A stretch of 64,000 bases of DNA from the IMG/VR virus record IMGVR_UViG_3300034358_000008, positions 62,001 to 126,000 of that record, one strand, 5' to 3'. The DNA is from a virus. Position 1 is the first letter of the stretch, and each line of letters begins with the position of its first letter. Below the pieces are notes generated by a model that was not told where the DNA came from, made no database searches, and worked only from the letters and a program-made list of their open reading frames with translations. Made by a program: the position numbers and the translations under genes. Below, in pieces: positions 1-64,000 of this stretch.

Positions 1-960
1 ACCATAGATCAAAGGTGTCTTACCTGTAGTACCTTTCTCTACGATCAGTTCTACCGATGCTTGGTTAGGTAGGTCAAAGTAAGCCTCGGACCAGATAGCC
101 CCACCTGTCATGAACGTGTGTGCATACTTACCATCACGGGTAGTAATGTCACCAGCAGTTGTAGTGAAGATGTTACCGAAGAACTGTTTAGCTTTACGGG
201 CGTTATCACGTGCAGCAGATCCAGCAGCTAGTGCTACCGGAAGCGATGTTTCAATACGACTGATGTATGCAAATTCGTCGAACTGCATAATAGGTACGGT
301 CAGACCACGACCGAGTTTATCCGCAGCGATCTTATCGTTACGTGCAACAGACGTCTTGTAACGGTTACCCAAACGTACACAGGTCATCATCTCGGAGTTG
401 TCCGCATCGTTACGGTCAACCATGTCAATGTAATCAGGTAAGAGGTCTCTCATCTCCTTGAGTCGCTCAATGTTGGCGTCCCGGAGTTTGGAGTCTTTAG
501 TGATCAAGTTGATGGTAGTCTTAAAGCCCCAGATAAACATCAGGCCAACCATCAGTACGTCCGTTGATACAGACTTACCTGTCTGACGTGGTTGCAGTAG
601 TCCGAAGTTAATGTGGTTAAAGAAACTCCAGTACAGTGCGATGTTACCACGGTTAGCCAAGAAGATAGAAGGGACCGAACCTACTTGGGGAATACGGGAA
701 ACCTCACGGAAGTAATACCATGGGTTCCATTTACATTCGAAAGCAATCTTAGCTTTCGTAGTGATGTCTAAGCGTTCATCATAAGGATCGACACCTGACA
801 ACTCAGGTTGCATCAAAGCCAAATGAAACTTCCAATTCTTAACTTTGAGTTCGTCACGATACAAGTGTGCAAGTTTTAGGAAGGTTGTATTTTTGGTATT
901 AAAGTCTGCCCGAGCGGTATGGAACCGATCCCAGTCAGAAGCAAAAAGCAGCATATCCAT
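1..960 (-). CDS. terL: Terminase large subunit, N-terminal part (runs off window)
   Basis: This is the ATPase motor that packages phage DNA into the prohead. The 320 codons visible start at ATG 960 and stay open to the window edge, so the nuclease domain is missing here. A Walker A motif (QPRQTGKS, residues about 123-130) lies in the sequence, followed by a Walker B motif (IMQFDEFAY, about 224-232) with the paired Asp-Glu expected of terminases. Its position upstream of three large virion genes and the tail sheath matches phiKZ gene 25. It is transcribed away from the 1071 operon, and the 110-bp gap between them holds a promoter box facing the other way. The motifs are seen directly; the phiKZ equivalence is from memory of gene order. 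Confidence 0.9.
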   Translation of the reverse strand, partial: MDMLLFASDWDRFHTARADFNTKNTTFLKLAHLYRDELKVKNWKFHLALMQPELSGVDPYDERLDITTKAKIAFECKWNPWYYFREVSRIPQVGSVPSIFLANRGNIALYWSFFNHINFGLLQPRQTGKSVSTDVLMVGLMFIWGFKTTINLITKDSKLRDANIERLKEMRDLLPDYIDMVDRNDADNSEMMTCVRLGNRYKTSVARNDKIAADKLGRGLTVPIMQFDEFAYISRIETSLPVALAAGSAARDNARKAKQFFGNIFTTTAGDITTRDGKYAHTFMTGGAIWSEAYFDLPNQASVELIVEKGTTGKTPLIYG

Positions 961-1025
961 TGAAAATTACCTATGGTTATTGAAGTATAGTCTCATAGTG
1001 TTAGCAATAGAAGCCATTATAAGCC

Positions 1026-1033
1026 TATATTAC
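1026..1033 (+). promoter_or_regulatory. Early promoter-like box TATATTAC
   Basis: TATATTAC matches the early promoter motif I recall for phiKZ-type phages. The flank TAGAAG..ATTATA.GCC just upstream is nearly identical to that of the box at 41652, which argues for real function. It lies 38 bp before the 1071 gene in the divergent gap next to terL. Confidence 0.7.
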
Positions 1034-1070
1034 TTACGTGAATCAATACCTAAAATCGATAGGAAATCGC

Positions 1071-1478
1071 ATGAAAGTTTATCGTTTTGTTAATCCGCAA
1101 GGTAATGGGATTTATCAAGATGACTTCTTTACCCAAATAGGTTTGACCTATATCGGTGAAGACATCCCGTTCTATCAACCTCCTTTATACGAGGACGTTC
1201 GTGGCTTCAAATGGCACGACCTCAACAAATACTGTTGTGCCTTTGAATCACCGTATCAGATTGTGTCCTGGTTCCGGGATATCAATCCACTTGATATTTT
1301 TATCGAGGGTGGTCAGCTATATGAATTTGATGTAGATATCGATACCGTTTTGCGTGGTCGGTGTCAATGCATTTTCATGAAGGCTAACTTCAATGAAAAA
1401 CGATTAGTTTCGGTAGATGAGTTTATTGACTTAATCGACCAAGTCAGTCAGAAAATGGATTCACTCATTAGTTGGTAA
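1071..1478 (+). CDS. Hypothetical protein, 135 aa
   Basis: First gene of a plus-strand operon. ATG 1071 was chosen over 1038 because AGGA lies about 8 bp before it and the promoter box ends at 1033. The protein starts MKVYRFVNPQGNG and has a middle segment FESPYQIVSWF. This pattern faintly recalls small phage proteins with an ADP-ribosyltransferase-like layout, but no catalytic residues can be assigned. Function unknown. Confidence 0.75.
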   Translation: MKVYRFVNPQGNGIYQDDFFTQIGLTYIGEDIPFYQPPLYEDVRGFKWHDLNKYCCAFESPYQIVSWFRDINPLDIFIEGGQLYEFDVDIDTVLRGRCQCIFMKANFNEKRLVSVDEFIDLIDQVSQKMDSLISW

Positions 1479-1502
1479 CTCAAATTTAGTAGGAGGCCTG
1501 TT

Positions 1503-2108
1503 GTGGCTTTGAGTAATATTGCACCAGCGTTGGAAACAAAAGCTAAATGGGACGAACGTCTTAGCTGTTTGCATTTGGTTGGGCCTGGAGGTCAGCGTCG
1601 GAAACACATCGACGATCATGCGTGGTGTATCTTGACGGAAGAAACCGCTAAACGAATTGGTCGCTACCTGCAACAGTTCAATAGCGTTATTGAAGTATTC
1701 GCAGGAACAGGTTATATTGCTTCTCATCTCCGTGAGCATTCCGGGTTGGGGCGTAAGTATCGGGCGTATGATCCATGTCGCTCTCATTGGAGGCGTACCG
1801 AACGACCTAACTACGGGTTTACACGTAAAGGTTGCTTTAACGTCAACCTGAAGAAAGCTGATTGCATCGTAATGACTTGGCCTAACTACAACGATAATCT
1901 CGGTTACCGAGTAGCTCGTAAAATGGTGTCAGGCCAACGGATGATTTATCAGGGTGAGGGTACTGGCGGGTGCACTGGATGTGACAAGTTCCATGAATAC
2001 CTCGACGCCAACTTCAGTCGAGTCCAGTATTGTGAAGAGTTGTTCGACCGTGACCATGTTAAGTGGCCAGGTATGTGGGACAGTTGGTGGGTCTACATCA
2101 AAAACTAA
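1503..2108 (+). CDS. Methyltransferase-like protein, 201 aa
   Basis: Starts at GTG 1503, with AGGAGG six bases upstream. Residues VIEVFAGTGYIASHL resemble the SAM-binding motif I of Rossmann methyltransferases (E-x-F-A-G-T-G). About 55 residues later CIVMTWPNYND sits where the catalytic motif IV (D/N-P-P-Y type) would be expected, though the classic residues are altered. The target could be DNA, RNA or protein; no recognition domain is visible. The gene lies between a hypothetical gene and a mini membrane protein in the same operon. The class is inferred from motif I and could be wrong if motif IV is degenerate. Confidence 0.6.
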   Translation: MALSNIAPALETKAKWDERLSCLHLVGPGGQRRKHIDDHAWCILTEETAKRIGRYLQQFNSVIEVFAGTGYIASHLREHSGLGRKYRAYDPCRSHWRRTERPNYGFTRKGCFNVNLKKADCIVMTWPNYNDNLGYRVARKMVSGQRMIYQGEGTGGCTGCDKFHEYLDANFSRVQYCEELFDRDHVKWPGMWDSWWVYIKN

Positions 2109-2119
2109 AAGGTGATTAC

Positions 2120-2227
2120 ATGCGCCGTAAACAGAAACTTCCAGCTGGTGATTGTAAGTGGGTAGCCATTATTTTGGCACTCGACTTTATCGTTGCCGCT
2201 ACTGGCGGCGCATTCTTTCTTTTCTAA
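2120..2227 (+). CDS. Mini membrane protein, 35 aa
   Basis: ATG 2120 follows AAAGGTGA by six bases. The product begins with a basic head (MRRKQKLPAGDCK) followed by one hydrophobic helix (WVAIILALDFIVAATGG) and a Phe-rich end. It fits the gap between two genes exactly. Positive charges at the N-terminus suggest an N-in orientation. A role in the envelope or at the infected-cell membrane is a guess. Confidence 0.6.
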   Translation: MRRKQKLPAGDCKWVAIILALDFIVAATGGAFFLF

Positions 2228-2237
2228 GGAGTTAAAC

Positions 2238-2957
2238 ATGCAACAGCAACCGCATTACTACAACCGTCAGCACATCCGTAAGATGATCGAGTCGTTGGCT
2301 ACGGTCTACAACATCCCTGCCGAACGTTGGTACCTCACCTTCGGTACTGCAATGGTAGTACATGGTCTGAACACGAGTACTAGTGATGTTGATATCACAC
2401 TCAGTGAAGATGACTGGAAGATCATGGCTAAGTATCACGAAGTGAACACTGACACTTTGGGTCCAATCATCGAGTTGCCGGGTAAAGTTGAAATCCGTCC
2501 GATGGAAACTCTCATGTCTGACCACGTTTGGACTCGTTTGAATCACACCATGGTTCCTACCAAACAAAGCCTACACTCAGCGTATACCTGGCTCATCGAA
2601 AACCCTATCCCTGGCCGGGATAAACTCGATGCTGACCTCAAGAACCTGAACAAGCTTGATGTAGTGCTTGAGTCAGACAAAAATGAAATTGAAAAACAGA
2701 TCACTCAGGTACTCAGTACCGTTATGTCTGATGCTGTTTCAATGGTCATCCAACTTGAGTCATCGAAGTTGTTCGAGTTGATCGGCGATGATGTCCATCG
2801 GACTACTATCAAAGATGACAGTAATGACAAGTGGGGTGTGAAGGTACATCCTAAAGCTAAGTCGGTAGAGTTCTGGGAAATCAATGAAATCGACATGCAT
2901 GGTAATGTCGAAATCCACTCCATCCGTTTTGATAAACAGGTAGGTAAAGTCTCATGA
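2238..2957 (+). CDS. Nucleotidyltransferase-like protein, 239 aa
   Basis: ATG 2238 has AAGGAG at 2227-2232. The N-terminal 65 residues match the minimal nucleotidyltransferase fold: GTAMVVHGL followed by TSTSDVDITL, i.e. the G-x-A-x-x-x-H-G helix then the D-x-D metal pair. This layout is known from MNT/AbiEii-type enzymes and tRNA-modifying transferases. The C-terminal half is unrecognised and may bind the substrate. The nucleotide and target cannot be read from sequence. The next gene starts by ATGA overlap. Confidence 0.65.
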   Translation: MQQQPHYYNRQHIRKMIESLATVYNIPAERWYLTFGTAMVVHGLNTSTSDVDITLSEDDWKIMAKYHEVNTDTLGPIIELPGKVEIRPMETLMSDHVWTRLNHTMVPTKQSLHSAYTWLIENPIPGRDKLDADLKNLNKLDVVLESDKNEIEKQITQVLSTVMSDAVSMVIQLESSKLFELIGDDVHRTTIKDDSNDKWGVKVHPKAKSVEFWEINEIDMHGNVEIHSIRFDKQVGKVS

Positions 2958-3205
2958 AAGCGTTACTCATCTCTACCCTTATTGCTGGCGCTCCTGTAAA
3001 CGGCGGTTCTACCGTTGATACTGATCAGATGCATATCTGGTTTGAAGGCCCAGCGGCACATGTTGAGTGTGATCGTACCAAAGCTGCACTCACCCTCAAA
3101 GGTGATGGTGGTGGTACCGACTACGGTGACCTGACCGCAAGCAGCGTAAAGGTAGATCGTAATGGTAGCGTAGAGCGCCGCGTTATCTGCATCAAGTTTA
3201 ATTGA
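2954..3205 (+). CDS. Hypothetical protein, 83 aa
   Basis: Translationally coupled to the nucleotidyltransferase-like gene (ATGA). The first 15 residues (MKALLISTLIAGAPV) are hydrophobic and might be a weak signal peptide. The rest is Gly/Asp/Val rich and probably beta-stranded. Two cysteines are present. Function unknown. Confidence 0.65.
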   Translation: MKALLISTLIAGAPVNGGSTVDTDQMHIWFEGPAAHVECDRTKAALTLKGDGGGTDYGDLTASSVKVDRNGSVERRVICIKFN

Positions 3206-3212
3206 GGTAGCA

Positions 3213-3605
3213 ATGAACGAACTACGTTTACGTTTTATCGAAGACACCGCTATACTTAGCCGTAGTCACCCACTCGATTTCAGGGTGAGTACTCAGGTTG
3301 GTCAAGAAGGGCGTTTCCTCGATAAGAAAACTCATCAAATGTGGTTGGGCTATGAGTTGTTTCACAAGGCAGCGATGCATCGGGTGGAAGCTGACGAGAA
3401 AGCCCTACTACATGGTACATACGTCATCGGTGCACATATTGGTCCGGGACCTAAGCTCGGTATGAGTCATAGGCCGTTCGTACATAAGACGAAGCATTCA
3501 GCTTTTGAAGAAGCCGAGCGGTTGACTAATGAACATGGTGGACCATACGCCATTTTCCGCTGTATCAAAGTAACTGAGTCAAGTGGCGTAACTGAAAACG
3601 CTTAA
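3213..3605 (+). CDS. Hypothetical protein, 130 aa
   Basis: GAGGT lies just before ATG 3213. Soluble protein with a His-rich middle and the segment GAHIGPGPKLGMSHRPF. No family recognised. Tight spacing on both sides places it in the 1071-8129 operon. Confidence 0.7.
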   Translation: MNELRLRFIEDTAILSRSHPLDFRVSTQVGQEGRFLDKKTHQMWLGYELFHKAAMHRVEADEKALLHGTYVIGAHIGPGPKLGMSHRPFVHKTKHSAFEEAERLTNEHGGPYAIFRCIKVTESSGVTENA

Positions 3606-3631
3606 TCAACCTTACCTAAAGGAATTTAATC

Positions 3632-4237
3632 ATGGAACTGCAACCGAGTAACGATGTACATGCTGAAGTAGATTTTCTGGAATTCCATAACACCAAGGGT
3701 ACCCTCCCAAAGGGTACGTACAAAGTGGTCGAGGCAGATGGCGATACCAGCTACGCTGTACTCGGTGACTTCCGTGGCGACATCAAGTGGTTTACTGAAG
3801 CTGAATACGAGTCTGCGATTCAAGAGCAGATGTTTAATCAGCGTCAAGATGATGCTCTTGATGACATCATGCGTAGCGGTGATGACTTTGACGATGATGA
3901 TCGGGAAGAGTTGATGGATAGCTGGGATGATGCAATGCATCGTGATCATGATGAACAACGTCGCTTTGATTCAAGAGCGGAAGACAGTAATATTACCGAT
4001 ACTGAATTCAACCAGTATGTTGATGATACGTACAAGTGCAACGAAGCTGCATCCGTAGCTTTCGATGAACGTATGGCTAAGCCTGTAAAGACTCTGGGTG
4101 AACTGTTGCGTGAATCGATGTTGGCCTCTCCATTGGCTACCGAGTCTGGCGGTTATGAGATTGCTACTCATGAAGACCAAGCTGCCTTCGCAGCAAAGCG
4201 TAACGCGTCGCTAAGACTGCGGGGGTTCAATGTTTAA
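3632..4237 (+). CDS. Acidic hypothetical protein, 201 aa
   Basis: Preceded by AAAGGAATTTAATC, the ribosome-site pattern used repeatedly in this genome. The middle (about residues 75-120) is extremely Asp/Glu rich, including FDDDDREELMDSWDDAMHRD, and likely disordered. The end contains KTLGELLRESM. Acidic phage proteins of this type can mimic DNA or bind basic host proteins; that is only a possibility here. Confidence 0.7.
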   Translation: MELQPSNDVHAEVDFLEFHNTKGTLPKGTYKVVEADGDTSYAVLGDFRGDIKWFTEAEYESAIQEQMFNQRQDDALDDIMRSGDDFDDDDREELMDSWDDAMHRDHDEQRRFDSRAEDSNITDTEFNQYVDDTYKCNEAASVAFDERMAKPVKTLGELLRESMLASPLATESGGYEIATHEDQAAFAAKRNASLRLRGFNV

Positions 4238-4436
4238 GCTTATCCGTTGGTTTCTCGGTCTGTGTCAACACGATGATGCAATCGTTAAGAAGGAAGATGT
4301 CAATTGGCATTCTAAAACGGACAGCAGCTTCGTAGCGATTGACATGGGTAAGCGAAATATCGTTCACCACACTAACTACCTCATGCAATGTAAGCACTGC
4401 GGTCGACTAAAACAAAAAAGGATCAAGCGTGGTTAG
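4230..4436 (+). CDS. Small zinc-ribbon-like protein, 68 aa
   Basis: Overlaps the preceding gene by 8 bases. An early Cys-x-His (CQHD) and a late Cys-x-x-Cys (MQCKHCGRLK) separated by about 40 residues suggest one zinc site. The C-terminal tail is basic (KQKRIKRG). Such proteins often bind nucleic acid or other proteins. Function unknown. Confidence 0.65.
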   Translation: MFKLIRWFLGLCQHDDAIVKKEDVNWHSKTDSSFVAIDMGKRNIVHHTNYLMQCKHCGRLKQKRIKRG

Positions 4437-4521
4437 TCAAATTATCCCTTACGTGTTCGCTGGTTGTATGCTGGTGCTGTTTGTGGGTTTCGTAATTACC
4501 TGTTATAAGGCTTGTGAATAA
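4429..4521 (+). CDS. Mini membrane protein, 30 aa
   Basis: GTG 4429 follows AAAGGATCAAGC. It overlaps the upstream stop, and its own stop overlaps the next start (TAATG), so it sits exactly in register for coupled translation. Almost the whole product is one hydrophobic helix (YVFAGCMLVLFVGFVITCY). Function unknown. Confidence 0.55.
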   Translation: MVSQIIPYVFAGCMLVLFVGFVITCYKACE

Positions 4522-4742
4522 TGTCTAAGAATGACAACTTCCGCGTACTGGCTTCTGGCTGGCCATCTGATCCGGTTCGTGAATCGGGTATCTGTATTGG
4601 CTTTTGTCAAACTCCTATCCAGAAAGGATATTGGTTGATTGGCAAAAAAGCACAGCTTCGTCAGGTTCTGGATAAACATAACGTGTTTACTCATGGTGAT
4701 ATTCATCCAGTTCCAACTACGCCGTACGTGGGTGAAGTATGA
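4521..4742 (+). CDS. Hypothetical protein, 73 aa
   Basis: Start overlaps the previous stop (TAATG) and its stop overlaps the next start (ATGA). Small soluble protein with Gly, Pro and two cysteines near the N-terminus (GICIGFCQTP). No family recognised. Confidence 0.65.
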   Translation: MSKNDNFRVLASGWPSDPVRESGICIGFCQTPIQKGYWLIGKKAQLRQVLDKHNVFTHGDIHPVPTTPYVGEV

Positions 4743-4993
4743 AGAAAGTAAAAGATCACAAATGGGACATCCGCTGGTATCGAATAGGTATCTTTGTAGC
4801 GGTGTTGTCTGTCGTCCTTAACGTCAATACGTTAGTCTTCAAATCGGCTTATCTCATCCGAGGTGAGTTGGTTGGGGATCAACTCGAACTGGCGTTACTT
4901 TTTGCCACGTTCTTCCACTCCTTGATTGCTGTTGGTCAAGGGTACCTGCTGGTCTACTTCCACAAATGGATTAAAGAATTAAAGGATGGTTAA
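4739..4993 (+). CDS. Two-helix membrane protein, 84 aa
   Basis: Basic start (MKKVKDHKWD) then two hydrophobic segments, roughly residues 16-36 and 50-74, with a short charged loop. N-in/C-in topology is expected. Coupled to the upstream gene. A holin-like role is possible, but no lysis gene lies beside it and nothing confirms it. Confidence 0.65.
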   Translation: MKKVKDHKWDIRWYRIGIFVAVLSVVLNVNTLVFKSAYLIRGELVGDQLELALLFATFFHSLIAVGQGYLLVYFHKWIKELKDG

Positions 4994-4994
4994 A

Positions 4995-5207
4995 ATGAAA
5001 TGGCTTAGCCTTCACTGGAAACAGATTCGCTTTGCATGGTTGGCGTACAGGCTTCGTCGTCAGTACCAAGCCAAACTCACTGAGGTGCATCATGCTCGGT
5101 GGGAAAGAAACCGTCGAGGCCTTATGACTCAAGATCGCCGAAAGGTTCATGAGTGGTATGGCCAAGAGTTCGACAAGCTGTATAAAAAATTCTTCAATCA
5201 GGAGTAA
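4995..5207 (+). CDS. Basic hypothetical protein, 70 aa
   Basis: AAAGGATGG precedes ATG 4995, so I prefer this start over ATG 4986, which lies inside that ribosome site. The protein is rich in Arg, Trp and Tyr and probably mostly helical (LAYRLRRQYQAKL, KLYKKFF). Function unknown. Confidence 0.65.
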   Translation: MKWLSLHWKQIRFAWLAYRLRRQYQAKLTEVHHARWERNRRGLMTQDRRKVHEWYGQEFDKLYKKFFNQE

Positions 5208-5211
5208 CAAC

Positions 5212-5403
5212 ATGAACTTCAGTTATCGCGTTAAACTGTTGGGTTGCACTATCACTCAACTGATGCAACAGGGTTTCAACGTTAACCTCGATGATTGCAA
5301 GGACGGTGAGTTCTGGGTGGTGGGTTGCTCGAGTCATGAACTGGAACGCAAGGTTAAACGTTTTGGTCACAAGGCTATTACGTCGTACGAGGCTATCCGT
5401 TAA
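5212..5403 (+). CDS. Hypothetical protein, 63 aa
   Basis: ATG 5212 with GGAG upstream; stop overlaps the next start (TAATG at 5403). Small soluble protein with an alternating hydrophobic pattern and three cysteines. No family recognised. Confidence 0.65.
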   Translation: MNFSYRVKLLGCTITQLMQQGFNVNLDDCKDGEFWVVGCSSHELERKVKRFGHKAITSYEAIR

Positions 5404-5780
5404 TGAGTGGTAATTGGAACGACATTGATTTCACCTTACCTGCTGGTGAAGCTTTCGTCAAAGCTATCCGCGAAAAGATTATGACCTGTCACGAAAATAA
5501 GTTTCAGGTCAATAACATTCACCTCGGTTATAAGGCTAACTACTCAGGTTATTCCCGTGCATCACTGGAAGATGTGGTAGCAGGTAACGGGATTGTAACT
5601 TGGTGTGGTGGCTTTAGTGTCATCTGGCCAAACGTGTTCTGGGATGACCGTACCCTACCCATAAAGAAAATTCCTATCTGGGAACTCGACGCTGAACAAC
5701 GTGCTATGTACGATAGTAAGTTGGCTCAAGCACAACGCTGGATCATTTATCCAACCCATTGGAAGAAGGTTAAGAACTAA
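5403..5780 (+). CDS. Hypothetical protein, 125 aa
   Basis: Coupled on both sides by TAATG junctions at 5403 and 5780. Aromatic-rich protein, with Trp especially frequent in the second half (FSVIWPNVFWDDR). No family recognised. Confidence 0.7.
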   Translation: MSGNWNDIDFTLPAGEAFVKAIREKIMTCHENKFQVNNIHLGYKANYSGYSRASLEDVVAGNGIVTWCGGFSVIWPNVFWDDRTLPIKKIPIWELDAEQRAMYDSKLAQAQRWIIYPTHWKKVKN

Positions 5781-6031
5781 TGCTTATTCAACGTAATACA
5801 AAGCTGGAACAAATGTTGACTGCCGATTGCAAGAAGGCACTCGAAGAGATCAATCGGGCTATTCGTCTTACGACTCTCTCCGACCTCGAGTTCGATCAAG
5901 ACGATCAGGTAATTGTTAATCTTGAGACTTTACTCGATACAGATGAGGAGCACCTGGTTAAAGAGATGCTCGATCAGGCCGGATGGAAGAACATCCGTGT
6001 CAAAGATCAACGTGTAAGTTTCTACTTCTAA
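5780..6031 (+). CDS. Hypothetical protein, 83 aa
   Basis: Begins by TAATG overlap. Helical N-terminal half, then an acidic centre (DTDEEHLVKEMLDQAGW) and a beta-like end. Function unknown. Confidence 0.65.
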   Translation: MLIQRNTKLEQMLTADCKKALEEINRAIRLTTLSDLEFDQDDQVIVNLETLLDTDEEHLVKEMLDQAGWKNIRVKDQRVSFYF

Positions 6032-6041
6032 GGAGCGGTAA

Positions 6042-6248
6042 GTGGCAATGTCTATTCCGGCCTCAACGTACTATCGATTCGTCTATGATAAGACGCTCGG
6101 TACTCGTTGGGGTCAACAGTTCTATGACTTCATGGGACTGCACAAAATTACTAACCCATTTGACAAGGCCTGGTGTGACGGCATGTATCAAGCTGGTGCA
6201 CACGTAGGTCGTCAGATGGTTCTGGCAGCTCTCGATCAAAATAACTAA
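6042..6248 (+). CDS. Hypothetical protein, 68 aa
   Basis: AAGGAG is six bases before GTG 6042 and twelve before the ATG at 6048, so GTG is the better start. Compact soluble protein with the segment GLHKITNPFDKAWCDGMYQAG. Coupled to the next gene by TAATG. No family recognised. Confidence 0.65.
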   Translation: MAMSIPASTYYRFVYDKTLGTRWGQQFYDFMGLHKITNPFDKAWCDGMYQAGAHVGRQMVLAALDQNN

Positions 6249-6511
6249 TGGACTCAGGTATGAAGTTATTTCTTGTTAAGCGTGACAACCCAAATTCGGG
6301 TATGGTGACAATGATTCTCATGTGCTCGCCAACCCAACGTAAGTGTGAACAACTCATGCATCAGTTCAATGTCGATCAAGTTATCCGTGATGCCGGCGGG
6401 TGTCCGATTGAGATGGACCCACGTGACAATGACTGGTCATGGCATTACGTGGGTTACGCACTCGAAGCTGATACCGAACCACGTATCATGCACTATCAAT
6501 ATCAACACTAA
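6248..6511 (+). CDS. Hypothetical protein, 87 aa
   Basis: TAATG junction at 6248; an alternative ATG exists at 6260 (MKLFLVKRD). The beta-alpha pattern at the start and the segment MILMCSPTQRKCEQLMHQF suggest a small alpha/beta fold. Function unknown. Confidence 0.65.
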   Translation: MDSGMKLFLVKRDNPNSGMVTMILMCSPTQRKCEQLMHQFNVDQVIRDAGGCPIEMDPRDNDWSWHYVGYALEADTEPRIMHYQYQH

Positions 6512-6522
6512 AGGAATTTGCA

Positions 6523-6921
6523 ATGTCTATTAAAGTAGACTCTTTCAAAGTAAGACGTGATTTTGCCTTGGTTACATTCGATCGTCATGGAAGTTGCTAT
6601 GGTGGGTTAGTTCATATCAAGGCCGCAGAAGAATACAATTTAGAAGCGGCCATGACAATGATAACTCAGTTGTATGGCGACCTCCCATGGTTACCTTTTA
6701 TTAAGGGTGAACGTGTTGAAGAGATCGTTCCTCGGTTGGATGCAATTCTCTCTGGGATTCTGGCTGGTGACGATAACTATCACAAATGGGAAGGTGACAT
6801 GCATGGCATTACACTTTCCTTCTGTTCGGGATATGCGGCTAACAGCCGTAACATGATCGAGCACTATAGTTACATGAACCAACATGAAGACTCTAAACCG
6901 TATTACACGGATGCTATCTAA
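6523..6921 (+). CDS. Hypothetical protein, 132 aa
   Basis: AAAGGAATTTGCA precedes the ATG. Soluble alpha/beta-looking protein. Its stop overlaps the next start (TAATG at 6921). No family recognised. Confidence 0.7.
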   Translation: MSIKVDSFKVRRDFALVTFDRHGSCYGGLVHIKAAEEYNLEAAMTMITQLYGDLPWLPFIKGERVEEIVPRLDAILSGILAGDDNYHKWEGDMHGITLSFCSGYAANSRNMIEHYSYMNQHEDSKPYYTDAI

Positions 6922-7415
6922 TGGCCGAGCATAATTACATTGTTTTGATCCGACCTAAGTTGGAATGTAACCTGTTACCGCACGTTGCAGTATTCGACGG
7001 GTCGAATGGTGTTAAGTCTATTTCGGTCAAGGTGCATGAATTTGAAGTGGCAATGCGTAACTTCAAGTTGTCGGTGCGCCTCGATACAGCTGTAGCTAAA
7101 AAGGTCTACCCCTACAACAATGCTATCGCTTTGCAGTGGGAAGGAGGTGAGTCGTCTATCTTAGATCAGGTTGACTCATTCACCTTCGAAGAACCTCGTC
7201 CTCATTCTGTTGAACCGATCGACGAAATCAACGTACGTATCTACATGGTTGATCATACCGTCGATGTTATCTCGGTACATGGTAAGCAGGTTAAGGAATG
7301 GGCTGATATCAATCAACTCAATCAAATCTTCTCGCTTTCCCGACCAACGATGGAACGTGATATTCTAGAACGTACCTTCGCAATTCTTCCACGTATTTCG
7401 AACAAGGTTGATTGA
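6921..7415 (+). CDS. Hypothetical protein, 164 aa
   Basis: Coupled to the upstream gene. Rich in Val and charged residues with a likely beta-sandwich-like N-terminal half and helical end (LSRPTMERDILERTFAIL). Function unknown. Confidence 0.7.
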   Translation: MAEHNYIVLIRPKLECNLLPHVAVFDGSNGVKSISVKVHEFEVAMRNFKLSVRLDTAVAKKVYPYNNAIALQWEGGESSILDQVDSFTFEEPRPHSVEPIDEINVRIYMVDHTVDVISVHGKQVKEWADINQLNQIFSLSRPTMERDILERTFAILPRISNKVD

Positions 7416-7416
7416 T

Positions 7417-7731
7417 ATGTCCATGCAAGACGAAAGCATTATCTCCCACAAACAGGTCCTGGAAACTTTCAAACGTCGCAAGCAAGGCGAATGTCGACGC
7501 TTGTTAGAAACTGCCTTTGAAGAAGGCACTCGCCAGATGATGAAATACGTGAGTGCCTTGGCCTTCAACATCACGGTGAAATTCCCTTATGTACTCCCTG
7601 AGTATGTGAAGGAAGAACTCGTGAAAGATCTGAAGACTGGCGGCTGGGAGAACTACACTTTCGAAGAGTGCGGTAAGATCCTAACTGTTCGTCTGAATTC
7701 GGAGGAGGCAAGTAGTGTCGATCACGGCTGA
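7417..7731 (+). CDS. Hypothetical protein, 104 aa
   Basis: ATG 7417 lies just after the upstream stop; a TTG at 7408 is an unlikely start. Mostly helical with a basic N-terminal helix (KQVLETFKRRKQGECRRLLE). The end overlaps the next gene by 17 bases. Function unknown. Confidence 0.65.
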   Translation: MSMQDESIISHKQVLETFKRRKQGECRRLLETAFEEGTRQMMKYVSALAFNITVKFPYVLPEYVKEELVKDLKTGGWENYTFEECGKILTVRLNSEEASSVDHG

Positions 7732-7993
7732 TATGGCAGAACTGATCCCGAAGCTGAGGATCTCTATCGCTAACCTTTCATGGAGTCCAGTGGTAACTGG
7801 CGGTGAACGTAAAGAGTGGCGGATTGGAATGCCTCGTCTTATGGACTGTTCGGAGATGTTCATGATTGTCGCACACCTAGGTCTTGCACCCGGCAGGTTT
7901 GCTTTTAAACCTACTGAAAAAGGTGAGTCTCATAACCTACACATTTACTCGGAACCAGCTAATGGCAAAGAAACTATCCAAGGGGAAGCGTAA
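7715..7993 (+). CDS. Hypothetical protein, 92 aa
   Basis: GTG 7715 has a strong GGAGGAGG upstream. Overlaps both neighbours. Begins MSITADMAELIPKLRISIANL. No family recognised. Confidence 0.6.
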   Translation: MSITADMAELIPKLRISIANLSWSPVVTGGERKEWRIGMPRLMDCSEMFMIVAHLGLAPGRFAFKPTEKGESHNLHIYSEPANGKETIQGEA

Positions 7994-8129
7994 GCACCTT
8001 ATTTCCTTGGTAAAGGAAAATATTCGTGCTGAGCGGGTTTTAAGGAATGCCATGATTGATGCTCGCCGCATCGTGCATGAGAACTTCCAGTTACGTCAGA
8101 ATCGCGCTTACATGTCTATCTACTGTTAA
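7962..8129 (+). CDS. Small basic protein with N-terminal SKGK motif, 55 aa
   Basis: Begins MAKKLSKGKRKHLISLVKEN. The SKGK-x-[RK]-[HFY]-L string is also found at the start of four proteins encoded at 25647, 26608, 26855 and 27370. The rest is Arg-rich and helical. It overlaps the previous gene and ends the operon before a strong terminator. Function unknown; the shared N-terminus suggests a common interaction or targeting signal. Confidence 0.65.
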   Translation: MAKKLSKGKRKHLISLVKENIRAERVLRNAMIDARRIVHENFQLRQNRAYMSIYC

Positions 8130-8139
8130 ACGACATAAA

Positions 8140-8180
8140 GCCCTCTCCGATCGGAGAGGGCCTATGCCTTATTTTTTTTT
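8140..8180 (+). terminator. Terminator, probably bidirectional
   Basis: A perfect 22-base palindrome (8140-8161, arms GCCCTCTCCGA) is followed by nine T's at 8172-8180. It sits between converging genes. On the minus strand it is followed by CTTTATGTCGTTT, so it can serve the 8187 gene too. Confidence 0.9.
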
Positions 8181-8186
8181 GCGTTC

Positions 8187-9848
8187 TTACGGATTAGAAC
8201 GACGGAAGATTGGTACTCCCGTGTAAGCCAGTTGCAGATCGGTATCGAACATTTCACGGACCCACTGGATACCCAGCAGTTCACCGTTGCCCAGATCGTT
8301 GTTCACACGTAGGATGTCACTCCACTGATTCACACTGAACTTGTATTGGTTATGCAAGAACTGGAGAATGAAGTGAGTAGGTTCTGGTGGGAACTCTTCC
8401 ACAGCTGTGTTTACCAAAGGCTCTGCATTGAAGTACATGCGTTGCAGCCACTGAGTCTTAGACTGTGCACCGTTAGCCAAACGAAGATCCCACATGTTGG
8501 TAGCTACGTAATCGACATCTGCTTTGAGATCTCGACCATAGGCAGCATCAACGTTAGGGCGTGGGTAGACTTCCCAGTTAGCAGTACCTTCACCGGAGTT
8601 AAGCAATGCAATCTGGAACTCACTCACATACCGGAATGGTGCAAAGCGACCATCTACCTTATTCAGGTTGACAGCGTAGGTCAGAGTTTGCATCTCACCG
8701 TAAGCACGTGGACGATATGGAGCCGAGTTAACACCCAGTTCAACGTAAGGTGTAACGTTGTAGAATCGTTGACGATCCAAGTTGTACAGCCAGAACTCCA
8801 GACGATAGCCAATGGCAGCGTTGACCCAAGTAGGGTATACAAACAGACGGCAACTATAAGCATTGTCTGCTGGTACGGTTCGAGCAATGTAGTTCTCAGT
8901 GATAGCACGATCAACAGTAGGTACGTTCTGGTAACTGATCTCGTCAGCCGCCAGTTGGTAGCGAAGAGTAATAGGGAACTCTTGCCCTTCTGCTGTAGCC
9001 ACGTAGTTTTCCAGACCCAAGATACTCATTGGTGGAATACCTACATCCAGACGAAGTTGCTTACCACCACGATACTTCACAAGACCCTGCATAGGCAGCG
9101 ATTTCACCATCACGTTCAATGGGAATTCAATTACCTTAGGATCAGAAGTCGAGAGGAATGGCGTATCAATCTGGATACCTTCAACGTAACGTTTCGATTG
9201 GTCAGTCTGACGCAGTACCTGAGTATTCATGACCAGCAATTGAGCGTAGCTAATCACACCTTCTTTGCTATCGTAAGCTACCAACGTTACCCGCTCGCCG
9301 TCTTCCAGTTCTGCAACCGAGAAGCCAACCATTGGGATTTTGATAGTCGATACGGTCTGCCCAGTAATAACAGCAGACTCAACTGGAATGTATGGTCCAG
9401 CAAACGCCCCAGAAGGGTCGTAGAAGGCCGAGATCATCTCACCAGTCTCACGGTCAATGTCACTACCACGAAACACTGCATACGACGCTACCATAGATCC
9501 GTAGAAATGCAGTCGGGCATCAGGAGCCAGTACGTGTGGAGTAACCGAGTTGTCGATAAAGCAACGATACGACTCGGAGCTATAGCCGGGGCCAACTCCA
9601 ACCAGTACGTTCTCTTCGCCATCTGGATCGGTATGTTTCTTAGGTTCCCAATCCTCAAAGGTCGGAACCCATGTACCGAACTCTACATCACTTACACGTT
9701 GGAAACCTTTCTCATAGTCGATAACCAAGTCATTGACGTTGGCGATCCACTTATCAGTTTGTCCTGCGTTTACCAGGATGTCCGCCTTGTTCCAAACCCG
9801 GAAACCTCGATCCGGGTTATAGAAGTTGGAGTTATTAAAATCAGCCAT
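8187..9848 (-). CDS. Putative virion structural protein, 553 aa (phiKZ gp26 position)
   Basis: Last of three large minus-strand genes read toward terL. The start at 9848 lies four bases after the upstream stop. The sequence is rich in Tyr, Asn, Pro and beta-forming residues, typical of neck, baseplate or fibre-associated proteins, and contains no enzyme motif. Placement between terL and the tail sheath matches phiKZ genes 26-28, which I recall as virion components. The structural role is inferred from context and composition. Confidence 0.65.
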   Translation of the reverse strand: MADFNNSNFYNPDRGFRVWNKADILVNAGQTDKWIANVNDLVIDYEKGFQRVSDVEFGTWVPTFEDWEPKKHTDPDGEENVLVGVGPGYSSESYRCFIDNSVTPHVLAPDARLHFYGSMVASYAVFRGSDIDRETGEMISAFYDPSGAFAGPYIPVESAVITGQTVSTIKIPMVGFSVAELEDGERVTLVAYDSKEGVISYAQLLVMNTQVLRQTDQSKRYVEGIQIDTPFLSTSDPKVIEFPLNVMVKSLPMQGLVKYRGGKQLRLDVGIPPMSILGLENYVATAEGQEFPITLRYQLAADEISYQNVPTVDRAITENYIARTVPADNAYSCRLFVYPTWVNAAIGYRLEFWLYNLDRQRFYNVTPYVELGVNSAPYRPRAYGEMQTLTYAVNLNKVDGRFAPFRYVSEFQIALLNSGEGTANWEVYPRPNVDAAYGRDLKADVDYVATNMWDLRLANGAQSKTQWLQRMYFNAEPLVNTAVEEFPPEPTHFILQFLHNQYKFSVNQWSDILRVNNDLGNGELLGIQWVREMFDTDLQLAYTGVPIFRRSNP

Positions 9849-9852
9849 TGAG

Positions 9853-12495
9853 TTAAGCCCCCGTAATAAAGAAGAATGGAGACAGTTCCATCTCTTGGCG
9901 TAGATACAGTTTCAGAACACGACGATAGAAGTCGTATTGATCCTGAGTCAGGCCGATGGGACTAGAGTTCCAATGTGGATATACTTTCACATGGTTGGTG
10001 TTGTAATCGTGGTTAAGAATGTCAAGTGGTTTTAGCCACTCATACGACTTCATCAAGTTCACGATATCCATGTCGGTGTAACGACCATTTACAAAAGGAG
10101 GTTTCAGTCGTCCCTTCAGCATATCTTGCACGACTTTATTCGAGAACGCCGAGTAGACGTGATAGTGGTTAGTGAACACATCAGGGTTTGGACGATCCCG
10201 TTTAGGGAAGTAGTAACCCATTACCTCACTCGTTATCCGATCACGTTCATCATCTTCCACACGGGCTTTGGTATCGTCTTTAAAGACGGTCTTCAAGGTA
10301 ACCTGTGGAGTTTGAATCTGGTAAGGAGAACCATTACGTTCACCCTCAACTACTCGACCATTACGGTCTTCTTCGAATACCACATCGCGATAGTCTTTGT
10401 AGTGGCCATCAACGATAATCCGCTGCATTTTGTGTGAGTGTATATGGTACTGTGAATCGTTAGACAACACGCCGTACTCAACAAACCCAAACTCAGCTGG
10501 ATCGTAACGCTTCATGTCTGGAGAACAGAACCCAGTGCCGCGCAACAGAACCTTCTGCAAACCGTCTTCACGGTACTCGAGGTTATGGATGCCAATCAAC
10601 TCTTCGCTAATCAGATAGTCCAACCCTTGGATCACAGGACGATAGTTAAAGAACGCATCGAGTTGCCCGAAAGGGATCTCCATGGTTTTATTAACCAACT
10701 GACCGTTCTGTTGTTCCCAAGCTGAGATAGCCAACCGAATAACACCTGGGTCATCGTTAAAAACGAATTCCTTAAGGTAGAAATACTCGTCAGTTCTCAG
10801 GTAGCCAAGCCATTCAGTTGCAGGAGCTGTCCACACCCAACGAGGTGCATACAGATCGTCTACGAAATAACCCCAGTCACCACGGTTAGGCAGATCGGTA
10901 ATGTCCTGCCATTCATTGGTAGGTACACCACCCCAAACTTTGGTTACATACACACGGAAGTTATAGCCGTACTTCAAAGCTACTTCACTGTTACCGTAAT
11001 AACCATTCAGGTTGTCTGAACCTTTACCGGTGACACATTCAACCAGCACACAACGGATGTTCTTAGGGACATAAACCTGACCACCCACGTGATAATGGTA
11101 TTCGAGTAGAACGCCCTTATCGTCGTATTCAAAGCACGTTGCGTTCCGCCAGTAGTAGTACGCCAATCTTGCCATGCGAACGCCCGTATGGGGGTCTACG
11201 ACAACCTTAGCGGGGTTATCGTTCATGAGTTTAGCACACTCGTGATAACCGAAGACTTCACCAGCAAAGTTCTGTGCATCTACCTTACCTTGATGGTTTA
11301 GTTCAGGGATGTTAAAGGTGATCGGATAGATGAAGCTAGGTTTGGCCGACATGAACTGAGCATAGTAGGATCGCTCCAAGTTCTCAGCACGCCATAGTGG
11401 GTTAAGAGCATCAACACCTGTCATGTTCCGAAGGATCTGATCAGAGGTCAGTCGATACAGTTCCCAGATACGGTGAGCATCTGCAACCAAAGGACGTTGA
11501 TAACCACCATCACGAATGTACAACTTAACGTACATGTCTTCGATACCAGTCCACTCAGGAGTCAATGTAATAAACTCTTGAATGCGACTAACGGAGATAC
11601 TGTAATCCTTGTGGGTCAGTTGTCTCAGCCAAGTCCCTTGGTTATGGTGATAAGCCAAACCTTTGAACTGTTGTGCAGTTGGACCCTGCTTAACCAGCAA
11701 CGCCGTGATGTCATCATAGAAATCGATCTGATCAGTTTGTCCCGGATAATGCAGGATGTACTTACGTTGAGTATCCAGAGTACTGTTAAATACTTGGAGG
11801 TCAGAGATCTTGAAGTCAACCACTTTCTTAATGGTTGGATCTAGGATGAAATCACAAAGATCACCGGGTACAGCAGTTACAACACTGATCTCATTAACAG
11901 CTTTACCGTTAACGAAGTACATACCCACACCGCCATCAGCGATGATTCGATCAGAGTTACGGATTTGGAATTGGCGAATCGCTTCGGTATTAGCCGCTAC
12001 GATTGACTCTGCGTGCAACCAACGTTTGTTCTGATCACCACTACGTTCCGATTCATAGAAAGCGTTGTGGTATAGATGCAGATAGATCTGGTTGTCATCC
12101 AATGCAGGGAAGCGGTCGTTAACCTTAACAGCAACCAAAAGGTTCTGTCTTGAGGTAACCATCACGTATGTTTCAGACATGCTGTAACGTACGCCATTGG
12201 TTTGGTATACGCTGGCTAATGTCAGGTTGTCCTTCGCAAGACTCGTCAGGTTGATCCAAGTGTCCTTAGTCTTCGGCATGCCGATATTCGCAGGAATCAC
12301 TTGGCCAATCTGGAAGATATGATAGTAGTCACGATTGGTATTCGTCGGCATGAAGTACCGAGTGTGCTCAACCACGTAATTACCCCGGATGCCGTAGCGC
12401 GGGGTAAGTTGTTGGAGGGCGTACGTGAACTGCTTATCTTGCGTTGGGTTACACCAGACATTATCAATTGCGTAACGCAAGAGATAGTTATCCAT
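9853..12495 (-). CDS. Putative large virion structural protein, 880 aa (phiKZ gp27 position)
   Basis: Second of the three-gene virion cluster. A long protein rich in Tyr, Trp, Asn and Asp with a beta-rich look and no catalytic motif. It begins MDNYLLRYAIDNVWCNPTQD. Separated from its neighbours by 4 and 12 bases, so one transcript is likely. A baseplate or neck role is plausible by position; function not shown by sequence. Confidence 0.65.
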   Translation of the reverse strand: MDNYLLRYAIDNVWCNPTQDKQFTYALQQLTPRYGIRGNYVVEHTRYFMPTNTNRDYYHIFQIGQVIPANIGMPKTKDTWINLTSLAKDNLTLASVYQTNGVRYSMSETYVMVTSRQNLLVAVKVNDRFPALDDNQIYLHLYHNAFYESERSGDQNKRWLHAESIVAANTEAIRQFQIRNSDRIIADGGVGMYFVNGKAVNEISVVTAVPGDLCDFILDPTIKKVVDFKISDLQVFNSTLDTQRKYILHYPGQTDQIDFYDDITALLVKQGPTAQQFKGLAYHHNQGTWLRQLTHKDYSISVSRIQEFITLTPEWTGIEDMYVKLYIRDGGYQRPLVADAHRIWELYRLTSDQILRNMTGVDALNPLWRAENLERSYYAQFMSAKPSFIYPITFNIPELNHQGKVDAQNFAGEVFGYHECAKLMNDNPAKVVVDPHTGVRMARLAYYYWRNATCFEYDDKGVLLEYHYHVGGQVYVPKNIRCVLVECVTGKGSDNLNGYYGNSEVALKYGYNFRVYVTKVWGGVPTNEWQDITDLPNRGDWGYFVDDLYAPRWVWTAPATEWLGYLRTDEYFYLKEFVFNDDPGVIRLAISAWEQQNGQLVNKTMEIPFGQLDAFFNYRPVIQGLDYLISEELIGIHNLEYREDGLQKVLLRGTGFCSPDMKRYDPAEFGFVEYGVLSNDSQYHIHSHKMQRIIVDGHYKDYRDVVFEEDRNGRVVEGERNGSPYQIQTPQVTLKTVFKDDTKARVEDDERDRITSEVMGYYFPKRDRPNPDVFTNHYHVYSAFSNKVVQDMLKGRLKPPFVNGRYTDMDIVNLMKSYEWLKPLDILNHDYNTNHVKVYPHWNSSPIGLTQDQYDFYRRVLKLYLRQEMELSPFFFITGA

Positions 12496-12507
12496 TTGGT
12501 CACACCC

Positions 12508-13449
12508 TTAGTCAAAGTTTTCGTATTGCTCGCTCACTTGACGGAACACAAGATCCGTAAAGGTTTTCAATTCGTGCGGACGAGCGACTGTATCTGCACG
12601 TTGGGTAATAACGGTCTTGCGATAACTACGGTCAGCAATAGCCATGTAAAGCATTGCAATGAAAGTAGGGAGGTGTTCCAGTGCTACGCCAACGTTCTCA
12701 CGTGAGTTAACACCAAACCAGCTGTTAGCCAGCAATACGTATAAGTCCTGAAACTTCAGTACACCAGTACGTTCCTGATAGGAACAGGTGGACATTGCCG
12801 TAGCAAGATCGTCAGCATTACGCAGTGGACCTACTTCCAGAATCACATTGATTACGAAATCAGGTGGTACGCCAGTGATCCGAGAAATAACCGGAGCGAA
12901 CTCTTGACGGGATTCTGGATTAGCTTCTTGCAATTCTGGCATGCACATTGCGTAATAGTAGTAGGCGGTAATAACGTAAAGTGCCATCTGCGATTCAATA
13001 GGCAGACCGAACTTCGAGATTACTGGACCACTCACCCAACGGTTAAACACCTTAGCCGGGATATCGCCAAGACGGCTAAACATAGTCTCATCACCTTTCA
13101 GTAGACGAGTATTCAAAGCCATTCGGATGCATTGATAAGTCCAGTCATTGTTTGCTACCAGACGATATGTACCAGAGCGTGGTTCGTACTTCATGTACTG
13201 CCGCCCGTCGATGAGCATCTTAGGTTCCCCCGGTTGCCCAATATCAATGAACTGGGTGAACATAGGGATATCTTCATGCTCTGGTAACGGAGTAACGAAA
13301 TGACAATTCTTAAGCAGGTATTGCGCGGTAGTCTTTACCTGAGGGAATGGAAGACTCAGAACAGCCTTATTAACTTCACGACGAAGTTTGTCTTGCTGGC
13401 TCTGTGGATAAATGCTACAGATTTTAGTCTGATACGGTAGCGTGTGCAT
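12508..13449 (-). CDS. Putative virion structural protein, 313 aa (phiKZ gp28 position)
   Basis: First gene of the minus-strand virion cluster, with AAAGGAGA upstream of ATG 13449. Mixed alpha/beta protein with a helical middle containing the tyrosine run ITAYYYYAMCMPEL. It diverges from the tail sheath gene across 130 bp, so both may share a late promoter region. Function inferred from position only. Confidence 0.6.
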   Translation of the reverse strand: MHTLPYQTKICSIYPQSQQDKLRREVNKAVLSLPFPQVKTTAQYLLKNCHFVTPLPEHEDIPMFTQFIDIGQPGEPKMLIDGRQYMKYEPRSGTYRLVANNDWTYQCIRMALNTRLLKGDETMFSRLGDIPAKVFNRWVSGPVISKFGLPIESQMALYVITAYYYYAMCMPELQEANPESRQEFAPVISRITGVPPDFVINVILEVGPLRNADDLATAMSTCSYQERTGVLKFQDLYVLLANSWFGVNSRENVGVALEHLPTFIAMLYMAIADRSYRKTVITQRADTVARPHELKTFTDLVFRQVSEQYENFD

Positions 13450-13579
13450 TACCGAATCTCCTTTATTGAAGGTCGTAAAATTTAACTAGTGGGATCAATC
13501 GTGTTTAATAAATATGATTGACTGTTAGTTAACACTCATAACATCGAGTTCAAAGCTCCATACTTGGGAGAACCAAAAG
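13450..13579. promoter_or_regulatory. Divergent late-gene promoter region
   Basis: 130 bp separating the minus-strand virion cluster from the tail sheath gene. It contains an inverted repeat TCAATC/GATTGA (13495-13500 and 13516-13521) around an AT-rich core. No TATATYAY box is present, consistent with late rather than early control. The exact promoters cannot be placed. Confidence 0.5.
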
Positions 13580-15688
13580 ATGGCAACTTTCACTAATGCG
13601 GTCCCGCGGGTTGTATTTAACGGGATTCGCGATCGTAGTCGTCGGGCGTTGATTCGTCCAGATGAAACCTACGCTCAACACACCCCCTTGCTGCGTCTCT
13701 TCACTGAGACTGGTCCGACCGCCACAACTTACGTTGGCGATACCGATGATGGCTTTGCTGGCATCTATGGTCAGATGTCGCTCGATCCACGTAGCAAGTA
13801 CTTTAACCAACAATCGCTTCTTGCTCTGAACCTCCTGGGTCAGGGTAATGGTTTCTATGTAAAACGTCTGCGTCCAGAAGATGCTGGTAACTCGGCACGT
13901 TTGATTCTGGCCATCGACATGGTTCGTGATATGGTACCTAAGGCAGTAACTCGCCTGAGCGGTTTCCTGTATCCCGACACAACTACCACAGGTGTTAGCG
14001 GCGGTGTAACCACCCTGGCTGACCAACTGGTAGAAGGCTTGAAGGCTCGCATCGTTTTGATTGTAGACAACGATTCTGAAGTCGGTACTCAGCGCGTTCT
14101 GCCTGGTACTATGGTTTCGAGCATCGATGGTACTCAGTCGACTATGTATCCTCTGATGGAACTGCCAACCAGTTTCTTCGGTGCCTTGGGTAATAACCTC
14201 GGTATGCGTATCTGGTCTCCAACTGCTATGGATACCGAAGGGTACGATGAGCAGGCAACTGATCAGTTCGACACCCGTATGTATCGTGTTCAGTTCGTAG
14301 AGCTGATGAACGGTCTCAACACTCCGCAGATCATCAAGACTGCACTGGGTGAAGACTACGTGAACGTTTCCTTTGATGAAGGCGTTTATTCGGAGTCTAC
14401 TGACCGCGACCTGACTATCGACCAAGTGTTGATTGCTCAGTACGAAGATGACGGTATCGAGAACGGTTTGACTCCTATGTTCTCGCCTTTCAGCCAGGTG
14501 TTCGTATATCGCGAAAACATCAGTATGGTTCAACAACTTATCTGGGATTCGGAATTGCTGGCTAACCCAGCCTTCTCTGATCAGGTAAAAGGTCCGGGTC
14601 AAATCGACTTCCTGACCATGTTGGATTTCAGCGGTGATCCGTACATGACAGTTCAACTGTTGGGTGCTTTGGATGGCGGCGTGCTGCTTGGTAAGAATGC
14701 TACAGTATTCGCTGTTGGCGGTTCTGACGGTTCTACCACCTTCGACAACTACGTTGCCCTGACTGACTTGGAGAACACCAACTTCGGTCAACTGGAAGAT
14801 CAGTACGAAGACATCGCGCGTTACCAATTCGGCTTCATCTACGATACTGGTCTGCCTCTGGCTTCCAAGTACAAGATGATGCAAGTTCTGGGTGCTCGTC
14901 GTGACCTGTATTGCATGTTCTCTACCTTCGTTGAAACCGATGCTCGTGGCCTGTCCACTAGTGATGAAGTTTCTCGTTGCATCGCGATCATGACTCGTCT
15001 GAAAGCTTTCCCTGAGTCGACCCTTTACGGTACTCCTGTTTGCCGGGCATCTATTGTTCTGCAATCCGGTAAGCTGATGGGTAGCAACTACACCAAGCGT
15101 GTTCCACAAGTGCTTGACGTTGCAATGGCTTGGGCTAAGTATGCTGGTGCTGGTAACGGTATCCTGCGTCCGGGTCTGGAAATGGATCAATCTCCGAACA
15201 ACGAGGTTAATTTCGTTAAGTCGTTGAACGTTCCGTTCTTCAATGCTCGTGTAGCTTCCAACCTGTGGGTTAACGGTGCAACCACATCGACTACCTACAA
15301 TAAGCGTCGTCAGTACTACGCTTGCCATCGCTCGGTTATGCTCGACGATACTTCGGTATTGCTGTCGCCGGTGACTGTGAACATCTGCTGCGTGATCATG
15401 CGTTTGATCCACAAGATCCACGCCAAGTTCTCGGGTAACGCTTCCCTGACTAAAGAACAACTTGTAGAGCGCTGTGACCAGGAAATTCTGGATATCACTC
15501 GTGACCTGTTCGGTGGTCGTGTGGATATCACTCCTCGGACTGAGATCACCCCAATCGACGACAACAATGGCTTCAGTTGGACTTGCACCGTTACCGTTGC
15601 GGCTAATAACCCACGTACGGTCATGAACTTCAAGCTGGAAACTGTTCGTCGCGAAGCTGCTACCGAAGGTACTGTTGGCACTGTATAA
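13580..15688 (+). CDS. Contractile tail sheath protein, 702 aa (phiKZ gp29-like)
   Basis: Forms the outer tail tube that contracts during DNA delivery. GGGAG lies about ten bases before the ATG. Length is close to the approx. 695 residues I recall for phiKZ gp29. The opening ([17 protein letters not shown]) is typical of the sheath N-terminal strand that hooks neighbouring subunits. The gene is followed 40 bp later by the tube gene, the usual sheath-tube order. Codon use is GC-richer than in the small early genes, as expected of an abundant structural protein. The call rests on size, context and overall resemblance. Confidence 0.85.
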
Positions 15689-15728
15689 GTGCCAACTCCC
15701 TCAGAGCACTCTACTAGAGGAATAAAGA

Positions 15729-16604
15729 ATGAAACGCTATAATGATCCAATGGCTCCCGTAACTGGTTACGGTGCGGGTGGTCCTAAGAACACCATTAAC
15801 GTGAGTCAGGCAGGTACGGACGTCATGCGTCCAGACTTGGCTAACCTTGCGAGTAACACTCCGTATGTAAGCCGTAACGCTATTCCTTTCCTGCTTGAAG
15901 CTCCTCGGTTCTTCCAGTATGCCAAGGACCCTAAGCAATTGGTTCGTTCTCTGAAAGCCCTGATTGAAAACCATGTTCGGACTATCGACGGTCTGCAACA
16001 GACGATTCAGGTTGATACTGCGGATGCCCCTTGGGGTGGTTCGGGTGAAGCCATTCAGGTAGCCACCAACGTTACCCGTGCACGTTCTAACCCGTCGTTG
16101 GGTTGCTGGGAACTGCAAGGTCGAGCCATTCAGCGTTTCTTGCGCTGGTGGATCACTTACGGTATCGCTGATGAGAACACCAAAGTTCCACGTATCGTTG
16201 CTGAAGGTAACGTTCCAGTAGAGAAGTACGATGCCACCTTCTACGGTGCTACAGTACTGTTCATCGAACCGGACCCAACCTTCCAAGACGTAACCAGTGC
16301 ATATCTGTGTACTAACATGTTCCCTCTTTCCACTGGTCCATGGGAGTCCCGTAAGGATGCTTCCCAGATTGGTCAGAACCTCGATCTCTCGATTGAGTTT
16401 GCTGCCATGACTGACGTATCGGAAGGCGTGATCATGTACGCACGTGAACTGTTCCAGCGTATGAACATCCGTGGTATGAACCCTAACGATCAACGCACTT
16501 GGACCGAAGGCATCAGTGCCAACGTTAATGCTGCGAACATCGGTCTCAAGCAACAACTTGAGCGTTCTGCTACTAACCGTGTGACTTACAACGGGGTTGA
16601 CTAA
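15729..16604 (+). CDS. Tail tube protein, 291 aa (phiKZ gp30-like)
   Basis: Directly downstream of the sheath gene, with AGAGGAATAAAG before the ATG. Size and position match phiKZ gp30, the inner tail tube. The N-terminal 35 residues are Gly/Pro rich and flexible. The tube fold itself is not recognisable by eye, so the name depends on gene order. Its stop overlaps the next start (TAATG at 16604). Confidence 0.75.
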
Positions 16605-16876
16605 TGGCCGATACGTTCCCGCTGCAAAAGATACAAACCCAATACACTGGTAAGTCTCCATCGGCGGTAACGGATCAAGCTGAAGCATATAAAAACATGC
16701 TAGGCTTCCAAGCCGCTGGTGAAGACGTTGGGTTGTTCTACCAATTGAATCAGATTGCTGCTGTTCCACCAGTTGAAGTTGAGACTTATACGAACAGTAA
16801 TAGTCGTCAACTTCAAAACATCAAACGGTACGGTAACTATGCCGAACCAATTGAAGCTGGTGGCGTGTACGCCTAA
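16604..16876 (+). CDS. Small putative virion protein, 90 aa
   Basis: Coupled to the tail tube gene by TAATG and closed by a terminator, so it belongs to the sheath-tube operon. Gln/Asn/Tyr rich with no motif. A tail-associated role is inferred from the operon only. Confidence 0.65.
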   Translation: MADTFPLQKIQTQYTGKSPSAVTDQAEAYKNMLGFQAAGEDVGLFYQLNQIAAVPPVEVETYTNSNSRQLQNIKRYGNYAEPIEAGGVYA

Positions 16877-16885
16877 GACAACATA

Positions 16886-16924
16886 AGACCCCGACCGAAA
16901 GGCCGGGGCTTTATGCCGTGTTTT
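16886..16924 (+). terminator. Terminator after the tail operon, likely bidirectional
   Basis: Hairpin with CCCCG/CGGGG arms and GAAA loop at 16889-16909, followed by CTTTATGCCG and a T-run. It lies between converging genes. Confidence 0.8.
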
Positions 16925-17396
16925 AAATAAGCCAGCGAGCTTCTTTAGTCATCGCTTCTTCGTGGGTGGCACCATCAGTCATACGTTGAGCTACTCGAGA
17001 ACGATAGATCTTGCAGCGTTGGTCAGGAGTGAAAAGCGTTACATCAGTATGGTCATTAATAGCACTGTCCCGGACGACTGATTGAATTAGTTCTGCGGTG
17101 AACAATGGATCTGGATCGTTTTCGTCCATCACCACGTGTACGGTTTGTTTCTTACGTGCCCAGAATGAAGCCACTGTTTTACCAGTCTCGCTCATTACGT
17201 AAGCATTGCCTGTAACAGGATATACGACACCATTACGGTTATCACCTTTGCCAGCATTAACTGTAACAATGGGTTCGCCTTGAGCATTGTGACCAAATTC
17301 GAAATGGTCGCCTTCATCAACAAGAACCATCTTAAACCCTTTACCCACATCGGAGTCGGCTAGGTTTTCACCGGACATGATTTTAATAGAATACAT
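16923..17396 (-). CDS. Hypothetical protein, 157 aa
   Basis: ATG 17396 was chosen because AGAAGG lies just upstream; an ATG at 17441 lacks a ribosome site. Begins MYSIKIMSGENLADSD, has a beta-rich first half and a helical end with THEEAMTKEARWL. No family recognised. Diverges from the homing endonuclease gene. Confidence 0.7.
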   Translation of the reverse strand: MYSIKIMSGENLADSDVGKGFKMVLVDEGDHFEFGHNAQGEPIVTVNAGKGDNRNGVVYPVTGNAYVMSETGKTVASFWARKKQTVHVVMDENDPDPLFTAELIQSVVRDSAINDHTDVTLFTPDQRCKIYRSRVAQRMTDGATHEEAMTKEARWLI

Positions 17397-17485
17397 CTTA
17401 TTACCTTCTAGTAGTAGTGTAGCGATAGTGCTACACATCATGTCCAGCTGAGTATTACTTCGTGTAACAAAAGATATTTTAAGAG

Positions 17486-17493
17486 TATATCAC
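17486..17493 (+). promoter_or_regulatory. Early promoter-like box TATATCAC
   Basis: Preceded by TTTTAAGAG, closely matching the flank of the box at 19685 (CTTTAAAGAG). It sits 31 bp before the homing endonuclease start. Confidence 0.6.
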
Positions 17494-17523
17494 TTAGGTG
17501 TTATAGATACATGAAGGTGATTT

Positions 17524-18336
17524 ATGGGTTTATCTAAAGATTTAACTGGTAACCGATTTGGTTATCTGATAGCTAAGGTTATCGTACCTACGGTGAATAC
17601 ACGTTTTAGGTCGTGGCTGTGCGTTTGCGATTGTGGTAAAGATCGTATTGTTGCAACATCTGATTTAACCAGACATAAGGTTAATTCATGTGGCTGTAAA
17701 AATGCAACGTGTATAACCAATGAACGCTTTGGTCGACTTGTAGCTAAGGGTAGAGTAAAGCGCGCTAATACCCGAAACTCTTATTGGAAATGTTTATGTG
17801 ATTGCGGTACAGTTGTTGAAGTGGCCTTACATTCACTGAAAGCTGGTCTAACTAAATCGTGTGGTTGTTTAGCACGAGAATTAGCCGGCACACATACGCT
17901 CAAACATGGGTTGAGTGGTACGTATGAGTACAAGTCATGGAATGCCATGATGGATAGATGTAAGAACGATGACCGTTATATTGATCGAGGTATTACTATC
18001 TGTGATCGATGGAAAGAATCATTTGAGGCATTCCTTGAGGATATGGGGCCACGTCCAGAAAATACTTCACTCGATCGGCGAGATAATACACTTGGTTATT
18101 ATCCAGATAACTGTAGGTGGGCAGATCAGACAATACAGTTATTAAATCAGGGTATGCGGTCTGATAACAAAACTGGTATTACTGGTGTAAGCTTATTAGA
18201 ATCTGGTAAATATAGAACCCAGTTAGCTGCATACGGTAAAATGTTATTCAAAGAAGAGTTCGATACTATCGAAGAGGCTATTCAGGCACGCGTAGCTGCT
18301 GAAACAAAATATAAAGAACCGCTATTAAGGACATAA
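17524..18336 (+). CDS. HNH homing endonuclease with AP2-like domain, 270 aa
   Basis: Cuts DNA at a specific site to spread its own gene. Layout: two repeats of about 52 residues each ending in a Cys-rich ribbon (CVCDCGK...SCGC near 33-58; CLCDCGT...SCGC near 90-115), then an HNH core ([20 protein letters not shown], about 182-201), then an AP2-like DNA-binding tail ([17 protein letters not shown], about 215-231). Codon use is clearly more AT-rich than its neighbours. It stands alone on the plus strand between two minus-strand genes, with its own promoter and terminator. Together these point to a mobile cassette acquired separately. The fold assignment is strong; activity is untested. Confidence 0.9.
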
Positions 18337-18337
18337 A

Positions 18338-18376
18338 GGAGAGGGCACATGCCCTCTCCAATACCTTTTCTTTTTT
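18338..18376 (+). terminator. Terminator after the homing endonuclease gene
   Basis: Arms GGAGAGGGC/GCCCTCTCC with ACAT loop (18338-18359), followed by a T-rich tract. Lies between converging genes and may act both ways. Confidence 0.85.
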
Positions 18377-19619
18377 ATTTCGTGTAATAGGATTTACACA
18401 TTGCTCTCAAAACAATGTACAAAATTAATCCTGTTCTCGTCGCCGCGATTTGACCAGCATGTCTTGAATTAGTAGCATTCTTAACAATTTGATCACCCAT
18501 GTCACGTAAGGTTAATACACGTGGGTCAGAAGACTTTGGCGCCATTAACAACAATCTTAGTCGAACGATTAGCTCTTTGAGATCGTTTTGTCGAGCTACC
18601 GACTGACGCATTGACTGCATATACTCGAAACAATAGAGTAACGATTCGTCAACAAATTTCGTCAAGTCTTTTGATTTAGGTTGATTGAAATTACGTGCGA
18701 CAAATTCTAATGACTTAATGAGTTGCTCTTCCGGCATTGTGTGCATTGCTGAGTTAATGATCGGAAGTAATTCAGGTCGGATTAGGTTGTCACGGTTAGT
18801 ACACACGCCATGCATGTAAGTCAGGTAAGTACGATAACCATTCACCTTATCCCGCAGTGCCATCTCACCATCGGTGTTAACCATAATGTCCGAAGTAGTA
18901 CGGATAGTGTGGCCAGCGTTGAGAGTAGCGATATAAACGGAGTAGTACTTGTTGATCAGTTCACGGATACGAGTTTGGGTATCGGTTACAATCCGGCGAG
19001 TCCAGTAATCGTAATCAGTACCAGGCTTCTCAGTCAGTACGTCATGATAGATCGATTCCTTAGACATGATGCCATCAGCACGATCCTTGACCAATAGTCC
19101 CCAACTACCAATTGTCTTGATATCGAACTTGTAGTTCAGTGCAGCGAATGAAGCTTCAGCTACTTCACGTCTTGCAGGGTACTTGAAACGTCGTACAAGC
19201 AACGATGTGATGTACTTGTAGTGAAGGACCTGGAATGCGTGGCGGCACGCCTCCTCGCGCGTTCTGAGAGGGATGTCAGATTGCTGCATCAATCGCATAG
19301 CCACATAACCCGGAGTGTAGTTCATCACGTCTGATGCCACTTTCTGGTTCTTAGGGTCTACGCCTTCAGCTCTCTGGAAATCATGTTGCAATAGATCTTC
19401 ATCTACCTTCAGTACGTCATCAAACCAAAGCTCTCGGTCTGTGTCGTAGAAGTAGACAGGGTTCACACCCATAAGCACACCACCAAAGAAGGCAGAGTGA
19501 TCTTCGTTACGGTTCATGAAACGAATCGAGTACTCGATAATCCGTTTGCATAGGGCGGTATCGAACTTGACGTCACGGAAGTGATCATCCATTACCTCCC
19601 GCATTGTTTGCTTAGCCAT
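18375..19619 (-). CDS. Putative late protein of unknown function, 414 aa
   Basis: Minus-strand gene like the other presumed late genes. Mostly helical, Arg/Met rich, beginning MAKQTMREVMDDHFRDVKF and ending with a hydrophobic stretch (TGLILYIVLRAMCKSYY). No enzyme motif seen. The orientation suggests a virion or assembly protein; this is inference. Confidence 0.7.
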   Translation of the reverse strand: MAKQTMREVMDDHFRDVKFDTALCKRIIEYSIRFMNRNEDHSAFFGGVLMGVNPVYFYDTDRELWFDDVLKVDEDLLQHDFQRAEGVDPKNQKVASDVMNYTPGYVAMRLMQQSDIPLRTREEACRHAFQVLHYKYITSLLVRRFKYPARREVAEASFAALNYKFDIKTIGSWGLLVKDRADGIMSKESIYHDVLTEKPGTDYDYWTRRIVTDTQTRIRELINKYYSVYIATLNAGHTIRTTSDIMVNTDGEMALRDKVNGYRTYLTYMHGVCTNRDNLIRPELLPIINSAMHTMPEEQLIKSLEFVARNFNQPKSKDLTKFVDESLLYCFEYMQSMRQSVARQNDLKELIVRLRLLLMAPKSSDPRVLTLRDMGDQIVKNATNSRHAGQIAATRTGLILYIVLRAMCKSYYTK

Positions 19620-19684
19620 GGTTAAAACCTCTTGATTAATCAGATGATTGGGTACAGATGTAATATTAGAAGGTCTTTAAAGAG

Positions 19685-19692
19685 TATATTAC
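19685..19692 (+). promoter_or_regulatory. Early promoter-like box TATATTAC
   Basis: Exact TATATTAC with upstream CTTTAAAGAG, 35 bp before the 19727 gene and in a divergent gap. Confidence 0.7.
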
Positions 19693-19726
19693 AACTGTGT
19701 ATTAACCCAACTTAAAGGATTTTAAA

Positions 19727-20095
19727 ATGGCACATAACACAGTACACTTGTTCATTCAACGTCTCAAGACCGTGTTGCGTGAACGGGATAAAAAGGACAT
19801 GGCTATGCTAGAGTCCCTTCGTGGTATCCGATTTGCTTACCAGGGTTTGTTAGACTACGATAGTGGACTGACGGATGAAAAAGTTCAAGAAGCTATCATG
19901 CAAGCTTTGTTCAAGAACCCTAACATTCTTAAGCTGGATCTCACTGGAGAACTTACACGTCTTTCCAACGAGATCACCATCGATGGCGTAGCTCTGGCTG
20001 GCTCGCCGCTACTCCCTGAAGATCGGATGATCCTAACCGAAGTTGTGCATCAGTGTGATCTGGCAATTAATACGCTTATTCGTTCTATTAACTAA
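19727..20095 (+). CDS. Hypothetical protein, 122 aa
   Basis: First gene of the 19727-23732 operon, with AAAGGATTTTAAA upstream. Mostly helical protein (FIQRLKTVLRERDKKDMAML), with a short beta-like segment near the end. No family recognised. Confidence 0.7.
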   Translation: MAHNTVHLFIQRLKTVLRERDKKDMAMLESLRGIRFAYQGLLDYDSGLTDEKVQEAIMQALFKNPNILKLDLTGELTRLSNEITIDGVALAGSPLLPEDRMILTEVVHQCDLAINTLIRSIN

Positions 20096-20106
20096 AGGAA
20101 TTTGTA

Positions 20107-20409
20107 ATGCTCGTCAAGTCCAAGAACTCCGTACTCGACATGTTCGTTGCGGTCCATCATCTGTACACCAACGTACAAAGCAACAGCACGAAAGAACTCG
20201 GTATCGAAGTAGTGGGTCATTCGTTGGTAATTGAAGATACGCCGTTGCGTACGTCTTTGCATTATCAGGTTGGTCGTGAATCGGATATCATCGTCATACA
20301 GAAGTATGCTCACGCTGATGACGATCACCAGCTGTTGGAAAAGAAGCAATTCAGTTTGCGAGATATGCCTGGTGTAGAAGACTACATCATCGAAGCTTTT
20401 GAACTCTAG
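20107..20409 (+). CDS. Hypothetical protein, 100 aa
   Basis: AAAGGAATTTGTA upstream. Alternating alpha/beta pattern with a His/Asp cluster (KYAHADDDHQLLEKK). Function unknown. Confidence 0.65.
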   Translation: MLVKSKNSVLDMFVAVHHLYTNVQSNSTKELGIEVVGHSLVIEDTPLRTSLHYQVGRESDIIVIQKYAHADDDHQLLEKKQFSLRDMPGVEDYIIEAFEL

Positions 20410-20424
20410 CTAAAGGACTTTAAA

Positions 20425-20544
20425 ATGGACATGCAAGACGATCTCGATAGAGAACCTACCGATGCCGAGGTTGTTCTTGGTGTCGTACTGGTTGTTGTTA
20501 TGGCTGTAGCGGTATGGAAGTTCCTCGATTGGGCTGCTGAATAA
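20425..20544 (+). CDS. Mini membrane protein, 39 aa
   Basis: AAAGGACTTTAAA precedes ATG 20425. Acidic head (MDMQDDLDREPTDAE) and one hydrophobic helix rich in Val (VVLGVVLVVVMAVAVW). Fills an otherwise empty 150-bp gap. The acidic head suggests N-out topology. Function unknown. Confidence 0.6.
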   Translation: MDMQDDLDREPTDAEVVLGVVLVVVMAVAVWKFLDWAAE

Positions 20545-20558
20545 TTACAGGATTTGTT

Positions 20559-20846
20559 ATGAAAGCTAATACTGGTGACAAAGCGTTCTTCTTGTTCATG
20601 GCTGAGATGTTTCATCTCGACCCAGATGACAAATTGGAGCTGGAAGAACACAACTTCTTGCAACGAGCAATGTGCGTAACTCATCTGGAAACCCGGCGTT
20701 CTTTTACAGTGCATCGTCGGGTGTATGGCTGTGAGTTCGACTACATCAATGGTAACGGTAACGTTACAGAACAAATCATCGACGATCCCATTGTAGCTGC
20801 TGAACGTGCAATGGCTTTCCTCAATCGTACAACCGATCAAATCTAA
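20559..20846 (+). CDS. Hypothetical protein, 95 aa
   Basis: AGGATTTGTT before the ATG. Small soluble protein with acidic, helical first half and the segment VHRRVYGCEFDYINGNGN. Function unknown. Confidence 0.65.
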   Translation: MKANTGDKAFFLFMAEMFHLDPDDKLELEEHNFLQRAMCVTHLETRRSFTVHRRVYGCEFDYINGNGNVTEQIIDDPIVAAERAMAFLNRTTDQI

Positions 20847-20857
20847 AGGACGTTCCA

Positions 20858-21109
20858 ATGAACCCGAATGCAATTCCAAAAGAAGCCCATCACGATATCA
20901 TCGAAGACGATAACTACATTCCGCCTGGGATGATCCTCTCCAATACCGATCGGAAGAAGATGCTGGCGCGTGAACACAACCGGGCTTACAACGCCGGTGA
21001 ACTCACCCGGAAAACTGATCTGGTGGACATCGTGCGTGGTGCAGTTAGCCATGCACAGCACTCGCTCGGTCTGCCTGTTACCCAATCTGTACTCAGTAAA
21101 AACCGTTAA
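20858..21109 (+). CDS. Hypothetical protein, 83 aa
   Basis: AAAGGACGTTCCA upstream. Charged helical protein with the stretch RKKMLAREHNRAYNAGEL. No family recognised. Confidence 0.65.
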   Translation: MNPNAIPKEAHHDIIEDDNYIPPGMILSNTDRKKMLAREHNRAYNAGELTRKTDLVDIVRGAVSHAQHSLGLPVTQSVLSKNR

Positions 21110-21137
21110 TCTCATTGGCTATTAAAGGAATTTAATC

Positions 21138-21797
21138 ATGGAAGCTACAGTATCCAAATCTGCTCTGGCTGGCTTTGCTGGTATCAACCTCGACATCTTC
21201 TCCCGTGCGTTCAGGGAGTGCGGTATCGGTGGTCGTTTCTCCAAGTTCCACCTGCTACAGTTCGGGCAATGGTTTCGGCTGATGGAACATGACGTCGAAG
21301 CTAACCTGCGTCTGGGGTTTGTGGTCCATAGCGAAATCAACCGGGACCTGATGGAAGAAATCGATTCCATTAAAGCACTGGCGTTCGGGAAGCAATTCCC
21401 TGAATGGACTACCTATCTGCATACGGCTCAAAAGGTCATTGCCAAGATCGTTCGTCCCGGTGGTCCAGGTAACAAATATTCCACGACTACAGAATCCCCT
21501 GACAGCCGTTACTTCATTCATCCGATCACCCGGAACCTGTTCGTCGCCAACCGGATGTACATTCTGGAGATCAGTCCAGTTGTGGGTCCTGCTCCATACG
21601 TCAGTACTTCAGCAGCATTCGCTTATCTGAAAACACGTAATTCGACTGTTGGTGAAAACGATGTGGTTGAAGTATTCACTGAGTACGATGACGTGATTGT
21701 TGTAATCACCGATAAGGTATCAGGTGGTGTGACTACACACGAGTCTGGTGTAAATGCAGCAACCTTCGAACTGATGTACGGGGAAGCAGTTGAATGA
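21138..21797 (+). CDS. Hypothetical protein, 219 aa
   Basis: AAAGGAATTTAATC upstream. First third is helical (FAGINLDIFSRAFRECGIGG); the last third looks beta-rich (VVEVFTEYDDVIVVITDKV). Overlaps the GNAT gene start by ATGA. Function unknown. Confidence 0.7.
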   Translation: MEATVSKSALAGFAGINLDIFSRAFRECGIGGRFSKFHLLQFGQWFRLMEHDVEANLRLGFVVHSEINRDLMEEIDSIKALAFGKQFPEWTTYLHTAQKVIAKIVRPGGPGNKYSTTTESPDSRYFIHPITRNLFVANRMYILEISPVVGPAPYVSTSAAFAYLKTRNSTVGENDVVEVFTEYDDVIVVITDKVSGGVTTHESGVNAATFELMYGEAVE

Positions 21798-22171
21798 AGT
21801 TGGAAGTACAGGACGTTCCTTACATTGTGATAAAGCAATATCTGGAACAGCATGTCAAAGACGGCCTTCCTGAATGGGAGGCCGCTACTCTGGACATGGA
21901 CACCGTTACGATGTTGTTGACTAGGGGTGCATTCGCTCGAGAGCGTTCAGCTTGGGTAGTAGCATTGGAAGGACATGTGGTAGGTTATGCAGTCGTCGAT
22001 AACAAGATGAAATGTCTGGATCTATTACACCTTTCTCCTGAAGTCAGGGGTAAGGGTCTGAGTAAGTGGTTCCTCCAACACCTCGACATCAAGAATGTCG
22101 TTGTAGACATCCGTAACAAAGTTGCCCTAGCTCTTTACAAGGGTTTGGGTTATGAAATTGAATACGCTTAA
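21794..22171 (+). CDS. GNAT-family acetyltransferase, 125 aa
   Basis: Transfers an acetyl group from acetyl-CoA to an amine, on a small molecule, protein or tRNA. The acetyl-CoA loop is visible as LHLSPEVRGKGLSKWFLQHL (the R/Q-x-x-G-x-G/A pattern as RGKGLS). The typical C-terminal motif follows (NKVALALYKGLGYEIEY). At 125 residues it is a minimal GNAT. Coupled by ATGA to the preceding 219-residue protein, which could be its partner or substrate. The acceptor is not readable. Confidence 0.85.
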   Translation: MKLEVQDVPYIVIKQYLEQHVKDGLPEWEAATLDMDTVTMLLTRGAFARERSAWVVALEGHVVGYAVVDNKMKCLDLLHLSPEVRGKGLSKWFLQHLDIKNVVVDIRNKVALALYKGLGYEIEYA

Positions 22172-22182
22172 AGGAATTTGAA

Positions 22183-22521
22183 ATGTTAAGATTCATGCCG
22201 TCGCCTGTGTTTCGCTTCAACGAGCAGTTATTGGTGTTGATGACCTATGAAGGCGGTCGTAACGTGGACCCACGCAAACGGGTGTTCGTGAACTCGATTG
22301 AGGACGGGCTAGCCTTTCACACCATGGCGCGTTTTCATGAGGTCACTATCCGACTTATTGAGAGTGGTATTGCTCGGGTTATTTACACCGACAACGCCGC
22401 CCGCGATGCAGTCATTGTTCATAAAGACTACGACCGGAAAGACATTCAGGAAATCGCCGAGGATATCGTCGGTTATCTGGAAGATCGTTTTGATCCAGCT
22501 GCTACTGAAGAGGTGGTGTAA
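22183..22521 (+). CDS. Hypothetical protein, 112 aa
   Basis: AAAGGAATTTGAA upstream. Alpha/beta pattern with acidic C-terminal helix (YLEDRFDPAATEEV). Coupled by TAATG to the next gene. Function unknown. Confidence 0.65.
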   Translation: MLRFMPSPVFRFNEQLLVLMTYEGGRNVDPRKRVFVNSIEDGLAFHTMARFHEVTIRLIESGIARVIYTDNAARDAVIVHKDYDRKDIQEIAEDIVGYLEDRFDPAATEEVV

Positions 22522-23012
22522 TGGGCAAGATCATTCTGCGTGGTATGACGAGTGCAATCAATGATGTTCTGGAAGAAGTGAATATTCTACTGGAACCCCG
22601 TGACTACAATCTGACCAGTTACTTCATCGGTAACAGCATCAGCTTTATCCGCGTCGGTATGATCCGTACCGTTCAACTCCGTTCTCATTCCGGGCACCGG
22701 GTAATGGTTACTCTCAACCTGCCTTCTATGGAACTGAAAATCCCATTCGATAAACCTACCGGTCTTAAGGAAGCTGCGATTTATATCGCGGATAGTTTCC
22801 TGCCACGCATACTGACTCTACCTGAGCGTGACGCCATTTACGAGGAGCGTTGTGAACGGATGGAGCAGGAAGCGATCAAGAACGAAGTGATGTATCCACA
22901 CGTAATGCGTCTTCTGCGGATGCCGGGTGAAACGAACGACGATCGTCACAAGGCTCTGGACTTCCGTGGCGTTCCTCGCTTCGGCCAAGAAATCAATACT
23001 CAAGAGGTTTAA
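22521..23012 (+). CDS. Hypothetical protein, 163 aa
   Basis: Starts by TAATG overlap. Beta-rich middle (SISFIRVGMIRTVQL) and a charged helical C-terminal part (ERCERMEQEAIKNEVM). No family recognised. Confidence 0.65.
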   Translation: MGKIILRGMTSAINDVLEEVNILLEPRDYNLTSYFIGNSISFIRVGMIRTVQLRSHSGHRVMVTLNLPSMELKIPFDKPTGLKEAAIYIADSFLPRILTLPERDAIYEERCERMEQEAIKNEVMYPHVMRLLRMPGETNDDRHKALDFRGVPRFGQEINTQEV

Positions 23013-23018
23013 ATAATC

Positions 23019-23732
23019 ATGGCACTGAATATTAGTGGTTCCGTTGTAATGGCTGAAGTAATGGCATTCAATGACCGCCTTACTAAAGCAGCTAAATCCG
23101 TAGACATCAGTGGTATGGATGTTTACCACACCATCAACACGAACATCGGTAACCAGTGTCTGGCTTATTCTTTGGATAAGCGCCGGGTTGAAGTAAGTGT
23201 GCAACATACTGACATGATGTTGACTTACTATCTCGATCGCGTTCAGGTGTTGGATTCTACATTCCCGCAACGTGAGATGGATGCCCAGGTAAATGGTGCA
23301 TTGCGCTGGTTGTTGGGTATGCCGATTTGCCTTGATCCATTGCCGCAAGAAACCATCCGCATCGAAAGTCCAGAAGACGGTAAAGACTACAGCACTGTAG
23401 ATCTGGTTGTTCAGATCAACTCCAGTTTCGAAGTCAGTAAGCTGTACGCTGAAGTGAAAGAGAAAGGCTGGGTCTATCAGCAGGATATGGGTGGCCCATT
23501 GAAAATGGTTGGTACTATTGCCAAACATCAGCTTTGGGTAATGCCTCAAATTCACACCATCAACGGTGTGAAGGTTTTGTACATTCAACCGACCAGTGCT
23601 TTCGTTCACTGGGATATGGTTGAGGAATGGGTTAAGCAACGTGTGCCTGAAGACACTCCAATGTTGAGTGAGCCAGGGCGCATGATCTGTGAAATCCGTG
23701 ACATCGCTGACAGCCGTAAAGAAGCCGCGTAA
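23019..23732 (+). CDS. Hypothetical protein, 237 aa
   Basis: Last gene of the operon before a strong terminator. Begins MALNISGSVVMAEVMAF. Mixed alpha/beta with no motif recognised. Codon use is somewhat GC-richer than that of its smaller neighbours. Confidence 0.7.
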   Translation: MALNISGSVVMAEVMAFNDRLTKAAKSVDISGMDVYHTINTNIGNQCLAYSLDKRRVEVSVQHTDMMLTYYLDRVQVLDSTFPQREMDAQVNGALRWLLGMPICLDPLPQETIRIESPEDGKDYSTVDLVVQINSSFEVSKLYAEVKEKGWVYQQDMGGPLKMVGTIAKHQLWVMPQIHTINGVKVLYIQPTSAFVHWDMVEEWVKQRVPEDTPMLSEPGRMICEIRDIADSRKEAA

Positions 23733-23737
23733 TATAG

Positions 23738-23780
23738 CCCCCTCCGTAATGGAGGGGGTTACTCTTTCTTTTTTTCTTTT
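23738..23780 (+). terminator. Terminator
   Basis: Arms CCCCCTCC/GGAGGGGG (23738-23758) with a GTAAT loop, followed by a T-rich run. Confidence 0.9.
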
Positions 23781-23818
23781 ATCTTGTGTATCCAATAACT
23801 TTATCGAGGTCTGTAGCT

Positions 23819-24634
23819 ATGAGTTGTTGCAACCCTAGAGGAGTCCCAGATTCAGACATTCCGTTTGAACATCTAGGATGTCCTTGTGACACTTGGTCTC
23901 ACCTGAAAGATATGTTCGTCTATTTAAAAGATGAACGTGCTGGTGGAGTACCATGCAAACCTGAACAATTCAAAGTTCAGTGGACCGGTATCGATGCAAT
24001 GACTTATATGTTCGTTGTGACCGATAACATTACTGGCGAGATAATCGAATACAGCGTGACTAAGGAATTCACCAAGGAATCTCCTGAGCAAGCGTTTGAG
24101 CGCGATTGGCGCTTCAGAGAACTCGTGTATAACCGTGGCGTTAATCGTGCCATGGAGGACCTCCTAGAGGCCATGGAAGAAACGAATACGACTACATTGT
24201 ACAAGCTGTCCCGTGTACCAATGAAGTCACATGTAATTCACAAACCAATACAAGAAGATCTGGGGGTTATCGTATTCCAAACCGATTACCTACCAACATT
24301 CCGTCATGCTGAACCGATGACGAAAGATCAATGGAATGATTTCTATAGCGACATGCCTATCCAACTCCCCGATATCGTTTCGAAAGTGGCCTATGGTACG
24401 GATGTACTGTTGAAGCGCTTCCGTAAGATCGGGGTTAAGTTCCTTCGCATCGAACACGAAGAACTAGAAGATCTGAAACGGTTCACGATTGTAGGGGTAG
24501 CCTACCGTGACCACTCCACTGATACTGAGGTACGCATCCGCTATCAGGAGATGGATTTGGATAACCCAATCCTTCGCGCATACCACACGTACTTTACTAC
24601 GAAAGGACCACAGAATGGCTTTTTCAATTGCTGA
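23819..24634 (+). CDS. Hypothetical protein, 271 aa
   Basis: ATG 23819 has GAGGT eight bases upstream. The N-terminus is Cys-rich (MSCCNPRGVPD...GCPCD), possibly a zinc site. The rest is alpha/beta with several acidic helices. Overlaps the next gene by 20 bases. Function unknown. Confidence 0.7.
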   Translation: MSCCNPRGVPDSDIPFEHLGCPCDTWSHLKDMFVYLKDERAGGVPCKPEQFKVQWTGIDAMTYMFVVTDNITGEIIEYSVTKEFTKESPEQAFERDWRFRELVYNRGVNRAMEDLLEAMEETNTTTLYKLSRVPMKSHVIHKPIQEDLGVIVFQTDYLPTFRHAEPMTKDQWNDFYSDMPIQLPDIVSKVAYGTDVLLKRFRKIGVKFLRIEHEELEDLKRFTIVGVAYRDHSTDTEVRIRYQEMDLDNPILRAYHTYFTTKGPQNGFFNC

Positions 24635-24974
24635 CAAATTCGAGTATGACCTAGCTGCTGTAGCTACTGCTAAAATGCTTCCCTTGACTGTAATGAAGCG
24701 TTTGGTTATGAAGCTATTTAACATGGCTCCGTTTGCTACGATCCCAGACAAGATCTTCTTTGTTGAAGAATCTAAAGCATTTACTCCAGTCGTCAACGAC
24801 AAAGGTGAAACCCTTGATACAGTACGTACACAACGTTTGCTGTTGAATGGGGAAGACTCCGTTATTATCGGTTTGCGTCCAGGTGAAGGTACAGATGCCG
24901 CTTCGGTGACGACCTATATCTTCAAAGCTCAACCCGGTGTGTATGACTTGAGTGTGTGGCTCCCCGCAGCGTAA
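24615..24974 (+). CDS. Hypothetical protein, 119 aa
   Basis: ATG 24615 follows AAAGGA by about eight bases and lies inside the end of the previous gene. Begins MAFSIADKFEYDLAAVATAK. Beta-rich second half (SVTTYIFKAQPGVYDLSVWL). No family recognised. Confidence 0.7.
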   Translation: MAFSIADKFEYDLAAVATAKMLPLTVMKRLVMKLFNMAPFATIPDKIFFVEESKAFTPVVNDKGETLDTVRTQRLLLNGEDSVIIGLRPGEGTDAASVTTYIFKAQPGVYDLSVWLPAA

Positions 24975-24980
24975 TAATAG

Positions 24981-25010
24981 CCCCTACCTTCGGGTAGGGG
25001 TTTATGCCGT
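24981..25010 (+). terminator. Terminator with TTCG loop
   Basis: Perfect arms CCCCTACC/GGTAGGGG (24981-25000) around TTCG, followed by TTTATGCCG. Confidence 0.85.
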
Positions 25011-25032
25011 TCAATACAATTTATTTCAAATT

Positions 25033-25040
25033 TATATCAT
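25033..25040 (+). promoter_or_regulatory. Early promoter-like box TATATCAT
   Basis: TATATCAT with upstream TTATTTCAAATT, nearly identical to the boxes at 50465 and 63195. It lies 30 bp before the 25071 gene, right after a terminator. Confidence 0.75.
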
Positions 25041-25070
25041 GGTTGGGTAATCTTGATCAACGAGGCTAAC

Positions 25071-25385
25071 ATGAAGGTAGGTCAGAATGTAAAAGATAAA
25101 TCTTACCTAGGGTATCGAGAAGGCCTTCTGTATGGACACGATATGGTTATCCACCATTTGATTTCTAGTCGTAAGTGCGCCTTACATTACCGTGATAAAC
25201 GTGCAGTTGAGTGCGGTCCTTATATCGGTGAGTCATTCCGGGAAGCCGATCGTGCAAACGGGTTGTCTAAATTCGTCCGTGAGAGTAATACGTGTAGCGA
25301 TGTCGAACTCAGATATGTATCCGATGCTAAAGCTAATGCTCATACACGTGGCAGACATGAACTAATAGACCTAGGTAGGAATTAA
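25071..25385 (+). CDS. Arg/His-rich hypothetical protein, 104 aa
   Basis: GAGG is five bases before ATG 25071. Leads an operon of small basic proteins. The end contains ANAHTRGRHELIDLG, resembling the RGRHE string in the last operon protein (27941). Function unknown. Confidence 0.65.
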   Translation: MKVGQNVKDKSYLGYREGLLYGHDMVIHHLISSRKCALHYRDKRAVECGPYIGESFREADRANGLSKFVRESNTCSDVELRYVSDAKANAHTRGRHELIDLGRN

Positions 25386-25386
25386 C

Positions 25387-25650
25387 ATGGTCGAAAAGAT
25401 CAGACTCTACATGGGTGTGCGTAGTGGCGTTATCTGGTACAGCGATAGTGAGCAACGTAAAAACGGTGGGTCACGGGGACTAGATAAAGTCTACGGATGG
25501 CGTGGACTTGAACACGCAAATCGTGAAACTGCATCAGACGACTACTACGTTAACGCTAGTAGACGAGAACGATTTTACGAGGGAGTTGATCAAAATCAAG
25601 CTCGACGAAATGGCCCCCATCGCGATAGACAGGAATGTGAATTCTCATGA
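25387..25650 (+). CDS. Arg-rich hypothetical protein, 87 aa
   Basis: AGGAATTAAC before the ATG. Strongly Arg/Asn/Asp rich in the second half (NASRRERFYEGVDQNQARR), probably flexible. Overlaps the next start by ATGA. Function unknown. Confidence 0.6.
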   Translation: MVEKIRLYMGVRSGVIWYSDSEQRKNGGSRGLDKVYGWRGLEHANRETASDDYYVNASRRERFYEGVDQNQARRNGPHRDRQECEFS

Positions 25651-25850
25651 TTAGTAAAGGTAAATTCCGACATCTGCGTGAGTTGTATGGTTACAATGAT
25701 TTCGTGATGTATAAAGATCTTAAGACTGGTTTCTCCACAGGTTATCATCGTGGGAAGGTCTATCACAACATGTATCCGATTAGCGGTGGTGGTCCAGCAT
25801 TCGACTGCACCGGTGTAAACGTAACTCTTAATTATCGAGTAGAGGTGTAA
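25647..25850 (+). CDS. SKGK-motif protein, 67 aa
   Basis: Opens MISKGKFRHLRELYGYND. The SKGK-x-[RK]-[HFY]-L start is shared with the proteins at 7962, 26608, 26855 and 27370, while the rest differs. The LYGxxD string after the motif recurs in the 27370 protein. Function unknown. Confidence 0.65.
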   Translation: MISKGKFRHLRELYGYNDFVMYKDLKTGFSTGYHRGKVYHNMYPISGGGPAFDCTGVNVTLNYRVEV

Positions 25851-25851
25851 C

Positions 25852-26067
25852 ATGGCTAAGCGTAATAACTTCAAACGTATCCGTAAGATTGCTGACATCA
25901 CTGAACACAACCGCAAGTATGCTTTGCTTCAGGCTGAACAGAATAGTCCTGAAGCTCTGGAACATAAGGTCAGTGAGTTACATGGTGCAATGCGTATCCT
26001 TCCAGCTGAGTCTCCACCAAAACAACCTGCACCTTCGCTGGGTGAACTCTTCAGCTTCTGCAAGTAA
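25852..26067 (+). CDS. Basic hypothetical protein, 71 aa
   Basis: GAGGTGTAAC upstream. Basic N-terminus (MAKRNNFKRIRKI) and a Pro-rich end finishing SLGELFSFCK, somewhat like TLGELLRES in the 3632 protein. Function unknown. Confidence 0.6.
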   Translation: MAKRNNFKRIRKIADITEHNRKYALLQAEQNSPEALEHKVSELHGAMRILPAESPPKQPAPSLGELFSFCK

Positions 26068-26077
26068 GGATTGAACC

Positions 26078-26266
26078 ATGTTCTGGATAATCTTGGGTAT
26101 CATTTGTCTGACATGCGGTATCCTTCTCGCAACGAGTACGTTTGTATTAAGTAGTTCGAATAACAACTTCAGTACGAAAGATCGGATCGAACTGTATACC
26201 CTTTCGCTGCTGCTTTATGTCGGGGGCATCTATGGCATCATCAGTAACGTCTGTCCGGGGACTTAA
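26078..26266 (+). CDS. Two-helix membrane protein, 62 aa
   Basis: AGGATTGAACC upstream. Hydrophobic segments at about residues 2-25 and 39-58, joined by a short polar loop. Overlaps the next gene by 35 bases. Function unknown. Confidence 0.6.
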   Translation: MFWIILGIICLTCGILLATSTFVLSSSNNNFSTKDRIELYTLSLLLYVGGIYGIISNVCPGT

Positions 26267-26615
26267 CAAAGGGAATAGACGGTATAAGAACCGTTGCTAT
26301 GAGCAACCGCGTGTTGCCTCTAACGGCATGGGTTGTGAGTGGACACATAACTACTTCCGTGATGAATGGACCTCGCGATTAGATCCACCCGATTCCTCTC
26401 GACGTACTGAAGCTGATGGCCATGAGGAAACTCCTGAGGCTCACCGGACCGGAGTGGATTTCTGGGGTAGGGCAGGTCTACGTGATGGTCAGGGTGCCTG
26501 TCTATTCATAGGTGCGTTTGAGGTTAGCGCTATACGCGATAACGATTGGCACCGTAAACGTTCTGAAGATTGCATTAACCCACCTGACGATGATGAGGAT
26601 TGGATAGATGATTAG
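26232..26615 (+). CDS. Arg/Asp-rich hypothetical protein, 127 aa
   Basis: GGGGG lies about five bases before ATG 26232; ATG 26217 is possible. Very rich in Arg, Asp, Trp and Cys, with IRDNDWHRKRSEDC near the end resembling ARDNQCQRGRHE of the 27941 protein. The C-terminus is a string of acidic residues. Function unknown. Confidence 0.55.
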   Translation: MASSVTSVRGLNKGNRRYKNRCYEQPRVASNGMGCEWTHNYFRDEWTSRLDPPDSSRRTEADGHEETPEAHRTGVDFWGRAGLRDGQGACLFIGAFEVSAIRDNDWHRKRSEDCINPPDDDEDWIDD

Positions 26616-26877
26616 CAAAGGTAAGCGTAGGTTTCTGGTTCGACTTAACCTCCTGACGGTGTTGTGCGCTCAGCACCGGAAAGATGGTCAGATCGATTTA
26701 TTTGGTTGGGCTAAGTTGGCAGCTTTGAAACCTCGGTTGCGCTATCGGACTACTACCCCTAGAAAACCTTGGGTAATGCCAACGCTGGCTACACCAGAAA
26801 CGCATGCAAAACTCAGAGAGATCCAGAACAACATAATGGCGAGGTACCGATCTAATGTCGAAAATATCCAAGGGTAA
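26608..26877 (+). CDS. SKGK-motif protein, 89 aa
   Basis: Opens MISKGKRRFLVRLNLL, the second SKGK member in this operon. The remainder is basic and helical. Overlaps both neighbours. Function unknown. Confidence 0.65.
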   Translation: MISKGKRRFLVRLNLLTVLCAQHRKDGQIDLFGWAKLAALKPRLRYRTTTPRKPWVMPTLATPETHAKLREIQNNIMARYRSNVENIQG

Positions 26878-27187
26878 GCGACGCTATCTATTACGGATGT
26901 ATCGTAGTTGGGTAGAGCTTCGAAGGCTCCGTGAGATATTCGGTCACCCTATTCTCAATCATGAATTTTTGAGTATCATGAATAAACGCTGGGTCGATTT
27001 AATGAGTCAGTGGCGCATGAATAGTCAAAAGCTCCTTGATGGTCTGGGTGCACCGGAGTCGTATATGGTGGCTACTCTACCAATGCGTCGTCAACGTGTT
27101 ATCGAAATAAACAAGAGCACTGGGTTACCACGCGGTGGATTACCCATGGTTACGTTGTTCACCGAGAAAGGACCAGTCAATGACTAA
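26855..27187 (+). CDS. SKGK-motif protein, 110 aa
   Basis: Opens MSKISKGKRRYLLRMYRSW. Basic helical N-terminal half; later sequence unrelated to the other members. GAGGT lies about nine bases upstream. Function unknown. Confidence 0.65.
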   Translation: MSKISKGKRRYLLRMYRSWVELRRLREIFGHPILNHEFLSIMNKRWVDLMSQWRMNSQKLLDGLGAPESYMVATLPMRRQRVIEINKSTGLPRGGLPMVTLFTEKGPVND

Positions 27188-27392
27188 TCTTCCAGCAGTT
27201 ATCCCACCATCATTTCACATACCCCTGGTATCGCCATATGGATCGACTGCACAAATGGTCCGTAATACCATGGCTAGGGTGTATGCTGGTATTATGTTAA
27301 TGGGTGTGACTCCAGGGGTAGCTCCAGAAGACCTTCCAAAGCATCGTAAGCTCATTGAGGACGTTCTGCATGTCACGAGTAAGCAAGGGTAA
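27180..27392 (+). CDS. Hypothetical protein, 70 aa
   Basis: AAAGGA precedes ATG 27180 by eight bases. Pro-rich start (LPAVIPPSFHIPLVSP), then a moderately hydrophobic helix (MARVYAGIMLMGVTPGVA). Overlaps both neighbours. Function unknown. Confidence 0.6.
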   Translation: MTNLPAVIPPSFHIPLVSPYGSTAQMVRNTMARVYAGIMLMGVTPGVAPEDLPKHRKLIEDVLHVTSKQG

Positions 27393-27960
27393 GATCAAGC
27401 ACCTATGGGCATTGTACGGCGTTTGGGATATTGTTAGTCACCATCGGTTGATGGATGAATATACTCAATTCATTGCCACGGCAAAGCGATGGGAAGCGCG
27501 GTTGCATGACCCTAAGGTGGTTTCTCGGATATCGCGGTTCAGGGATGCAGTGGATCAACGTCTGGTTGAACCAATGGTTCAACAGATCGCTACCAAAGGT
27601 TACTACGATGGTTGCCGTAAGTTGGATAGTGAGTTTGATTTAGAAGTGTTCATTGATATCAAACGGATGGAAAACCTAACGCACCTGACCTATTCCCGTG
27701 GGAAGCATCACCATCATTCCCTGAAAGATAAAGTTATTACTTACGACATAAAGCCCGATATCCTAGAGGCGATGTCAAAACCAGTCATACGTAAGTCAAC
27801 TATGTCTGGTGCGATTTATGCAGAAGGTAGCCTTGACCGTATAGCGCATCTCGACATTGCCGACACCTACCCTAAGACAATTACCGTGACCGATGAAGAA
27901 TGGCTTGAACGGGAGTTGTGGGTTATTCACGGGAGATGTGATGAGACGTCCTCAACGTAA
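27370..27960 (+). CDS. SKGK-motif protein, 196 aa
   Basis: GAGGA lies eight bases before ATG 27370. Opens MSRVSKGKIKHLWALYGVWD, the largest SKGK member. A His run (GKHHHHSL) sits near residue 115. The remainder is alpha/beta with an acidic C-terminus. The size suggests a folded domain behind the shared N-terminus. Function unknown. Confidence 0.65.
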   Translation: MSRVSKGKIKHLWALYGVWDIVSHHRLMDEYTQFIATAKRWEARLHDPKVVSRISRFRDAVDQRLVEPMVQQIATKGYYDGCRKLDSEFDLEVFIDIKRMENLTHLTYSRGKHHHHSLKDKVITYDIKPDILEAMSKPVIRKSTMSGAIYAEGSLDRIAHLDIADTYPKTITVTDEEWLERELWVIHGRCDETSST

Positions 27961-28186
27961 AGACCTCTACTATGGTTTCAGGAGTCAGGACTATGCGATG
28001 AGACCTGAATATTTTTACGGTCGTCAGTTAAGGACCAGTAAACCTGAACGTGATTGTCAATACGATCTTGAACGCAATGACGTGTGTTACGATGAGGGAG
28101 ATGGACCTAGGCATTGGATGTCTTTAACCGTTGCTCGTGACAACCAGTGTCAGCGTGGTAGGCATGAAAACTTCTATGCTCCATAA
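27941..28186 (+). CDS. Arg/Tyr-rich hypothetical protein, 81 aa
   Basis: GGGAG precedes ATG 27941 by five bases. Rich in Arg, Tyr, Asp with a tail ARDNQCQRGRHENFY, similar to strings in the 25071 and 26232 products. Last gene of the operon. Function unknown. Confidence 0.6.
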   Translation: MRRPQRKDLYYGFRSQDYAMRPEYFYGRQLRTSKPERDCQYDLERNDVCYDEGDGPRHWMSLTVARDNQCQRGRHENFYAP

Positions 28187-28187
28187 A

Positions 28188-28204
28188 ATGCGCGCCCGGC
28201 GCAT
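28188..28204 (+). terminator. Short GC-rich hairpin after the operon
   Basis: ATGCGC/GCGCAT arms with a five-base loop, two bases after the stop codon. It lacks an adjacent T-run, so terminator function is uncertain. Confidence 0.45.
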
Positions 28205-28218
28205 AAGTAATTCTAGGT

Positions 28219-28273
28219 AAAGCAATTTACATCGATAAATTAGTTTATCTAAAGAGCTTTTGTAATTTGCTTT
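28219..28273. repeat. Nested AT-rich inverted repeats
   Basis: Outer arms AAAGCAATTTAC (28219-28230) and GTAATTTGCTTT (28262-28273) pair with one mismatch. Inside is a perfect GATAAA/TTTATC hairpin (28234-28249). It lies in the 208-bp gap between operons, upstream of a promoter-like box. Could be a protein-binding site or a structured RNA. Confidence 0.55.
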
Positions 28274-28300
28274 TTAGATAAATTACTTAGATATAAATAG

Positions 28301-28308
28301 TATATTAT
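28301..28308 (+). promoter_or_regulatory. Promoter-like box TATATTAT
   Basis: A near match to TATATTAC, preceded by AGATATAAATAG. It is followed by a G/C-rich stem (about 28310-28332) and the 28395 gene. Weaker match than the other boxes. Confidence 0.5.
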
Positions 28309-28394
28309 GAGAGGGGGCCTTGGGGGCCCTCGAATAATATTCCTTATTCTTAGTATAGCAAGAGCTATACGCATTATGCCCTATGGGAGTTAAC

Positions 28395-30338
28395 ATGCAA
28401 CATTACTATCGCGTTAAGCGTGCCAATGGACTTGTGTCTACCTTACACACTTACTGTGACTGGGACAAAGTCATAGCGGAGTACGGAGATGATCTAATCG
28501 GGGAAATGAATGGTCGTGGAGTATTCCAACGCATCAATGTTCCATCTGCTATCCGTGGTCAAATCAATGAGCTATTACTTTCCATGAATGAAAATAACAT
28601 TCTTGAGGTTAATCAAAAGATCACTGAACTACATGACAGTGTGTTGAAGCGTGAAGAACCATTACCGGATTATCGATTCCATCAGTACTCCTTAATGCAG
28701 CTACAACAGGATTACTATAACGAGGTAATCATTCCATCCCTATATCCAGAGGTAAAATGCAAAGTGTGTGAATCCCCTATGTTGGAAAGTGTATTCCCTG
28801 ATCTGTTCTTCAAGTTAGACGCTATGAAAAATAAAGTACAAGCTGATCCTAAGGGTAATCCAGTACGTACCGATATACAACTGATCCTACCTGACTTCTT
28901 CAAGAATGTAGGTGGTCAAACAGTCGTTGATACCGATGCAGTCGATGAACGTAATCGTCGTATAGCAATGAGACGTACTGCTGATGCTGTATTCAGTGGT
29001 CATAAACCGGGAACTACTCCTGATCCAGTGATTGATAAACGAGTGGATGAATTCAGTGCTATGTTTGAAGCACAGTCTGTAACTACCCCTGAAGAAGGTG
29101 GTATTACTGTCGTCCTACCGTATAGCGGGATCGAACTAAATTTGAAAGCACCGACTCAAGAAGATATGTACGCTTCAACAACTACAACTTTTGAATTCCT
29201 TGATCGGATTGGCATTAACCTTTTCGGAGAAGAATGGAAGAACATGAGAACCCCTAGACCCGTGGAACTGTCTAAGACAATCGAACCAGTGGTTCAGAAG
29301 ACCGCTTACGAACTGTGGCTGGAAGATGGTAACGTGGGTGAGATCGAAGATTACATTAGCGAATGTGGTCGGTATCGACGGTCTCCTTCGCTTTACCCTG
29401 AAGACTTCAAAGAAACCGTTAAGTATTTCCATAAGCAAGGTGGCCACAGTGTGGTCATCCGTAAAGATAACTACGGTGGTTACGCGCTGAGTGTTTACCC
29501 AGCTAAGACTAAAGACACATGCAAACGGCCAGAAATTAAAGGGGTAATCCTTAAAGGTTCTAAACCCCCAATCCAAATTGATGATGGTGAAGTACGTTCC
29601 CATATCAAGAATTTCGTAGAAGCTCAATACGAACCACATCTTGCCGCACAGGTACTCGAGAAATTGGATACGATTGCTGAAGTAGAGAAGAAACCACTCG
29701 TGGCCATCCTGCCACCCCATCTGAGCCGTATCATCGATTCATTGAAGTTCGGTAAAGGTCACATCGAAGCTGCTGTTGCTATGCTCAAAGACATTCAGAG
29801 TAATAATCCTACAGTAGCAGAGTCCGGTGAATATGACCAAGTTAAGGTTGATACCGAATTCACTACTGGTTATGAAGCCGTCTTTGAAGAAATAGCTCGC
29901 GAAGAGCAGGTAAAAGTAGATGCCGCTTCAACTGTACCTTCCTTGGCCCAATACGACGCTGTCCTTGAGCAGCTTACATGGGAAGCCGAACGTCGCATTC
30001 TGATCGGTACTAGCTCCTACGGTATTCAAGAACAGTTCCTTCGTTTCCTGAAACGTTGTGATGAAGAACAATTGAATACAGCTACACCATCGGCTTACGA
30101 TCGTGAACACTTCGACAAGATCTATAAAACTAACCGTGACAGTATCGGTTACATGTTGGCTACGGTGTTGACACCACATCTGGAGAACGCTGCTCATCGT
30201 CGAGAGTACATGGTCGATGGTACCGAGAACAATGTGCTCCGCGTATCACGTATTTGCCATGGTCGTAAAGGTGCTTCGTATCGTCCATTGGTAACCATTC
30301 GGTTTGTCAAAGGTTTCTTCAATATCGAAATGCATTAA
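28395..30338 (+). CDS. Large hypothetical protein, 647 aa
   Basis: ATG 28395 is preferred over ATG 28383 because GGGAG lies between them at the right spacing. Largest unknown gene in the early-type operons. Cys-x-x-Cys (KCKVCESPM) near residue 125 may bind metal. Rich in Glu/Lys/Asp, with several long helices in the second half. No catalytic motif recognised. Expressed from its own structured leader and followed by small genes leading to PhuZ. Possible nucleus- or transcription-related role, unproven. Confidence 0.75.
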   Translation: MQHYYRVKRANGLVSTLHTYCDWDKVIAEYGDDLIGEMNGRGVFQRINVPSAIRGQINELLLSMNENNILEVNQKITELHDSVLKREEPLPDYRFHQYSLMQLQQDYYNEVIIPSLYPEVKCKVCESPMLESVFPDLFFKLDAMKNKVQADPKGNPVRTDIQLILPDFFKNVGGQTVVDTDAVDERNRRIAMRRTADAVFSGHKPGTTPDPVIDKRVDEFSAMFEAQSVTTPEEGGITVVLPYSGIELNLKAPTQEDMYASTTTTFEFLDRIGINLFGEEWKNMRTPRPVELSKTIEPVVQKTAYELWLEDGNVGEIEDYISECGRYRRSPSLYPEDFKETVKYFHKQGGHSVVIRKDNYGGYALSVYPAKTKDTCKRPEIKGVILKGSKPPIQIDDGEVRSHIKNFVEAQYEPHLAAQVLEKLDTIAEVEKKPLVAILPPHLSRIIDSLKFGKGHIEAAVAMLKDIQSNNPTVAESGEYDQVKVDTEFTTGYEAVFEEIAREEQVKVDAASTVPSLAQYDAVLEQLTWEAERRILIGTSSYGIQEQFLRFLKRCDEEQLNTATPSAYDREHFDKIYKTNRDSIGYMLATVLTPHLENAAHRREYMVDGTENNVLRVSRICHGRKGASYRPLVTIRFVKGFFNIEMH

Positions 30339-30349
30339 GGGGTAAAGCC

Positions 30350-30625
30350 ATGAGCTGCTTGTCTTTGGGTAATTGCGGAAGTTGCTGGGATAATCCATGC
30401 ACTTGCGGTATGAAAGGTTTTAGCGATACAACACTTGAATGCTTACGCACTGACGAGCTGCTGGTACTCCAAGCTAAGATCACTTCAATCATTAACAAAC
30501 GTAGCCAGTCGGTTAGCTATGCCGCCCATACAACGGGTAAGGTAATCGACCGGTCTCACCATTCAGTTATTCAACACATCAATGGTAGTCCATTCGATGT
30601 ACTCACCACCAAACATAAAGGTTAA
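30350..30625 (+). CDS. Cys-rich small protein, 91 aa
   Basis: AAGGGGTAAAGCC upstream. The first 22 residues carry five cysteines (CLSLGNCGSCWDNPCTCG), which looks like a compact zinc site. The remainder is helical. Similar Cys-rich starts are common in phage proteins of unknown role. Confidence 0.65.
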   Translation: MSCLSLGNCGSCWDNPCTCGMKGFSDTTLECLRTDELLVLQAKITSIINKRSQSVSYAAHTTGKVIDRSHHSVIQHINGSPFDVLTTKHKG

Positions 30626-30629
30626 TTCA

Positions 30630-30791
30630 ATGCCAACTTTCGAAACCACTGAAAAGAACATCAACTTGAACGCCACTATGCAAGATGCCATCGATGAAGG
30701 TCGTGGTTTGGTATTGACGGTTGGTGTGAATAACTATGCTAAGCTGTCGATTGAAGCAGCAGTAGAAGAGGAGACTACCAATGCCCGTTGA
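30630..30791 (+). CDS. Hypothetical protein, 53 aa
   Basis: AAAGGTTAATTCA precedes ATG 30630. Short acidic protein ending EAAVEEETTNAR. Overlaps the next start. Function unknown. Confidence 0.6.
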   Translation: MPTFETTEKNINLNATMQDAIDEGRGLVLTVGVNNYAKLSIEAAVEEETTNAR

Positions 30792-31284
30792 GCGTGATGT
30801 AATCGTAGAAGCCTTGGGTGCAATGACTACACCTATCGAAATGGGTATCTTGTTGCAAGCGAGTTATGAAGACGGCATCCCACTGACTAACCATCAGGCT
30901 CGTGAGATCGCCCGTATCTCGGAAAAGTGTATTCAGATTGATGGCTTTTACACCATGAACAATATGACTGATGGTAAAGGGACTGTCTTCACTTTCTTCA
31001 ATCGCGAAGGATTGATTCTTAGTACCATCATCCTTAATTTTCCTAACGTAGCCGTTGAGCGTAAGATTCCATCGTTGCGTGATGTGAAGACGTGGTTTAA
31101 TTACATCGGTTACCATAACGAACGTATTGAAATTAAGATGCTTCAGACTCTGATCGAATCACACATCCGCGATGGCGGTAGCTTCAACCACTTCATTACA
31201 TCAAATGCATTGACCTTCACTCTCCGTATGAATGGTCATGTTAAATCCCGTTATGAATTTATGCGTGAGGATCTATCAGCGTGA
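30781..31284 (+). CDS. Hypothetical protein, 167 aa
   Basis: Begins MPVERDVIVEALGAMTTPIE. The opening looks like a helix-turn-helix-type helical bundle; the rest is alpha/beta. Coupled to neighbours by short overlaps. Function unknown. Confidence 0.65.
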   Translation: MPVERDVIVEALGAMTTPIEMGILLQASYEDGIPLTNHQAREIARISEKCIQIDGFYTMNNMTDGKGTVFTFFNREGLILSTIILNFPNVAVERKIPSLRDVKTWFNYIGYHNERIEIKMLQTLIESHIRDGGSFNHFITSNALTFTLRMNGHVKSRYEFMREDLSA

Positions 31285-31568
31285 GTAATCCAGGTATCGG
31301 TTTTGCAGAACACCAACGCACTGTGATCTTTATGTGCCGTGAGACTATCACGTCGATCATGAAAGAGACTGGCGTTAATACACTTAAAGGCTTCAACAAT
31401 CTTGCCCAACAAATGGTTAAGGTTATTGGTGCTGAGCGTGGCATTAAGATCAAAGAAGGCGAAGAACATCTGTGGGCACTGGGCACGTTGGCTAAAGACG
31501 ATGCCCCGTATCTGGCTAGTTACCTGACTGGTAATGAGCGTTCTGAGATCGTAGACCTGCGTGCTTAA
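31281..31568 (+). CDS. Hypothetical protein, 95 aa
   Basis: GTG 31281 with GAGGAT upstream; GTGA overlap with the previous stop. Helical small protein. The last gene before phuZ. Function unknown. Confidence 0.65.
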   Translation: MSNPGIGFAEHQRTVIFMCRETITSIMKETGVNTLKGFNNLAQQMVKVIGAERGIKIKEGEEHLWALGTLAKDDAPYLASYLTGNERSEIVDLRA

Positions 31569-31625
31569 GTCTACTCAGCTGTAGAACAATATGTTTCACT
31601 AATCAATTGCTTGGAGCTTTACTTG

Positions 31626-32600
31626 ATGACCCCTTACGATTTTGAAAAACCAACTGGCCCAGTAAAAACATGTTTGATCTTTGCCGGTGGTGCTGGTCTT
31701 AACGTAGCAACCCATTTGGTGGACCTGCCTAACGTCCACTGTATTGATACCTGTGACAAGAACCTGGTTGATGCACACAAGAAGACCAATGTGTTCCTGA
31801 CCAAGGGTACGCGTGGTGCCGGTAAGAACCGTAAATACATCTTGCCTCTGATCCGTCCTCAATTGCCAGACATCATGGCGACTATCCCAGATGCAGACTT
31901 CTACATTCTCTGCTATTCGTTGGGTGGTGGTTCGGGTTCGACTCTTGCTCCATTGATTACCAACCAGCTGGCTCAACGTGGTGCTTCGTTTGTAAGCTTC
32001 GTAATCGGTGCAACTGAATCTCCTGAGGTTCTGCAAAACGACACTGATACCATGAAGTCGCTTGAAGCGATTGCTATGCGTATGAAGCTGCCAGTCGTTG
32101 TGAACTACACCCCTAACGTAAATGGTCTCACTTTCGATGCCATTAACCGCGGTGTTGCAGAGAACATCCGTCGTGTGGTTTGCCTGACTAATGGTAACCA
32201 TGGTCGCTTGGACGTACATGACGTATCCAACTGGGTACGCTTCACTGATAAACATACGCAACTGATGCCGCAGGTATGTGAACTGCATATCGAGACCAGC
32301 CGTAAAGATGCTGAAGGTATCCCTGAACCCATCGCTACAGCTAGTCTGTATCTGGATGAGTCCAAGGAATTCGCTTTCGGTAACCCTGTAGCGCGCACTG
32401 TAGGTATTATGAAAGCAGATGATACCGATGTGACGGATGATCAGATGCACTTCGTGATCAACTCCGTAGGCGTCGTAGAGATCATGAAAGGTATTGCTGA
32501 TACCCGCACCGAACAAGTCCGTAAGCAAGCAATGTTCGTACAACGTAACCCGCTGCTCGATCCAGACGACAACATCGATGACGATGGCATGGTAGTCTAA
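31626..32600 (+). CDS. phuZ: PhuZ tubulin-like cytoskeletal protein, 324 aa
   Basis: Forms dynamic GTP-driven filaments that centre the phage nucleus and deliver capsids to it. The tubulin signature SLGGGSGST is at residues 98-106, with the nucleotide-binding opening CLIFAGGAGLNVAT near 16-29. The extreme C-terminus DDDGMVV closely matches the acidic knuckle of 201phi2-1 PhuZ as I remember it, which drives polymer contacts. ATG 31626 has GGAG about nine bases upstream, so it is preferred to a TTG at 31611. Length (about 315 in the family) fits. Closed by a terminator. High confidence. Confidence 0.97.
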   Translation: MTPYDFEKPTGPVKTCLIFAGGAGLNVATHLVDLPNVHCIDTCDKNLVDAHKKTNVFLTKGTRGAGKNRKYILPLIRPQLPDIMATIPDADFYILCYSLGGGSGSTLAPLITNQLAQRGASFVSFVIGATESPEVLQNDTDTMKSLEAIAMRMKLPVVVNYTPNVNGLTFDAINRGVAENIRRVVCLTNGNHGRLDVHDVSNWVRFTDKHTQLMPQVCELHIETSRKDAEGIPEPIATASLYLDESKEFAFGNPVARTVGIMKADDTDVTDDQMHFVINSVGVVEIMKGIADTRTEQVRKQAMFVQRNPLLDPDDNIDDDGMVV

Positions 32601-32608
32601 ACATAAAC

Positions 32609-32638
32609 GCCCTACCTTCGGGTAGGGCTTTATTCCGT
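32609..32638 (+). terminator. Terminator after phuZ
   Basis: Perfect arms GCCCTACC/GGTAGGGC with TTCG loop (32609-32628), followed by TTTATTCCG. Confidence 0.88.
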
Positions 32639-32649
32639 TAGGAGTTAGT

Positions 32650-32874
32650 ATGAACGAAATACTAGTTGAAGACCAAGACCTTAGTCCGGGTTACCCAGGG
32701 GATTTCCTCCTCATTGTTAAACATGTAACAGATCAATTCGTTACTGTAGCAACCACTTATCCTAGTGCACTGTCGCACGAAGAAATGTGGATACGTAGTT
32801 ACAAATACGTTGGTCCAACAGTCTTCAATGAAGAAACCGATATGTTCCATGTAACTTATCAACGTCACCACTGA
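32650..32874 (+). CDS. Hypothetical protein, 74 aa
   Basis: AGGAGTTAGT upstream. Small beta-rich acidic protein. Function unknown. Confidence 0.65.
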   Translation: MNEILVEDQDLSPGYPGDFLLIVKHVTDQFVTVATTYPSALSHEEMWIRSYKYVGPTVFNEETDMFHVTYQRHH

Positions 32875-32881
32875 GGTTACT

Positions 32882-33202
32882 ATGCCGAACTGTAAAGAAG
32901 GTGAAGGCCTCTGTTATATCTCACCTGATGTATTCGAAACAACCGCTCTTGTAAAAGGAACTCGTTACACAGTCATCCTCTTGGGAGATGGCGATGTAGT
33001 AGTCCGTGGTTATGCCACCGTCGGTAAGAGTGAGTTTGATGAAGACTTCCGTATTCATTTAGCTGATGATAACCAACGTGCATTTGTGTCTATGAAGTTA
33101 CCGGTGTTCAGTACACGATACATACACAACTTCGATATCATCATCCGTGATGAAGAGCGAACTCTAATCATGCTTCCTAACGTGGGTGCTCCGCGTGGCT
33201 AA
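32882..33202 (+). CDS. Hypothetical protein, 106 aa
   Basis: GAGGTTACT before the ATG. Beta-rich (TVILLGDGDVVVRGYATV) with two early cysteines. Its end overlaps the phosphatase start by eight bases. Function unknown. Confidence 0.65.
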   Translation: MPNCKEGEGLCYISPDVFETTALVKGTRYTVILLGDGDVVVRGYATVGKSEFDEDFRIHLADDNQRAFVSMKLPVFSTRYIHNFDIIIRDEERTLIMLPNVGAPRG

Positions 33203-33656
33203 AGTTACTTTCCTTAACTGTTGGAATGCTGAGAAGTACCCTCTCCCAGTTCCGGTAGTGAGCTTTAACGAGTGGAACGGTCTAGAGCCGGGTCAACGCC
33301 ACACCTACCCACTCGGAACACACCACAAAGACGTACAGCGGATCTACTGTGATGACGTACCCGATGCACCGGATAACACTTACCGGGTATTCGACTACAT
33401 TGATGCCATCAAGATCCTCACGTTCTTGGATAAGTATCCAGGTGAAGACATTCTGGTCCATTGTGCAGCAGGGGTTAGTCGCTCCCCAGCCTTGGTCAAG
33501 TTCATGATCGACTACTTCGGGTACACACAAGACCTCGAGTTGAATGGTAGTCCTGATGCATTTAAGTGTCACAATACTCAGGTCTACTATACTTTGAAAC
33601 GGGCGATCCTAGATCACCCTAACATTCAAAAACGTCTAAAGGAAGCTAACCAATGA
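33195..33656 (+). CDS. Tyrosine/dual-specificity phosphatase-like protein, 153 aa
   Basis: The cysteine phosphatase loop is clear: VHCAAGVSRSPALVKF, with catalytic Cys90 and Arg96 (C-x5-R) followed by Ser. Asp residues near 53-54 could supply the general acid. Such enzymes remove phosphate from Tyr/Ser/Thr or from RNA 5' ends. GTG 33195 is preferred over GTG 33186 because GGGTG lies six bases upstream. The gene sits in a run of small accessory genes after phuZ. The substrate is unknown; host signalling or capping-type RNA ends are possible. Confidence 0.85.
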   Translation: MAKVTFLNCWNAEKYPLPVPVVSFNEWNGLEPGQRHTYPLGTHHKDVQRIYCDDVPDAPDNTYRVFDYIDAIKILTFLDKYPGEDILVHCAAGVSRSPALVKFMIDYFGYTQDLELNGSPDAFKCHNTQVYYTLKRAILDHPNIQKRLKEANQ

Positions 33657-33853
33657 AGAAGACCAAGTTTAAAGGGAACAATGCAAAAATCGTTGGCGAC
33701 ACCCGTCTTACCAAGCGTGAGATGAAAAAGATGCAAGCTGCTTACCACAATGTGGAACGTGACTTCACAGCTAAACTGGAACGTGAGAAGAACAATCCAG
33801 CCCATACTAACGAAGACATCGTACCTGCGGATCTTGGCCATGAGCTGGCATGA
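33653..33853 (+). CDS. Basic hypothetical protein, 66 aa
   Basis: Coupled to the phosphatase gene by ATGA. Lys/Arg-rich helical protein (LTKREMKKMQAAYHNVERDF). Function unknown; may act with the phosphatase given the coupling. Confidence 0.65.
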   Translation: MKKTKFKGNNAKIVGDTRLTKREMKKMQAAYHNVERDFTAKLEREKNNPAHTNEDIVPADLGHELA

Positions 33854-33938
33854 TGCGCTGTCCCTATTCGGGATCTGGTTTGCAATGGCTATCGCGTACT
33901 GGGTCATCAGTCGTATTGATTCAAGGGGAATGAAATGA
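33840..33938 (+). CDS. Mini membrane protein, 32 aa
   Basis: ATG 33840 inside the end of the previous gene; own stop overlaps the next start (ATGA). One hydrophobic helix (LFGIWFAMAIAYWVIS) then a basic tail. Function unknown. Confidence 0.55.
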   Translation: MSWHDALSLFGIWFAMAIAYWVISRIDSRGMK

Positions 33939-34093
33939 GCCTAGCTTACTTCCTCGTCTTCTGGGGAATCTGCGGAATGATCTTTAGCGCGCTCTGTTGG
34001 TTCGGTACATGGTGTGAAGGTCAACGTGCTATCCACTGGCGTTGGATCTTCATCGTATCACTGGTTGCAACTATGATCGGAACAATTCTTTAA
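33935..34093 (+). CDS. Two-helix membrane protein, 52 aa
   Basis: AAGGGG precedes ATG 33935. Hydrophobic segments at about 4-23 and 36-52, with a short loop. Coupled to the 32-aa membrane protein, so the two may form a pair. Function unknown. Confidence 0.6.
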   Translation: MSLAYFLVFWGICGMIFSALCWFGTWCEGQRAIHWRWIFIVSLVATMIGTIL

Positions 34094-34102
34094 AGGTGAT
34101 GT

Positions 34103-34588
34103 ATGACTAAGTCTAAAGCACGGATTGATTATGCCGTTGCTTGCGACTTAGGTCTTGTACTTTCAACCCATGCTACAACGATTAGGGAGATTGCCGAGAA
34201 TCCAGAAAACGTGTTGGCTTTGCTCTTCGCTTACGAAGATGGAGAAATAACCCAATACGACCTGGTACCGCTCTGGCGTGAGATTAATGGGATGCGAATC
34301 AAGTTACCTAAGTTCCAGTTGCATCCCATTATCGAGGAGCGACTGAGCAAGCAATTCTATCAACGTTACTACGTGGCACACAGTCGTACGCTTACTCCAA
34401 TCAAGCTGAAATCCACAGCGGAGTTTGCTAGACGTTTGCCATTTGAGACTGGTAATCTCATCGAGTGTTTAACTTCAACAGTTGTCCCTGAATTAATCAT
34501 GGGTCTTCGGGCCAAGCCACTTTTATTCCATCGAAGGAAAATCCAATATGAACACCCACACAAACGCACTGAACCTATCTGCGTATAA
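34103..34588 (+). CDS. Hypothetical protein, 161 aa
   Basis: AAAGGTGATGT upstream. Mostly helical, basic in the second half. Overlaps the next gene by 41 bases. No family recognised. Confidence 0.65.
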   Translation: MTKSKARIDYAVACDLGLVLSTHATTIREIAENPENVLALLFAYEDGEITQYDLVPLWREINGMRIKLPKFQLHPIIEERLSKQFYQRYYVAHSRTLTPIKLKSTAEFARRLPFETGNLIECLTSTVVPELIMGLRAKPLLFHRRKIQYEHPHKRTEPICV

Positions 34589-34937
34589 ACCGCTCTATGT
34601 GAAAGAGCTTCAACTGTCGATCTACAAGATCCTCAAAGAAGCCAACAAGTGGTACCGTGAAGACTACCTCAAGACGGGTAAGATCACGACTTATGGCATC
34701 AAGGGTTTGACTCCTACGTGGACGACAGTCGGTGATATCCTAACCATTCGGTTGGAGGCAGATCATTGCAACTACTGTGTGATCACCCATCAGATTAACC
34801 CTGGTGAACTGTGTCTTACTCACCTCACATTCCATGTAGCTCCAGAAGCAGTGGACGAAGCTGAAGTATACGAACTGATGTTGATCGGTATCGTACGTCT
34901 TTACGCTCAGTTCAAGGAGTTGAACGATGCATCGTAA
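34548..34937 (+). CDS. Hypothetical protein, 129 aa
   Basis: GAAGGAAAATCCAAT precedes the ATG. Helical start (LQLSIYKILKEANKWYRED), then beta-rich. Function unknown. Confidence 0.65.
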   Translation: MNTHTNALNLSAYKPLYVKELQLSIYKILKEANKWYREDYLKTGKITTYGIKGLTPTWTTVGDILTIRLEADHCNYCVITHQINPGELCLTHLTFHVAPEAVDEAEVYELMLIGIVRLYAQFKELNDAS

Positions 34938-35205
34938 GGATCAATTGCACAAGAACATACAGGACTGGTTGGATCTGGATCTACCAGAAACCTGTACGTC
35001 GATGGACCAGTTCAATAGCCTCAATGTTAAGCGGGTTGGTATGCGTGTAGAGTTCAATCAAAAGATTCGAGGTAATACCAACTTCCTAGGTCTTGCAATG
35101 TTGAATCCAGATGGGACTTTGAATGGTGTAATTATCCCAGGCCTATCCACTCCGATCATGAGTCTTATTTTGTTCGGACTAGAGAAAGCTGTCGAGACTA
35201 ATTGA
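34927..35205 (+). CDS. Hypothetical protein, 92 aa
   Basis: AAGGAG lies just upstream of ATG 34927. Helical start and a small beta-like centre. Next gene begins by TGATG overlap. Function unknown. Confidence 0.65.
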   Translation: MHRKDQLHKNIQDWLDLDLPETCTSMDQFNSLNVKRVGMRVEFNQKIRGNTNFLGLAMLNPDGTLNGVIIPGLSTPIMSLILFGLEKAVETN

Positions 35206-35387
35206 TGCATACGCAAGCCCTCATAGAGCAAGTTAAAGCTGACGCTTATGAGTTACTACTACAGTTAAGTAAGAGATCGAAGCAAGATGAGATTCACAAC
35301 AGGGTTGATGGTGGTAGCAATGATTGGCGCAACGGCGTACTTCGGGAAATTGTCATACGACGTCCGTCATCGACCAATCGAGCATAA
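35205..35387 (+). CDS. Hypothetical protein, 60 aa (overlaps next gene)
   Basis: TGATG junction at 35205. The last third overlaps the 35287 gene in another frame by about 100 bases, so one of the two could be spurious. Helical N-terminal half (ALIEQVKADAYELLLQL). Function unknown. Confidence 0.4.
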   Translation: MHTQALIEQVKADAYELLLQLSKRSKQDEIHNRVDGGSNDWRNGVLREIVIRRPSSTNRA

Positions 35388-35514
35388 AGCTGCACCAACC
35401 CAGATCGAACTTGACTATCAACAATGCCTACGCGGTAAACGTGGATCTGTTGGAGTAACCTCTATGGATCAAATGCAAGCATGTAAAAAGGAAACCGGTT
35501 ATGATCTGGCTTAA
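35287..35514 (+). CDS. Small exported or membrane-anchored protein, 75 aa
   Basis: Hydrophobic N-terminus (FTTGLMVVAMIGATAYFG) then a polar domain with two cysteines (47 and 66), suggesting a periplasmic disulfide. Overlaps both neighbours. The arrangement recalls overlapping spanin pairs, but no lipobox is visible. Confidence 0.5.
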   Translation: MRFTTGLMVVAMIGATAYFGKLSYDVRHRPIEHKAAPTQIELDYQQCLRGKRGSVGVTSMDQMQACKKETGYDLA

Positions 35515-35749
35515 AACAATGACCTTGGTTATTGGCGGTATGATGGGCTATGAAAGTGCTGCCGTAAACGAAGTTATCGTACCTAGCATGCGTGAATGCG
35601 TAGCTTACCTCGATTACCATGTGAACGAACCATCCGATGGCGGCATTCAACCTGACCAGTATCGTGAATCTAAACAGTCCCTCACGACTGTATTTGAATC
35701 ACAAGGTACCCGTATCAAGATCGTTCGTGACTGCATAGAAATCAAGTAA
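35501..35749 (+). CDS. Small protein with signal-like N-terminus, 82 aa
   Basis: Begins MIWLKTMTLVIGGMMGYESA, then a polar domain with two cysteines (MRECVAYL and VRDCIEIK). Preceded by AAAGGAAA. Could be exported like its upstream neighbour. Function unknown. Confidence 0.6.
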   Translation: MIWLKTMTLVIGGMMGYESAAVNEVIVPSMRECVAYLDYHVNEPSDGGIQPDQYRESKQSLTTVFESQGTRIKIVRDCIEIK

Positions 35750-35758
35750 CAGCATAAA

Positions 35759-35798
35759 GCCCAGCCGTAGTGGCTGGGCAATATGTCCTTTCTTTTTT
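35759..35798 (+). terminator. Terminator between converging genes
   Basis: Arms GCCCAGCC/GGCTGGGC with GTAGT loop (35759-35779), then a T-rich run. Preceded by AAA, so it can act for the minus strand also. Confidence 0.85.
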
Positions 35799-36628
35799 CA
35801 CTGACCAGCAATGATGGTTCGAATGTGAGAGCGGTTACCCTCTGGATCGTTGAAGCAACGAAGGATCTTCTGAACACGTTTAAGTTGTTCATCGTATTTC
35901 TCGTTAGCATCCGACCATTCGTAGACCTTATCACGGAACACACCGAGTTCTTGACCACCACTCAACTGAGCTTCACCCATAGAGATGAACATCTCGTTGT
36001 AGCAGTGTGCTTGAACAGCGTACTCAACCAGTTTAGCAAATGCCGGGTAACTAGGTTGACGGATATTCAATAGCTCATCATCGTTACCCAGACGACAGCT
36101 CAGATAAGCGGTAGCCGAAGGCATGAAGATAAAGCGAACCATAAAGGTGTTGTGGTTAATCAAACCTAAGTAACTGGTTTGAGCTACCGGCACACGTTTA
36201 GCGGAGTCCAACACTTGGCGGGTGACCGAAGTCATTGCCCCTTGGTTACCATGCATTGCATAACCACCACTTTGATAACCCAGTACCCCAAAGTGGATAC
36301 TGTAAAGCTGTACGATCGGACGACCTTGGGTATACTCATCAGGGATGTAGTAGATCGTGGTGTATGGATCGACGTATTGTGCTCTGACGGGATAGTCGAG
36401 GGGAATGAATGTCTTCGTACCCCCAATGATCTCCAGATCGGGTTTAATACGTGCTTCGATTACGGCTTCGCGAATTCGGTGTTCCATGGAGATGTTAGCA
36501 CCACAGCCAGATAGCTGACCGAGTTGTGCGTTCTGTTCTCCGTCATTACTGCTTACAAAAACCTGTTGCAGAATCTGACGCGGAATACGAGGTCGGATGT
36601 AGTTAATCGCATATTGGATAGCGCTCAT
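35798..36628 (-). CDS. Putative late/virion protein, 276 aa
   Basis: Isolated minus-strand gene flanked by plus-strand operons. Rich in Tyr, Pro, Gln with the segment [17 protein letters not shown]; no enzyme motif. Orientation matches the other presumed late genes. A structural role is inferred only. Confidence 0.65.
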
Positions 36629-36736
36629 GTCGAAAACGTCCTATATCGCATTTTAGAGGCCTTCCTGCCTGCGTAGTAATACTCACAAGGGGTATACTAT
36701 ACGTGGGGAAGCATTTAATACATTTTATTTGGAATC

Positions 36737-36744
36737 TATATCAT
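36737..36744 (+). promoter_or_regulatory. Early promoter-like box TATATCAT
   Basis: Upstream TTTTATTTGGAATC resembles the TTATTTCA-type flank. Lies 28 bp before the 36772 gene in a divergent gap. Confidence 0.7.
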
Positions 36745-36771
36745 GAAGGTGTATGTATTGAGGAATAACTG

Positions 36772-37194
36772 ATGTACGACAATCCAATTCTCCCGCACGT
36801 AATGTTAACCTTTGACATTAGACCGGTGCTACCGCTACTGGATCTCTACCATATCAACTACATTGCCCAAACGCGATACTTGAGGGAGATCGGTCACAAC
36901 CCTGATCACGCCTTCATCATGCAACTGGGTTCTGAAGGAGATCAAAAGATCCGAGTGCACCGAGAGAACGTAATAGATGACCTGATCTGTCGGGCAATCA
37001 ATTCGTTCGAGCACACATGGGTTCATCGTAACCTGAGAAACATTACACATGACGAGCAACGTGCATTCGAATCTTGTCATCTCGCTTGGTCGGCTTTGTA
37101 CCGATGCCTTATATTCCAACCTGAACATGCTGGACTATTCGCTCATTATCAACGGATTAATGATTCGATCTTCTTAGCTGTTCCCAAGTATTAA
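36772..37194 (+). CDS. Hypothetical protein, 140 aa
   Basis: GAGGAATAACTG before the ATG. Mostly helical, His-rich (LYHINYIAQTRYLREIGHNP). First gene of the 36772-41591 operon. Its stop overlaps the next start. Function unknown. Confidence 0.7.
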   Translation: MYDNPILPHVMLTFDIRPVLPLLDLYHINYIAQTRYLREIGHNPDHAFIMQLGSEGDQKIRVHRENVIDDLICRAINSFEHTWVHRNLRNITHDEQRAFESCHLAWSALYRCLIFQPEHAGLFAHYQRINDSIFLAVPKY

Positions 37195-38252
37195 TGGTAG
37201 ATGAAATGTCTGGATCTAAACGTTTTATTGTGCTTGAAGTTCAAGACCAAGCAGATGTAATTAAACAGCTCGTGGAGTACATGGCGTTATCCGCTCCACA
37301 GCTTGGCCTGAAAACAATCACTCGACGTGAAGCTACTAACATCCTTTACTTCATCGTCCGTGATGAGCTGGATGCTCTGCTGGCACACAAGCTGGGTGAT
37401 GTAGCCAATGCTGAGATGCTGATGGCTATTCTCTGGGGTATCCCAAGGAACAAGTTGACCAAAGCTCACGCTGACATGTATCGTGAACTGAAGCAACATA
37501 GCCTGTTCCAAGGTGCGATCTATGAGATCAACCTACAGATCAAACGTTACATCGAAGCCGATAGCTGGACGGATTGGAATGCTGTTAAAGTAGGTACTCT
37601 GATTGCACTGCATGAAGGTGAAGATCATCGCATCACCGAATACCACAAAGAAGCTAAAGCTCTGAGTGTCGATGATGAAGCAGTAGTAACCGTGAACTGC
37701 TGTAACCCGATCAACTATCTATACAACCAATTCAAAGTACGTTACGGCTCTAACATGCAGCAGTTGATGGCTCATGTACAGAACCCAATGGTTGAGATGG
37801 ACCCGTTCTGGCGTAAGATCATTTCAGATTTCTTCGCTGATCCTTCGGAATTCATTTCGAGTATCTTCGTAGATACGTTGATCAAGGTTAACCCACAGAT
37901 CGAGTTGGCTCCTACCGCTGCCCCGAAATTGAATCACATCATCCTCAAGATGCTGAACATCCATGATCTGGAGAAGTTCCAGAGTGATGTAGTATCGAAA
38001 CTGATCATCGCCTTCGGTTTGGGTTGGTTGGGTAGTAGCATTGCGAAAGATGAAAGCTACACGTTGGAGTACTATCGCGGCACCAACATCATGGCAATCT
38101 TCAAGAAACAATTTACTTCACTGACTGAAAAGTATGAAGAAGACTTGTTGCGTGCTTTCATTCGTAATGATTACCTCCCTGAGAAAGAACGGGTGATCGC
38201 GGAACGTCTTTACATTGATCGTCCCCAACAGGTACTTAACCTTAGCCAATGA
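37194..38252 (+). CDS. Hypothetical protein, 352 aa
   Basis: Starts at ATG 37194 by TAATG overlap; ATG 37206 is an alternative. Long helical protein with few glycines. The C-terminal third contains FGLGWLGSSIAKDESY. No family recognised. Codon use is richer than that of small neighbours, suggesting good expression. Confidence 0.75.
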   Translation: MVDEMSGSKRFIVLEVQDQADVIKQLVEYMALSAPQLGLKTITRREATNILYFIVRDELDALLAHKLGDVANAEMLMAILWGIPRNKLTKAHADMYRELKQHSLFQGAIYEINLQIKRYIEADSWTDWNAVKVGTLIALHEGEDHRITEYHKEAKALSVDDEAVVTVNCCNPINYLYNQFKVRYGSNMQQLMAHVQNPMVEMDPFWRKIISDFFADPSEFISSIFVDTLIKVNPQIELAPTAAPKLNHIILKMLNIHDLEKFQSDVVSKLIIAFGLGWLGSSIAKDESYTLEYYRGTNIMAIFKKQFTSLTEKYEEDLLRAFIRNDYLPEKERVIAERLYIDRPQQVLNLSQ

Positions 38253-38716
38253 AGACTATCCTCATCGCGTTAGATCACTGGAATGCTACCGCGTTCGGAA
38301 GTGATCATTGGTCCGTTGCTTCGTGGTTCTTTGGACCACGAGGTAAGTTCCTCAGCGCAATCGCTACGATTGCTGTTATCAACCCCATTAAAGAACTTGG
38401 TGAAGAATATGTTGAAACGATTACTGAAACGGCAGAGGAACTCATTGGTCGACGGCTTGATGATCCAGACGAAGAAAATCCACCTCCAGAAGATCTCACC
38501 GATTCTGACCGAGCGGAAATTGTCTCCTACTTGTTGGACTGTCATAAAGCGATTCGTCCGTACCTGCCAGACTGCGGGACACTCGCTCTGCACTCCTTTG
38601 TAACATCTCCCGAATACGAAGACCTGTATCTGATAATCAAACATCACGATGATAAAGAATATTCTGATCAGACTGTCCCCGGAAGTGGTATACGGGCCAT
38701 CACTATCCCTAGTTGA
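38249..38716 (+). CDS. Hypothetical protein, 155 aa
   Basis: ATGA overlap with the previous gene. Begins MKTILIALDHWNATAFG, then a helical acidic middle (DPDEENPPPEDLTDSD). Function unknown. Confidence 0.65.
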   Translation: MKTILIALDHWNATAFGSDHWSVASWFFGPRGKFLSAIATIAVINPIKELGEEYVETITETAEELIGRRLDDPDEENPPPEDLTDSDRAEIVSYLLDCHKAIRPYLPDCGTLALHSFVTSPEYEDLYLIIKHHDDKEYSDQTVPGSGIRAITIPS

Positions 38717-39017
38717 ATTGCTGGGTGATAAAGTTGGTTTATCAGTGAGTGATATAAATGACGCCATGATAGCTTACGTTGAGTATCAATGGTTTAATGG
38801 ATGTCACTCGATGGATGATAGCGAATTCGTACAGACGTACTTCATGGGTGATACCGTGGGGTACTCTGTACTTTATGCCGTTCAAGCCCAGATGATGGAA
38901 ATTGGGTCATATGTTCCAGGCCCAGTACAGTCGTTACGTTACGCTCGAACTATCAAAGATGGCTTCTATGTCATCGGGACCATTGATGAACACGCTTCTG
39001 ACCTTCGATGCAACTAG
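38649..39017 (+). CDS. Hypothetical protein, 122 aa (start uncertain)
   Basis: ATG 38649 lies 68 bases inside the previous gene without a clear ribosome site; a later TTG/ATG start is possible. Begins MIKNILIRLSPEVVYG. Function unknown. Confidence 0.5.
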   Translation: MIKNILIRLSPEVVYGPSLSLVELLGDKVGLSVSDINDAMIAYVEYQWFNGCHSMDDSEFVQTYFMGDTVGYSVLYAVQAQMMEIGSYVPGPVQSLRYARTIKDGFYVIGTIDEHASDLRCN

Positions 39018-39447
39018 ATTCAACCGACACGTATCACCTAATGATGACCACTGTATGGTCGATTTCATTGTTGAAGAATATGGAGCTGCTTTACAATACG
39101 CAATCCGTTACTATGAAGGTAATCTAGCTTGCCTCATCAAGAGTCATTATGATGAAGCTTACCTTTACGCAGTTCTGAATAAGACCGATAACATCCATGA
39201 CCTAGACTGCCATGACGTCCGTAAGTTCATTAAACGGACTGTAACGGAGGATGGGGTAGTGTTAAGTACTAAGGCTCGATACGATGAATTAGTCGACTTG
39301 GTGATAGATGCCTTCAATGATGAAATTGGAGTTGTGCTCCGTAGAGTCCAGATGCAATCGCGGAGAATAAATACTGTGCAAGTACTAGGCTATGAAAACA
39401 GACTCCTCCGTGTGTTACTCGGTACCGACGCTCCAATAATTCCTTAA
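38986..39447 (+). CDS. Hypothetical protein, 153 aa
   Basis: ATG 38986 near the end of the previous gene. Helical, acidic centre and basic end (VLRRVQMQSRRINTVQ). Function unknown. Confidence 0.6.
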   Translation: MNTLLTFDATRFNRHVSPNDDHCMVDFIVEEYGAALQYAIRYYEGNLACLIKSHYDEAYLYAVLNKTDNIHDLDCHDVRKFIKRTVTEDGVVLSTKARYDELVDLVIDAFNDEIGVVLRRVQMQSRRINTVQVLGYENRLLRVLLGTDAPIIP

Positions 39448-39455
39448 GGTGTAAC

Positions 39456-40310
39456 ATGAACCAACCACGCACAATCGGAATGATGATTAACCATCATGAG
39501 ATCGAACACACTTTGACTTCAATGGCAGATGTGATTCGTAACGCAGCCTACAAAGTTGCCACAGCCAGATATCCAATCGGTCATAGTCAACGAGATGAGT
39601 TCTTCGATGAAACAGGAACTCTATTGGCTTACGACGAGATGTCGATTAAAAGCTTACTCAAAGATGCACTGGAACATTACCTTCAATTCAATGCGGGTAT
39701 GCAGAATCCGCAGGCAATCGAATTCAACTATTACCTGAGTGATACATTCAAGCTGGTCCATGATCACATCAACTCGGAACCACACGTACTGAGTTTCCTT
39801 TCAGCTCAGTTCGCGATGGCGTGTGGTAATCTAGCTGGGATGTTATCTCCAGTTATAGAAGACCTGTCTCGTAGCGGACAAGGGATTGAGAAGGTTGAAT
39901 CGTTTACCATGAATACGGATGAATCCTATTACTTGGTGTACGGTGAGAATCATGAGAGTGTTGAAACTTACGATCCCAAAGACGATGATCTCAAGAGTAT
40001 GGTGATTAACGATACTCCAGAAGTCCTAGCTAACTGGGAAGTAAAGAAAAGACAAATCCGTGAGCAGGAAGATAACCAAGCGTATGGCGAATACACTAAA
40101 GCCCTTAAGAAAGCAGTAGATGAAGCAATCGATAACCCAACTCAACCATTGTGGAAAACGACTATCCCAAGGGTTCGTTTCAACGGTATTAGGGATACCT
40201 CGGTATTACCTATCATTGAAGCGCACCATGGTCCTACTGAACACGGCCATAGTTGGGGCGTCAACGTTACTATGCCACCTGCCATATTCCCGGAGCTAGG
40301 ATTAAAATGA
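39456..40310 (+). CDS. Hypothetical protein, 284 aa
   Basis: AAGGTGTAAC upstream. Long helical N-terminal half. The end contains PRVRFNGIRDTSVLPIIEAHHG, which faintly echoes the sheath-like N-terminal strand FNGIRD; probably chance. Next gene starts by ATGA. Function unknown. Confidence 0.65.
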   Translation: MNQPRTIGMMINHHEIEHTLTSMADVIRNAAYKVATARYPIGHSQRDEFFDETGTLLAYDEMSIKSLLKDALEHYLQFNAGMQNPQAIEFNYYLSDTFKLVHDHINSEPHVLSFLSAQFAMACGNLAGMLSPVIEDLSRSGQGIEKVESFTMNTDESYYLVYGENHESVETYDPKDDDLKSMVINDTPEVLANWEVKKRQIREQEDNQAYGEYTKALKKAVDEAIDNPTQPLWKTTIPRVRFNGIRDTSVLPIIEAHHGPTEHGHSWGVNVTMPPAIFPELGLK

Positions 40311-40732
40311 TAGCCGTCACTAATTTGTTCATTGTAGGTGAACCTACGAATGGACCTTTCTTAGCTCAGCGATTCGTCACTGAGTTCGAACAACGTAAAA
40401 AGGAGATACACCATGACGTCGATTATCCAGAAGACCCCATGGTACAGAAGGTAATCGATTTCACGATAGCGAATGGTTTAGACCTGAGGAGGTTCCAGCG
40501 TAATGTCATCGATACATTCGATCAATATGCAATGACGTTCTTCGATGATGATCTGGTAGAGCAACTCATTGAAGAAGGTGAGTCTCCAGACATGCATGAC
40601 GTTATTCAGATCATCGCTGAGTTCCAGACTGAGAACCCAGGCTACATCGTGCAGAGTCTAATACCTTTGGATCTCAAGGGTGCATTCGGTTACGTAGTTA
40701 AGGCGACTCCAAATGGAAATACCGAAGTATAG
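40307..40732 (+). CDS. Hypothetical protein, 141 aa, paralog of the next gene
   Basis: AGGATTAAA before ATG 40307. Ends with IPLDLKGAFGYVV, matching MPLDFDGTFGFVV at the end of the next protein, and both share an N-terminal strand followed by helices. A local duplication is likely. Function unknown. Confidence 0.65.
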   Translation: MIAVTNLFIVGEPTNGPFLAQRFVTEFEQRKKEIHHDVDYPEDPMVQKVIDFTIANGLDLRRFQRNVIDTFDQYAMTFFDDDLVEQLIEEGESPDMHDVIQIIAEFQTENPGYIVQSLIPLDLKGAFGYVVKATPNGNTEV

Positions 40733-41168
40733 CTTTATCACGATGGTTCCTTGGGCTGGACCTATCATGGCTGAACGTTGGAAGATTGATCTAACTGAAG
40801 CCATGGGACGGGTAATCGAAGAATACGAGTTCTTGATGAAACGTCATGCGGCACCTAAAGGTGACTTCAGTATCTACAGTCGTATGGCCCAATGTAAGTC
40901 AAAGGCTGAACTAGCTATCGAACTGATGAACGTATCAGTCTCACTCTTCGATTCGTTTCAGTATGAGATCCGTGATACTTACCGTGAAAACTTCAGGGAT
41001 ACCCATTACCCAGATGAGTTCTTTGAATGTGCTGATACGGTATCAGTTAAGGAAATCTTGACAGAGTTCTACAAGTTACATCCTGAAGTAACGGTCGTTA
41101 CTATGATGCCATTAGACTTCGATGGAACGTTTGGATTCGTAGTTATCCCCAAAGATATGAATCCATAA
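40713..41168 (+). CDS. Hypothetical protein, 151 aa, paralog of the previous gene
   Basis: Overlaps the previous gene by 20 bases. Shares with it the C-terminal PLD-x-x-G-x-FG-[YF]-VV pattern and overall layout. Function unknown. Confidence 0.65.
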   Translation: MEIPKYSFITMVPWAGPIMAERWKIDLTEAMGRVIEEYEFLMKRHAAPKGDFSIYSRMAQCKSKAELAIELMNVSVSLFDSFQYEIRDTYRENFRDTHYPDEFFECADTVSVKEILTEFYKLHPEVTVVTMMPLDFDGTFGFVVIPKDMNP

Positions 41169-41183
41169 ACAATCGGTATCATC

Positions 41184-41591
41184 ATGGCAACTATTCAAGA
41201 GATCCCTATTGGGACAGTAATCTCCTTCGAGGTATACCCATCTGCCCAGTACGGTAACGACTTTAAAGCGGTAACCCTACAGGCCGTGTTCGATGCCAAC
41301 ATTGCACGTATGCTTGGTTTCGACGTAGTATCCGCTAACCAAAACGTTTACCAGTCTCTGCCATCAGGGACGCCGGTAGACCCAACCCAGTACAGCTACT
41401 TCCAGATCCGCTATGCTTCTGGGGAGACTCAGATCCTTGGCGTACCTTGGATTCGTTCTGGTACCCTATCGGTTCATAACGGTAAACGTCTGACTATGGT
41501 GTTCGACGACTTTGATGAAGTACGTAAGGATCGTATCTTGGCTGCCGTTAAGGCACAGGGTGAAAATCCTAACTCGGTTACTTTTGTTTAA
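41184..41591 (+). CDS. Hypothetical beta-rich protein, 135 aa
   Basis: Starts at ATG 41184. Beta-rich sequence with segments GTVISFEVYPSAQYG and GTLSVHNGKRLTMVF, like a small SH3- or hub-type structural domain. Followed by a terminator. Function unknown. Confidence 0.65.
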   Translation: MATIQEIPIGTVISFEVYPSAQYGNDFKAVTLQAVFDANIARMLGFDVVSANQNVYQSLPSGTPVDPTQYSYFQIRYASGETQILGVPWIRSGTLSVHNGKRLTMVFDDFDEVRKDRILAAVKAQGENPNSVTFV

Positions 41592-41597
41592 CTAAAG

Positions 41598-41635
41598 CCC
41601 TCTCTTCGGAGAGGGTTTATGCCGTTTTCTTTTTA
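41598..41635 (+). terminator. Terminator with TTCG loop
   Basis: Arms CCCTCTC/GAGAGGG around TTCG (41598-41615), then TTTATGCCGTTTTC. Confidence 0.85.
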
Positions 41636-41651
41636 GAAGTTATTATAGGCC

Positions 41652-41659
41652 TATATTAC
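41652..41659 (+). promoter_or_regulatory. Early promoter-like box TATATTAC
   Basis: The flank TAGAAG..ATTATA.GCC matches that of the box at 1026 over about 26 bases. Located 48 bp before the 41707 gene. Confidence 0.7.
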
Positions 41660-41706
41660 TTTGGTGCAGTTGAGAGTAATATCCCTTCAGCTTCAGGAGT
41701 AATACC

Positions 41707-42024
41707 ATGGAACTTAACAAATACGTAATTGGTGGTACCGTTGCAGCAGTAGTAGCCATCGGTGTTGTCGTCTATTGGGTCGCGAGTAAAAAGGACGATA
41801 TTCCCGCCCCACCGTTTAAAGAGCCAAACGTGGAAGCGTTTAAAAAGTCGATGGAAGAACGCTACAAACATCCTGAGTCGATTCACATCAGTGATGAAGC
41901 TCGTGCTGAGATCATTAAGGGTGTTCACTACAACATCCAAAATGATATCAAATCGATGTTCAGCGTGATTCACCACATTGAGCTGAACGCCTACAACGAA
42001 AAGCTCTTCAAGAAACACAGTTAA
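41707..42024 (+). CDS. Single-pass membrane protein, 105 aa
   Basis: CAGGAGTAATACC upstream. One hydrophobic helix (YVIGGTVAAVVAIGVVVYWV, about 6-25), then a Pro linker and a helical soluble domain. Has its own promoter and terminator. The helix followed by KKDD suggests the C-terminal part faces the cytoplasm. Function unknown. Confidence 0.7.
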   Translation: MELNKYVIGGTVAAVVAIGVVVYWVASKKDDIPAPPFKEPNVEAFKKSMEERYKHPESIHISDEARAEIIKGVHYNIQNDIKSMFSVIHHIELNAYNEKLFKKHS

Positions 42025-42030
42025 CCAGAA

Positions 42031-42073
42031 TGGGCTACCTCCGGGTAGCCCACTTCTACCCTTTCTTTTTTTA
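42031..42073 (+). terminator. Terminator
   Basis: Arms GGGCTACC/GGTAGCCC with TCCG loop (42032-42051), then a T-rich run. Confidence 0.85.
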
Positions 42074-42110
42074 CTCAGCATCCCTCTAGTATGTATTTCT
42101 GGAGGTTCTC

Positions 42111-44270
42111 ATGGAACAAACTCACACCGATGTAAAACCAAATCCTTTTTACCAAGACATTTCTGAGTATCACCGCGAACTTGAAATCGTTAACCCACTG
42201 ATGCGTGACACAGCGCTGTATCTTTCGAGCATGACCGGAGATGATCTGGACAAGTGCTTGGCTTTCGTACAGTCGTCTATGGCCCCCGGTGGTCAGTTCG
42301 AGCTTAATGATCCTAAGACAATGATTCTGGATAAAGGTGAGAATGGTGATCGGGAGAAGAAGGTTATCCGGTTCAGCCAGTATCTAGGTCGAGTAAAGAA
42401 ACAGAACCTATTGCTCTCACCTAGTATGACCGTCTATTTACCAGAAGAAGTAAGAGCATCTACACATGCCAAGTACATCGAAGAAGGCGTTGCTAATCGT
42501 AAAGCAGTTAAGAAAGAGCAGATGCGGTTGGAAGGTGAGGGTACAACTGAAGCACTCGAATTAGCCCAAGTTCGTAAAGGCGAACAAGAGAACTTCAAAA
42601 TCAACAATAACTCCTACTCAGGAGCTACCGTTAGTGCTGCAACGATTCTCTACTACAAGTCTACTCACTCGAGCCTGACCTCTACTTGCCGTACTGCAAC
42701 TTCTTATGCTAACGCAAACAATGAGAAGTTCATCATGGGTAACCGTCACTACTACTCCCCAGAAGTGACTAAAGCTAACATGTTGAGTCTGGTCAATAAC
42801 ACTGACTTGAAACAACTTGAAGCTTGCATGCAGAAGTTCAAGATGCACTACCCAACAGCAGACGAGATCATCGACATGATTCTCTACTCGACTGCTCACT
42901 ACTGGTCCAACCCTGACTACACTGCACAGCTGCGTAAACTTGCAGCTGGTATGTCCCCGATTGGCCGTGCAGCTATCATGTACGTCGGTGACCTCTACCA
43001 TACTTACAAATACAACCCTACTTTGGTTAAGGGTTTCTTGAATGAGTTGTCGAGTGTTGGTACACCAGATAAAATTGTATCTAAAGAACAATACAACAAA
43101 TACGATGGCGACATGCAGTTGCTGGCAAGCTTCATTAACTTTGATATGATCAAAGGTCGTAACAACGAAAAGCTCGCTGAAGAAAACCCGGAAGTGTTTG
43201 ATCTGATCTACGCTACCGGTAACAATATCTCCCTAGTGTTGAATAAGTACGTTCTATTTATCAAGGCATTGTTCCTGACTAAGAACGTTCCTCCAAGCAT
43301 CCATGCATTCCCGACAGCTTATCGTCGTGCTGCCGTAATCTCAGACACTGACTCTACTATGTTCACCATGCAATACTGGGTGGAAGAGTTCTTTGGTCGA
43401 GTTACCTTTAGTGATGAAGCCAAGCGTCTGGTATTTGCTTTGGTGTTCTTGGTGTCCGAAGTGGTCATGCACATTCTGGCATTGCAGTCGATCAACATGG
43501 GCGTTACGTCCAAGAAGCTTCGTCTGCTCGCTATGAAGAACGAATACTACTTCGCAGTACTTAGTCTGACTACCCGCTCGAAACACTACTACGCGTCTCA
43601 GGATGCGGTAGAGGGTATCATGTTTGCTAAGGCCCGTATGGAAGTGAAGGGTGTTGGTCTACGAGACTCTAAGGTTCCGCCACGTATCAACAAAGCTGCT
43701 AAGAAGATGATGGAACACGTCATCACCACGATCAAACGTGAAGAGACGTTGGATCTTCCAGCCATGCTTAAGCAGATTGGCGACATCGAACGAAACATTA
43801 TGACTTCGATCTATACCGGTAAAGCGGAATACCTGACCACCGGTAAGGTTAAGAAGATTGATGCTTATAAATCGGAAGCTAACGCTACTTACGCTAAGTA
43901 CAAGTTCTGGAAAGAAGTGTTCGAACCTAGCTTTGGTTTCTTGGAAGCGCCGCCATACTCCTTCGTTAAGATCTCCGTGACTATCGATAACCGTACTCGT
44001 TTTGAGGCATGGATCGAAACTATCGAAGATAAGCCATTGGCCATGCGATTGAAGAAGTGGGCTTTGGAGAACAACAAGAAAGGCATCACTAACTTCCACG
44101 TACCAATGTCTGTGGTTGAGAACCATGGTATTCCTGAGGTTATCACCCGCGTAGCAAACGTACGTCAAACTATCGCTAACACGATGGGTAGCTTCTATCT
44201 GATCATGGAGTCCTTAGGGATCATGCTTCAGGATAAGAAGAACACCCGTCTCATTTCGGACTTTTACTGA
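42111..44270 (+). CDS. Family B-like DNA polymerase, catalytic part, 719 aa
   Basis: Likely replicative polymerase, in the position of phiKZ gp44 as I recall it. Motif B-like KINNNSYSGA (163-172) resembles K-x3-N-S-x-Y-G. Motif C is clear: VISDTDSTMF, with DTDS at 412-415. The gap between B and C (about 240 residues) is much longer than in typical family B enzymes, so there may be an insertion. I cannot find motif A (D-x2-S-L-Y-P) or an exonuclease domain here; those may be encoded elsewhere, as split polymerases in these phages suggest. GAGG lies before the ATG. Identity rests mainly on motif C plus the B-like string. Confidence 0.7.
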   Translation: MEQTHTDVKPNPFYQDISEYHRELEIVNPLMRDTALYLSSMTGDDLDKCLAFVQSSMAPGGQFELNDPKTMILDKGENGDREKKVIRFSQYLGRVKKQNLLLSPSMTVYLPEEVRASTHAKYIEEGVANRKAVKKEQMRLEGEGTTEALELAQVRKGEQENFKINNNSYSGATVSAATILYYKSTHSSLTSTCRTATSYANANNEKFIMGNRHYYSPEVTKANMLSLVNNTDLKQLEACMQKFKMHYPTADEIIDMILYSTAHYWSNPDYTAQLRKLAAGMSPIGRAAIMYVGDLYHTYKYNPTLVKGFLNELSSVGTPDKIVSKEQYNKYDGDMQLLASFINFDMIKGRNNEKLAEENPEVFDLIYATGNNISLVLNKYVLFIKALFLTKNVPPSIHAFPTAYRRAAVISDTDSTMFTMQYWVEEFFGRVTFSDEAKRLVFALVFLVSEVVMHILALQSINMGVTSKKLRLLAMKNEYYFAVLSLTTRSKHYYASQDAVEGIMFAKARMEVKGVGLRDSKVPPRINKAAKKMMEHVITTIKREETLDLPAMLKQIGDIERNIMTSIYTGKAEYLTTGKVKKIDAYKSEANATYAKYKFWKEVFEPSFGFLEAPPYSFVKISVTIDNRTRFEAWIETIEDKPLAMRLKKWALENNKKGITNFHVPMSVVENHGIPEVITRVANVRQTIANTMGSFYLIMESLGIMLQDKKNTRLISDFY

Positions 44271-44458
44271 TGGATAAATTCAAAGACAAAATTGACGGTA
44301 TCGTCGAAGGTCTCCACATCTTTAAACCGCAGTCTTGGCAACATCGCAGTCAGGGGGATGCAAAAAGGGTACTCATGGCAATCCTTACCTTAAGAGAAAA
44401 CCTAGTCGGTCTGTCTCAAGAAGATTTTGAAAGAACTATCCTTAAGGCCCTTGAGTAA
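44270..44458 (+). CDS. Hypothetical protein, 62 aa
   Basis: Starts at the last base of the polymerase stop codon (TGATGG), so translation is likely coupled. Small helical protein. A polymerase-associated role is possible but unsupported. Confidence 0.6.
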   Translation: MDKFKDKIDGIVEGLHIFKPQSWQHRSQGDAKRVLMAILTLRENLVGLSQEDFERTILKALE

Positions 44459-44476
44459 TAGAACCCCTTTCAAGTT

Positions 44477-44484
44477 TATATCAT
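44477..44484 (+). promoter_or_regulatory. Early promoter-like box TATATCAT
   Basis: Upstream CTTTCAAGTT resembles the TTATTTCARRTT flank. About 53 bp before the 44537 gene. Confidence 0.65.
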
Positions 44485-44536
44485 GCACTCGTATCCTAAA
44501 CAGATGTGAGTGCATCTATTTCGTCTTGAGGTTTAT

Positions 44537-44707
44537 ATGACCAAGAATGATCCTGAAATCCGAAAGCTTTTTGAACGTATGCGTAAGTTCACCCGTAATA
44601 ACAAGGTTGTGATGATCACAGCCAAAGCCTCTCCGATGACTCAAGCAGAAATCGATAGGGCTAACTCCATTCCTTACACCTGTGATTACATTGGGATGCT
44701 TCGATGA
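44537..44707 (+). CDS. Hypothetical protein, 56 aa
   Basis: GAGGTTTAT before ATG 44537. Basic helical start (IRKLFERMRKFTRNNK). ATGA overlap to the next gene. Function unknown. Confidence 0.6.
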   Translation: MTKNDPEIRKLFERMRKFTRNNKVVMITAKASPMTQAEIDRANSIPYTCDYIGMLR

Positions 44708-44913
44708 CATTTAACGTATCTATCGTAGATAAGGTCTATGGTGAATGGTATCTAATCGCACCAACCAAAAATGATCTATGTATGCTGCTCACCAGACTTG
44801 AAGCTGAAGACGCCGTTGAGCGCTACAAAGTAGTAGGTCACGATGGAAAACATTATGCGGCCATCGCCTATGAATTTGGGTGGATGCAAGATAATTACAA
44901 GAAGGGCTATTGA
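44704..44913 (+). CDS. Hypothetical protein, 69 aa
   Basis: ATGA coupled. Small alpha/beta protein. Next gene begins at the very next base. Function unknown. Confidence 0.6.
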   Translation: MTFNVSIVDKVYGEWYLIAPTKNDLCMLLTRLEAEDAVERYKVVGHDGKHYAAIAYEFGWMQDNYKKGY

Positions 44914-45453
44914 ATGAACGATGCAGCCAAACTGAAAGAACTGATGACCCCAGCTAAGATGAATGGTGCGGTCTACGATAACCTATTTCAACTGGCACGT
45001 TGGGGTGCTCGTGAAGTAGGTGAGATCCCATCCAAGGGTCACATGCAAGAACTGGTTCAGAATAAATGGGTTCGGTTCAATGGGGATGAGGAGAAGTGCT
45101 GGACCATCACTGACGCTGGCCTACAAGCATTTCTGGAAGCTTACTCTAAGATCCCTAACCCACACTACAAGATCTTTGGTACCCTCCGTATCGGCTTTGC
45201 AGAGCGTTGTGGTAATGGTGAACTGGATGGTACGCCTATCCACTGTTTGGGTGGTTGCTTTGATTGGGCACGTGAAAACGTCTTCCTTAATAAGGTACTG
45301 AACTGGGCTGAGAGCTTCGGTTCTTATGACTACGCCACATTCGACTTCATTCATCCAGTGACTAAGGTTAAGACCCACTTGAAACCGGGTGACTGGGTTG
45401 TCCTGTCCGAAGACCATAACCACACTGTTCACAAACTGAGTGAAGATAATTGA
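44914..45453 (+). CDS. Winged-helix-like protein, 179 aa
   Basis: The first 80 residues look like a winged helix: helices then a wing-like segment CWTITDAGLQAFLEAY. The second half is beta-rich, with LKPGDWVVLSEDHNHTVHK near the end. Might bind DNA or RNA; no close family recognised. Followed by a coupled gene. Confidence 0.6.
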   Translation: MNDAAKLKELMTPAKMNGAVYDNLFQLARWGAREVGEIPSKGHMQELVQNKWVRFNGDEEKCWTITDAGLQAFLEAYSKIPNPHYKIFGTLRIGFAERCGNGELDGTPIHCLGGCFDWARENVFLNKVLNWAESFGSYDYATFDFIHPVTKVKTHLKPGDWVVLSEDHNHTVHKLSEDN

Positions 45454-45848
45454 TGGACCTCATTAAAACAGCTGATTCTCGTTTCATGCGTAAAGGCGAC
45501 CAAGGTATCTTTGTTAATCATGTCCCTATGACTAAAGAATACCACATCACTGTTGAGAAAGAGTATTCGTGTGCAATCACCGAAGCTGTTGCCGGTTATC
45601 AAATTACTTGCAATCTGTGTAATGATCTCGGTTCGCATGCGGTACATAGTAAGTCGTTTGACATGTTCAGCGGTGGCTATACTACCGTTTACGCACTCGT
45701 TCCACGTGATGAGTACATCCGCCGAGCTAATACCATCCATGCACACGACGTGCTTACCTTAACCGATAAGTTCACCTTGGATATGGAAACACTTAATACT
45801 CGACAGGCTAAACGACTGGAGGTTGCTAATGTTACCGCATCCGTTTAA
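45453..45848 (+). CDS. Hypothetical protein, 131 aa
   Basis: ATG 45453 by TGATGG overlap. Contains a Cys pair (ITCNLCNDLG). Overlaps the next gene by 20 bases. Function unknown. Confidence 0.65.
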   Translation: MDLIKTADSRFMRKGDQGIFVNHVPMTKEYHITVEKEYSCAITEAVAGYQITCNLCNDLGSHAVHSKSFDMFSGGYTTVYALVPRDEYIRRANTIHAHDVLTLTDKFTLDMETLNTRQAKRLEVANVTASV

Positions 45849-47199
45849 GACAGATACATGGGTTGAAGGTGAGCGTTCGAATCACGCTAATCTTTGCAAT
45901 GAGATCGATCTACCTCAATCGGGAAGCGATATCTGCGTGTTGGGTATGAAGCCTTCGATGTTGAAGTACATAGCGCTCAATAACCAGATCCATCAACATC
46001 AGGTACATGGTCGGGTATGGAATCTGATTGGTGACCCTAACCTGAAGATGCTCTTTAGTTCATACTCGGGCTCAACTCCAGATCAACGCATGGACCCAGA
46101 AGCTGTAATGGATCTGGCTCGTGAACTCTATGATGAACATGAGGAAGATCTGACTGAGCTTTACAACAATTTAGGTTCACTGCGCACTATCCGTGCAATC
46201 GAACAACTTGAACGACTAAAACTCTTCGGCTCACTCGCAATCAATCAAAACTTCAAGGAACAAGGTATCATGCAATCCACAACTGAACAAATTGCAAAAC
46301 TGACCCAAGCTCAACCACACGGTCTTCGCCGTGGCGAACTGGCAATGATCTCCTCTACTGCCAATACCGGTAAGTCATCAGATACAGATGAGCTGATTCG
46401 TCTGCTGGAAGAAGCTGTTCCGGCTGTGGATAATATTGGTCCTGCCGGCACGCAGGGTGATCGTGGGGAACACGCACCTAAACTGCAATCGTTCGACAAG
46501 CCTTCTAAGGTTAAACGTAAGAAGTCCAAGCCTAAATCTAACCATCTCCCGAACATGCGTAACGCTCGTACCAAACGTGTACTGGGTGCAACCATCCTGA
46601 ACATGCTGGGTAAGGTTCAACAAGATACCCAAGACAGCTACAAGCGTTCTCTTTTGAAAGAGATTCCACTGGCTGACTTCGTAGAACTGGCATCGGGCGA
46701 GAAGCTGCCGGACTATCAGGCTAACCTGTTGAACGCAATGCAGGCTAAAGCTGATCCAACTGCCCCAATCGTTGAACGCGTTAACGCTGGCACCGGTATT
46801 GGGCTGGACATCATTCAGAAAGCATTCGATGGTTCTGTGGCAACTGATGAGCGCTTGATCGCCAATGACCAATTCGTAGAGGCATTGTATCCAGGTACAC
46901 TCGAGCGTGAGGCAAATGTAGGTCGTGGTCTGACTGCACATGTCTTGACTTTCGATGATGCACCAGAACAACTGTCTAACGAAGAACGTCTGGCTATCTT
47001 CGAAAAGAATGTTGACGAAGCTTTGGTTAAGTACATCTCCCCGGAACTGTTCCCAGAAGAACTGTCCGAAGAGAAACGTACTGAAATCATCGCATTGGTT
47101 AAGGCAGATGTGATGGAACGCAATTCGTCTATCGATCGTCAAAGCATCGTAACCACCGCAATGAGTATCCTGCATCCGCTGGACCCAATCGCTGGCTAA
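45829..47199 (+). CDS. Protein with P-loop-like segment, 456 aa
   Basis: ATG 45829 has GGAGG six bases upstream. Residues 165-184 (GLRRGELAMISSTANTGKSS) resemble the helicase/RecA Walker A opening (G-x-x-x-G-E-L...G-K-S), but no Walker B or further helicase motifs follow. The next 60 residues are Lys-rich and likely disordered (KVKRKKSKPKS). The C-terminal 200 residues are helical and acidic. Codon use is GC-richer from the P-loop onward. It may be a degenerate ATPase or the resemblance may be chance. Function unknown. Confidence 0.7.
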   Translation: MLPHPFKTDTWVEGERSNHANLCNEIDLPQSGSDICVLGMKPSMLKYIALNNQIHQHQVHGRVWNLIGDPNLKMLFSSYSGSTPDQRMDPEAVMDLARELYDEHEEDLTELYNNLGSLRTIRAIEQLERLKLFGSLAINQNFKEQGIMQSTTEQIAKLTQAQPHGLRRGELAMISSTANTGKSSDTDELIRLLEEAVPAVDNIGPAGTQGDRGEHAPKLQSFDKPSKVKRKKSKPKSNHLPNMRNARTKRVLGATILNMLGKVQQDTQDSYKRSLLKEIPLADFVELASGEKLPDYQANLLNAMQAKADPTAPIVERVNAGTGIGLDIIQKAFDGSVATDERLIANDQFVEALYPGTLEREANVGRGLTAHVLTFDDAPEQLSNEERLAIFEKNVDEALVKYISPELFPEELSEEKRTEIIALVKADVMERNSSIDRQSIVTTAMSILHPLDPIAG

Positions 47200-47206
47200 A
47201 CATAAT

Positions 47207-47234
47207 CCCCTCCTTCGGGAGGGGCTTTATTTCG
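47207..47234 (+). terminator. Terminator with TTCG loop
   Basis: Arms CCCCTCC/GGAGGGG around TTCG (47207-47224), then CTTTATTTCG. Confidence 0.85.
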
Positions 47235-47249
47235 TAAAGGAGTTTAAAT

Positions 47250-47696
47250 ATGCGTCACTTCGCATTCCACAAGATCGCTATGCTTCGTCGTCACTTCGGG
47301 GTGAATGGTGAAGACCTGTTGGCTATCTACGATACTGCAATCGCAGGTTATCAACCCCTCGCTGAACTTAGCTATATTACCCTGTCGACGTCTAAGGTCG
47401 TTTGGGATCGTATTGCGGCTAACCCTAGTATCGAACGGGCAAAGCATCCAGGCACGAACGTAGACTGCCTGAAGCTATTCGGTGACGTGTATCTGCGTAA
47501 ACAGAACCGCGTTATAGATGAAGACGTTATTTGGCTCAGTAGTCTCGGTTGCTATGTTCCGACTGTACGGTATATGCACAATCAATTCCAGCATCTGATT
47601 GCAAGTAGTAGCTCTACCAAGAAGATCATTGCTTACGCAGAATCCTTGGCAGATAAACTGAAAGCACATATCGACGAAAACAAGGTGAAGTTGTAA
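47250..47696 (+). CDS. Hypothetical protein, 148 aa
   Basis: AAAGGAGTTTAAAT upstream. Helical protein, basic at the start. Coupled by TAATG to the paralog array. Function unknown. Confidence 0.65.
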   Translation: MRHFAFHKIAMLRRHFGVNGEDLLAIYDTAIAGYQPLAELSYITLSTSKVVWDRIAANPSIERAKHPGTNVDCLKLFGDVYLRKQNRVIDEDVIWLSSLGCYVPTVRYMHNQFQHLIASSSSTKKIIAYAESLADKLKAHIDENKVKL

Positions 47697-48037
47697 TGGC
47701 TGATTTCCTGACCCTGCTAAATAAACGGAATGACAAGATTAATGTGTTCGTCACTCCTACCGGTATGATGCCTCTACCCAATGCTGGTGCCCCTGACAAA
47801 CGTTACCTCTGGTCGTTCCATACTAAGCATCCCATGCAGACTGGTTTGTATGAGGGGATTATCCTCAGTGCAGCCGATAAGTTAACAGCGTACGCACGCT
47901 TCCTTGAAGTACTGCGCCCCAATACTGACCACACGTATCACTACGAAGGTGTTCAGTGGTACAGCACCTGCGAAGGGGAAGATAACTACCCTGAACGCCA
48001 ACACGCAGTCCTTATCGCAGCTAAAGCAACAGACTGA
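47696..48037 (+). CDS. Paralog array member 1, 113 aa
   Basis: Ends with YPERQHAVLIAAK. This corresponds to the P-x-R-x-[DN]-P-I-x-M ending of the proteins at 48214, 48572 and 48905; a helix before it matches the SFDEA region in weaker form. Most divergent member. Function unknown. Confidence 0.65.
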   Translation: MADFLTLLNKRNDKINVFVTPTGMMPLPNAGAPDKRYLWSFHTKHPMQTGLYEGIILSAADKLTAYARFLEVLRPNTDHTYHYEGVQWYSTCEGEDNYPERQHAVLIAAKATD

Positions 48038-48044
48038 GGTTAAC

Positions 48045-48233
48045 ATGCATCATATTGAAGTTGCTCTGAAACAACGTCGTGAAGCTAAGGCTAACACTCC
48101 ATTCGATCTGGATAAGATCGAAAAGCAACATGCGTACATCAACTCCCCACAATATTACTTCTCCATTAGTAGTATGGGTTCGGCTAACCAGAAAGTACTG
48201 ATGGATGAAACCGATGTTCAACACACCGCTTAA
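48045..48233 (+). CDS. Hypothetical protein, 62 aa
   Basis: GAGGTTAAC before ATG 48045. Helical basic start. Interrupts the paralog array and overlaps the next gene. Function unknown. Confidence 0.6.
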   Translation: MHHIEVALKQRREAKANTPFDLDKIEKQHAYINSPQYYFSISSMGSANQKVLMDETDVQHTA

Positions 48234-48570
48234 CGTCACAGCTAAAATTCCTAAGGCTAAATCTGCTCCTAAGGTTAAGCCCTTGCCCACCGCGCAAGAT
48301 CTGAATATTACCTACGAGCGCATCGTTAATACCAGTATCGATATCTCTGGGTATAGAAGTTACTTCTATCAGTTCGTTCAGACAGGTGAAGTAGGGGATA
48401 AAGAAATGGAGAAGATCATCATCTCCAAACCGGATATGGATCAAGCCATTGCTGCATTCGAACAATACTTCTTCCGGGGTGATTACTACAAGAATGCGAA
48501 GATCGCCGTAGAGTGCATCGGAATTGATGTTAAACCTCCTCGGACTGATCCTATCGTGATGGCCTACTAA
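48214..48570 (+). CDS. Paralog array member 2, 118 aa
   Basis: ATG 48214 chosen with GGATG upstream; ATG 48205 is possible. Lys/Pro-rich start, then the shared domain ending KPPRTDPIVMAY. Function unknown. Confidence 0.65.
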   Translation: MFNTPLNVTAKIPKAKSAPKVKPLPTAQDLNITYERIVNTSIDISGYRSYFYQFVQTGEVGDKEMEKIIISKPDMDQAIAAFEQYFFRGDYYKNAKIAVECIGIDVKPPRTDPIVMAY

Positions 48571-48571
48571 T

Positions 48572-48895
48572 ATGCCTACCTTTACTAATATCGATGAAGC
48601 TGAAGTGGTTATTGATGGCCAGGCTAAATACCTGTATCACTTCTTTAATCGTGGGGAAGCTTTCATGATCCACTCCATGGGGATCAAGGTTACGGATTAT
48701 GTGGATTGTCACCATGTGATGGAAGCAATCATCTCAGCGGAAAGTTTTGATGAGGCTCAAAATATCCTTATTAAAGCTGAGATCTCACATGCTCAACAAC
48801 GGTACCACTTCGACGTATATCTGACAGGTGTTGATTTGGTACCTTCCCGTGAGAACCCAATCATCATGATTAGTTATAAACAATCCGTGTTCTAA
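48572..48895 (+). CDS. Paralog array member 3, 107 aa
   Basis: Contains ISAESFDEAQNILI and ends VPSRENPIIMISY, matching member 4 closely. Alpha/beta layout. Function unknown. Confidence 0.65.
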   Translation: MPTFTNIDEAEVVIDGQAKYLYHFFNRGEAFMIHSMGIKVTDYVDCHHVMEAIISAESFDEAQNILIKAEISHAQQRYHFDVYLTGVDLVPSRENPIIMISYKQSVF

Positions 48896-48904
48896 GGAGA
48901 TAGA

Positions 48905-49240
48905 ATGTCTACCGTTCTTGATATTGTTGATAGCGACAATGTGATTCATCGCATTACTGTAACCTCCCATAGTCGTGAAGACTTGCCTGAGGGTAGGACC
49001 TGGCTGTGGAAATATGAAGCATCTGATATCACCGATCACGATATGGTCAATGGCGTTATCTTGAGTAGTGAGTCCTTCGACGAGGCAAACCGGATCTTTA
49101 TCGATCATCTCCATCGAACTACTCCACACTACAATATCCCAAACTACGTTGGTACCAAATGGATTGCACGTATCGAGGGAGAGGACTATTTCCCAGAACG
49201 TGAAGATCCTATCCTGATGACGGATTACATTAACGCTTAG
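48905..49240 (+). CDS. Paralog array member 4, 111 aa
   Basis: AAGGAGATAGA upstream. Contains LSSESFDEANRIFI and ends FPEREDPILMTDY. Last of the array before a terminator. Function unknown. Confidence 0.65.
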   Translation: MSTVLDIVDSDNVIHRITVTSHSREDLPEGRTWLWKYEASDITDHDMVNGVILSSESFDEANRIFIDHLHRTTPHYNIPNYVGTKWIARIEGEDYFPEREDPILMTDYINA

Positions 49241-49254
49241 TAAAGACGGCATAT

Positions 49255-49290
49255 GCCCCCTCCAATCGGAGGGGGCTTTATGTCATTTTT
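49255..49290 (+). terminator. Terminator between converging genes
   Basis: Arms GCCCCCTCC/GGAGGGGGC with AATC loop (49255-49276), followed by TTTATGTCATTTTT. The T-run reaches the end of the minus-strand gene. Confidence 0.88.
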
Positions 49291-50368
49291 CTTTTAGTTC
49301 ACGAATCAACTCTTGGATCTGTTTGCGGAACTGTTTCACATAATCGGTATTGCCCATCGTATTGAAGATCTGATCGTGAGAACCCTCAATCAAGTCAATC
49401 ATGATAGCGTTCAATTGAGACGCATCGTAACCATGATTGCGCAGGACCATACGACACAGGTATCGGATAGCAGGTAACCTCGCTAGTGTAATAGCCCACT
49501 GATTCTGAAGAGTCACAGGCTCACGTGGAAGCTTGAGTACTTCGAACAAGTTAGTATCCACCAACATAGGAACGATTGCGGCTAAGCCTTCAACTTCAAT
49601 ACCCTTAAGGATAGCTTCGAAGTTAATGAACTCTTCCAGTCGAACTAACTTAGAAGTCATGTCGGTTAAATAGAAAGGATGTGACACAGGGAATGTAGGT
49701 GTAGCGATACCCTGAGACTGTCGATCGAGTCTATTAAAGAAAGCGATATCCAAGAAGCTATCAATCATGTTAGGTAATACGTAACTACCCACAAAGCGAT
49801 AAGCGTTCTCAAATTGGATCACTCCTAAGGACTCTTGCCATCTACGCCAGTAACGGTATTGAACCATTAGCATGGGGATGTTGATTTGAACCACACCGAA
49901 TGCACGACCCGGAGTAGAGTTGTTCATGATCGGTAGGGTACAGTCGGTACGCGTATGGTAAAGATACTTAACGGGTGTAAGTTCCCGCCAACGTTTACCA
50001 AGACCGACTGTGTCGAACTTATCGTAACTAGCAATCACCACTTCTTCAGATTGCGGACCCAGAGTAATACCCTTCGGATGAATCTTTCCTTTATTAAGGG
50101 GAGTGGTGATACCGAAGTCTTTAAGGAACCCTCGCGACAATCGCTCAACCCGGTTAACCCATTCGTTGTCGTCGACATTGGTATTGATCACAAACTGCTG
50201 GATGATCAAAGCGAACATGTTCCTGGAGTCTACGTACTTGGGTGCCTTACGGTAGTATTGCTTGACATCGTGTATCAGTGTCTTGAACGTACGTCGTACG
50301 TAAAGCATATTAGGATCGAGTGCTTGCCCCAGTTTCCTGTTAGGCTGATCCCGGAAAAGTGCGTACAT
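49283..50368 (-). CDS. Putative late/virion protein, 361 aa (phiKZ gp53 position)
   Basis: Minus-strand gene just before the ChmA region. Helical and basic with many aromatic residues, no enzyme motif. Position would match phiKZ gene 53 by order. Late structural role inferred only. Confidence 0.65.
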   Translation of the reverse strand: MYALFRDQPNRKLGQALDPNMLYVRRTFKTLIHDVKQYYRKAPKYVDSRNMFALIIQQFVINTNVDDNEWVNRVERLSRGFLKDFGITTPLNKGKIHPKGITLGPQSEEVVIASYDKFDTVGLGKRWRELTPVKYLYHTRTDCTLPIMNNSTPGRAFGVVQINIPMLMVQYRYWRRWQESLGVIQFENAYRFVGSYVLPNMIDSFLDIAFFNRLDRQSQGIATPTFPVSHPFYLTDMTSKLVRLEEFINFEAILKGIEVEGLAAIVPMLVDTNLFEVLKLPREPVTLQNQWAITLARLPAIRYLCRMVLRNHGYDASQLNAIMIDLIEGSHDQIFNTMGNTDYVKQFRKQIQELIRELKEK

Positions 50369-50417
50369 TTGGTTATCCCTATAAATTGTTAAAACTATAG
50401 AATGGGCCTAGTCAGTA

Positions 50418-50425
50418 TATATCAT
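50418..50425 (+). promoter_or_regulatory. Possible second promoter box TATATCAT
   Basis: Exact box 47 bp upstream of the stronger one at 50465. Lacks the TTATTTCA flank, so weaker support. Confidence 0.4.
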
Positions 50426-50464
50426 TCTCTTCCTTTATAAGGGCAATAGAATTTATTTCAAGTT

Positions 50465-50472
50465 TATATCAT
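50465..50472 (+). promoter_or_regulatory. Early promoter-like box TATATCAT
   Basis: Upstream ATTTATTTCAAGTT matches 25033 and 63195. 28 bp before the 50501 gene in a divergent gap. Confidence 0.75.
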
Positions 50473-50500
50473 AGCTGTACACTAACAGGAGATAATCGCA

Positions 50501-50746
50501 ATGAACATTTCCATTGTAGAGACTGAGAACTACGTACCTAATCGTATTCCTTTTGAACTCATTCGCATTAACTGGCTTTACACTGAAGTCAACTGGCAAC
50601 CTGCTCCCGGTAAATATGACGGAGTCAGTTGGAAGCGAGCCGGGGATGCCATTCAACGTCTTGTTAATAAAGTGCATCGTGGCGACACTATCACTAGCCT
50701 TGTTGTAACTACTCGAGGTAACTCCTATGACAACCGATGCTATTAG
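50501..50746 (+). CDS. Hypothetical protein, 81 aa, GDTITS family
   Basis: AGGAGATAATCGCA upstream. The C-terminal half (AIQRLVNKVHRGDTITSLVV) is a paralog of that in the next protein. Beta-hairpin-like end with TTRG. Function unknown. Confidence 0.65.
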   Translation: MNISIVETENYVPNRIPFELIRINWLYTEVNWQPAPGKYDGVSWKRAGDAIQRLVNKVHRGDTITSLVVTTRGNSYDNRCY

Positions 50747-50948
50747 AGCAATGAGTATTCCTGATCGTTATACCTTAAACAGTAAAGCGCTGGTTGTTAT
50801 TAACGCAGTGTTCTCCGATGTACGCATGGTTATCCCAGCAGGTGCATCACGGGGTGTCTATATTGATGCAATCAACCGTATCAGCAATCGAATCCGTAAA
50901 GGTGATACCATCACCAGTGTTGTCGTAACCAAACGTGGAGTAGTCTAA
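50727..50948 (+). CDS. Hypothetical protein, 73 aa, GDTITS family
   Basis: Overlaps the previous gene by 20 bases. C-terminal half (ISNRIRKGDTITSVVVTKRG) matches the previous protein. Its first residues (TTDAIRAM) match the next protein's start (SADAIRAL). Function unknown. Confidence 0.65.
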   Translation: MTTDAIRAMSIPDRYTLNSKALVVINAVFSDVRMVIPAGASRGVYIDAINRISNRIRKGDTITSVVVTKRGVV

Positions 50949-51193
50949 TGTCAGCTGATGCGATTAGAGCACTGGTAGAGTTCCCAGTACAAGCCTTTAA
51001 AGAATCCGCTCAACGTTGCCAGATGAGCGCAGGCTTACGTAAGCAACAGGAAATCCATCGCCCTAGCCGAGCTACAGCTTATACCGGTTTAGAGCCGTCC
51101 TTTAAAATACTCACCCCTGATAACATCGATGATGAGTTGAAGAACGTTCAGATCGTTGGCCGCTTGAAGCGAGTAGATCATGAAACTGAGTGA
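50948..51193 (+). CDS. Hypothetical protein, 81 aa
   Basis: TAATG overlap. Start MSADAIRAL resembles the previous protein; the rest differs and is helical/basic. Function unknown. Confidence 0.65.
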   Translation: MSADAIRALVEFPVQAFKESAQRCQMSAGLRKQQEIHRPSRATAYTGLEPSFKILTPDNIDDELKNVQIVGRLKRVDHETE

Positions 51194-51494
51194 TATCCCG
51201 TTTGATCAATTGCAGACTACCGAAGATTGGCTGACTAGCGCCAATGGTTTACCCGGACGTATCTTCAGTATCAGTCATCATGAGGATGGCAAGTTCTACA
51301 AGACTTACTTAACCATTCGGTGGAAAGGTCCAGAGGGTATCAAAGTCTCCATCGCTGAATGGCCTGATGATTGCAGAAAGATTGAAGTAGATCTCTCCAA
51401 CAAAGGTCTGCTATGTCGTCCTTATGCTGAAGATCAAATCAAGCGTCGTGAACGTGAGATCGAATTCTATAAGCAGTTCAGTAAGGTCGAATAA
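51180..51494 (+). CDS. Hypothetical protein, 104 aa
   Basis: Overlaps the previous gene by 14 bases. Helical ends with a beta-rich centre, and a charged C-terminal helix (AEDQIKRREREIEFYKQF). Last gene before the ChmA leader region. Function unknown. Confidence 0.65.
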   Translation: MKLSDIPFDQLQTTEDWLTSANGLPGRIFSISHHEDGKFYKTYLTIRWKGPEGIKVSIAEWPDDCRKIEVDLSNKGLLCRPYAEDQIKRREREIEFYKQFSKVE

Positions 51495-51778
51495 AAGAAA
51501 TACCTTGTGGTGGTATCTAGTAAGAGCAATGCCGTTATGGATTGTCGCTACAGATTTATTCCCTGATCAGATTCAATTCTAGTTAAGGAATACTTTTTGT
51601 AGTATGTTATGTAACACTCTAATCAGTGTTACGACCACAGGCAACTATAGCCTGTCGCTCAGGTCTATAACGCCGTTAATAGAAAAATCTTCAGATTTAT
51701 ATCATACACGTGAATCTGAAACCCAGATCCAACACACTAACTTGATCAAGTTAATCGTAATCGCTAAAGGAAAGAATC
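51495..51778. promoter_or_regulatory. Structured 284-bp leader region of chmA
   Basis: No gene seen. It contains two perfect hairpins (GTAACACT/AGTGTTAC, 51611-51632; ACAGGC/GCCTGT, 51637-51655). A promoter-like box is flanked by TTCAGATT/AATCTGAA (51690-51697 and 51713-51720). A 14-base palindrome AACTTGATCAAGTT follows at 51739-51752. This is the longest noncoding stretch in the window. Confidence 0.65.
51698..51705 (+). promoter_or_regulatory. Early promoter-like box of chmA, TATATCAT
   Basis: Upstream ATCTTCAGATT matches the general flank. It lies 73 bp before chmA, in keeping with the early and strong expression of the shell protein in related phages. Confidence 0.75.
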
Positions 51779-53677
51779 ATGATTCGTGACAAAGATACCG
51801 CTGCTACTCAAACCCCAGCCGCAGCAGTTCAACCAGCTCCAGCTTATCAAGCACCACAACAATCGCAGGCGACGCAAATGGAACAACCACAAGTGCAACA
51901 AACCCAATTCGCTGGTCGTGACCTGAACTCGAACTTCGAGCGTTCCGGTAAGACCCAAGGTGGCGACGCTCGTTCGAGTGAAGCACTGCAACTCTTCAAC
52001 CGTTTGAAAGAACAAGCTGTTGCATCCCAGGATCTGAAGGACGACTTCACCATCCTGCGTTTCGACCGTGACCAGAACCAAGTCGGTTGGTCTTCGCTGA
52101 TCATCGCTAAGCAAGCTACCATCAACGGTAAGCCACTGATCGTGGTTCGTCCACTGATCATGCCTAACGCTGCGATCGAACTGCCAGCCCGTAAGGTCAC
52201 CCTGCAAAACGGCATGCATCAAGAAATCATCGAGACCGAAGTTTCGGTTGGTGACGTATTCAGCAAGAAGTATCACGGTAAGCTGGTAGCTTTCGTTCAG
52301 GCATCCCTGAGCAAGCCAAACGCTGAAGTGGTTCTGGCTGGTGCATTCCCAATCCCTGCTGATCTGGTCCTGAAGGATTCCGAACTGCAACTGCGTTCGC
52401 TGTTGATCAAATCGGTTAACGCCTGTGAAGATCACCTGCAACGTCGTAGCGGTGAGAAGCCGTTCACCATCGGCATGCTGAAAGGCAACGATGAAACTCT
52501 GGCAGCCAAGATCGATACTCGTGATCTGACTGTAACCGATACTCTGGGTAACCCGATCCGTTCGGACGTGGTTGTAGGCATGCAGCGTGTTCGCCGTCAA
52601 GGTCAACAACAAGAGAACGAGTTCTACGAGACTGACGTCAAGTTGAACCAAGTATCCATGTTCACCAACCTGGAATATCAGCAACAAGCTCAGCAGAACA
52701 CCATGTTCGGTGCTGGTCAACAAGTTGCTCAACCAACCCCACCATGCACCGCAGCAGTGGTAATCACTGACGTACGTAACGCTGATGGCATTCAGGCTAA
52801 CACTCCTGAAATGTACTGGCTGTCGCTGTCCAACGCATACCGTGCAACTCACGGTCACGCTTGGGCTCGTCCATTCCTGCCACAAACTGGTAAGGTAAAA
52901 GACCTGCGTGACATCGGTGCTCTGGGCTGGTTGTCTCAGCTGCAAAACAAGATCGACACCAAGGCTGCTTCGTTCGACGACGCACAGTTCGGCATGCTGA
53001 CTCTGAGCATGATCAAACAACAGCCAGTGTTCCAGATCGACCTCAACCGTCTGGGTGAGAACGGTCCGATCGATGGCATGCTGTTGGACGCTGCTGGTGG
53101 TGAGAACCAACAGAAAGCAGTAGCAACTGTAGTTCGTCAGGTAACCAACCTGCTGGGTGTTGACTTCGGTAAGTTCTTCGACTACACCACTCAACCGATT
53201 CTGGTTAAGACTGGTCAGACTATCGACCTGGGTCACTACCTCGATGAAGATGGTGAGAAGCGCGACCGTCGTGAACTGGATAACCTGGGTGCCCTCAACG
53301 CATCGGAAGGTAACCTGAACGAATGGTGGGCTTACTACGGTTCGCAACAGAACACCAACATCCACCCGGATCAGCGTACCAAGCAGTCGCGTAACTTCGA
53401 CCGTCAGTACCTGGGTAGCACTGTTACGTACACCGGTAAAGCCGAACGCTGCACCTTCAACCCTAAGTTCATCGAAGCACTGGACGCAGCAATCGTTGCT
53501 GTTGGTCTGAGCGTAACCATGGACAATACTTCGGTATTGAACTCCGGTCAACGCTTCACCGGTAACTCGGTGATCAACCAGTTCCAAGTTGGTGGCACTG
53601 CACAAGTACAACAGTACGGTGGTCAGCAACAAGGCTACGGTCCTCAGTACAACGCTGGTGTTGGTAGCTTCTACTAA
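51779..53677 (+). CDS. chmA: Chimallin, phage nucleus shell protein, 632 aa
   Basis: Self-assembles into the single-layer shell enclosing phage DNA and excluding host nucleases. Length matches the 631 residues I recall for 201phi2-1 gp105. Several long strings match from memory, e.g. DFTILRFDRDQNQVGWSSL, FYETDVKLNQVSMFTNLE and DRQYLGSTVTYTGKAERC. The first 60 residues are Gln/Pro/Ala rich and flexible, as are the last 30 ending VGSFY, as expected of the segments that link neighbouring protomers. AAAGGAAAG precedes the ATG. Codon use is strikingly GC-ended, typical of a very abundant protein. Its own promoter leader and a downstream terminator bracket it. The beta' gene follows, as in phiKZ (genes 54-55). 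Confidence 0.97.
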   Translation: MIRDKDTAATQTPAAAVQPAPAYQAPQQSQATQMEQPQVQQTQFAGRDLNSNFERSGKTQGGDARSSEALQLFNRLKEQAVASQDLKDDFTILRFDRDQNQVGWSSLIIAKQATINGKPLIVVRPLIMPNAAIELPARKVTLQNGMHQEIIETEVSVGDVFSKKYHGKLVAFVQASLSKPNAEVVLAGAFPIPADLVLKDSELQLRSLLIKSVNACEDHLQRRSGEKPFTIGMLKGNDETLAAKIDTRDLTVTDTLGNPIRSDVVVGMQRVRRQGQQQENEFYETDVKLNQVSMFTNLEYQQQAQQNTMFGAGQQVAQPTPPCTAAVVITDVRNADGIQANTPEMYWLSLSNAYRATHGHAWARPFLPQTGKVKDLRDIGALGWLSQLQNKIDTKAASFDDAQFGMLTLSMIKQQPVFQIDLNRLGENGPIDGMLLDAAGGENQQKAVATVVRQVTNLLGVDFGKFFDYTTQPILVKTGQTIDLGHYLDEDGEKRDRRELDNLGALNASEGNLNEWWAYYGSQQNTNIHPDQRTKQSRNFDRQYLGSTVTYTGKAERCTFNPKFIEALDAAIVAVGLSVTMDNTSVLNSGQRFTGNSVINQFQVGGTAQVQQYGGQQQGYGPQYNAGVGSFY

Positions 53678-53810
53678 TAGCAGTAGTAACACCGGTCATT
53701 ACAAAGACCCAACCACATCTACCTAAATACTGGATAAACAGATGTGGTTGTAAAACTCCAAGTAACCGGTATCGGCTAGATGGAGCGTAATGATCAACTA
53801 AGAATACTGG
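53678..53810. repeat. Noncoding gap after chmA with a hairpin
   Basis: CAACCACATCT and AGATGTGGTTG (about 53709-53746) form a perfect 11-bp inverted repeat with a long loop. No gene seen. It may be a processing or stability element in the chmA transcript. Confidence 0.55.
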
Positions 53811-53846
53811 GCTGCTCCTTCGGGAGCAGCTTAGTTATTCCTTTTT
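53811..53846 (+). terminator. Terminator after chmA
   Basis: Arms GCTGCTCC/GGAGCAGC around TTCG (53811-53830), then a T-run. Confidence 0.88.
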
Positions 53847-53871
53847 TGTCTTTTGGTGATGAGGTAACTTA

Positions 53872-55335
53872 ATGGGTCTTCATTTGTCCATTGTCGATTT
53901 AGACGTGGTGCACGACAACTTCAAAGGCAAGATGGTTTATGCCAATGACTTTAACACCAGTACAGCAGAAGGTAAAGAAGCATTCCAACGTCACTTCTAT
54001 TCGCACTATCAAGATGCGGATGCAGTAGAGAACTCTGCTGCTTGTGACTGCGATCACATTACAGACGCACACAAACTGGGTGTGATCTGTGAAGTATGTG
54101 GTAACCCTGTAGTATCCACTAGTAACCGTCCTATCGTACCATCCATGTGGATCAGAGCACCAGAGGGAGTAGATCGTTTGATCTGTCCACAACTCTGGAT
54201 CATGCTATCGAACTACATGACGATGAAGGAATTCGATTTCCTTGAGTATCTAACGAACACCAGTTATAGTTACGATTATAATTCGATCAGTTCTAAAGAG
54301 ACTAAACGTAAGCTCGATAAAATGCTCCAACGGAACTTCCCTCGTGGTCTGAACAACTTCGTTCGGAACTTCGATGAGATCTTCCAGTTCTTGCTTGATG
54401 CTAACATCATCAACAATAACAAAACTGAGATGAACGAATTCATCCAGCAGAATAAAGGGAAGATGTTTCCACGACATATTCCTATCCCATCCAAACTCTG
54501 CTTCGTAGTGGAATCTACCACTAGCGGCAACTACATGGATGAACCTATTGGACCGGCTATCGAAGCGGTACTGACGTTCTGTTCCATTAGTAGTAGTCCG
54601 ATCCCAATTAAGCCGATCGTTGTCCAGAATCGGGTTGCAGAGTCCCTGAAGAACTATTCGTTGTATCACAAGACTCTAGCCAAATCGCGTATCGCGCAGA
54701 AGCCTGGATTGTGTCGACGACATGTACTCGGTGGTCGTTTGAACTTGACTGCTCGTGGTGTAATTACTTCGATCAGTGATCCGCATGATTATGATGAACT
54801 GCATATCCCGTGGGGCATTGCATGTCAACTGTTTAAGTATCACCTGATCAATAAGCTCAAGCGTAAGTATCGGATGCCTACGCGTAAGGCCCAAAGCTTC
54901 ATCTATGAACACGTTCTGCAATACAACCCCATCTTGGATGAGTTGTTTCAAGAGCTGATCGCAGAAGCGAAGTATAAAGGTCCATCGTGTACGTTCCACC
55001 GTAACCCGACCTTGCAACGTGGTTCGACTCAGATGTTCTTCATCACCAAGGTTAAGACTGACCTTCGTGATAACTCGATCAGTATGTCGGTTCTCTGCCT
55101 GAAGTCTCCTAACGCTGACTTTGACGGTGACCAACTGAACTTGACCTTGCTCCCAGATAACTATCTCGGCGACGCATGTGATCGTATTGCTCCACACACA
55201 TGGGTACTCAGTACAGATGATCCTCATCAGATCTCGGGTAACCTAGAGCTACAAGGCCCAGTTGTTGAAACTGTGGTGAACTATGTCCACGAAGATTATC
55301 TACCTTCACTTGAAGATTGGTTAAAAGGGGAATAA
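53872..55335 (+). CDS. Non-virion RNA polymerase beta'-type N-terminal subunit, 487 aa (phiKZ gp55-like)
   Basis: Part of the multi-subunit phage RNA polymerase that transcribes middle/late genes inside the nucleus. The active-site metal motif NADFDGD is at 414-420. A zinc site CxC...CxxC (Cys58, 60, 73, 76) has the same spacing as the beta' N-terminal zinc site of bacterial RNA polymerase. The protein stops 67 residues after the catalytic motif, so the beta' C-terminal half must be a separate gene, as in phiKZ (gp55 with gp74). GAGGTAACTTA precedes the ATG. No TATATYAY box lies directly upstream. Confidence 0.95.
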   Translation: MGLHLSIVDLDVVHDNFKGKMVYANDFNTSTAEGKEAFQRHFYSHYQDADAVENSAACDCDHITDAHKLGVICEVCGNPVVSTSNRPIVPSMWIRAPEGVDRLICPQLWIMLSNYMTMKEFDFLEYLTNTSYSYDYNSISSKETKRKLDKMLQRNFPRGLNNFVRNFDEIFQFLLDANIINNNKTEMNEFIQQNKGKMFPRHIPIPSKLCFVVESTTSGNYMDEPIGPAIEAVLTFCSISSSPIPIKPIVVQNRVAESLKNYSLYHKTLAKSRIAQKPGLCRRHVLGGRLNLTARGVITSISDPHDYDELHIPWGIACQLFKYHLINKLKRKYRMPTRKAQSFIYEHVLQYNPILDELFQELIAEAKYKGPSCTFHRNPTLQRGSTQMFFITKVKTDLRDNSISMSVLCLKSPNADFDGDQLNLTLLPDNYLGDACDRIAPHTWVLSTDDPHQISGNLELQGPVVETVVNYVHEDYLPSLEDWLKGE

Positions 55336-55336
55336 G

Positions 55337-56275
55337 ATGCATACGCCAGCCTGTCGGACCATCTGCCTGTGTAACAACCCCGACAGGTTGTGCATAGCTG
55401 AACGGGAAGTATTAGACGACCCATCGATCATGACGAATAATCTTGGTGCTGACTACAGTCACTTCAAGACACCTCGTCTGCGACGACTGTATTGTGAGAC
55501 GGTAAAACGTGTCACCGGTACAATCATCGTTGACGATAATGACGTTAAAGTTGCTCGTGGTACATACCTCAAATTCGAGTCAGCTGTCCAACAGGCAGCT
55601 AATAATTTCTATGACGTTATCACCGATACGTTGTGGACCGATCCATGGGTTATCGTTCTGTCTAAAGGTTTGGGGTTGGGTTACATCGAACATGGTGACG
55701 AATGTAAATACCGTTACGCGATCCATTCCCTACAACACCCATTCTTCGACTGGTGTGGCAGTCAAGTATTGGATCTGATTAATAATGAAGCTGATCGAGC
55801 ATCCCTTTACACTCGAATGGGCAAACCAACTGAAGACCAGTACGCTGAAGCGGTTATCAAAGTCATTCGTATGATCGGTGAACCGTTCATCCCAACATTA
55901 CCAGAACTCACTAAATCAGAAGAAGCTCCTATGTCTGAAGAACCTGTTGTATCTAAAGAAGTAATTCTCTATCATAAAAACGGGGGTTGGCATCTCCAGT
56001 GGAAAGGTAAAAACCATCCTACTAAGATGGGTGGGTTACCAAAAAGTGATGTAGTGTACTCCAACGAGTTTTATAGCTTCGTTAATGGTGTCGCTAAGAC
56101 CGGTTTTAGTTTGCATGGCATTAACTACACGATTGAAGTTAACAAAGAGTTCATCATTGATACGATTATTGATGAGAAAGGAGATCCCCATTACGAAGTA
56201 GCCTTCCCAGTGGGTCATCCAGTGTTGGACTTACTCATGATTGATTACTCGGTCGTGGAGTTGACTAGTGGCTGA
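55337..56275 (+). CDS. Hypothetical protein, 312 aa, adjacent to beta' subunit
   Basis: ATG 55337 one base after the beta' stop, with GGGG upstream, so it is co-expressed. Cys-rich start (MHTPACRTICLCNNPDRLC) suggests metal binding. Alpha/beta middle and an acidic Pro/Glu linker near residue 200 separate two domains. No family recognised. Tight coupling suggests a polymerase-related role, unproven. Confidence 0.7.
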   Translation: MHTPACRTICLCNNPDRLCIAEREVLDDPSIMTNNLGADYSHFKTPRLRRLYCETVKRVTGTIIVDDNDVKVARGTYLKFESAVQQAANNFYDVITDTLWTDPWVIVLSKGLGLGYIEHGDECKYRYAIHSLQHPFFDWCGSQVLDLINNEADRASLYTRMGKPTEDQYAEAVIKVIRMIGEPFIPTLPELTKSEEAPMSEEPVVSKEVILYHKNGGWHLQWKGKNHPTKMGGLPKSDVVYSNEFYSFVNGVAKTGFSLHGINYTIEVNKEFIIDTIIDEKGDPHYEVAFPVGHPVLDLLMIDYSVVELTSG

Positions 56276-56450
56276 AACTAGAATACGTCGTGGTAAGGTT
56301 GTCACCATCCCAGATGAGTGGCTGCACAACATCACTACTCGTGGAACTTTAAAGGACCGTAGAGATGCACGGATTGTAGTACGCGCTTCAAGGAAGCGTA
56401 GACTGCGAGCCGAACGGAACTTTGACTTCGATAGCCAATTGACTGAGTAG
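56268..56450 (+). CDS. Small basic protein, 60 aa
   Basis: GTG 56268 with GGAG seven bases upstream; overlaps the previous stop. Arg-rich (RRDARIVVRASRKRRLRAER), likely nucleic-acid binding. Function unknown. Confidence 0.65.
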   Translation: MAETRIRRGKVVTIPDEWLHNITTRGTLKDRRDARIVVRASRKRRLRAERNFDFDSQLTE

Positions 56451-56465
56451 ACTTTATTTGAGATC

Positions 56466-56473
56466 TATATCAC
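56466..56473 (+). promoter_or_regulatory. Early promoter-like box TATATCAC
   Basis: Upstream TTTATTTGAGATC fits the flank consensus. Only ten bases separate the box from the next ATG (56484), so the transcript leader must be very short. Confidence 0.65.
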
Positions 56474-56483
56474 AGGTATGCAA

Positions 56484-56636
56484 ATGAAGAAACGCATTGA
56501 TCTAGATTACTTGGCTGATCGTATCAAGGCCTGGGGTAAACCAACGCCACAACAGGTAATTGATTTGATTGCTCAGATGTATAAAGAGTTGGAACCGGAT
56601 TACACAGGTAATTCGATGGACCATGTCAACTGTTGA
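56484..56636 (+). CDS. Hypothetical protein, 50 aa
   Basis: ATG 56484 has AGGT seven bases upstream. Begins MKKRIDLDYLADRIKAWGKP, a helical protein ending with a Cys. Function unknown. Confidence 0.6.
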   Translation: MKKRIDLDYLADRIKAWGKPTPQQVIDLIAQMYKELEPDYTGNSMDHVNC

Positions 56637-56654
56637 TAACGGGAGAAATGACAT

Positions 56655-57266
56655 ATGCTACAACAAGCCTACGGCGTTGACCTGATGGATATCGCCGCTG
56701 GTGGACATCTCGATTCGCACACCTCGAACTGGCTCCAAGATCGAACGTATAACCTGATGCAGAATGTATCGTCCACTACAGCTGGATGGTTCAACAAAGC
56801 TCGTACGTTCTATCAGACGATCTCTGAGTCGGATGCACTGCAAGCACTTCGGAACTTGACTGCGAAAGCTGACACTAGTTGGATGGGTAACAACATTCAC
56901 TATTGCAACAGCATTGAACAGATCCAAACTGCTAACCCAATCATGCAACGTTACATCATGGCTGAACCACGTCTGCGAGATATGTATCTCAATGAATCGG
57001 TTGAAGGTTATGCTGGTAGCTATACCAACTATCATGGTACGGCTGTCGGTGTGAACCATTATGACTATCGTCGAGTAATGGACGGTATGGCGATGGTGTC
57101 TGACACTCATCTTGAATGGAACGATTTCTATGAGAACGTACCAGAAGAAGACAAAGAGTTGTCGTTGTTTGAGAAGGTAGATGTCATCCGTACTTGGAAC
57201 CTAGTGAACGGAGAACTTGATGCACACGAGATGGACCCAACTAGTCCAATCGGTAACCTGCTGTAA
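56655..57266 (+). CDS. Hypothetical protein, 203 aa
   Basis: GGGAGAAATGACAT upstream. Helical protein rich in Tyr, Asn and Met (YTNYHGTAVGVNHYDYRRVM). No family recognised. Ends at a terminator. Confidence 0.7.
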   Translation: MLQQAYGVDLMDIAAGGHLDSHTSNWLQDRTYNLMQNVSSTTAGWFNKARTFYQTISESDALQALRNLTAKADTSWMGNNIHYCNSIEQIQTANPIMQRYIMAEPRLRDMYLNESVEGYAGSYTNYHGTAVGVNHYDYRRVMDGMAMVSDTHLEWNDFYENVPEEDKELSLFEKVDVIRTWNLVNGELDAHEMDPTSPIGNLL

Positions 57267-57276
57267 GATCCCATAA

Positions 57277-57303
57277 GAGAGCCCTACGGGGCTCTCATTT
57301 ATT
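57277..57303 (+). terminator. Terminator
   Basis: Arms GAGAGCCC/GGGCTCTC with TACG loop (57277-57296), then ATTTATTCCG. Confidence 0.85.
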
Positions 57304-57314
57304 CCGAGGTGCAC

Positions 57315-57758
57315 ATGCAAACTGAATACACTAGTCTTAATGAAATTCCTGGTCTAGGTCCATTCAACGAGGCTGCTGTTTACGATGCTAGTCAGTATCA
57401 CGACTTCTATCGTAACCGTGCAGGTAACTTTACCTATCGTGGTGAAGACGAAACTGATGAACGTACGCCACGTTTCTACCCAAACACTTTCTTCGGACGT
57501 GGTGAAGTAGCTGGTGTTTACCCAACACCATTTCAGACCGTAGAAGTTAAAGCTGAAGGTAAAACATACCACTTGATTTTCCGTAGTGAGTTCAGTCACT
57601 TCTTCTGTGATGAAGTATGGCGTGAAGATGGACCAGGTATCTTCAGTGAAGTGCATGTCCTGCGTCTACCACAGGATCATCCAGCCACCGCTTTGTTCGT
57701 TACTGAACAAGTAGGAACATCACGTGTGGTTCAAACCGTATACGACCCTGTCGCTTAA
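57315..57758 (+). CDS. Hypothetical protein, 147 aa
   Basis: GAGG lies five bases before ATG 57315. Beta-rich with many Phe and Tyr; ends LRLPQDHPATALFVTE. That ending resembles ALAIPSDHPVLQCY in the 58250 protein and may reflect shared ancestry. Function unknown. Confidence 0.65.
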   Translation: MQTEYTSLNEIPGLGPFNEAAVYDASQYHDFYRNRAGNFTYRGEDETDERTPRFYPNTFFGRGEVAGVYPTPFQTVEVKAEGKTYHLIFRSEFSHFFCDEVWREDGPGIFSEVHVLRLPQDHPATALFVTEQVGTSRVVQTVYDPVA

Positions 57759-57778
57759 TCCATTTAAGAGGAATGATC

Positions 57779-58177
57779 ATGTCACAACCTAAAGAACCTA
57801 TACTCCTCAACTATCACTTCCATAAAGAAGAAGACGGTAAATGGATTCTCTTCTCGGAATGGGGTGGTGACATCGCTTATACCCCTGAGATCTTCGAGCA
57901 ATACATCCGTCCACATATCAGCGTTGTAGCGGGTGTGGGTGATCACCTGTTCCACGGTCATGACTTCTCGATGGACTCCGTAGGCTTCGGTAAGTTGCCT
58001 GCTCGTCTGGCTATCCATTTCTTTGGTGGCCAACTGCATAACGTGAAAGTAGCCTTAGGTGGACTCGATCCTCTGACCTATGGTGTCCCTGTTAATCAAT
58101 TCATATTGCGTCTTCCTCTCATGGAAGGTGTACCGTTGATTGTGTTCGAAGCTGAAGAACTAGATCCAGCGGCATAA
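57779..58177 (+). CDS. Hypothetical protein, 132 aa
   Basis: AAGAGGA is six bases before ATG 57779. Beta-rich with His-rich centre (GDHLFHGHDFSMDS) and FILRLPLMEGVPLIVFE near the end. Function unknown. Confidence 0.65.
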   Translation: MSQPKEPILLNYHFHKEEDGKWILFSEWGGDIAYTPEIFEQYIRPHISVVAGVGDHLFHGHDFSMDSVGFGKLPARLAIHFFGGQLHNVKVALGGLDPLTYGVPVNQFILRLPLMEGVPLIVFEAEELDPAA

Positions 58178-58196
58178 CTCTGCAATATCTTGTGTA

Positions 58197-58235
58197 GTGG
58201 AACCTTCGGGTTCCACGCACTTGTTATTTTTTTTT
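58197..58235 (+). terminator. Terminator with TTCG loop
   Basis: Arms GTGGAACC/GGTTCCAC around TTCG (58197-58216), then nine T's. Confidence 0.9.
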
Positions 58236-58249
58236 ACAGAGGGCTTCAC

Positions 58250-58702
58250 ATGACTGAGATTACTTTCGGCACCTATGCTAGCATTAACGATTTGCCGCGC
58301 TTTGCTGCACTGGTTGCAGAGAAAGGTCCATTTAACCCGCAAGTCTACGTTGTCATTAAACGTAACCTACAGGGGCAATACACTATCGACGAAGAAGTGT
58401 CTTATACCGAAGACGAGTCTGGTGTACGCACTCAGTTGATTGAGTGGGACTTCGAGATGTATGAAGAAGATGGTGGTGTACTGGGTCTGTCTACCGCTTT
58501 GCCGGGTATTGCACAAACTGAATTTGGTGGTGCACGTTACAACATTTGGGCAAACGATACCGTAGTTAGTGATCATGAACTGGTCTATTCGGTTACGTTC
58601 GATATCCCTAATGCTGGTGGCCAAATGCACATGTTGGCTTTGGCGATCCCTTCGGATCACCCGGTTCTGCAATGCTATCGCCGCATTAACCAACCAGTGT
58701 AA
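58250..58702 (+). CDS. Hypothetical protein, 150 aa
   Basis: AGAGGGCTTCAC before ATG 58250. Beta-rich, acidic centre. Shares the ending ALAIPSDHPVLQ with the 57315 protein. Terminators on both sides make it a single-gene unit for its 3' end. Function unknown. Confidence 0.65.
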   Translation: MTEITFGTYASINDLPRFAALVAEKGPFNPQVYVVIKRNLQGQYTIDEEVSYTEDESGVRTQLIEWDFEMYEEDGGVLGLSTALPGIAQTEFGGARYNIWANDTVVSDHELVYSVTFDIPNAGGQMHMLALAIPSDHPVLQCYRRINQPV

Positions 58703-58706
58703 AACC

Positions 58707-58747
58707 TGCGGGGCCTTAGGGCTCCGCATCTATCCCTTTCTTTTTTG
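58707..58747 (+). terminator. Terminator
   Basis: TGCGGGGCC/GGCTCCGCA arms with one G-T pair and TTAG loop (58707-58728), then a T-rich run. Confidence 0.85.
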
Positions 58748-58754
58748 GTGACTT

Positions 58755-59162
58755 ATGCCTAAGTATCTACCAACATTGGGTGTTACAGGTTGGATCAATG
58801 ACTTTGCTGGCACAGCCGATTACCTGTTGTCCTGCTACATTGCGACTGAAGCATCTGACTCAGTATTACATGATGAACAAAATACCTCAATGCAATATAC
58901 ATTGAAGACTAAAGCTGGCGACATGCTTGGTATCGAACAACAGATGGTTAACGACCTAGCCACCAAGTTTCAAGCTGTTTATGGGAATACTGCTGAAGCC
59001 TTTGTAGAGGTTACAGCTGATGACCCTAATAAGCCTGATCAATTCTCTATCAGTTTTACTGGCGTTGTTTACGACGAACTCGGTAGACCTTATACAGTCG
59101 GTAAGCTTGTGTTCATCGATGAAGGACGTGTCGTCAGAATCGCTAAACTCAACAATGGATAA
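58755..59162 (+). CDS. Hypothetical protein, 135 aa
   Basis: Starts at ATG 58755, right after the terminator T-run. Alpha/beta, acidic. Function unknown. Confidence 0.65.
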   Translation: MPKYLPTLGVTGWINDFAGTADYLLSCYIATEASDSVLHDEQNTSMQYTLKTKAGDMLGIEQQMVNDLATKFQAVYGNTAEAFVEVTADDPNKPDQFSISFTGVVYDELGRPYTVGKLVFIDEGRVVRIAKLNNG

Positions 59163-59166
59163 ACAC

Positions 59167-59688
59167 ATGGACACTACACCTAACAGCCCATTCGATCAAC
59201 TGGCTATCGACGTAGCCGGTATCAAACAAACTCAAGCCGCTATCCAAAAACGTCTTGATGAACTCGACGTTACTATCCTGAAGATCATCAAGCTCTTCAA
59301 GTCTGGTGAAGAAGCTTTCGAACTGCGTGTTGCACGCGTTCTGAGCAATACCTTCAAAGGTCTGACCGATAACCTCGATCATTCGATTCAAGATGCTGCC
59401 GAAGGCGTAGCACAACTGGAACGTGGTTTCGATATCTACCCAGTTGATGGAGAGACCGTTCAAGAGAACGAGCAGACTGTTCTGGTAGTTAAGACCGAAG
59501 AGGGTGGTTACAACTATTCTCTGGCCCGTGATCCAGAAACTATCATCAACGATGGTTGTGAACCATTCAGCCGGTTCTTTGATGAGAACCCACAACTGTT
59601 CGGTGAACGTAAAGAGCTACTGGTAAACATCATTGCTTATACCACTAAGCAAACGACTAAGCCGGAGAGTACTGATGGGGAACGTTAA
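59167..59688 (+). CDS. Coiled-coil-like protein, 173 aa
   Basis: ATG 59167 (ATG 59155 possible). The N-terminal 45 residues show heptad-like spacing (AGIKQTQAAIQKRLDELDV), likely a coiled coil. Helical middle, then a more globular acidic end. Overlaps the next gene by 14 bases. Function unknown. Confidence 0.65.
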   Translation: MDTTPNSPFDQLAIDVAGIKQTQAAIQKRLDELDVTILKIIKLFKSGEEAFELRVARVLSNTFKGLTDNLDHSIQDAAEGVAQLERGFDIYPVDGETVQENEQTVLVVKTEEGGYNYSLARDPETIINDGCEPFSRFFDENPQLFGERKELLVNIIAYTTKQTTKPESTDGER

Positions 59689-60286
59689 CTATCTCTCGGG
59701 GCTGCACGTAAGTGAAATGGAGGTTCAGCGCGCATGCGCTGACATCCTAGCCAATGACGAGCGACAGACTCCCGTTGTTACAGAAGATATCTTCGAACAC
59801 CAGATTGTTCCTTTGCTGCAACGACCATGGGATGAAAAGAACCTTGCTATTTATAAGCGGTATGTAGTCGAACTGACTATGCCTCTACGAGTAGCGGGTG
59901 TACGTAACGGTCAGACGGTTACGTTGTTCACTGTTCCACCTCTACACGCTCGTGTGGATACCTCTATGAGTGGTATTCATGACATCACGGTTAACCATCT
60001 AATCGAACATGCTTCGATGTTACGTCACCGTGGTACGAACGAACCTGTAGAACGGTACGTTGCCGAATACCTACATCAGATCTCTCAACTAGTTCCTATT
60101 GAAGAGAAACTCCTTGTCCCACTTGGGGCTATCCTAGCGTTGTACGGAAAGACTTTCGTCGACGACGGAGGGTTTCCTTTATACGAGTTGGATGGCCAAC
60201 CAAAGACTACGATCAGTAGTACAGGTGAAGTAATTAACCTGTCGGGTGACCCATTCCAAAGCGACGGATTATTGGATGAAGACTGA
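59675..60286 (+). CDS. Hypothetical protein, 203 aa
   Basis: GGAGA before ATG 59675. Alpha/beta; no motif recognised. The acidic C-terminus (DPFQSDGLLDED) is SSB-tail-like and may contact a partner. Precedes the nuclease gene by ten bases. Confidence 0.65.
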   Translation: MGNVNYLSGLHVSEMEVQRACADILANDERQTPVVTEDIFEHQIVPLLQRPWDEKNLAIYKRYVVELTMPLRVAGVRNGQTVTLFTVPPLHARVDTSMSGIHDITVNHLIEHASMLRHRGTNEPVERYVAEYLHQISQLVPIEEKLLVPLGAILALYGKTFVDDGGFPLYELDGQPKTTISSTGEVINLSGDPFQSDGLLDED

Positions 60287-60296
60287 CCGGACTAAA

Positions 60297-61424
60297 ATGC
60301 CTGGAGTGTTCAAGTACATTAGTTTAGGCGATGTCCATTTAGGGCATCGCTTGACTCCAGCATCTCACATCATCAAAAACCTACAACGTTTGATTACTGA
60401 TGATCTGTTGAAGACACTTGACATGATCATTATCACTGGGGATCTATTCGACCGTCAGTTGAACAATGGTGACGATGACGTAAACGCTATCAACCGTTGG
60501 ATCACCATTCTGTTGTACAAGTGCGCTGCGTATGACGTGCATCTGTATATTGTAGAAGGGACTCCAAGTCATGACCGTAAACAATCTCAATTCTTCATTG
60601 AGCAGAAAGTAAACGCCAATATTCCGGTGGAATTACACTATGCGAAAGAGCTAGAGATTCTTTACAACGACCGCTTTGACGCTCATTTCCTTTTTGTCCC
60701 TGATAAATGGCATCCTAGTACTTCCGTGACCTTGGGTCAAGTGAAAGCTAAGATGAAGGAATTGGGAATTGAGCAAGTTGACTTTGCTGTAATGCACGGG
60801 GCATTCACTTATCAACTACCTAGCATCGTAGAAGAACCTACTCATGATCAGTTCGAATACCTCTGCTTGGTTAAACACCAGATCTTGATTGGTCACGTAC
60901 ACAACATGACCGTCTACGAAGACAAGATCTATGCTGCGGGTTCATTTGATCGAATCTGTCACGCTGATGAAATCCCTAAAGGAATGTTTCACTTTGAAGT
61001 CCGTAAAGATGATACGTTCACAGCTACGTTCATTGAGAACAAAGGGGCTAAGTCTTACGTTACTTGGGAAGTCCACGGGTTAGATACCAAAGAGCTGAAC
61101 TTCCAAGTCAAAGAACGTATACAAAACCTACCAAAAGGTTCCTCTATCCGCCTAAGGTGTGATCCGGGAGACGTAGCTAACGGTGACATTGATTCATACC
61201 GTCGAGAGTATCAATCTTTCGATTGGCAGATCACTGTGGAAAAAGCTACCGCCAAGAAGAATACTGTGATGGAGTCCATGCGTAACTTCGATATGTCAGA
61301 GTTTGTCCCTATCACTAAGGATAACATTCTAGAACTGTTGTTGTACGAGTTGGAAAACCAAGGGCACTCAGAGACGACCGTGGAACGTTGCGCTATGAGA
61401 TTTAAAGAGTTAGTAAAGGGATAA
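60297..61424 (+). CDS. SbcD/Mre11-like metallophosphoesterase nuclease, 375 aa
   Basis: DNA repair/recombination nuclease, by family. Motifs in order: GDVHLGH (Asp12, His14), TGDLFDR (Asp49), GTPSHD (about 88-93, where G-N-H-D/E is usual), MHGAFTY, and GHVHN (about 195). The Asn of the third motif is replaced by Pro-Ser, a notable change. The C-terminal 170 residues would be the capping region. ATG 60297 preferred; ATG 60276 is also possible. The next gene follows by three bases. An SbcC/Rad50-type partner is not seen in this window. Confidence 0.88.
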   Translation: MPGVFKYISLGDVHLGHRLTPASHIIKNLQRLITDDLLKTLDMIIITGDLFDRQLNNGDDDVNAINRWITILLYKCAAYDVHLYIVEGTPSHDRKQSQFFIEQKVNANIPVELHYAKELEILYNDRFDAHFLFVPDKWHPSTSVTLGQVKAKMKELGIEQVDFAVMHGAFTYQLPSIVEEPTHDQFEYLCLVKHQILIGHVHNMTVYEDKIYAAGSFDRICHADEIPKGMFHFEVRKDDTFTATFIENKGAKSYVTWEVHGLDTKELNFQVKERIQNLPKGSSIRLRCDPGDVANGDIDSYRREYQSFDWQITVEKATAKKNTVMESMRNFDMSEFVPITKDNILELLLYELENQGHSETTVERCAMRFKELVKG

Positions 61425-61427
61425 ACC

Positions 61428-62255
61428 ATGGATCTCATTGAAAGAGAAGTTGGGCAGATACCAGTTAGTATCGGAACCTCTCTTGCCTTTGAGGGTTACT
61501 TAGGTACTCATCCGAATCCACCTAGGCAACCAATTGACGTTAAATCGGTAAAAGAAATCTGGGTCAACCTTAGAACGTTGGCTCGGAATCTTTGGTCTGC
61601 TGTACCTACATCTGAAGTGGCGAACTTAAACCCAGCGGCTGCTGTAGATGTTCTGATGCAAGAGGTCCAAACGATACCGGTTGCATTGGCGCAAGCTGGC
61701 GCTCGGGCGAAGATTCGTTATTACATTGCAGGTAAAGACGCAATGAAATGGATGTTCCCCAAAGCTATCTTTAAAGAAGCCAAGACGCCTAAACAAATGG
61801 CATACGAAGTTTACGAGCGGTACGCCGCTATCGAGTTGTATCAGCGAATGAAAGCTGAGGGCATAGAGGTTATGGAGATCAATAAGAAGCCTCCACCTAG
61901 TGAAGGCACTATTGCACTCATGACTCACTACCCACATGAATTACTATGGAAGGAACACTTCCAACGTCTGCTGTTGCTTGAGTCCCATACCGGTAAGTTC
62001 AAGCCATGGCAAATGTGGTACACCAAGCTAAACAACATAAAAGAGGATACACCCATGCCCTTCCTCAAATACACCATACAGGTGTTTGGAGATGGCGTGG
62101 ATCTAGTGCCTCAACCGCGTGCGATCGTAGGACAGTTACGTCAACTAGCCCTTAACAAGAAGTGGTCACCCGTTACCACTGAAGGCAAGTTGTACCATGA
62201 CATTCAAGCCTACGGCTCAAAAGAACTTAAAGAATCATATGCTACGCTGAGATAA
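61428..62255 (+). CDS. Hypothetical protein, 275 aa, next to nuclease
   Basis: Starts three bases after the nuclease gene. Mostly helical, with no P-loop, so it is not a Rad50-type ATPase. Pro-rich patch in the middle (EINKKPPPSEGTIAL). Probably works in DNA metabolism by context only. Confidence 0.7.
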   Translation: MDLIEREVGQIPVSIGTSLAFEGYLGTHPNPPRQPIDVKSVKEIWVNLRTLARNLWSAVPTSEVANLNPAAAVDVLMQEVQTIPVALAQAGARAKIRYYIAGKDAMKWMFPKAIFKEAKTPKQMAYEVYERYAAIELYQRMKAEGIEVMEINKKPPPSEGTIALMTHYPHELLWKEHFQRLLLLESHTGKFKPWQMWYTKLNNIKEDTPMPFLKYTIQVFGDGVDLVPQPRAIVGQLRQLALNKKWSPVTTEGKLYHDIQAYGSKELKESYATLR

Positions 62256-62326
62256 TACTCCAGCAGCATATCTTACGTACCACACACTCTCGAGAAGTGT
62301 AATTTAATCCAATTGGAGTTATACCC

Positions 62327-63100
62327 ATGTCGCAACAGCAAAACTTCCCAGCACCAATCCTGAACATCTTCTCTGTAATGTCCAACTGGATGTTCGCAGA
62401 TCCTGTAGAAGGTTCTCAGAAGCGCCCTAACCTGCGCTTTGGTGTTTACGGTAACGTTCCACGGGTTACTGTTAAAACCAACGTTCAAGGTGATATGAAC
62501 AATGGCAAGATCGATTTCAACATGGACCTTGGTACTTTCGCAGTAGCTATGGCTTACCTGCGCAAGCTGACTGAAGGTGTGCCAGATACTCCAAACGAAC
62601 TCAAACTGATCTATCAAGATGACTTCGTTGCTGGTAAGAAGTTGGATCGAGTAATGACTCTGTCCACTCTGGTAATCGGTAAAGCTACTGATGGTCGTAT
62701 CTACATCGCTGTGCTGAGTTCCCAACAGTCGCGTCCACGCATTCGCTTCTTCTTCGGTCCTACCAAATACCATGCTATTCAAAATGGTGATGGTTCCATG
62801 CTGGGTGCTGATGCAATGTCCGTAGCTTACGCTAACGGTTTCGCTCGTACTGTTGAACCACTGATCTACAACCTGCTGACCGGTGCAAACTTCGACCCTA
62901 ATGCTAAGAACGTTGCTAACCCAGCCAACATGAATGGTGGTGCTGGCCCTGGTGGTAAGCCGGGTGGTGGCGGCTTCAACGGCGGTGGTCAAGGTGGCGG
63001 TCAACAACAGCAACGCCCTCGTCCACAAGGCGGCGGTAATACCGGTACAACTGCTAACTTCGACTCCTTTGATGCCGAGCTTCCAAGCTTCGACTTCTAA
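62327..63100 (+). CDS. SSB-like DNA-binding protein, 257 aa
   Basis: TTGGAG lies ten bases before ATG 62327. About 185 residues of a beta-rich domain are followed by a Gly/Gln-rich flexible linker (about 205-240). An acidic tip with a terminal Phe (DAELPSFDF) resembles the tail by which single-strand DNA-binding proteins recruit partners. High codon bias suggests abundance. Lies downstream of the nuclease pair. The OB-fold itself cannot be confirmed by eye. Confidence 0.7.
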   Translation: MSQQQNFPAPILNIFSVMSNWMFADPVEGSQKRPNLRFGVYGNVPRVTVKTNVQGDMNNGKIDFNMDLGTFAVAMAYLRKLTEGVPDTPNELKLIYQDDFVAGKKLDRVMTLSTLVIGKATDGRIYIAVLSSQQSRPRIRFFFGPTKYHAIQNGDGSMLGADAMSVAYANGFARTVEPLIYNLLTGANFDPNAKNVANPANMNGGAGPGGKPGGGGFNGGGQGGGQQQQRPRPQGGGNTGTTANFDSFDAELPSFDF

Positions 63101-63119
63101 GTCCCTTCTTTAACATACG

Positions 63120-63150
63120 GCGATCTTGAGTTTAACTCAGGGTTGCCATA
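63120..63150 (+). other. Imperfect hairpin after the SSB-like gene
   Basis: GGCGATCTTGAGT and ACTCAGGGTTGCC form a stem with several G-T pairs. No T-run follows, so terminator function is doubtful. Confidence 0.4.
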
Positions 63151-63194
63151 TGCCCTCCCGCTCGGTTCAGAGCCAATAGAAATTATTTCAGATT

Positions 63195-63202
63195 TATATC
63201 AT
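63195..63202 (+). promoter_or_regulatory. Early promoter-like box TATATCAT
   Basis: Upstream AATTATTTCAGATT, near-identical to the 25033 and 50465 boxes. 30 bp before the 63232 gene. Confidence 0.75.
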
Positions 63203-63231
63203 ACAGGCGTAGTACATATTAGAGGTTCTCT

Positions 63232-64000
63232 ATGAAATTCGCTGTAACCAATGTGCAGGGCAATGGGTTTACTCAGGTAAGTGTTACACATGGCGATATT
63301 GAATTGCTATGGAGTGCACGTGCGTACAGTAAGGTTAAACTTCAAGATCCTAATCGGGTCTTCCGGGAGTTGAATGGCTATCTAGAAAACGTTGATGCAC
63401 CTACGCAAGATCGGTTGTTCCACAGCTATGAAGAAATCCACAAGCTGTTCAAGATGGGCTTCGATCCTTCGATGCTCGTTAGCAGTTTGATTCACCACAT
63501 CGGTGAGATCTATAAACAGATCCCAATGAACCGTCTGCGACGTTGGTTGTTGACTATCGGTAACTTGCACATCCCTGCTGATATCCAGGATACCATCACG
63601 GAAGACTCCCGCTATAACAAGCGTGAGCAAACTTATCTGAAGTCCGACTACATCAACATCGCAACTGTAGCCCTAGCTCTCCAAGCTATGATTCCAGTAT
63701 GGGGTGAGTACATTGATCAGTGTACCGATCAAGAGTTGTATAAAGAGAACAACGTAATCGGGTTGGTCTCTGAAACAGAACTGGCCAACTGGCCAATGGG
63801 TGAAGTGGATATGTTGGGGGAAGAGATCCCAACTGTATTCGATAAGCTCGGTGGTTATGTGAAGTATTGCGTTGACGATGAACCATTGTCGTTGGCTCGT
63901 GCTTGGGCAGGTCTGAGTTCCACAGACATTCGTGTGCTACTGCAATCTAAAGTGTTGGTACGTCGTCTGACTATCATTCCACTGAACGATCCAACCAGCC
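63232..64000 (+). CDS. Hypothetical protein, N-terminal 256 residues (runs off window)
   Basis: AGAGGTTCTCT precedes ATG 63232 and the frame is open to the end of the window. Begins MKFAVTNVQGNGFTQ. Alpha/beta N-terminal part, then helical. No family recognised. Has its own early-type promoter box. Confidence 0.7.
   Translation, partial: MKFAVTNVQGNGFTQVSVTHGDIELLWSARAYSKVKLQDPNRVFRELNGYLENVDAPTQDRLFHSYEEIHKLFKMGFDPSMLVSSLIHHIGEIYKQIPMNRLRRWLLTIGNLHIPADIQDTITEDSRYNKREQTYLKSDYINIATVALALQAMIPVWGEYIDQCTDQELYKENNVIGLVSETELANWPMGEVDMLGEEIPTVFDKLGGYVKYCVDDEPLSLARAWAGLSSTDIRVLLQSKVLVRRLTIIPLNDPTS

Follow-up and report, generated by a model that had tools for sequence, protein, structure and literature searches.

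A short N-terminal SKGK module shared by small proteins with unrelated tails in one branch of nucleus-forming phages

Several small genes of a large virus encode proteins that begin alike and then differ, which raises the question of what a common start on otherwise different proteins is for. The stretch analysed (the window, 64,000 nucleotides) comprises bases 62,001-126,000 of a 324,912-base (325-kb) virus record. An earlier note on this DNA had reported the motif SKGK at the start of four proteins of one operon and of a fifth at 7962, and had read it as a targeting or binding tag. Translations of the window confirm all five N-termini (Table 1). Several other open reading frames between 25071 and 28186 (25071, 25852, 26078, 26217, 27180 and 27893) are non-members. 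The shared part extends over about 12 residues, not eight, with the corrected consensus [ILVA]-[ST]-K-G-K-x-x-[HYFNW]-L-x-x-[LMV]-[YVF]. In all six frames of the complete record, SKGK occurs within 12 residues of a plausible gene start in these five genes only; internally it is found in one further long protein (386 aa, residue 218). About 450 proteins of the phage's own composition would be expected to carry 0.018 SKGK at residues 3-6, as against five observed, an expectation computed post hoc with the motif already seen. Since the motif was chosen after the fact, its conservation across other genomes is better evidence.

Table 1. SKGK module proteins of the window and their parts (window positions; E, match to the module profile)
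Feature	Position	Strand	Sequence of N-terminus or module	Description
Type I member, 55 aa	7962..8129	+	MAKKLSKGKRKHLISLV	Module and RQNRAYMSIYC tail; separate locus; E 1e-8
Type II member, 67 aa	25647..25850	+	MISKGKFRHLRELYG	Module and short tail predicted as beta strands; E 6e-11
SKGK module of 25647	25650..25688	+	ISKGKFRHLRELY	Residues 2-14
Type III-B member, 89 aa	26608..26877	+	MISKGKRRFLVRLNL	Module and tail; E 1e-8
Type III-C member, 110 aa	26855..27187	+	MSKISKGKRRYLLRMYR	Module and tail ending LFTEKGPVND; E 1e-11
Type IV member, 196 aa	27370..27960	+	MSRVSKGKIKHLWALYG	Module, divergent-DnaB fragment and C-terminal extension; E 5e-13
SKGK module of 27370	27379..27417	+	VSKGKIKHLWALY	Residues 4-16
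DnaB-derived segment of type IV	27568..27756	+		KGYYDG...DLE...RGKH; copy of own helicase residues from about 412 on

A module profile, built partly from the five window proteins, recognises all five of them (E 1e-8 to 1e-13). Searches with this profile yielded 27 members in eight related phage records, the motif always lying at residues 2-6 and the module being recognised at the N-terminus only. The records are 201phi2-1 (gp24, gp25, gp52, gp101), Viktualia (CDS0210, 0211, 0241, 0296), Phabio (one member), PhiPA3 (an unannotated one near 108,243) and four metagenomic records, the present one among them, with one to five members per genome. In IMG/VR contig 3300041411_000080 the four operon genes recur in unchanged order and each bears the motif, and two partial contigs hold four members apiece. 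The profile found no member in 17 other records, phiKZ, Noxifer and FLC9 included. A DNA pattern for the motif gave 14 matches in eight phage records (12 of them true N-termini) against none for a reversed control; in 47 further divergent-DnaB records it gave three (a gene start in PhiPA3 only) against eight for the control. Two scans of the whole IMG/VR with codon versions of the N-terminal motif recovered real genes in this clade only. Five MISKGK matches outside the clade were attributed to chance, their open reading frames spanning only 14-22 residues. A related-locus scan with the 27370 protein as query found none. Within a small related set, the module is restricted to one branch of the nucleus-forming phages. 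The wider search proposed in the earlier note did not refute the idea of a shared tag: matches are N-terminal and clade-confined, not internal or equally frequent in unrelated phages.

Among 22 aligned N-termini, K-G-K and the leucine four residues on are invariant. Members found later with the profile show slight departures: two in Viktualia have SKAK, one contig has SKGR and gp101 has ITRGK. The module also has a near-invariant aromatic residue, and leucine and tyrosine downstream of SKGK are conserved as well. Its charge is +2 to +6 in 27 of 27 members, that of the rest of the protein -6 to +8. Orthologues keep SKGK with differing synonymous codons (AGT/AGC/TCC/TCT, AAA/AAG, GGT/GGG), the serine being written in both serine codon families. 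Codons vary while K-G-K...L stays, and therefore selection acts on the protein; the codon variation also rules out a shared DNA element as the explanation. Within each type, identity is 0.54-0.67 in the module versus 0.24-0.35 in the rest, about twofold, and this holds in 79 of 81 pairs. In a control on the two closest genomes, the N-terminal conservation excess was +0.08 to +0.40 for SKGK genes versus +0.10 (sd 0.14) for other genes. Conservation of the N-terminus within orthologues is thus a modest excess over control genes and not decisive. The decisive point, as judged from the alignments, is that the module is common to types with unrelated tails. The statement that the proteins differ after their shared start is borne out, the tails of types I, II, III-B and IV having no detectable homology (hhalign E > 0.1). 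Whole-protein homology between types was not detected; B and C only are related, at their C-termini.

By their tails, the five proteins can be assigned to types I (7962), II (25647), III (26608 and 26855) and IV (27370). Type I proteins (7962; gp24, gp25) have 45-61 residues, are mostly basic and end in R-x-R-A-Y-M-x-x-Y-C in about half of the cases; orthologues of 7962 are 201phi2-1 gp25 (E 6e-5) and Viktualia CDS0211 (E 1e-4). The type II protein has an orthologue in 3300041411_000080 and relatives in 201phi2-1 (gp101) and Viktualia (CDS0296), each of which precedes the shell gene chmA by a few genes. Type III (26608, 26855; gp52; 0241) frequently ends in F-x-E-K-G-P, and 201phi2-1 gp52 is the orthologue of 26855 (E 4e-4). 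In two related contigs, B and C form one gene of 126-128 aa ending in F-x-E-K-G-P-L, and 26608 and 26855 therefore look like a split or duplicated pair. Types I-III match nothing in Pfam, PHROGs or NCBIfam above noise, and no defence-protein model of PADLOC, which covers defence systems, was matched. No described family in these four resources covers the SKGK module proteins, and the motif is not named in the phage literature searched. A virion mass-spectrometry note exists for the neighbouring gp48 and gp49, not for the SKGK members of 201phi2-1. As a lead only, type III and the 27180 open reading frame give three weak matches (hhalign 0.002-0.005), over short stretches, to one 672-residue virion protein (genome 273306-275324); their order is not strictly kept, and type C aligns with a gp48-like protein too.

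In type IV the tail can be traced, residues 67-129 of the 27370 protein matching divergent DnaB. Pfam PF20307 (divDNAB) matches at aa 69-129 (E 1.6e-14), and profile-profile comparison gives hhalign E 1e-18. This tail duplicates the C-terminal segment of the divergent DnaB helicase that the phage itself encodes, an origin recognised here; the full-length helicase is encoded at genome 191214-192743 on the minus strand. KGYYDG, the D-L-E strand and the arginine that starts R-G-K-H-R in the helicase are all retained in the segment. By analogy with DnaB-family helicases, its last stretch would lie near the subunit interface, the site of the arginine finger. No full ATPase core with its Walker A and B motifs was found in 27370, where profile positions 265-328 of 356 only are covered. 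The DnaB piece forms a separate gene directly after an SKGK gene in 201phi2-1 (gp53) and Viktualia (CDS0242), and is fused with the module in one type IV protein in Phabio and in the present genome. Residues 19-65 of the Phabio SKGK protein resemble the large subunit of ribonucleotide reductase via a fragment open reading frame (record 25693-25896), again over a short stretch. Homing or exon co-conversion, considered in view of an endonuclease open reading frame in the PhiPA3 helicase gene, was rejected as origin of the DnaB piece: in PhiPA3 the gene is broken at residue 389, some 20 residues before the copied segment starts, and similarity at the DNA level extends over about 25 bases only.

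The PhiPA3 break bears on whether SKGK directs proteins into the phage nucleus. There, an endonuclease open reading frame interrupts the helicase gene and leaves a 104-residue C-terminal protein, gp131 (YP_009217211.1), which in sequence comparison spans the stretch that is found in the type IV tail. GFP fusions of PhiPA3 gp131 and gp134 are reported to lie inside the phage nucleus (Enustun et al., PMC10643120). Like the type IV tail, gp131 is a stand-alone DnaB C-terminal fragment, but it belongs to the split helicase itself (76% identical to the DnaB of the present phage) and is not an SKGK-start paralogue. Provided that nothing beyond annotated gp131 was fused to GFP, the DnaB piece is enough to place a protein in the nucleus, and SKGK is not needed. 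As gp131 is nuclear in PhiPA3, the tail is by analogy the likelier determinant of localisation in type IV, rather than SKGK.

The earlier note had offered import or export through the nuclear shell as one meaning of the motif. A basic, short N-terminal module on diverse proteins would suit such a signal, as would the closeness of members to chmA in 201phi2-1 and Viktualia, yet only one to five proteins per genome carry it. A profile search of the whole genome found the module in five places only, and not on the phage's own DnaB, ChmA or PhuZ (tubulin). The known route of selected proteins into the shell, the PicA/Imp1 pathway, differs in recognising a protein surface and no terminal signal, and phiKZ, in which it was described, has no SKGK protein. 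For phiKZ, published work ties import to a surface by which proteins are recognised, with no terminal signal in common (PMC11087766). With the module absent from the core proteins tested and this work giving no terminal signal, a general import signal is unlikely; PhiPA3 gp131 is already nuclear without SKGK, and a signal for passage through the shell in either direction is very improbable. Docking to membranes, also suggested, is weakly disfavoured, since the putative helix is cationic, of little length and unremarkable in its hydrophobic moment. What stands of the tag proposal is a shared N-terminal tag on different proteins; its reading as a general nuclear import signal is not supported.

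A tentative explanation, preferred although it may well be wrong, is a clade-restricted, fast-evolving family of small accessory proteins in which a shared N-terminal docking module precedes tails with jobs of their own. With the pattern [ILV][ST]KGKxx(aromatic or N)Lxx(L)Y, the module is predicted to form a short basic helix whose N-cap is Ser/Thr. Members that keep the module and differ elsewhere would have arisen by tandem duplication and replacement of tails. Through the module all of them might dock on a single common partner, the surface of a phage or host protein, while each tail would confer a job of its own. In type IV, the DnaB-like tail may guide its protein to the helicase or the phage nucleus; the protein would then connect the replication machinery with the SKGK partner, or modulate the helicase as a mimic of the interface of one subunit. 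Structure models place a helix at residues 4-14 of 25647 (mean pLDDT 58) and 6-15 of 27370 (mean pLDDT 45), both at low confidence. Since both models are poor, the helix and any interface are conjecture. The module matched no solved structure in the PDB. A bolder version, modular adaptors or subunit mimics whose docking helix mounts a helicase segment, a reductase loop and perhaps a piece of virion protein on the common partner, so regulating replication enzymes in the phage nucleus, is quite improbable.

In the nearest rival to a docking helix, the module contacts the ribosome, RNA or DNA: KGK, placed where a basic helix begins, would bind phosphate backbones, and the tails would tune specificity. 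The uniformly cationic module and the short, mostly basic type I proteins are consistent with it, and there is a precedent in the same phage family, phiKZ gp014, which is reported to bind host ribosomes early (PMC10914614, PMC11849849). However, the module is unlike any solved nucleic-acid-binding protein, types I-III match no Pfam, PHROGs or NCBIfam entry above noise, and most type IV and some type II tails are acidic. The invariant leucine and the near-invariant aromatic residue suggest protein contact as well, which leaves this a doubtful reading that still deserves weight. Common origin without common function is the essence of another proposal, rather unlikely, in which a conserved 5' end with an overlapping start has been reused again and again by recombination to launch new genes out of parts of other phage genes. 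Tails derived from core genes (DnaB, ribonucleotide reductase in Phabio, possibly the virion protein at hhalign 0.002-0.005) and overlaps of 4-32 bases between these genes and their neighbours would fit such a relic of gene birth. Protein-level conservation despite codon change across deep divergence speaks against it, as does the retention of K-G-K-L in types common to several phages; such types must predate the split of the phages, and retention there argues for a maintained function.

The overlaps themselves might impose the motif, with the upstream stop inside the SKGK codons and either two frames or an A/G-rich start region being conserved. Indeed, the upstream TAA lies within GG-TAA-G in 26855 and 27370, and the glycine codon is nearly always GGT. 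But the overlap varies with gene and genome (4, 8, 17, 23 or 32 bases; none in Phabio) while SKGK does not change, the glycine codon of 7962 is GGG, serine is written in both codon families, and the downstream leucine and tyrosine are conserved too. Such a constraint on overlapping genes or translation start is largely excluded and must be regarded as extremely improbable.

Most small genes of nucleus-forming phages are without known function, and a module on one to five proteins per genome offers a handle: under the docking explanation, one bait should find one partner for several uncharacterised SKGK proteins. Type IV allows a test of whether a short DnaB segment suffices for nuclear entry or helicase docking, a question that bears on the choice of cargo. 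In comparison with known enzymes, the type IV tail resembles the divDNAB helicase (PF20307, PHROG 3213) along the C-terminal segment KGYYDG...DLE...R-GKH; it differs in comprising about 60-90 residues only, without Walker motifs, whereas the helicase is without the SKGK module. The Phabio segment is likened to the large subunit of ribonucleotide reductase (PHROG 84; E. coli NrdA about 597-642) through a 67-aa stand-alone open reading frame of the present genome, but it is a fragment and was not found in the SKGK proteins of this genome. Paralogous families of small genes with mosaic tails are known from large phages. Against this background, the joining of a dedicated N-terminal helix to parts of enzymes that the phage itself encodes would be an unusual variant.

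The three cluster genes at window positions 26608-26877, 26855-27187 and 27180-27392 show a weak but recurring resemblance to one virion protein of 672 residues (genome 273306-275324), with hhalign E-values of 0.002-0.005 for two of them. This resemblance may point to further tails derived from core genes. Other gene pieces and neighbouring features are listed in the table.

Coordinates of genes, gene pieces and the intergenic element
Feature	Location	Remark
Ribonucleotide reductase large subunit fragment, stand-alone 67-residue ORF	G000:C1:25693-25896 of the genome (record handle L008: 6693-6893), outside the window	PHROG 84, E 7e-7
Unannotated 61-residue gene, starting MASRISKGKRRYL...	PhiPA3, about 108243-108428 (record handle L118)	Between gp116 and gp117
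Small basic protein, not a member of the SKGK set	Window 25852-26067	C-terminal PSLG[EQ][LM]F
Interrupted DnaB-like helicase gene	PhiPA3 NC_028999.1, 116186-119511 (record handle L167)	
Intergenic element, conserved at the DNA level	Window 28187-28385, core 28287-28352	Few kb upstream of phuZ

A second short motif, located C-terminally, is common to the type III proteins and the neighbouring gp48-like virion protein (window 23819-24634). It reads LFTEKGPxN in the former (window 26855-27187) and YFTTKGPQNG in the latter, with an hhalign E-value of 0.006. The C-terminus of the small basic protein is kept in 201phi2-1 gp50, Viktualia and the record L024.

The intergenic element shares 88% to 70% DNA identity across six relatives and occurs once in the genome studied here. 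It contains a long hairpin, ATATTATGAGAGGGGGCC..GGGCCCTCGAATAATAT; among 8 sequences, 98% of the cells were paired and both sides had changed in two pairs. An Rfam search with the element gave no match. Possible roles for the element are those of a promoter with leader hairpin, of an origin, or of a site resembling a centromere. The phiKZ counterpart, 82% identical over 67 bases, is located between PHIKZ037 and PHIKZ038.

In PhiPA3, an endonuclease ORF breaks the DnaB-like helicase gene after residue 389, resulting in gp134 and gp131. A nuclear location has been reported for both helicase pieces (PMC10643120).
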